Source of the DNA: a virus
DNA: 23,170 nt
IMG/VR virus record: IMGVR_UViG_3300024348_000263
Location: 1-23,170 of that record
Reading direction: 5' to 3' (one strand)
The position numbers and the translations under genes were made by a program. Positions 1-23,170 of the stretch are shown piece by piece (the stretch's first letter is position 1; each line of letters begins with the position of its first letter). The notes under the pieces are model-generated. The model did no database searches. It was given only the letters and a program-made list of their open reading frames with translations, and was not told where the DNA came from.

Positions 1-113
1 GGGATGGACAAAACTTTTCATATCCAGCAACCCTTTCACATGGAGAAGAAGTAGACGCACAAATTTTGGCCGAAGAAAACGCAGCAATAGAAGAAGCAGA
101 CAAGCAGGCTTAA
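1..113 (+). CDS. 3' end of an unrecognised gene (partial)
   Basis: An open frame enters from the left edge (first full codon at 3) and stops at TAA 111-113. It encodes the last 36 residues of a protein ending in an acidic, Glu/Ala-rich, probably helical tail (EEADKQA at the C terminus). Too little is present to name a family. It lies 20 bases upstream of the next start codon on the same strand, so it is probably in the same transcription unit. The compact spacing and the same A+T-rich codon use suggest another phage gene; an acidic tail would fit a small tail-assembly helper, but that is a guess. Confidence 0.6.
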   Translation, partial: DGQNFSYPATLSHGEEVDAQILAEENAAIEEADKQA

Positions 114-133
114 TTATTTAGAAGGGATTGGCT

Positions 134-817
134 ATGAAAGAAAAAATTCTTAAATTTGCCATGTACGATGAAGTTTTTAGCCCAATCGTAACTATGAAGT
201 CTTTAGTTCCAGAATGGTATAAGTCTATAGAAAAATTTAAAAATGGCGCAAAGCAGCACAGTCTTAATCCACCAAATGTTACAGTAAAAGTATGTGGTCC
301 ATATATGGACTCCATGCTTACTGGATATGCTCTTACAGCTCCGATAGATTTTTTGGTTGAGATAGAAGATGGAAAGCCAAAAATTAGACATAGGCTTGAC
401 GGAATGTTTATTGGGGAAAGATCTCCAGACCAAGAAGTTCCAGCACCACCAGGATTCTATAGCCAACAGTTTACTTGGGCAACAAAAGCAGCAATTGGAA
501 TTCCAGAAGGATATAGCTTTTTATTCACCCATCCTTTAAATAGAGTAGATCTTCCTTTTTACACTCTTTCTGGAGTAGTAGATGGACCTTACGACATGCA
601 GCCAGGAAATTTTCCATTTTATATAAGAAAAGGTTTTTCTGGAGTAATTGAAGCTGGAACTCCTATAGCCCAAATCATACCTATTAAAAACGAAGCATGG
701 AAAGCCGTATCGGATACGGGTATTATTGAAAGTGCAGAAAAGAACCATAAGCTTTCCAATAAAGCTATGCTTGGATGGTACAAAAGAAATATATGGAAGC
801 GTAAAAGCTACGAGTAA
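134..817 (+). CDS. Conserved phage protein of unknown function with dUTPase-like motifs
   Basis: The protein has 227 residues. I chose ATG 134 over the in-frame TTG at 128 because AGAAGG at 120-125 sits 8 bases before 134 but only 2 before 128. It resembles, from memory, an uncharacterised family common in aquatic phages (PEWYK near residue 26, CGPYMDSMLTGY at 54-65, GYSFLFTHPLNR at 126-137). The C-terminal half contains GVVDGPY (147-153) followed by GTPIAQIIP (175-183). This order and wording resemble dUTPase/dCTP-deaminase motif 3 (GVIDxDY) and the GxRIAQL strand, so a trimeric dUTPase-like beta fold is possible. No clear dUTPase motif 1, 2 or 5 is seen, so a catalytic role is not claimed. 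It ends 40 bases before the first large fibre gene. Seen: the motifs. Inferred: the fold. Confidence 0.8.
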   Translation: MKEKILKFAMYDEVFSPIVTMKSLVPEWYKSIEKFKNGAKQHSLNPPNVTVKVCGPYMDSMLTGYALTAPIDFLVEIEDGKPKIRHRLDGMFIGERSPDQEVPAPPGFYSQQFTWATKAAIGIPEGYSFLFTHPLNRVDLPFYTLSGVVDGPYDMQPGNFPFYIRKGFSGVIEAGTPIAQIIPIKNEAWKAVSDTGIIESAEKNHKLSNKAMLGWYKRNIWKRKSYE

Positions 818-845
818 AGCAAACCTTTTTATGGTTTATTTGCGG

Positions 846-851
846 TATAAT
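846..851 (+). promoter_or_regulatory. TATAAT -10 box of a predicted leaderless promoter for the 985-aa fibre gene
   Basis: A perfect TATAAT at 846-851 lies in a 40-base gap between stop 815-817 and ATG 858. Exactly 6 bases separate the hexamer from the A of the start codon, so transcription would begin at or next to the ATG. No Shine-Dalgarno lies upstream of 858. No good -35 box is seen at 17 bases spacing. The same 6-base arrangement recurs before 19098 and 21047. Confidence 0.65.
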
Positions 852-857
852 TAAAGC

Positions 858-3815
858 ATGGCGACCAATTTTCCAACCTCAAAAGATACCCTGGTTAATC
901 CAAATCCTTCGGATTCCGTCCAGGTAGTATCTCATGCCGCCCAACATGCAAATGCAAATGACGCAATTGAAGCCCTTGAAACTAAGGTTGGAGTTGATGG
1001 CTCAACAGATACATCCTCTCACGACTATAAAATAGCCAACCTTGCTTCTTATGCAATTAGCTATGAGACCGCTCAAGATGCAGCAGGAGCCTTACTAGGA
1101 CATAGCAATCACACTAACCTTATAGCGACTTATGATGATATCCTAAATGAAGTAAGGCTATCAGTTGCCGCCCCAGATGTGGCAAGAACTATTTATCAAA
1201 CTGCAATAAATGAAACAGGATCCACTATTGCAAAAGGAACGCCAGTTTATATTTCTGGAGCAGTAGGCGCATCTGGAAAAATAAGGGTTGCCCCAGCATC
1301 AGCAAATTCAGAAGCTTTATCTTCTAAGTCATTTGGACTTGCAGCAGAATCAATTATTAATGGCGCAGAAGGCCAAATAATTACTGAGGGTCTATTAACC
1401 AATGTAAACACAGTTGGAGCATCAGATGGAGATGCACTGTGGCTTGGATCAACCGCTGGCACAGTTTTATATGGATTTGCAAATAAACCAGTTGCTCCAG
1501 TTCACATGGTTTCTCTTGGAGTTGTCGTAAGAGGTGGAAACGAAAATAACGGATCTATATTTGTTAAAGTTCAAAATGGATTTGAGCTTGAAGAATTACA
1601 CAATGTTTTAATTAAGTCTCCAGCAAATACGCAAGCGCTAGTATACGATTCAAGTTCAGGTTTATGGAAAAACATAAGTATAAATGCTGGAACTGGAATA
1701 ACAAAAACATATAATGCGGTTCCCCCAAATTATCGTGGAGATTACGACAACGGAGCATATTACGCAATAGACGACGTTGTTAGTATTCCAGTAGGAAGTC
1801 CATATGGAATAGTTGGATCATATTTTATAAGATCTGGAAATCCAGGAAATCCAGGATATCCACCAGAGCCAGGTGGAGCAACAAATGCTTCATGGACACT
1901 GTATAGTTTTTCTTCAAGTATTACACTTGGGGTTGACACATCCGTTATAGCAACACAAACTTATGTAAACACAGCCGTATCAAATTTAATTGACGCTGCC
2001 CCTGGAGCTCTAGACACATTAAATGAGTTAGCTGCTGCGATTAATGACGATGCTTCATTTGCCTCTACTATAACTACTTCTCTGGGAACAAAACTAAATA
2101 TAACAGATGCATCTACCACCTATCTTGCACTCTCAGATACAGATGAAAGAATTCAAGATGTTGTTGGAGGAATGGTTTCAACAAATACAGAAGGTGGTAT
2201 AGAAGTAACGTATGACGACCCTACTGGTAAATTAAATTTTAGTGTCACTCCAGCCCTCATAACAGATTTTGTTGACGCAGCCCAAGATGCTACAGCATCA
2301 CTTCTAAATCACTCAGACCATAATAAAATTACTGCAACTTATGACGATAGCACAAATAAAGTTATTTTAAATGTAGACGAACCAATAAAAGTTAGCGTTT
2401 CAGCGCCAGCAAACCCAATAAATGGAGATAGCTGGTTTGATCACCAGACTGGAGTTCTTTATGTTTATGACGGATCATTTTGGATTGAAGTTTCAGGCGG
2501 AACAGGCTTTACAGCAAGTGGCGTAAACGATCTTCCAGAAACAATTGGATATCTTGATGGTGCAACAGGAAATATTCAAAATCAATTAAACACAAAAGCG
2601 CCGCTTTTATCTCCAGCATTAACTGGAGTTCCAACATCAACAACAGCAGCAGTTGACAACAACACAACACAAATTGCAACAACAGCATATGTAGTTGGGC
2701 AAGGATACGCAAAGTCTGCATCACCAACATTTACTGGCACAGTTGCTCTTCCCTCAACGACATCTATTGGAACAATAACTTCTACAGAGCTATCTTATGT
2801 TGATGGAGTTACTTCTTCTATACAAACTCAAATTGATAACAAGTCCCCTTCTTTATCCCCAACATTTACTGGAAACGTAGTTCTGCCATCAACAACTTCA
2901 ATTGGAGCGGTGTCAAATACCGAAATATCGTATCTAGATGGGGTAACAAGCTCTATTCAAACACAGATTAACTCTAAGCTTTCTACAACAGCATTTACTT
3001 ATGCAGGAATAACAAAAGCCACTTATGCAACAGTAGGATCACTTCCAGCTTCAGCAAGCAATACTGGAAAAGTTATGTATGTGCAAGCAGATGGGTACAT
3101 GTACTACTCAACTGGGTCCACTTGGATAAAAGTAGCAAAGTTTAATGATACAACATCACTTACATATAACATAAATGCTTTAACTGACGTAGACACGGGA
3201 ACAGTTGCCCCACTAGTAAATCAGGTTTTGGGATGGAATGGAACGAACTGGGTACCAGTCAATCAAAGTTCTTCAACACCACAGTTAACTATGAATGACT
3301 TAACTGATGTTGATTTTACTACACCACCAGTACTTGGAGACTATGTTGTTTATAATGGCACCAGCTGGTTTGCCTACACACCAGACCCAGCAACGCCACC
3401 GTTGTTTGCTGATCTAGAAGATGTTACCGTATCTGTAGATGAAATTGCTTATCCAGCAATAACAAGATTAAATGTTACTGCAAACGGGGCAACAGGATAT
3501 GTGTTTGGAGATCAATACAATAATACTACTAACCCAACAGTATATGCTATATCTGGAACAACAATTGCATTTGCTTTAAATGTTGCGGGTCATCCATTTT
3601 TAATACAAACATCGGGTGGCGCTAACTACAGCACTGGATTGGTGCATGTAGATCAATCGGGAGTAATCAGTACTGGAGCGGATGCTCAGGGAAAAACTTC
3701 AGGAACTCTTTATTGGAGAATCCCATTTAACGTATCTGGAGGATATAGGTATCAATGCAGCATACACCTAGGAATGAATGGTGTAATTACTATTAAGGAT
3801 ATATCAGCGATATGA
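858..3815 (+). CDS. Large tail fibre-like structural protein with C-terminal cupredoxin-like domain
   Basis: The protein has 985 residues. The N terminus carries a motif common in phage tail proteins: AQHANANDAIEALETKVGV (28-46) followed by SSHDYK. A module of the form AxLLxHSxHxxLIATYDD occurs near 74-94, again near 487-507, with a degenerate copy between. A short PxNPINGDSWFD...LYVYDGSFW block lies near 520-545. NTTQIATTAYV, a known fibre motif, follows near 600, then two near-identical 45-residue repeats (622-711) and two LTDVD...WNGTxW blocks. The C terminus (about 872-985) looks like a cupredoxin: GHPFLIQT with His912, a Tyr-rich middle, and YRYQCSIHLGMNG with Cys967-x2-His970-x2-Met973. 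The family role is host contact or tail-fibre structure; copper binding is an inference. It overlaps the next gene by four bases (ATGA). Confidence 0.88.
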   Translation: MATNFPTSKDTLVNPNPSDSVQVVSHAAQHANANDAIEALETKVGVDGSTDTSSHDYKIANLASYAISYETAQDAAGALLGHSNHTNLIATYDDILNEVRLSVAAPDVARTIYQTAINETGSTIAKGTPVYISGAVGASGKIRVAPASANSEALSSKSFGLAAESIINGAEGQIITEGLLTNVNTVGASDGDALWLGSTAGTVLYGFANKPVAPVHMVSLGVVVRGGNENNGSIFVKVQNGFELEELHNVLIKSPANTQALVYDSSSGLWKNISINAGTGITKTYNAVPPNYRGDYDNGAYYAIDDVVSIPVGSPYGIVGSYFIRSGNPGNPGYPPEPGGATNASWTLYSFSSSITLGVDTSVIATQTYVNTAVSNLIDAAPGALDTLNELAAAINDDASFASTITTSLGTKLNITDASTTYLALSDTDERIQDVVGGMVSTNTEGGIEVTYDDPTGKLNFSVTPALITDFVDAAQDATASLLNHSDHNKITATYDDSTNKVILNVDEPIKVSVSAPANPINGDSWFDHQTGVLYVYDGSFWIEVSGGTGFTASGVNDLPETIGYLDGATGNIQNQLNTKAPLLSPALTGVPTSTTAAVDNNTTQIATTAYVVGQGYAKSASPTFTGTVALPSTTSIGTITSTELSYVDGVTSSIQTQIDNKSPSLSPTFTGNVVLPSTTSIGAVSNTEISYLDGVTSSIQTQINSKLSTTAFTYAGITKATYATVGSLPASASNTGKVMYVQADGYMYYSTGSTWIKVAKFNDTTSLTYNINALTDVDTGTVAPLVNQVLGWNGTNWVPVNQSSSTPQLTMNDLTDVDFTTPPVLGDYVVYNGTSWFAYTPDPATPPLFADLEDVTVSVDEIAYPAITRLNVTANGATGYVFGDQYNNTTNPTVYAISGTTIAFALNVAGHPFLIQTSGGANYSTGLVHVDQSGVISTGADAQGKTSGTLYWRIPFNVSGGYRYQCSIHLGMNGVITIKDISAI
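2721..2990 (+). repeat. Two tandem 135-base coding repeats in the fibre gene
   Basis: Codons 622-666 and 667-711 encode two 45-residue units that share SPTFTG, LPSTTSIG, and SYxDGVTSSIQTQI. The copies are highly alike in protein and partly in DNA. A related but more diverged stretch with LDGATGNIQNQ and SPALTG precedes them at about 2549-2640. This is a typical repeat of trimeric fibre shafts; copy number could change by recombination. Confidence 0.85.
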
Positions 3816-4051
3816 TAATGGAAACTGTAGGAAATTTTGAGTGGAAAACAGAAGAGAGTGAAAATCAGCCTCTGTTAAACTTAACAATTAAAAATATTTC
3901 TGAAAACAAAACAATATTAATCTCTGATGTGGTTTGGGCTACTGGTAGAGAAGACTTTCTTAGAGACGTATACAATACAGCCATAGAAACCCTCCAAGGA
4001 GCAGATCATTGCTGCTACGATGGAAAAGTTTCTTTAGTAGAGGAGATGTAA
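3812..4051 (+). CDS. Small protein of unknown function between two fibre genes
   Basis: The gene encodes 79 residues and starts at ATG 3812 inside an ATGA overlap with the stop of the 985-aa fibre gene, which points to translational coupling; an in-frame ATG at 3818 is an alternative. The protein starts with a charged segment, then TIKNISENKTILISDVVWA, and a helical C-terminal part with a CC pair (DHCCYDG). It has no signal peptide or membrane segment. No family is recognised. Its position directly after a fibre gene and its small size resemble fibre-assembly chaperones, but the sequence itself does not show this. Confidence 0.75.
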   Translation: MIMETVGNFEWKTEESENQPLLNLTIKNISENKTILISDVVWATGREDFLRDVYNTAIETLQGADHCCYDGKVSLVEEM

Positions 4052-4052
4052 G

Positions 4053-5252
4053 ATGACAACATTTTTCCCAGCCAACCCTACAATAAACCAAGAATATAAT
4101 GGATATAAGTGGAACGGCGAAGCTTGGCGTATTATAAATGTTGAAAGAGAAGAAGCGCAGGACGATGTTGCTGCAATGCTTACTCACACATCTCATCAAA
4201 ATATTACAGTTACCTATGACGATGCAAACAATAAAGTAATATTTACAGGATTTCCTCAGCTTACTCAAGAACAGGTTCAGGACTTCCTGGCCCCAATGTT
4301 TACGCATGGAACTAATTCTAATGTAACAGCTACATATGATGATGAAGCAAACAAGATGATGCTTGAGGCAATAATACCTCCTTCATCGGCCTACATGTCT
4401 GTTATGGCTCCAGTTAACCCTGTAGATGGCCAGCTTTGGTACGATACAGATCAGGCTAGAGCAGGTCTGCCAGGAACACTAAAGGTTTGGAATGCTTTAA
4501 CAAATCAATGGGTATATTTAAATACAGATTTAGCAACCTCAACAACTAATACATGGACTTCAAACAATACGTTTTCTAACGGAGTGATTATAGGTTTAGC
4601 CGCAGCACCTACATCTCCAGTAGCTGGACAAATTTATTATAATACAATTTTAAATAATCTTAAAATATTTGATGGTCAATTATGGCAAGACGTTCAAGGC
4701 GGCGGTGGCGGTGGGGGATTAAGTTTAACCTCTACTGATTTAACAGTTCCCCCAAGCACATTCTTTGTAGGCCTTATAGCTCCTCCAGTTGGAGCCACAA
4801 GCCCAGGAGATCTTTGGATTGATATTGATGATGATGCTGGAGAAACAGAATTTATTTTTGCTGGCCCAGAAGCACCAACAAATTATGGTTTAGATACATT
4901 GTGGATTGATACTGATGAGCCAATCAATGAATTGATTTATTCTGCAAACGAACCAGCAAATCCATCTTATACAGGAGAGCTTTGGATTGATTTAGATGAT
5001 ACATCTGGACAATCAATCTTATCTTCAACAATTGCACCATCTCCAGCAGAAACTGAATTTTGGCTCGACCTAACATCAGAAGAAGGTTCGATCTCTTACA
5101 CAAACGTATCAGATCTTCCTGCAGCAAGTTCATCTTTAGGGGTTTTAGCTTACGTCTCTTCAAATGAATCTTTATATATAGGAACAAGTCAAGGCTGGAA
5201 GAAATTTTATCCTAACTATGATTCAGAGTCATTAGCCTGGATGGGCTTTTGA
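4053..5252 (+). CDS. Tail fibre-like protein with HxxH/TYDD modules and a poly-Gly hinge
   Basis: The protein has 399 residues. ATG 4053 lies one base after the previous stop, with GAGGAG about 8 bases upstream. The N terminus (FPANPTINQEYNGYKWNGEAWRI, in part) is a common aquatic-phage fibre start. Two modules follow: AAMLTHTSHQNITVTYDD and APMFTHGTNSNVTATYDD, the same module as in the 985-aa fibre. Blocks of PVNPVDGQLWYDTD and PTSPVAGQIYYN then occur. Seven consecutive Gly codons (residues 216-222) form a likely hinge. The C-terminal half has repeated GDLWIDxDD-type acidic units, ending in SLYIGTSQGWKKFY. The role inferred is a fibre or baseplate appendage. A TATAAT box follows 12 bases after the stop. 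Confidence 0.85.
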   Translation: MTTFFPANPTINQEYNGYKWNGEAWRIINVEREEAQDDVAAMLTHTSHQNITVTYDDANNKVIFTGFPQLTQEQVQDFLAPMFTHGTNSNVTATYDDEANKMMLEAIIPPSSAYMSVMAPVNPVDGQLWYDTDQARAGLPGTLKVWNALTNQWVYLNTDLATSTTNTWTSNNTFSNGVIIGLAAAPTSPVAGQIYYNTILNNLKIFDGQLWQDVQGGGGGGGLSLTSTDLTVPPSTFFVGLIAPPVGATSPGDLWIDIDDDAGETEFIFAGPEAPTNYGLDTLWIDTDEPINELIYSANEPANPSYTGELWIDLDDTSGQSILSSTIAPSPAETEFWLDLTSEEGSISYTNVSDLPAASSSLGVLAYVSSNESLYIGTSQGWKKFYPNYDSESLAWMGF

Positions 5253-5264
5253 TAAGCATTATAG

Positions 5265-5270
5265 TATAAT
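5265..5270 (+). promoter_or_regulatory. TATAAT -10 box upstream of the collagen-like fibre gene
   Basis: A perfect TATAAT lies in the 36-base gap between stop 5250-5252 and ATG 5289. A start near 5277 would give a leader of about 12 bases, beginning close to GAGG (5277-5280), which could act as a Shine-Dalgarno 8 bases before the ATG. No convincing -35 box is seen. Confidence 0.55.
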
Positions 5271-5288
5271 TAAGACGAGGTATCAAAC

Positions 5289-5909
5289 ATGTCACTAAAA
5301 CGTTGGAACGGCTCAGCATGGGTTGTAGTAGCAGGATCACGTCCAGGACCACAAGGTCCTCAAGGTCTTCCAGGTGCGGCAGCTACAGTTTCCGTAGGAA
5401 CTGTAACAACACTTCCTTCTGGTTCTACACCTACTGTTGTAAATACTGGAACTTCAAGTGCAGCAATATTAGCTTTTAGTCTTCCCTCTGGTACACAAGG
5501 CCCAGCAGGTGCTCCAGGAGCCCCAGGACAGCAAGGAACGGCAGGACAAAGAGGTTCCTATAACTATACTGGAATAGCAAACCCAACTGGCTTAAATCCA
5601 GCAAATCCATTAGGATTAGATAATTACTTAAATACAACAACTGGAGACTGGTTCCAATACAATTCTGGAACTACAACTTGGACACTACAAGGAAATATTC
5701 GTGGACCTCAAGGTCAACAGGGTATTAAGGGTGACACTGGAGCAGTAGGACCTTCTGGTAATGAATTAGCAAATGCTATACTAGAGGAGACAGAAATAGC
5801 TAGAACTGATGCATTCTTAAACCTTGGTTTGTATTATCCAAAGTACACAAGTACTTTGACTCAGACACAGCTTAATAGTAGATTCGCAGCATCAAGTTAT
5901 TTATTTTAG
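5289..5909 (+). CDS. Collagen-like tail fibre protein
   Basis: The protein has 206 residues. It opens with MSLKRWNGSAWVVVAG, a short block typical of small phage fibre proteins. Gly-X-Y repeats occur in three stretches: residues 20-29, 68-89 (eight Gly at every third position) and 139-157. Between the first two lies a beta-type insert, VGTVTTLPSGSTPTVVNTGT, known from phage fibres. The C-terminal 50 residues are non-collagenous and end in LNSRFAASSYLF, probably a trimer-forming or attachment end. Gly-X-Y repeats in phage fibres form trimeric collagen helices. The gene has its own TATAAT box and GACGAGG upstream, and it ends 9 bases before the next ATG. Confidence 0.9.
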   Translation: MSLKRWNGSAWVVVAGSRPGPQGPQGLPGAAATVSVGTVTTLPSGSTPTVVNTGTSSAAILAFSLPSGTQGPAGAPGAPGQQGTAGQRGSYNYTGIANPTGLNPANPLGLDNYLNTTTGDWFQYNSGTTTWTLQGNIRGPQGQQGIKGDTGAVGPSGNELANAILEETEIARTDAFLNLGLYYPKYTSTLTQTQLNSRFAASSYLF

Positions 5910-5918
5910 GAGAGAAAA

Positions 5919-8900
5919 ATGGCAAGAAGACAAATAGAAGAAACATACTATACGTTTAACCCAGCAACAAATACGATTGTTGTTCCTAGAATAATTCGTC
6001 AAGACCGACTTATGCTAATCACAAATACTACTGCGGGAACAGTAATATATAATTTTTCAGATCCAAACATTAATGCATATAGCATAACTATAGATAACGA
6101 AATTGGATATGATCCAAAAACAACAATTGTTTTAAAGTACAACTGCAATGGAATGAATGCTAATGACAAATTAGCTATTATTGTAGACGAAGTTGCCGAC
6201 ACAGTAACATTTACAGAGCCTTTGTTGGATGCTGTAAATAAGCTTCGTGTGGCTCCTCCACAGTCACTTATCGATACAGACTTTGAGTATGGTGTCCAGG
6301 GATCTAAATGGGAAGCACTTGTACTTACAGCAAATTATCCTTCTTTCTTTTCAAGAGCAACGGGAGGAAACTCATTTGACCTAGAATCTATGGTTGGAGA
6401 TGGAGTTTCCCCAAGATCTACAGTAACTGTTGTAGTAGTCTCTCCAGCCACAGACCTTCTTGCAGGAGATGTTATTTCAGTGCAAGACTCTCTAAACCCA
6501 CTTACAGAAGGAACTTTTCCTATTGAAACAGTTTCTGCAGATGGATTTACTTTTACATTTAAGGCCTCTGGTGTAGTTTCTGGAAACCTAAGAGATGGAA
6601 CTTTAACAGCAGTAACAGGTGGCGGAATTTATGACAATGCACACATCCCTGGAGGAAATACTGCTTCGGGATTAAACGGATGGTCAGCTTATTCTGATGA
6701 GGCAACTCAGTCAACAATTACTGTAACAACAAGCAATCCACATGGACTTCTCCCAGGAACTCCAATTCTTATTGGAAATCAAAATCCAGCATGCCCTATA
6801 TCTGGAACCTGGAGAATTTTTAACGTTTCAACTCCAAATCAGTTTAAATTTAAGATGACCACAACAGTATTAAATGCCTCAATGGTAACTTCTGGTGTAG
6901 GTCTATACGCTAAGCCAAATGGATATGTGCAGCACCGTCCGTTTGACGGCGGAGTTATTCTTTCTACAACAGACAACGTTTGTGGAGTTAGAGTAATTCG
7001 TCAGACACGTAGATACTTTAGATATCAGTCTGGTAAGGCAATGCAGTTCTCAACTGGTGTTAAGTTTACACCTACATTTGACATCGATGGAATTACAGTT
7101 GCTGGAGTGCTTCCAGGAAGCCAAACAGTAACAGTACAGACAATTCAGGACCACGGATTACAGCCTGGAGCAAAAATTAAAATTGAAGGTGTTGTTACAG
7201 CTGGATCTTATAATCCATGGAACGGCAAGTTTGTTGTTACAAACGTAACTGGAACAAACTCATTCCAATATAATATGGTACTTACTCAAGGACTAAGCGC
7301 AACAGATCAATTCCCAGGAGGAATTGATGTAAAGGCTACGGTCTATGAGTGGGACGGAGCAGCAACACGATGTGGTCTCTATAATGACCAGAACGGATTC
7401 TTCTTTGAATATGATGGAACATTCTTATATGCGGTTAGAAGATTCTCAAAGAAAGAGCTCTTTGGAAGACTATCAGTAACTCAAAATTCAAATATTGTTA
7501 CTGGAATTCAGACAAGATTTAGAAAGCAGCTATTGGTTGGAGATCAGATTATTATCAAGGGTGCTAATTACTTGGTTGCTGAAATTTCAAGCGATACTAG
7601 AATGGCAATTACTCCTGCTTACAAGGGAGCAACAAATGCAACTTCAAGATATTTAGTAACTCAAGAAATTCGTGTTCCTCAAACAGAATGGAACATGGAT
7701 AAGATGGACGGAACTGGTCCATCAGGGTATACGCTAGACCCTACTCAAATGCAGATGGCATACATTGACTATACTTGGTACGGAGCAGGATTTATTAGAT
7801 TTGGATTTAGAGGTACTGAAGGTAATATTACTTATTGCCACAGAATGCCTAATAACAATACTAATACAGAGGCATACATGCGCTCTGGTAACCTACCAGC
7901 AAGATATGAAGCAATTAACTCACCATTCTTCAACACAAGGCTAAAAGCTGGAGGAAACGGTATAGTGGGATCAGCTTTAGCAGCATCAGAAATTCTTATG
8001 TATGTGGATAGTATTAAATTCTGGCCAAACGAGGGATGGCTGATCATTAGAGACTCTTCTGCAGTCGAAATTTGTTCATACACTATTACAAATCCTGTAT
8101 ACAATGCAACTGCTCAGGGCTATCCTGTAAACATTAATCGTAGACAACCTATGACATCATTCTTTGGTGGAGTACCGTTTGCACTAAGCGGAACTCAAAA
8201 CTCAATAACATTTGTCCCAGACTCAACAATAACTAATGGATCTGGAACACCTCAAGTCTCAGTTCAAACAATTACAAATACATGTGCACCAGTTATTTCA
8301 CACTGGGGATCATCGGTAATCATGGACGGAAGATTTGACGATGATAAGAACTTTATCTTCACTGCAGGAATGCAGAGATTTATGAATATTGCAGGTTCAG
8401 GTACTGTAACAGCAAAGGTAACATCAAAGTCTGCAACAGCTGGACTAGCAACATTAACAACTGCCGCTAACCACGGACTTCAAGCAGGATATCCTTTGCA
8501 GGTATCTGATGTAAATACTAGAGCTGTTATTACTTCAGTAATTAGAACTTCAGCTACATCATTAACATTTACTACTTCTGGAGCTCACAACTTTGTAGCA
8601 GGATATAACGTTCTTATAGCAAATACACTTCTTTCAAATAGAAACTCAACAGGAGGAATTGTTGCCAGTGCAGTTCTAAACGTAGCTAATGGAACTAGAA
8701 CTATCGATACAACTCCAACTACAAACACATTTACAATTACTCTAGCTGGTGCATACGGCTATACCGCACAAACTCAAGGTGCAACAGCCCTAGCTACAGA
8801 ATCTGCAACATTTAATGGAACATATACAGTTTCAGCAGTTACAGCAAACACAATTCAATACAACATAACTCACTCTGGAACTGTACCAGCGTCTATCGTT

Positions 8901-9482
8901 ACTCCTAACGGAAGCGTTCAGCAGTCGTTTGGTTCCGCAGCAGTGCCAAGGCCGTTGATTTCAATTAGAATTGCGCCTTCAGCAGACAACGGTATTGGTA
9001 GAAATTATGGTATTCGTGAACTAATTAACACGATGCAGCTTCAGTTATCATCACTAGGTATTCTTTCACAAGGAACATTCCTTATTCAGGGTCTATACAA
9101 TGTGGCAAAGTTCCCAACAGGAGTTAACATTCCTGGAGACTGGGAGCTAAAGAGAGTCCCTGGTGGATCTTTGGCGCAGGTAATCTACCATGATAATACT
9201 GGAGTGGTTGGATCTACAGTTACAACTCCATTAACAACAGTTCAAGGCGGAGACCAGGCGTTTGCATTTTATACAGCTGGTACAGCTACAGACTTTAATA
9301 CAACAACATTTGATCTTTCAAAGGTTAGAGATCTTGGAACATCAATTCTGTCTGGAAATGGAAATACAGTAGCTCCAGGATTCCCAAATGGTCCAGACAT
9401 CTTAACAATTGTTGCTACAAACTTAGGCTTAACGTCAGCAGATATTTCAGCTCGTCTTTCATGGACAGAAGCTCAGGCTTAA
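5919..9482 (+). CDS. Very large virion structural protein (baseplate or tail region)
   Basis: The protein has 1187 residues; ATG 5919 follows AGGAGAG by about 5 bases. Residues 110-132 contain PPQSLIDTDFEYGVQGSKWE, a block I recognise from large structural proteins of aquatic tailed phages. Later, a repeated beta module of the form NPHGLLPGTPIxI...SGTWRxxNVxxxNQFKF occurs with its HGL at His275, His412 and His852, and a looser copy near 1000. The middle (about 560-760) is the most conserved-looking globular region. No signal peptide, membrane segment or protease motif is visible. The role inferred is a tail or baseplate scaffold on which the downstream adhesins could sit. It is the largest gene in the window and stops 12 bases before the next GTG start. 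Confidence 0.85.
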   Translation: MARRQIEETYYTFNPATNTIVVPRIIRQDRLMLITNTTAGTVIYNFSDPNINAYSITIDNEIGYDPKTTIVLKYNCNGMNANDKLAIIVDEVADTVTFTEPLLDAVNKLRVAPPQSLIDTDFEYGVQGSKWEALVLTANYPSFFSRATGGNSFDLESMVGDGVSPRSTVTVVVVSPATDLLAGDVISVQDSLNPLTEGTFPIETVSADGFTFTFKASGVVSGNLRDGTLTAVTGGGIYDNAHIPGGNTASGLNGWSAYSDEATQSTITVTTSNPHGLLPGTPILIGNQNPACPISGTWRIFNVSTPNQFKFKMTTTVLNASMVTSGVGLYAKPNGYVQHRPFDGGVILSTTDNVCGVRVIRQTRRYFRYQSGKAMQFSTGVKFTPTFDIDGITVAGVLPGSQTVTVQTIQDHGLQPGAKIKIEGVVTAGSYNPWNGKFVVTNVTGTNSFQYNMVLTQGLSATDQFPGGIDVKATVYEWDGAATRCGLYNDQNGFFFEYDGTFLYAVRRFSKKELFGRLSVTQNSNIVTGIQTRFRKQLLVGDQIIIKGANYLVAEISSDTRMAITPAYKGATNATSRYLVTQEIRVPQTEWNMDKMDGTGPSGYTLDPTQMQMAYIDYTWYGAGFIRFGFRGTEGNITYCHRMPNNNTNTEAYMRSGNLPARYEAINSPFFNTRLKAGGNGIVGSALAASEILMYVDSIKFWPNEGWLIIRDSSAVEICSYTITNPVYNATAQGYPVNINRRQPMTSFFGGVPFALSGTQNSITFVPDSTITNGSGTPQVSVQTITNTCAPVISHWGSSVIMDGRFDDDKNFIFTAGMQRFMNIAGSGTVTAKVTSKSATAGLATLTTAANHGLQAGYPLQVSDVNTRAVITSVIRTSATSLTFTTSGAHNFVAGYNVLIANTLLSNRNSTGGIVASAVLNVANGTRTIDTTPTTNTFTITLAGAYGYTAQTQGATALATESATFNGTYTVSAVTANTIQYNITHSGTVPASIVTPNGSVQQSFGSAAVPRPLISIRIAPSADNGIGRNYGIRELINTMQLQLSSLGILSQGTFLIQGLYNVAKFPTGVNIPGDWELKRVPGGSLAQVIYHDNTGVVGSTVTTPLTTVQGGDQAFAFYTAGTATDFNTTTFDLSKVRDLGTSILSGNGNTVAPGFPNGPDILTIVATNLGLTSADISARLSWTEAQA

Positions 9483-9494
9483 AGGGGAAACAGA

Positions 9495-10163
9495 GTGCCA
9501 GACTACAGTACACTAAACGATGAAATTGCAGTCCTAAAAAGCAAAATCGATGGCCTAACCTCACAGACATTAACAGCAGAAAGCATAATGTATGTTGCTG
9601 AATCTCTGACTATCCTCGGAGAACTTCTAGGAGTAAAAGATATTGTTGGTGCTACAGCCGCCGCAATAACACAGGTAAATACCGCAAGAGATGCGGCAAT
9701 CGTTGTTGTTAATGGTACAGCAAATGGCGCAGCAGTATCCACCTTGCAGACATCTTATAATACGCTGCAGTCATCATACGATAATATTGCTCCAAGAACA
9801 TCATCTCTTGAAAGCCAAATAAACTCTCAGTCTTCAGCAATTGCAACAGCATCAGCTCAAGCAGCAGCTGCCTCTTATCCAAATTGGCAAATAATTACTG
9901 GCGTGTCATATCAAGCATTTGCAAAAGATAGACTAATGGTTGTGCCAATTGCCACTCAAGTAATTACACTTCCTCCTGGTCCTATTATTGGGGATGTAAT
10001 TGAAATTATAGATATTGCTGGAACAGCCGCAACAACAAATTTTACAGTTAATAGGTCTGGAGAAAAAATTCAAGGTTTAGCGGAAAATCTTGTATTTAAC
10101 GTTAATGGTAAAAGAATTAAATTATTATACACAAACACAACTTACGGATGGAGGGTCATCTAA
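9495..10163 (+). CDS. Tail fibre-associated protein with DYSTL N-terminal domain
   Basis: The protein has 222 residues. It starts with GTG 9495, supported by AAAGGGG at 9481-9487 and by the paralogue at 11531, which begins at the same residue. Residues 1-65 form a helical domain (DYSTL...KIDGLTSQTL...LGELLGVKDI) shared with that paralogue. A Ser/Ala/Gln-rich linker or coiled coil spans about 65-125. Residues 125-222 form a beta domain seen in phage tail proteins (DRLMVVP, ITLPPGPIIGDVIEIID, FTVNRSGEKIQG, GWRVI at the end). The stop TAA shares its last base with the next ATG, so the two proteins are probably translationally coupled. A short-fibre or adaptor role is inferred. Confidence 0.85.
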   Translation: MPDYSTLNDEIAVLKSKIDGLTSQTLTAESIMYVAESLTILGELLGVKDIVGATAAAITQVNTARDAAIVVVNGTANGAAVSTLQTSYNTLQSSYDNIAPRTSSLESQINSQSSAIATASAQAAAASYPNWQIITGVSYQAFAKDRLMVVPIATQVITLPPGPIIGDVIEIIDIAGTAATTNFTVNRSGEKIQGLAENLVFNVNGKRIKLLYTNTTYGWRVI

Positions 10164-11101
10164 TGCCAGATTTAAATTCGGTTCTTACTTTAGGATCAGG
10201 ACTCAAAGCAGCAGATCTAGCAACAATTGGAGTTACTGGAACTTCTTTAGGAATTACCCCAGCTTCGCTTGGAGTTGTAGATGCAGAATCAAGATTGTTT
10301 AGAGAAGTTACAGATGGATCTAGAAGACCATTTCAAATTCCTGTTATTAATACTGTTAATGAAAGAAGACAGTCCTGGTGGCAAATTTGGGCTAACGCTG
10401 ATGGATGGACTAACTATCACAACTATTTAACTGGATCAACACAGGCGGACTGCGAAAGAGCTTTCTGGTTTTCTCTTGGAACAAACACAAGACAAAATAC
10501 AGTTGGATATGCAACAAGCTCTGGATATGCAAATGGCCAAATTACTTATGCAAAGAACTCTATGGTTGGAAATGACAGCGTTCACATCGCCCACAATAGA
10601 GATACAGCGTATTCTCCATTTAGACTTAAGACTATGTTTTTAAGAAATCATCATCCAACTTTATCAAAGACTGTTACAATGTATGGAAGCTATAGCAATT
10701 ATTATGCTTCAGGCTATGATGGCTCAGGAGTTACAATTGGAACCCCGAATGTTAATGGGTCTTACAGCTCAGTGACAGACATAAACTGGACAGTGCCTCA
10801 AAATAGGCAGGGTGGAAACTCATACTACCAGTGGTCATTTAACGTAACTATTCCTGCAAAGACAACAGTATCTGTAACTCAGACAAACACAATGTATTAC
10901 TGGCAGAGTGGATATGTGGCTTGGTACCTAGATCAAAATATGTTTTATGACCTACATACCACATTCTCTGATTTTTGGGTTCAACCAGATTTAAAGATGA
11001 CTCATGCGGCAGCCACGTATAATGATCAAGACAATCAGTTTAACATTAAGACTTCATATAAGATATGGAACAGAACAGCTTTGATGTTTGGAGATAGATA
11101 A
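10163..11101 (+). CDS. Putative tail adhesin, family not recognised
   Basis: I place the start at ATG 10163 (TAATG overlap) because GGAGGG at 10150-10155 lies 7 bases upstream; an in-frame ATG at 10148 would overlap that site. The protein has 312 residues. The N terminus is Leu/Gly/Ala-rich with low complexity (VLTLGSGLKAADLATIGVTG). From residue 71 it becomes rich in Trp, Tyr and Asn (SWWQIWANADGWTNY), and the C-terminal two thirds look all-beta, with alternating aromatic strands (MYYWQSGYVAWYLD). No signal peptide or transmembrane span. It sits between a DYSTL protein and a tail-assembly chaperone, which suggests a receptor-binding or fibre protein. No homologous family is recognised. Confidence 0.8.
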   Translation: MPDLNSVLTLGSGLKAADLATIGVTGTSLGITPASLGVVDAESRLFREVTDGSRRPFQIPVINTVNERRQSWWQIWANADGWTNYHNYLTGSTQADCERAFWFSLGTNTRQNTVGYATSSGYANGQITYAKNSMVGNDSVHIAHNRDTAYSPFRLKTMFLRNHHPTLSKTVTMYGSYSNYYASGYDGSGVTIGTPNVNGSYSSVTDINWTVPQNRQGGNSYYQWSFNVTIPAKTTVSVTQTNTMYYWQSGYVAWYLDQNMFYDLHTTFSDFWVQPDLKMTHAAATYNDQDNQFNIKTSYKIWNRTALMFGDR

Positions 11102-11487
11102 TGTCAGAATCAAGATATATGAATTTTACAGAAGACGGGGTTCAAGCCCAGTCAGGTCTCTTTGAGTCAGATCCAGGCGAAGGATGGTATAAAGTTCCTT
11201 TGGATATTGACGGAAAGACCTACAAGCTTGTAGATGGAAAGGTGTCTCCAATGACTAAAAAGCAAAGCGAAGATTACCTTGAAAAACTTAACTATGAAAA
11301 TAAAATGTCAATTGCTAGATTTGAAAGGGACAAGAGGTTGTCGGAGTCTGATTGGACTCAGCTAACATCTTCCCCTCTGTCTGATGCCAAAAAAGCTGAA
11401 TGGGAAATATACAGACAGGCTCTTCGTGATTACTTAGAGGTTTTAAGTAATAATCCAGAAGCTGAATTCCCAGCAGAACCGCAATAA
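11101..11487 (+). CDS. Phage tail assembly chaperone-like protein
   Basis: The protein has 128 residues and its ATG overlaps the previous stop by one base (TAATG). The N-terminal half has an EGWYKVPLD-type strand, then a helix. The C-terminal half contains RDKRLSESDWTQL (76-88) followed by WEIYRQALRDYLE (101-113). This pairing of R-x-x-LL/SDWTQ and W-x-x-YRQALRD is the signature of the phage tail assembly chaperone family (Pfam Phage_tail_APC type). Such proteins help fold or trimerise the adjacent fibre and are usually encoded directly after it, so its client is probably the 312-aa protein upstream. The C terminus is Pro/Glu-rich. Function by family is well supported; the client is inferred from position. 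Confidence 0.85.
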   Translation: MSESRYMNFTEDGVQAQSGLFESDPGEGWYKVPLDIDGKTYKLVDGKVSPMTKKQSEDYLEKLNYENKMSIARFERDKRLSESDWTQLTSSPLSDAKKAEWEIYRQALRDYLEVLSNNPEAEFPAEPQ

Positions 11488-11496
11488 TAGCGGCCA

Positions 11497-11505
11497 TGCT
11501 ATAAT
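11497..11505 (+). promoter_or_regulatory. Extended -10 promoter (TGcTATAAT) before the second adhesin cassette
   Basis: TGC directly precedes TATAAT (11500-11505) in a 43-base gap between stop 11485-11487 and ATG 11531. This is a textbook extended -10, which can work without a -35 box; none is seen. A start near 11512 would give a leader of about 19 bases that includes AGAGGTGG at 11514-11521, a strong Shine-Dalgarno 9 bases before the ATG. Confidence 0.65.
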
Positions 11506-11530
11506 TAATACAAAGAGGTGGTAGTAAAAA

Positions 11531-11863
11531 ATGACTGACTATTCAACACTTGGCACCCAAGTAACACTGGCCAAAAATAAGATTGATGCTCTAACAAGCT
11601 CAACCCTTGATGCCCAGGATCTAGTATATTTAGCTAAGGCTTTAGAAACTCTAGGAAACTTGCTAGGAGTCAACGATATTCTTGGAGTGACAAACAGCTC
11701 CATTACAAGCGTTCAGACCGCAGCAGCAGGCCAAGTCAACCTTGTTACCGCCGCTGGATCAACACAAATTGCAGCAGTAAATACATCTGGTGTGCTACAA
11801 ATCGCACTTGTTGAAGCAGCAATCAGCAACTATACTTTATACGCAAACATGGGAGTAATATAA
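11531..11863 (+). CDS. Small DYSTL-domain tail protein (paralogue of 9495-10163)
   Basis: The protein has 110 residues, with strong AGAGGTGG upstream. Residues 1-65 align without gaps to the first 65 residues of the 222-aa protein at 9495 (shared DYSTL, KIDxLTS, TL, LGxLLGVxDI, IT-V). The following segment is Ala/Thr/Val-rich, probably an extended helix or beta spiral. It lacks the C-terminal beta domain of its paralogue, so it may be a minimal form or a truncated duplicate; the reading frame is intact and has its own promoter, which argues against decay. An oligomerisation or attachment module for the adhesins that follow is inferred. Confidence 0.8.
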   Translation: MTDYSTLGTQVTLAKNKIDALTSSTLDAQDLVYLAKALETLGNLLGVNDILGVTNSSITSVQTAAAGQVNLVTAAGSTQIAAVNTSGVLQIALVEAAISNYTLYANMGVI

Positions 11864-11864
11864 A

Positions 11865-12182
11865 ATGGCTACAATTAGCTTACCAGCACGACTATATAGC
11901 GGCGTCGTACCAAACACAGCAACACAGATTTGGACATGCCCAGCAGGAGAGACAGATGTAATAACATCAGTCACTTTAGCAAACCTAACAGATGTGGCAA
12001 GAACATGCACACTTAGTTTTGCAGGAACAGAATTTTTTAAGAATTTAGATTTGGCTCCACGTCAGATCACAGTGCTTGATTTTAAGCAGGTACTAAACGC
12101 AGGAGATGCAATTTCAGTATCAGCAAGCGCAACAGCATCAGTAAGCTTGTTTATTTCAGGCGTCAAAGTAACAAATATCTAA
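11865..12182 (+). CDS. Small beta-rich virion accessory protein
   Basis: The protein has 105 residues. ATG 11865 is one base past the previous stop, with GGGAG about 9 bases upstream. It matches a common small phage-protein pattern: an N-terminal strand, a TQIWTCPAGETDVITSVTLAN block, a central strand with FKNLDLAPRQ, a GDAIS strand and a final FISGVKVTN. A protein of the same pattern lies at 17028-17363. These proteins resemble single beta-sandwich domains that decorate virions or tails, though the exact role is unknown to me. No signal peptide. Confidence 0.8.
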   Translation: MATISLPARLYSGVVPNTATQIWTCPAGETDVITSVTLANLTDVARTCTLSFAGTEFFKNLDLAPRQITVLDFKQVLNAGDAISVSASATASVSLFISGVKVTNI

Positions 12183-12207
12183 TAACAGAAATTTAGGAGA
12201 AATTTAA

Positions 12208-13710
12208 ATGGCAGTAGCAAATAGCACGATACAGCTAATCATTCCAGGTATTGAAAAGCTTATTGCAGATAGCTTTGTAACAGCAATTGCATCTAATGCT
12301 ACAGTTCAGGCCATCCAGACTAATATTGCAAATGCTGGAAGCATAACAGATATTCAGAACGCCTTAGCATTGCTAACTACTGATATTGGTAACCTTCCAA
12401 ACAAAGAGCCACTCCCATACTTTGCAACATGGTCTAACTTCAATAACGATCCAAGAGCTTCTATTTACAATAGCGATATGCGTGAAGTATATAATGGAAA
12501 GCCAGATACAAACGCTGAAATGTGGTCAGCATGGACTGGAAACAACTATACAAACGGAAACATTGGCTCTAATGGTTGGACATCTAACTGGATGGGTTCA
12601 ACATCATTCTACCAAGCAGATACTCATTGGTACTTTAAGGTAAGCGAAGGATATAACAATCCAGGGTTTGCAATGAATCCAGACGGTCAAGATAGCTGGA
12701 TGCCTTTCTGGGGGGTAATTATAGGACTTACTGGAAAAAGACAAAAGATTTCTCTTTATTCAAATGGCTCATCATTAAGAGTTATGCCAAGAGGAGTTCA
12801 AAACGGAGATCTAGAGCGAATTGATTTAAACTCAGCTACTTATGCAACCTGGTTTGGCGGAACCCAGTATGGAATGGTTTGCTATAACGAAAGAACAGGA
12901 ACTCTTGTAGTTATAGAGGCTAAGGATGGAAACAATAACTATCGTTTACATAGATGGATTAATACTGGAGAAGGAAGATCTTTCAATCAGTCTAATTATC
13001 ATGCTGGATTACTTCACAGATTTGTTTCTGAAGCAAAGTCTGGAATTACGCAAAATGGTACAGCTTCATATAACTTCTATGACTTTCAGTGGCAGGCAAA
13101 CTCTTCTCAGAACTATAATGAGTCAAGATACCGTATGCGTATTGTAGTTGGAGACAATGGAATTATTGGAATGCAAAGATTCGTTCCTTCTAACATTACT
13201 CACTATGCAACATATACGCCTTCATCTCAAACTCTAACAACATCATTTAATACTATATCAAATACTACATCTTATGGTATTGAGCAGGGCAATAAGTACG
13301 GAGCTAGACATATGATTACCTGGGATAATTACTGGGTAGCAGCATATAACGTTTACTACTACTATGGTTCTGGAATGAATGTATTCTTTATTGATACCAG
13401 AGATCCAAGAAACTACTTTATTGGCCAGTACGCAGATACAAGCAACGGATGCGCCCTTGTCCCAATTGATAGAAATAAATTTATGTGGTCATACCATGTG
13501 TCCAACTCAGATGGAACATCTGGACAAAGACTTGCTATTGTAGATCTTGAAGGACCTAGAGTTACTGGTAGAACTTTGTCTGGAACTATTGCTAACGGTG
13601 CAAACATAGTACTTGACAAAAACGTAATGAATGGTATATTTGATACTAAGTATACAAGCACAAACTATACACTATTATTGCCAGTTCAGCGCTGGCCGAG
13701 AAATATTTAA
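12208..13710 (+). CDS. Putative tail adhesin A (paralogue of 14474-16000)
   Basis: The protein has 500 residues, with AGGAGA at 12195-12200. The first 55 residues are Ile/Ala/Asn-rich and probably helical. From LPNKEPLP on, it aligns along its length with the 508-aa protein at 14474. Shared blocks include TYATWFGG (Tyr212 here, Tyr213 there), SRYRMR, HYATY, YYYYG, DTRDPRN, YADTSNGC and a C-terminal DTKYTSTNY. Trp, Tyr and Asn are abundant, as in sugar-binding and receptor-binding proteins. The length, position and duplication suggest a receptor-binding protein; no catalytic motif is recognised. The next gene, 18 bases downstream, is a small acidic protein that may assist its assembly. Confidence 0.82.
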   Translation: MAVANSTIQLIIPGIEKLIADSFVTAIASNATVQAIQTNIANAGSITDIQNALALLTTDIGNLPNKEPLPYFATWSNFNNDPRASIYNSDMREVYNGKPDTNAEMWSAWTGNNYTNGNIGSNGWTSNWMGSTSFYQADTHWYFKVSEGYNNPGFAMNPDGQDSWMPFWGVIIGLTGKRQKISLYSNGSSLRVMPRGVQNGDLERIDLNSATYATWFGGTQYGMVCYNERTGTLVVIEAKDGNNNYRLHRWINTGEGRSFNQSNYHAGLLHRFVSEAKSGITQNGTASYNFYDFQWQANSSQNYNESRYRMRIVVGDNGIIGMQRFVPSNITHYATYTPSSQTLTTSFNTISNTTSYGIEQGNKYGARHMITWDNYWVAAYNVYYYYGSGMNVFFIDTRDPRNYFIGQYADTSNGCALVPIDRNKFMWSYHVSNSDGTSGQRLAIVDLEGPRVTGRTLSGTIANGANIVLDKNVMNGIFDTKYTSTNYTLLLPVQRWPRNI

Positions 13711-13728
13711 AGAGAGAAGGAGACTAAA

Positions 13729-14022
13729 ATGAAGATAAGCTTTATGGGTGAAGGATTTGCTGGTCAATTCCTAGAGAACGGCGACTATGACTTGCCGATT
13801 GAATCAGATCTTCCACATAGATTTGAACTTAAGGATGGCGTAGTGCTAGATAAGTACAATGGCGTATCTGACGACGAAGTAAAAAGAATTGATCATGAAG
13901 CAGCAATTGCAGAACGTGAAGCAATTATTGCTAAGGTAGCAGCTGGAGATGAAGAAGATATTAATATTCCAGCAGAGCTTCCACCACTAGGTGCTGTAAC
14001 CCCAGCAGAGGATAACGAGTAA
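13729..14022 (+). CDS. Small acidic protein, possible adhesin-assembly helper
   Basis: The protein has 97 residues, with a strong AAGGAGA 6 bases before ATG 13729. The first 45 residues form a beta-type domain (GQFLENGDYDLPIESDLPHRF, in part, then LKDGVVLDKYNG). A charged helix follows (about 48-72), then an acidic Pro-rich tail. No signal peptide or membrane segment. I do not recognise a family. Its position directly after a putative receptor-binding protein, and its beta-then-helix build, resemble tail fibre assembly proteins. It ends 1 base before the next ATG. Confidence 0.75.
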   Translation: MKISFMGEGFAGQFLENGDYDLPIESDLPHRFELKDGVVLDKYNGVSDDEVKRIDHEAAIAEREAIIAKVAAGDEEDINIPAELPPLGAVTPAEDNE

Positions 14023-14023
14023 T

Positions 14024-14461
14024 ATGCCAATAACACAGACCCCTTCGTCAGTAGTTCCAGCTCTATGGACATACACATACCTTCAGGCTCCTATTGATGG
14101 CCAAGGAAAGCCCTACTTCAATATCCCATCTCAGTTTACTGACCTTGGAACAAAAACTTCTGGAACCTTAACATTAGATTTAGGTGCAGCAAACGTATTT
14201 AAAGTAATTGCTGGTGGAGCATTTACAGTAGCATTTTCAAATATTGCTACAACAGCCAATACGGCACAATTTTGGCAGCTAGAGATTAAAGGCGGAGGAA
14301 GCTATGTTCAGACATGGCCTGCTTCAATTATTTGGGATGGTGGCGGAGCATCAAATATATCACCAGTACTTTCACTAGATACAACAGTATTAAATTTTTA
14401 CACAAGAAATAACGGAACAACCGTTTTCGGATCATACGCATATTCTGATTTAAAGATATAA
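14024..14461 (+). CDS. Small beta-rich phage tail protein
   Basis: The protein has 145 residues, starting at ATG 14024 one base after the previous stop; only a weak AGAGG lies upstream, so coupling to the previous gene is likely. After a linker, it contains a beta domain common in phage fibres: SGTLTLDLGAANVF, FTVAFSNIATTANTAQFWQL, a GGSYVQTWPASIIWDGG block and a final VLNFYTRNNGTTVFGSY. This pattern occurs in many phage structural proteins as a knob or fibre end. It immediately precedes adhesin B, so it may belong with it as an adaptor. Confidence 0.8.
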   Translation: MPITQTPSSVVPALWTYTYLQAPIDGQGKPYFNIPSQFTDLGTKTSGTLTLDLGAANVFKVIAGGAFTVAFSNIATTANTAQFWQLEIKGGGSYVQTWPASIIWDGGGASNISPVLSLDTTVLNFYTRNNGTTVFGSYAYSDLKI

Positions 14462-14473
14462 GAGGAGCAATAA

Positions 14474-16000
14474 ATGGCAATTTCAACTAGCAGCACATCG
14501 ATAGACCTTCCTGGAATCGGAGGTACATTTGTAACAAATATGGATGCTGCTTTAAACTCTAGCCCAGTCATGCTCAACATCCTTTTAAACTCAAACATAT
14601 CTTCAGGATTAAACACTCTTACAACTACAGTAAATACGCTAAGAACGTCTGTAGCAGACCTTCCAAACAAATTTCCTTTACCTACATTTGCAACCTTTGC
14701 AAACTATCAGAATACTCCAGGATGGACAATTTATGATAGCGAAATGCAACCAATTGGCGGAGCAAATGGTTCTACAGACTTTGAAATTCAAAATGATTAC
14801 GCAGGACAAAACTATACTACAAATAACTGGTCATCATCATCATTAACAAACAGCTGGTCTGGAGCAACACCAATGCATCAGCAAGATGGAGACTGGTTTG
14901 CAAACATCCCAGGCAGAGGCTTTGGCCCAGAAGGCATTTGGGCACGTAATCGTGGAACAATGGATTCACATATGCCGTATTTTGGAACAGTCATTGGAGA
15001 CCGTGGAAGAAGACAACATATGTCTTTAAGATCTGGAGATGCAGGTCTTCAAATTGCAATGAGAGGAGCTCCTAACTATATGGAAAACCTCTCACTAAAC
15101 AACTCGGCATATGCAACCTGGTTTGGCGGAACAACCTACGGAATGGCCTCTTATAATCAAAGACAGAGAAAGCTTATTGTGATTGAAGCTAGAGATGCAT
15201 CCAATAACTATAGAATTCACGTATGGAGAAACACAAACTTAAACAGAGATTTAAATGCAGAGCAGTATGATGTTGGAACTCTACACCTATTCTTGTCTGA
15301 AGCAAAGACTGCAGGAACTCCAGCAGCGACAACAACTGGCGTTTACTACTACTACAATGATTTCCAATGGCAGCAAGATAACTCACAGAGCTACACAGAA
15401 TCACGCTACAGAATGCGTGTTACAGCTGGAGACAACGAATTTGTAGGCTTATCACGATTTGTCCCTTCCACTACCACACACTATGCAACATATCTTCCAA
15501 ATATTGCAGGAACATCTGGAGGAACATTAACAACTAGAGGCGGAATTACAAATACAACCTCATATGGCTGGGACCAGGGAGTACAGTACGGAATTAGAAG
15601 CAATATAACTTGGGATAACTATTGGTTAGCTTCATACTCTCCATATTACTACTATGGCGCAGGAATGTGTACAGTATTTAATGATACTAGAGATCCACGT
15701 AACTTCTATTTTGCAAGATATGCAGATACATCAAACGGATGCCAGTTAGTTCCATTTAACGAAGATAAGTTTTTATTTAATGCATCAGTTGAAAACTCAG
15801 ATGGAAACGTAGGAATGAGACTTTCAGTTGTAGACCTAGGCGGAATATTTAGATTTGGAAGAGACGCAACTACATCTGGAATTACAAACGGAGCCACTAT
15901 TAACTTAAGACCAACAACAATGTTGTATACGTTTGATACTAGATACACATCTACAAACTATCCAGGATTGATGCAGCCTACCTCTTGGACAAATGGGTAA
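14474..16000 (+). CDS. Putative tail adhesin B (paralogue of 12208-13710)
   Basis: The protein has 508 residues, with AGAGGAG about 6 bases before ATG 14474. It is colinear with adhesin A from LPNKFPLP to the C terminus. Conserved blocks: AYATWFGGTTYGM (from about 211), LHLFLSEAKT, ESRYRMRV, FVPSTTTHYATY, YYYYGAGM, NDTRDPRN, ADTSNGCQLVPF, NSDG. Variable regions are the N terminus (about 1-55), about 95-155, and the loop near 350-365 (IAGTSGGTLTTRGGI). This pattern, a fixed frame with variable patches, fits two receptor-binding proteins of different specificity. The next ATG lies 3 bases beyond the stop. Confidence 0.82.
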   Translation: MAISTSSTSIDLPGIGGTFVTNMDAALNSSPVMLNILLNSNISSGLNTLTTTVNTLRTSVADLPNKFPLPTFATFANYQNTPGWTIYDSEMQPIGGANGSTDFEIQNDYAGQNYTTNNWSSSSLTNSWSGATPMHQQDGDWFANIPGRGFGPEGIWARNRGTMDSHMPYFGTVIGDRGRRQHMSLRSGDAGLQIAMRGAPNYMENLSLNNSAYATWFGGTTYGMASYNQRQRKLIVIEARDASNNYRIHVWRNTNLNRDLNAEQYDVGTLHLFLSEAKTAGTPAATTTGVYYYYNDFQWQQDNSQSYTESRYRMRVTAGDNEFVGLSRFVPSTTTHYATYLPNIAGTSGGTLTTRGGITNTTSYGWDQGVQYGIRSNITWDNYWLASYSPYYYYGAGMCTVFNDTRDPRNFYFARYADTSNGCQLVPFNEDKFLFNASVENSDGNVGMRLSVVDLGGIFRFGRDATTSGITNGATINLRPTTMLYTFDTRYTSTNYPGLMQPTSWTNG

Positions 16001-16003
16001 CAC

Positions 16004-16300
16004 ATGTATTACGCAATTGTCAATTCTAATACGATAGAGAAGTTTGGAACACTAGTAGATTTGTTTCCAACAGCTGGCTTTCCGCCAACTGGACCAGATC
16101 AAGAGTTTTTAGATGCCAATAATATGCAGGCAGCATTAGAATACATTGATCACAACTCTACTACTCACAAGCTAGTTTATTGCGACCCATATATTTTAGA
16201 AAATAAAGTTTACTGCGTTATTGCAGAAAAGTTTACAAAGGCGGAGGCCTTAGAAAATAAAAATGCACTAGCAGCATTCGAAGCATTGCAGGGGGAGTAA
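16004..16300 (+). CDS. Small tail-fibre-assembly-like protein
   Basis: The protein has 98 residues. It begins MYYAIVNSNTIEKFGTLVDL, followed by FPTAGFPPTGPDQEFL and later VYCDPYILENKVYCVI. I recognise this order (YYAI...NTI..G.L..LFP..FP..GP...FL) from small proteins found beside tail fibre genes in aquatic phages. It differs in sequence from the other putative helpers at 11101 and 13729, so each adhesin seems to have its own partner. The upstream Shine-Dalgarno is weak (GGG), suggesting coupling to adhesin B, whose stop lies 3 bases before. The C terminus is an Ala/Glu-rich helix. Confidence 0.75.
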   Translation: MYYAIVNSNTIEKFGTLVDLFPTAGFPPTGPDQEFLDANNMQAALEYIDHNSTTHKLVYCDPYILENKVYCVIAEKFTKAEALENKNALAAFEALQGE

Positions 16301-16301
16301 T

Positions 16302-17021
16302 ATGTTAAGCAACCAAAGATCGATATACAAAAGAGCCAGATATTCTCAATTTGGTCTTAGCCTCTGGATCGATGCAACAGCGATTGATAATATTCAAAGA
16401 GATGGAAACAATAAAATTTCTAGGGTAGAAGATAGAACTTCTTTCCTAAGACATCTAGAACAGCCAACACAGCTAAATAAGCCTACATTTGTTCCAGCAG
16501 CAATCAATTCGTTACCAGCAATTAGATTTAATGGAATAGATCAGTTCTTATTAATGGCAGACCCAACGCTATCATGGCTAAATGCATCTTCATTTACAAT
16601 ATTTTATGTTGCCACAAAGACTGCACAACTATCAAACTCTTTTGTTCTGGGGGGAACGGCAGCTGGAACTAGAGCAAACTTAGCTTCTGGATATACAGCA
16701 GTAAATACTCATAGAATAGTGTTTGGTGGAGATGACGCAAGTACAATTGTTCCAATAAAAACTGCTGGTCAGCCAGAGCTTTACACAATATCATTTAATG
16801 CAACAACTTTAGAAAGAAGAGTAAAAAGAAATGGAACCACAGTAGGTTTAGGTTCTTCTTCTGGCTCACTAGCAGGAATGACAGGCCAGGCGGTAGGAAG
16901 ATATCTTACTACATATGGACAGTTTGATCTTGGAGAACTAATTATCTACAACAGAACACTTAGCGATTATGAGACAGGCCAAGTAGAGCGTGACTTAATA
17001 TCTAAGTGGACTATAAGCTAG
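16302..17021 (+). CDS. Concanavalin/LamG-like tail protein
   Basis: The protein has 239 residues, with GGGGGAG upstream of ATG 16302 and a one-base gap to the previous stop. After a basic start, the pattern LSLWIDA...NKISRVEDRT...LPAIRFNGIDQFL marks the opening strands of a concanavalin-A-like lectin/LamG jelly-roll. The matching closing block is GELIIYNRTLSDYETGQVERDLISKW near the C terminus (cited in part). This fold is typical of phage and bacterial proteins that contact sugars, although calcium or sugar ligands cannot be assigned here. The length fits one complete domain. Inferred role: carbohydrate-contacting tail tip protein. Confidence 0.85.
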   Translation: MLSNQRSIYKRARYSQFGLSLWIDATAIDNIQRDGNNKISRVEDRTSFLRHLEQPTQLNKPTFVPAAINSLPAIRFNGIDQFLLMADPTLSWLNASSFTIFYVATKTAQLSNSFVLGGTAAGTRANLASGYTAVNTHRIVFGGDDASTIVPIKTAGQPELYTISFNATTLERRVKRNGTTVGLGSSSGSLAGMTGQAVGRYLTTYGQFDLGELIIYNRTLSDYETGQVERDLISKWTIS

Positions 17022-17027
17022 GCAAAA

Positions 17028-17363
17028 ATGGCATACGTCCCTACAAGATTTGCAGGCCCAGTAGCAATGACAACAGTTCCAATGCTGTTGACAACCTTTA
17101 CAGCTTCTGGAATAGTAAAAGAGTTTATTCTTACAAACACCAGCAATGGTGTTTTATACTTCTCTCTAGCCGTGGTTCCAAATGGAACTGAGTACGGTCT
17201 AGACTCACAAAAAATATACAACATTGTTCCAATCGAAGGAAATGAAACTATAACCTTATCGCATTCTTTAGTAGTTAACTCAGGAGATAAAATTTACGGG
17301 TTTGGAAGCATTCCAAGACTGGTTAACGCAACAATTAGCGGCGTATCAATTACGGCTAATTAA
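17028..17363 (+). CDS. Small beta-rich virion accessory protein (similar to 11865-12182)
   Basis: The protein has 111 residues and starts 7 bases after the previous stop; the upstream AGG is weak. It has the same layout as the protein at 11865: an N-terminal strand, a hydrophobic segment ending in a strand with LTNTS, a middle NIVPIEGNETITLS strand, a GDKIYGF strand, and a final ATISGVSIT. The alignment with its partner is distant, so common ancestry is likely but not certain. Role unknown, probably a virion surface or tail decoration domain. Confidence 0.78.
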   Translation: MAYVPTRFAGPVAMTTVPMLLTTFTASGIVKEFILTNTSNGVLYFSLAVVPNGTEYGLDSQKIYNIVPIEGNETITLSHSLVVNSGDKIYGFGSIPRLVNATISGVSITAN

Positions 17364-17365
17364 TT

Positions 17366-17371
17366 TATACT
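17366..17371 (+). promoter_or_regulatory. TATACT -10 box before the 548-aa tail gene
   Basis: TATACT lies just past stop 17361-17363, 20 bases before ATG 17392. A start near 17378 would leave a leader of about 14 bases that includes AAGGGG at 17381-17386, 5 bases before the ATG. One mismatch from consensus and no obvious -35 box, so it is weaker than the others. Confidence 0.45.
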
Positions 17372-17391
17372 AAACTATGTAAGGGGATATC

Positions 17392-19038
17392 ATGAAAATT
17401 GCACAGGTGCTGTTTAATCAGCCTGCTCAATCTTTTAGTGATATATCTGGTCAAGGTTTAACAATAACAAAAACTGGAACATTTAAATCTACACCACCAC
17501 TTACCTCAAGAACAAATAATTCAGTTTTTATAGAAAGCACAAACTCTTTAACCCTAAATAGCATCCCCATTGCAGTTAGGACCCACGAGGAAGAGTCTTT
17601 TTCAATATCCTTTTACCTTAAAGCAGGGGACTCATTTACTACCCCAGCAAACATTTTTTATGACAATTCAAATGGAATTGGGTTTAAGCTGTCAGAAGCA
17701 AACCTGTCTTTTACGGTTTCTTCTAGTACAGATTCGTATGTTGTAGGATATAAGCTTCCAAGCATATCAAAAAAAATTCTTGTTCAAGCTGTATATTCAA
17801 AAAGAGTTATTTCCCTTATCGTCGATGGGGTAGCTCAAGATCAAATAGAATTGCCCAAAACCTATAAGTTTAAGGCAACTTCACCAATCTCACTCACAGC
17901 GTCTTGTCCCTCTAAATTTATAATGCTTGATAAGATAGAGGTATTCAATAGCCCACTAGATGACTTTTATATAAACGAAGAAATAGCTTTAGACTCAACA
18001 TATCAAAATCCAGGGCAGATTATGTCTGTGGACGATGCATCATATTTTAGTTTTTCTAAAAGCATAAAGCCTATTGCTACTGGATTTTCTTATGACTCTA
18101 ACAAATCAATTTCTACAGCACAGACATACAATCTAACCCAGACATACGAAAACTATCTAAACCTTACTAGCGGAACCGAAGGATATTTTACAGACTCAGT
18201 ATTTTTGCCTACGGCAGACTCAAACTCTCATAACCAGATAAGCTGGCAGGGAGACTCTGGGGGTATTTCATTTTCATACAATACGGACGGCGGAAGCACA
18301 TATACGCCAGTATCTAACAACTCAAGCATACCAAATTTCTTTGGAGGTACTCTTTATTATAAAGTTACCATAAGCAGATCTAGTGATTCAGTAAAGTCTC
18401 CACAATTTACAGGCCTGTACTTTTATATCTACGACAGCAAAGACTTCTTGTCTGACAATACCTTATACTCATTAAATACAAATTTCAATTATTCTGTTGG
18501 TGGAGATAGATCTTCTCTTATAGACCAATCCTATTCAAACGGCATAGAGACCGCTTCTGGTGGTTTTAGCCTTAATGTTGATGAAGCCAGGTCTGTTGAA
18601 TTTATGTTTACCCCCAGCTCTCTTTCACAGACATGCTTGGTAGATTGCGGTACAGCTAGGTACTCCTGGTCGGAAGCAGGGGCAATAACAAAGTCTAATA
18701 TATCTTCTATATATGTTAATGGGGTAGATCTATACAGTCAGACTTCCATTTCTAACGTATTCATTCCAGGAGTAATGCATCACGTAGTTCTTACATTTTC
18801 TTCCAGCCAAGCCAATCAGGTATTTATAAATCAGTCAAAAACAGGAACTCTAATTGGGCCAAATAATAGGTTTGCACATCTAGGTATATATGACTATGAC
18901 ATGTCAGCAAAGGCTATTAATCATTATAAGTACATGTCTAGTAAAGCATTTGAGGCTGCTGGATCAGAGGACATATCCTTGGTAGAAGATTCATATTCTG
19001 GCTTCAATGTGGACAAAGTTGTTCTTTCAACACAATAA
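17392..19038 (+). CDS. Tail protein with two LamG-like regions
   Basis: The protein has 548 residues. The first region (about 30-200) has strands of a LamG/concanavalin type: SVFIESTNSLTL, SFSISFYLKAG, VSLIVDG-like (VISLIVDGVAQD) and a MLDKIEVFNSPL closing block. A middle beta region follows (about 205-350, SWQGDSGGISFSYNTDGG). A second LamG-like region (about 375-520) has SVEFMFTPSSLSQTCLVDC, IYVNGVDL, MHHVVLTFSSSQANQVFIN and HLGIYDYDMS. The protein is richer in Ser and Asn than the adhesins. It is the last gene before the head module, and no assembly helper follows. A minor tail or adhesin role is inferred. Confidence 0.82.
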   Translation: MKIAQVLFNQPAQSFSDISGQGLTITKTGTFKSTPPLTSRTNNSVFIESTNSLTLNSIPIAVRTHEEESFSISFYLKAGDSFTTPANIFYDNSNGIGFKLSEANLSFTVSSSTDSYVVGYKLPSISKKILVQAVYSKRVISLIVDGVAQDQIELPKTYKFKATSPISLTASCPSKFIMLDKIEVFNSPLDDFYINEEIALDSTYQNPGQIMSVDDASYFSFSKSIKPIATGFSYDSNKSISTAQTYNLTQTYENYLNLTSGTEGYFTDSVFLPTADSNSHNQISWQGDSGGISFSYNTDGGSTYTPVSNNSSIPNFFGGTLYYKVTISRSSDSVKSPQFTGLYFYIYDSKDFLSDNTLYSLNTNFNYSVGGDRSSLIDQSYSNGIETASGGFSLNVDEARSVEFMFTPSSLSQTCLVDCGTARYSWSEAGAITKSNISSIYVNGVDLYSQTSISNVFIPGVMHHVVLTFSSSQANQVFINQSKTGTLIGPNNRFAHLGIYDYDMSAKAINHYKYMSSKAFEAAGSEDISLVEDSYSGFNVDKVVLSTQ

Positions 19039-19046
19039 TATGTCCT

Positions 19047-19067
19047 GTAAGCTTACGTCAAAGTGAC
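19047..19067 (+). promoter_or_regulatory. Palindrome and inverted repeat at the head-module promoter
   Basis: GTAAGCTTAC (19047-19056) is a perfect 10-base palindrome. It abuts GTCAAAGTGAC (19057-19067), an inverted repeat of GTCA/TGAC whose right arm overlaps the -35-like element. Two adjacent dyads over a promoter could be an operator. They could also be chance, since both are short and no protein is known to bind them. Confidence 0.35.
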
Positions 19068-19091
19068 TTATCTCAAAGAAAGTGGTAGAAT
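19063..19091 (+). promoter_or_regulatory. Predicted leaderless promoter of the portal operon
   Basis: GTGACT (19063-19068, core TGAC) lies 17 bases before TAGAAT (19086-19091), and TGG precedes the hexamer, making an extended -10. The A of ATG 19098 lies 6 bases past the hexamer, as in the promoters before 858 and 21047. No Shine-Dalgarno is present upstream of 19098. It is the most complete promoter in the window. Confidence 0.65.
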
Positions 19092-19097
19092 AGATAT

Positions 19098-19442
19098 ATG
19101 CTAAATAAAATGGGTAGAGCGAAAGTTATTGCAGACAAGACCAAGTATGGTGTCTATGTTTGGGAGATGCCAGATGGCAAATGGGTTGGGGATGACGAAG
19201 GTCACTACATGCTTATACCAGCTGTCTATGGAGATGCGGAAAAGATTAAAGTTTTAAAAGAAGCTGCAGAAGGCTATGGAGTAACTGAAGGTGAACCAAA
19301 GTTTCTTCCAGGACGACGCAAAGTCTCTGACGAAGAGTACGCAATGCAAGAAGCAAGGCTACAGGCTGGCTTAACTCCAGACCCTTGGGACCTTGGAGAA
19401 GGTTTAGACGCCGCAAAGAGGATGGTACAAAATGGCCGCTGA
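19098..19442 (+). CDS. Conserved-looking small protein upstream of portal, function unknown
   Basis: The protein has 114 residues. It starts at a predicted leaderless ATG and has an N-terminal beta part with VYVWEMPDGKWVGDDEGHYM (16 or so to 37), then a helix (AEKIKVLKEAAEGYG), GRRKVSDEEY, and a C-terminal LTPDPWDLGEGLD. No signal peptide, membrane segment or known motif. The frame overlaps the portal gene by 11 bases, so both are likely expressed together. Its constant position before the portal would suit a packaging or head-assembly role, but I do not recognise the family. Confidence 0.78.
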   Translation: MLNKMGRAKVIADKTKYGVYVWEMPDGKWVGDDEGHYMLIPAVYGDAEKIKVLKEAAEGYGVTEGEPKFLPGRRKVSDEEYAMQEARLQAGLTPDPWDLGEGLDAAKRMVQNGR

Positions 19443-21000
19443 GTTTATTGAAGATACAGACACTATTGAAATTAGTGGATCTGGAGATATGTTTGCTGGA
19501 GTCCGTGGAAATGAATACGGAGACCCTTTTAGTCGTGATCTAGATAGCATTAAAAAAGTAAACGGATTTAGTACTAACTTTAGAAAGAAAGTCGCTAGAA
19601 CAGACTTCTCAAAGTTTTTAAGAGGCGATGGTTCAGAAAGTACTGCAATCGTAGAGCCATTTATGATTACAGGATACAGCATACTTGATGTTGTAATGCC
19701 TCCTTATAATTTAGACTATCTAGCCAAAATATACGAAATCTCATCTCCACACTATGCAGCAGTAAATGCTAAGATAGCAAACATTGTTGGCTTGGGATAT
19801 GATTTTGTAGAGAGCGAAGCAACAAAAGAAAGACTTGCGGACATCGAAGATGAAAAAGGTCTTGAAAGAGCTCGTAGAAAGCTTGAAAGATTAAAGCTTC
19901 AAATGCATAACTGGCTTGAAAATACTAATGAAGAAGAAACGTTTACAGAAACATTAGCTAGAGTTTGGAAAGACTATGAAACAACTGGCAACGGATACCT
20001 AGAGGTTGGAAGAAAAAATACAGGTGAAATAGGCTATATTGGACATGTACCTTCAGCGTCAATGCGTGTTAGAAGACTGAGAGACGGCTTTGTTCAAATT
20101 ATTGGGAATCAGGCTGTATTCTTCAGAAACTATGGAGATACAGAAACTCCAAATCCTATGACTTCAGACACAGTGCCTAATGAAATTATTCACTTTAAAA
20201 ACTATACTCCAACAAATGGTTTTTACGGTGTACCAGATATTATTTCCTCAAAGAATGCTATGGCAGGAAACGAGTTTGCTGCAAGATTTAACTTAGACTA
20301 TTTTGAGAACAAAGCAGTGCCTAGATACATTATCACAGTTAAGGGTGCAAAGTTGTCCAATGATGCTGAAAGAAAGCTCCTAGAGTTCTTCCAGACTGGT
20401 TTAAAGGGCAAGAATCATCGTTCTCTATACATACCTCTTCCTTCAGATAATAATGATTCTAAGGTTGAATTTAAGATGGAGGCAGTGGAGGCAGGAGTTC
20501 AAGACTCCTCATTTGACAAGTACAAGAGTGCAAATAGAGATGAGATACTTATGTCTCATAGAGTTCCTATTAGCAAGATTGGAACCCCACAGGGTGTATC
20601 CCTTGCAAACGCCAAAGATGCAGACAAGACCTTTAAGGAGCAAGTATGTAGGCCTTCCCAGAGAACTCTTGAAAAGAGACTTGGAAAGGTAATTTCAGAA
20701 AAGACAGATATGTTCCTTATTAAATTTAATGAGCTAACCCTTACCGATGAAGACACTCAGTCAAAGATTGACGAGAGGTACTTACGCATGAAGGTTATTG
20801 TTCCTAATGAAATTCGTGCTAGAATGGGACTACAAGGTTTATCGGGTGGAGATGTTCCTGTCGAATTAAATCCCAAGGCAGCCGCTGAAGCAACAGCTCA
20901 GGCAACTGGCAACAGACAAAGGGATCAAGAAAGACAGGCAAATCAGGCAGACAATGATGGAAGCAGAAATGCTCAAGGCGAAGGCCGTCAAACTCAATAG
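19432..21000 (+). CDS. Portal protein (HK97/PBSX type)
   Basis: The protein has 522 residues, the usual portal size. It forms the dodecameric DNA channel at one capsid vertex. Evidence: an N-terminal segment, then LDYLAKIYEISSPHYAAVNAKIANIVG (about 99-125, cited in part), a GNGYLEVGRKNTGEIGYIGH wing strand, NYTPTNGFYGVPDII (about 256-270) and the stem/clip helix after NEFAARFN. It continues with SHRVPISKIGTPQ and ANAKDADKTFKEQ (about 375-405), a strong portal signature, then LEKRLGKVI. The C-terminal 40 residues are Gln/Ala/Asn-rich and probably disordered. The gene follows the 114-aa protein and precedes the protease, the standard head order. ATG 19432 is preceded by GAGGATGG. Confidence 0.93.
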   Translation: MAAEFIEDTDTIEISGSGDMFAGVRGNEYGDPFSRDLDSIKKVNGFSTNFRKKVARTDFSKFLRGDGSESTAIVEPFMITGYSILDVVMPPYNLDYLAKIYEISSPHYAAVNAKIANIVGLGYDFVESEATKERLADIEDEKGLERARRKLERLKLQMHNWLENTNEEETFTETLARVWKDYETTGNGYLEVGRKNTGEIGYIGHVPSASMRVRRLRDGFVQIIGNQAVFFRNYGDTETPNPMTSDTVPNEIIHFKNYTPTNGFYGVPDIISSKNAMAGNEFAARFNLDYFENKAVPRYIITVKGAKLSNDAERKLLEFFQTGLKGKNHRSLYIPLPSDNNDSKVEFKMEAVEAGVQDSSFDKYKSANRDEILMSHRVPISKIGTPQGVSLANAKDADKTFKEQVCRPSQRTLEKRLGKVISEKTDMFLIKFNELTLTDEDTQSKIDERYLRMKVIVPNEIRARMGLQGLSGGDVPVELNPKAAAEATAQATGNRQRDQERQANQADNDGSRNAQGEGRQTQ

Positions 21001-21034
21001 ACTGGTATTTGCGTTTTAATCTACTAAGAGATAT

Positions 21035-21040
21035 TATAAT
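21035..21040 (+). promoter_or_regulatory. TATAAT -10 box of a predicted leaderless promoter for the protease gene
   Basis: A perfect TATAAT lies in the 46-base gap after the portal stop, with exactly 6 bases before the A of ATG 21047. No Shine-Dalgarno is near: the closest AAGAG is about 17 bases from the start. A possible TTGCGT at 21009 is 20 bases upstream, too far for a good -35. This promoter would serve the protease, scaffold and capsid genes. Confidence 0.65.
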
Positions 21041-21046
21041 AACACT

Positions 21047-22396
21047 ATGGAAATAACTAAGTCTAACTGGACCACTAGCGGCAACAACATTAAGTTGAGC
21101 ATTCCGTTCTCCAAGGTCGATCAAAATAAGAGAACTGTGTCTGGTTATGCAACATTAGACAATGTAGACTCACACGGAGATATTGTTTCTTCAGAAGCAA
21201 GCCTAGGTGCGTTTATGAGATTCCGTGGAAACGTAAGAGAAATGCATCAGCCTATGGCGGTAGGAAAAGTTGTTGCATTTGAGCCAAAGAGCTACTACGA
21301 TCCAAAAGAAGGTAAAGTTTATAATGGTGTTTACGTAACATCATATGTTTCAAAGGGTGCACAGGACACTTGGGAAAAAGTTCTTGATGGCACTCTTTCT
21401 GGTTTTTCAATTGGCGGATCAATTAAGAAATCAGACAATGAGTTTATTGAAGGCCAAGAAGAGCCAGTAAGAATTATTAAAGATTATGACCTAGTGGAGC
21501 TGTCTTTGGTTGATAACCCAGCCAATCAGCTAGCAAACATTTTTTCTATTGAAAAAGTTAATGGGTCTATGGTTATGAAAGGAATAGCAACGGGAGTTAC
21601 TCCAGAAAATATTTTTTGGTGTGCACAAGATTCGGTTGCAATAACATCAGAAAATGACACAGCTACTTGCGATAACTGCTCATGCAATATGGAGCAAATT
21701 GGTTGGGTAGAATCAACTGATGTCACCAAGTCGGAATCAATTAAAATGATTGTTGATTCATACATTAAAAAGAATTCTGAGATTGAAAATATCGCAGAAG
21801 AACGTCGGGAAGCTAACGACGGCGTTGATTTAGTAAGAAACACAGCCAATGAAGGAGGTACAGAAGTGGCAGAAAATACAGAACTTCAAACTGAAGTTGT
21901 AGATGCGCCAGCAGCAGCAGAAGAAGTTGCAGTTGAAGCACCAGCAGCTGAGGAAGTAGTTGAGGCAGCAGAGGTTGCCGCAGAAGCTCCAAAGGGCGAT
22001 GAAGAAGTTGTCGAAAAGGCAGCAGATATTCAAGAGATCGCCGTTGAAGAGTTAGATTTCGCAAAGAAGCTTGATGAACTCAAGTCGTTCTTCGCTGATA
22101 ATTTTGCAAAGAATGCATCTGAGAATGCAACAGGTCTAGAGTCAGTACGTAACAATGTTGAGGAACTAGTTAAGGGTACAGAATCAAAGATCGAAGATCT
22201 TGCAAAGAAGTACGATGAAATTTCTGGCATCGTAAAGGGCATCACAGATGCTCTAACAACAACAGAAAAAAGAATTGATTCAGTTGAAACATCAACTGCT
22301 ATCAAAAAGTCAGCAGACCTTGGCGGGTCCAATGATGAACCAATTAAGAAAAGCAAGTGGAACGGCACTTTCCTCGGTGTTCGTGAAATTCTCTAA
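21047..22396 (+). CDS. Prohead protease fused to scaffold (XkdF/U35-like)
   Basis: The protein has 449 residues. The first about 170 match phage prohead proteases of the herpesvirus-type serine protease clan: VDSHGDIVS, EMHQP with His67, DGTLSGFSIGG with Ser121, and VELSLVDNPAN (151-161). Residues 192-213 hold Cys192, Cys208, Cys211 and Cys213, with CAQD and CDNC resembling a degenerate zinc ribbon. From 274 on comes a scaffold: an Ala/Glu/Val-rich low-complexity run, then long helices (FAKKLDELKSFFADNF, EDLAKKYDEISGIVKGITDAL) and a C-terminal KKSKWNGTFLGV. The protease would cut the scaffold and capsid during head maturation. Start 21047 lacks a Shine-Dalgarno and is predicted leaderless. 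An internal start exists at 21866. Confidence 0.9.
   Translation: MEITKSNWTTSGNNIKLSIPFSKVDQNKRTVSGYATLDNVDSHGDIVSSEASLGAFMRFRGNVREMHQPMAVGKVVAFEPKSYYDPKEGKVYNGVYVTSYVSKGAQDTWEKVLDGTLSGFSIGGSIKKSDNEFIEGQEEPVRIIKDYDLVELSLVDNPANQLANIFSIEKVNGSMVMKGIATGVTPENIFWCAQDSVAITSENDTATCDNCSCNMEQIGWVESTDVTKSESIKMIVDSYIKKNSEIENIAEERREANDGVDLVRNTANEGGTEVAENTELQTEVVDAPAAAEEVAVEAPAAEEVVEAAEVAAEAPKGDEEVVEKAADIQEIAVEELDFAKKLDELKSFFADNFAKNASENATGLESVRNNVEELVKGTESKIEDLAKKYDEISGIVKGITDALTTTEKRIDSVETSTAIKKSADLGGSNDEPIKKSKWNGTFLGVREIL
21852..21868 (+). promoter_or_regulatory. Internal Shine-Dalgarno and GTG start within the protease gene
   Basis: AAGGAGGT (21852-21859) is a near-perfect anti-anti-SD sequence. It is followed, 6 bases later, by GTG 21866, in frame with the protease (codon 274). 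This is the strongest Shine-Dalgarno in the window, in the middle of a gene whose own start has none. It would let ribosomes make the scaffold alone. Confidence 0.65.
21866..22396 (+). CDS. Predicted nested scaffold protein (in-frame internal start)
   Basis: Starting at GTG 21866, the same frame gives 176 residues with no protease domain: an acidic Ala/Glu/Val/Pro region (about 1-55), helical segments (FAKKLDELKSFFADNF, ESKIEDLAKKYDE) and a basic tail (IKKSKWNGTFLG). Scaffolds are typically acidic, helical, and made in excess of the protease, and the lambda C/Nu3 pair is made by just this kind of in-frame nesting. Ile codons change at this point: 1 of 20 is ATC before it, 5 of 10 after, matching the highly expressed capsid gene. 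The start signal and codon change are seen; separate synthesis is inferred. Confidence 0.6.
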   Translation: MAENTELQTEVVDAPAAAEEVAVEAPAAEEVVEAAEVAAEAPKGDEEVVEKAADIQEIAVEELDFAKKLDELKSFFADNFAKNASENATGLESVRNNVEELVKGTESKIEDLAKKYDEISGIVKGITDALTTTEKRIDSVETSTAIKKSADLGGSNDEPIKKSKWNGTFLGVREIL

Positions 22397-22419
22397 AGAC
22401 AAGGCAGGTGAAAATACAA

Positions 22420-23170
22420 ATGAGTAATGAACTATTAGAAAAAGCAATAGTTACATCACAGACTGGCGACGGCAAACTCGGTGTATCAGGTGATGATGCA
22501 GCACGTGGTGGCCTATTAAAGCCAGATCAAGCTAATCGATTTATCGATTACATGTTTGATGCAACAGTTGTAACAAAGTTTGCTAGAACCATTCGCATGC
22601 GTTCTGACATTCAAGAAATCGACAAGATCGGTGTAGGCGAAAGAATCCTTAAGGTTGCTACAGAAGCATCTGACACAGGAGCAGCACAATCAGTTGTGTT
22701 CGCAAAGATCTCTCTTGCAACAAAGAAGCTCCGTTTAGATTGGGAGCTATCAACTGAATCTTTAGAAGACGGCATTGAGGGCCAAGACCTAGAAGACCAC
22801 ATCGCAAGAATGATGGCAACTCAGGTTGGTAACGATGTTGAGGATCTTATCCTTAACGGAGTTGGAACAGGCTCAGATACACTTCTAAAAGCATTCAAGG
22901 GTGTTACAAACATCGCAAAAGATGAGGCACATGTTGTTGATGCAGCAGGTGCAACAATCACTAAGGGTATCTTCAATGATGCTCTTAAGAAGATGCCACG
23001 CCGCTACAAGCAGCGTCGCAACCAGCTTCGTTTCCTTACAGGAAGCAACTTGGTACAGGACTACTTATACAGCCTAACATCACTTCCAGGATCACCAGAA
23101 GATATCGCATCTTCTATCGTTCGTGGAGATGTTGCAGCTAATAACGGTGCTCCAGGTGGCGTAATTCCTT
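22420..23170 (+). CDS. Major capsid protein, HK97 fold (partial, 3' end outside window)
   Basis: ATG 22420 is preceded by AGGTGA 8 bases upstream, 23 bases after the protease stop. The 250 residues present include GGLLKPDQANRFIDYMFDAT (30-49), TIRMRSDIQEIDKIGVGERI, ATKKLRLDWELSTESLEDGI, DHIARMMATQVGNDVEDLIL and RRYKQRRNQLRFLTG. These blocks are characteristic of HK97-fold capsid proteins in actinobacterial phages. The frame stays open to the right edge. Ile is encoded by ATC 12 times, ATT 4 and ATA 1, unlike the upstream tail genes, fitting very high expression. There is no obvious long N-terminal delta domain, consistent with a separate scaffold. Confidence 0.92.
   Translation, partial: MSNELLEKAIVTSQTGDGKLGVSGDDAARGGLLKPDQANRFIDYMFDATVVTKFARTIRMRSDIQEIDKIGVGERILKVATEASDTGAAQSVVFAKISLATKKLRLDWELSTESLEDGIEGQDLEDHIARMMATQVGNDVEDLILNGVGTGSDTLLKAFKGVTNIAKDEAHVVDAAGATITKGIFNDALKKMPRRYKQRRNQLRFLTGSNLVQDYLYSLTSLPGSPEDIASSIVRGDVAANNGAPGGVIP

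Follow-up and report, generated by a model that had tools for sequence, protein, structure and literature searches.

Does a single reading frame in the head gene cluster of this virus encode both a head maturation protease and the head scaffold? The window, by which we mean the whole stretch of the virus record that was analysed (23,170 nt, GC 39%), places an S78 protease gene between a portal gene and a major capsid gene, as assigned with Pfam and PHROGs:

19432-21000, portal gene, upstream neighbour of the S78 ORF (Pfam, PHROGs)
21047..22396, plus strand, putative head maturation protease-scaffold fusion ORF, 449 aa, Peptidase_S78 / phrog_9427, ATG without a Shine-Dalgarno (SD) sequence, predicted leaderless
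22406..22411, plus strand, SD (AGGTGA) of the major capsid gene
22420..23170, plus strand, major capsid protein gene, truncated by the window end (Pfam, PHROGs)

The ORF at 21047-22396 matches the PF04586 (Peptidase_S78) profile with 31 bits against a curated cut-off of 21, and the PHROGs family phrog_9427, 'head maturation protease', covers residues 1-448 of its 449 (E 9.8e-137). We propose, with a probability of roughly 0.87 as judged from sequence comparison, that this one frame is read in two start modes, yielding a fusion of protease and scaffold as well as a free scaffold of 176 aa. Elsewhere in the window we note, by eye, two tandem and similar tail-fibre-like proteins of 500 and 508 aa (12208-13710 and 14474-16000), apparently a duplication.

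The proposal turns on a second start site deep within the gene:

21852..21859, plus strand, internal SD AAGGAGGT, kept in 61/62 representatives
21866..21868, plus strand, putative internal start codon GTG, codon 274, which is GTG, ATG or TTG in 62/62 representatives
21866..22396, plus strand, nested in-frame ORF, predicted free scaffold, 176 aa, 18.9 kDa, pI 4.3

The initial annotation had described AAGGAGGT followed after 6 nt by an in-frame GTG, and its coordinates and frame proved correct on re-reading: the spacer is ACAGAA, and (21866-21047)/3 = 273, such that the GTG is in frame with the ATG at 21047 and leaves 176 residues to the stop at 22396. Recomputing the nested product, for which 176 residues, a Met-Ala-Glu-Asn N-terminus and about 19 kDa had been given, returned 176 aa, M-A-E-N and 18.9 kDa. 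When 24 starts of the window are compared, the internal SD is the longest match (8 nt), and the protease ATG has none.

What would the shorter product contain? An AlphaFold model built on an alignment of 53 sequences, all from contigs, reached a mean pLDDT of 63 and a pTM of 0.35, the latter a low value that is expected for two units joined by a floppy linker. The predicted layout is as follows:

21047..21517, plus strand, protease domain, residues 1-157, Pfam S78 match, AlphaFold pLDDT about 75-85
21815..22057, plus strand, predicted disordered linker, residues ~257-337, holding the internal start, AlphaFold pLDDT<50
22058..22315, plus strand, predicted long helix of 86 residues (338-423), coiled-coil-like, AlphaFold
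22295..22375, plus strand, conserved C-terminal tail TAIKKSxDLGG...SKWxGxFLG, residues 417-443, invariant alignment columns

The ordered blocks of the protease part (pLDDT 72-85) lie within residues 11-150, and judging by the alignment columns alone His67, Ser121 and Glu151 are invariant across the 53 aligned sequences. A further beta segment and helix are modelled up to residue 256, and a disordered tail follows the helix 338-423. Because codon 274 falls inside the disordered linker, the short product would be a complete unit consisting of an acidic linker, the long helix and the conserved tail. The tail motif TAIKKSxDLGG...SKWxGxFLG is the most conserved section of the scaffold part, and residues 417-443 are probably a contact with the coat or portal protein or a site of processing by the protease. 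A Foldseek search of the PDB with the predicted model gave no usable match, and Pfam assigned no scaffold family to the nested part. Weak PDB sequence matches over the helix, to trimeric coiled-coil proteins, were read as reflecting composition and heptads and not homology.

Is the internal start conserved? Relatives were collected as 80 loci by single-sequence search, with more by profile search, and to these were added 13 cultured Streptomyces and Rhodococcus phages and two MAG contigs. The resulting 150 complete genes were reduced to 62 representatives (<90% identity), which comprise uncultivated phages, Streptomyces Stanwilliamsviridae and the Rhodococcus phages Trina and Peregrin. In 61/62 representatives the hinge contains an in-frame start preceded, at a distance of 4-10 nt, by an SD of at least 6 nt; the figure is 60/62 when only ATG and GTG are counted. 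The exception (L153) has AAGGAGGT 12 nt from its ATG, and in L157 the internal start is TTG; both MAG contigs (L175 and L176) carry the internal SD and start as well. With the hinge defined for these counts as codons 225-300, synonymous shuffling, which preserves the protein and codon usage, yields a mean of 6.4 of 62 (maximum 12) and permutation of the hinge codons yields 4.3, against the 60 observed. For an SD of at least 8 nt, the observed count is 49/62 versus 0.9 and 0.2, respectively. We conclude from these null models that the pairing of SD and start in the hinge is not due to chance. The conservation in homologues on which the initial annotation had let its reading depend leaves that reading unrefuted, since the signal is kept at the nucleotide level family-wide.

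Several of these patterns concern nucleotides and not amino acids. For example, the Gly-Gly pair in the hinge is written GGAGGT in 55/61 cases, and none of the 131 Gly-Gly pairs elsewhere in the gene is written in this way. In the L058/L060 clade the SD occupies a different codon phase (AAG GAG GAT, GAG GAG GAA) and encodes Lys/Glu, not Gly-Gly, and still precedes an ATG, a change of phase showing that it is the nucleotides that are conserved. Similarly, the aligned internal start is GTG in 46 representatives, ATG in 15 and TTG in one, and on a tree built from the protease domain alone we count at least nine swaps, only among GTG, ATG and TTG and none to a non-start codon. Codons 264-276 are among those with the gene's strongest synonymous constraint, by a simple score that is partly dominated by one large clade.

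These observations bear on the reading in which only the full-length fusion is translated and cleaves itself in the linker to free the scaffold, much as phage P2 gpO does, the SD-like sequence being incidental. Cleavage in the linker is plausible given its disorder in the AlphaFold model, and there is a precedent in herpesvirus pUL26, which cuts itself at two or more sites (PMC4498786). Self-cleavage, however, predicts neither the conservation of the SD nucleotides through a change of codon phase, nor the limitation of codon 274 to start codons over at least nine swaps, nor the use of GGAGGT for Gly-Gly only at the hinge, and as a replacement for internal initiation we consider it quite improbable. 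Cleavage of the linker could occur in addition to internal initiation.

Likewise, the site has the properties of a start and not of a place where ribosomes are merely slowed. Within coding regions, SD-like sequences have been suggested to slow ribosomes, and the internal SD does lie at a domain boundary in the AlphaFold model, where a programmed pause might aid folding of the protease. Such a pause requires no start codon, yet one is always found 5-9 nt from the SD (12 nt in one row of the alignment), and it is mostly GTG, though GTG accounts for only 146 of 2583 Val codons overall (~6%). Furthermore, the mRNA around the internal start is weakly folded, as at starts (mean -4.8 versus -10.3 kcal/mol per 60 nt), and on average only 9% of the windows of a gene are as open. 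A pause without initiation is thus extremely improbable in our estimation. We take the nucleotide conservation together with the open mRNA to be the marks of a translation start, as opposed to a pause site or a protein motif, and the internal start is very probably functional.

The two parts also remain joined. The reading frame is unbroken in 150/150 complete genes. Candidates for separate protease and scaffold ORFs were rejected, as the partial matches are contig ends or divergent tails and all 150 complete genes are single-frame; when the scaffold part was used as query, only protease genes appeared among the annotated-phage matches listed. Among distant S78 genes from Chloroflexi and other MAGs (L177-L188) an internal start is not consistently present, whereas an SD near the gene's own start is common, and the trait therefore belongs to the phrog_9427-type family and not to S78 proteases at large.

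Three further observations concern the hinge. In L019 it holds an insertion of ~66 residues upstream of the SD, with the frame kept and the SD-start unit intact. In L021 and most of a 40-row clade, a stretch IAKQANAEGGNE at about codons 252-264, just upstream of the internal start, is near-invariant at the nucleotide level, beyond the SD itself; its possible roles are a ribosome standby or enhancer element and a cleavage site. Finally, the protease gene of CW39, a related phage, is the target of a published CRISPR spacer, aagtccgaggacaccgaagg with PAM AGG (PMC13350457); the spacer contains the same GAAGGAGG, and we infer that its target is the same internal SD site.

How, then, is the full-length protein started? 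Its start is ATG in every representative, and the claim of the initial annotation that this start lacks an SD holds across the family: in the window there is none, and in 55/62 representatives no 4-nt match to an SD occurs 4-11 nt before the ATG, the other seven having weak 4-mers only. What precedes the ATG is a predicted promoter:

21009..21014, plus strand, -35-like element TTGCGT, which is TTGCCT in most relatives (61 representatives aligned)
21032..21040, plus strand, -10 region TATTATAAT, read either as TATTAT with a 17-nt spacer and 9 nt to the ATG or as TATAAT with 6 nt to the ATG

In the 61 representatives the pattern is sigma70-like, TTGCCT-N17-TAaAAT, with the -10-like hexamer (TAaAAT, TATAAT or TATTAT) 6-10 nt before the protease ATG and a -35 of TTGCCT or a variant of it; the spacer sequence varies among relatives, and the boxes and distances are constant. 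With a -10 element at this distance, transcription is predicted to begin at the ATG or within ~4 nt of it, in agreement with the leaderless protease start that the initial annotation had assumed. The consensus score is only moderately raised (at least 9 in 45/61 versus 7% of mononucleotide shuffles). The full pattern occurs exactly once, at the protease and nowhere else, in 6/8 genomes or fragments (23-131 kb), and a reversed control pattern occurs in none of the eight. Thus the stronger argument for the predicted promoter is its repeated position and this genome count, not its consensus score, and the fusion is probably made from a leaderless mRNA. The protease starts deposited for StarPlatinum, Tomas, Trina and Peregrin (L088, L090, L092 and L093) seem to be placed slightly too far upstream: the ATG that agrees with both the family alignment and the promoter is found 2-4 codons further downstream. 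Another candidate for leaderless initiation is found at window positions 818-860, where the ATG of a 985-aa tail-fibre-like ORF at 858 lacks an SD and follows TATAAT at a distance of 6 nt (GGTATAATTAAAGCATG).

A promoter could also lie inside the gene, and the nested product could then come from a separate mRNA, as in herpesvirus UL26.5. A 9-of-12 sigma70 match is indeed present at 21720-21747, but such matches occur in the region at chance level (three found versus 2.8 expected), and over the 180 nt upstream of the start in the 62 relatives the score is 8.19 versus 7.93 for shuffled sequences. We regard transcription from an internal promoter as very improbable and retain internal initiation on the shared mRNA.

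Is the nested product a scaffold? Scaffolds are typically acidic, long-helical and encoded just upstream of the capsid gene. We think it likely that the nested product is the head scaffold, on the basis of its helix, its acidity, its synteny, the lack of another scaffold, and the layout shared with lambda C/Nu3 and Mu I/Z. In phage Bmoc no gene from portal to tail is annotated as a scaffold, and in the other cultured relatives read no scaffold annotation adjoins the protease. The major capsid proteins of the relatives have 350-381 aa, and most have ~30-45 residues before the conserved start of the fold, GGLLxPEQSxRF (~60 or more in L058); ~30-45 residues are too short for an HK97 delta domain.

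Nested protease/scaffold genes are already known in lambda, Mu, PaMx73 (predicted) and herpesviruses. The lambda C and Nu3 genes resemble the present case: an internal start lies in frame within the gene of a head protease, the 3' end and stop are shared, and capsid genes follow. They differ in that the lambda protease is S49 whereas the present one is S78, and in their signals: AGGAGG precedes C and the annotated start of Nu3 lacks an SD, so that signal strengths look reversed here. No similarity to the lambda counterpart proteins was detectable where compared. Likewise, in Mu the scaffold start of Z lies in frame inside I and has an SD (AGGAG, 9 nt), and the protease start of I has none. The SD of Z is modest, whereas that of the putative scaffold here is the window's best; the Mu protease belongs to a different family, PF10123, with no profile match between the two, and no similarity was detectable between the Mu scaffold and the nested product. 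The in-frame internal start and shared stop codon of lambda C/Nu3 and Mu I/Z are present here, and on this evidence we class the gene as one that would work like theirs, not as a homologue.

UL26 and UL26.5 are genes of a eukaryotic virus with a Ser-His-His protease, and the scaffold comes from a separate mRNA. Their likeness to the present gene is that the protease and scaffold genes share one frame where they overlap and have the same 3' end (PMC4498786). In PaMx73, an internal start has been predicted at Val177 of gene 27 (PMC4378225). HK97-type heads, with the S78 protease gp4 and a capsid delta domain, share the Pfam protease class and the adjoining HK97-fold capsid gene; they differ in the ~100-residue N-terminal extension of the capsid protein, as none of delta size is found here and the putative scaffold is fused to the protease. 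The distant S78 proteases of Vibrio phage Ceto and Marinomonas P12026 have 203-229 codons, an SD and no internal start. The gene belongs, over its full length, to the phrog_9427 proteases of Stanwilliamsviridae and of the Rhodococcus genera Trinavirus and Weaselvirus, which have the same neighbours; the records read are annotated as a single protease, with the nested start unannotated, and our literature search returned no description of a nested start for these phages.

In the mechanism that we infer, which extends to the making of both products, the scaffold function, tail-mediated recruitment of the protease and the product ratio, the sigma70-like promoter abutting the ATG would give a leaderless mRNA, and leaderless initiation on it would produce the 449-aa fusion of S78 protease and scaffold. 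From the same transcript, the strong SD and GTG or ATG within the disordered linker would direct synthesis of the C-terminal 176 residues alone. This acidic, mostly helical free scaffold would co-assemble with the capsid protein of the neighbouring gene, the scaffold tail of the fusion would carry the protease into the procapsid, and the protease would then remove the scaffold. Recruitment of the protease by the scaffold tail of the fusion would explain why the frame is unbroken in 150 genes, despite the insertion in L019.

What would set the ratio of the two products? That the leaderless start is the low-yield one, as the initial annotation had supposed, we consider less likely than not, and a low-yield leaderless step is doubtful in actinobacterial hosts. 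Leaderless translation in mycobacteria is 'comparably robust' to leadered translation (PMC4633059), and the stoichiometry may therefore be set otherwise. The strength of the internal SD, self-removal of the protease or mRNA processing could each account for the ratio of fusion to scaffold just as well. It is also conceivable, if rather unlikely, that a leaderless (70S) start for the fusion and an SD-led (30S) start for the scaffold are kept in order that the ratio of protease to scaffold tracks the host ribosome pool.

Finally, the nested gene supplies the probable missing scaffold for a group of phages with well over 100 sequenced cultured members, in which the gene has so far been annotated only as 'capsid maturation protease' and to which annotators could add a gene. 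It also extends the nesting of a scaffold, here a putative one, within a protease gene to S78, a class unrelated to the proteases of lambda (S49), Mu (PF10123) and herpesviruses, a distribution suggestive of repeated selection for this layout or of an old layout blurred by time. The conservation of a predicted leaderless start together with an SD-led start in one frame offers a natural and cultivable test case for the sharing of ribosomes between start modes. If the link to the ribosome pool is true, head assembly would respond to the state of that pool in the host across Streptomyces, Rhodococcus and uncultivated phages.
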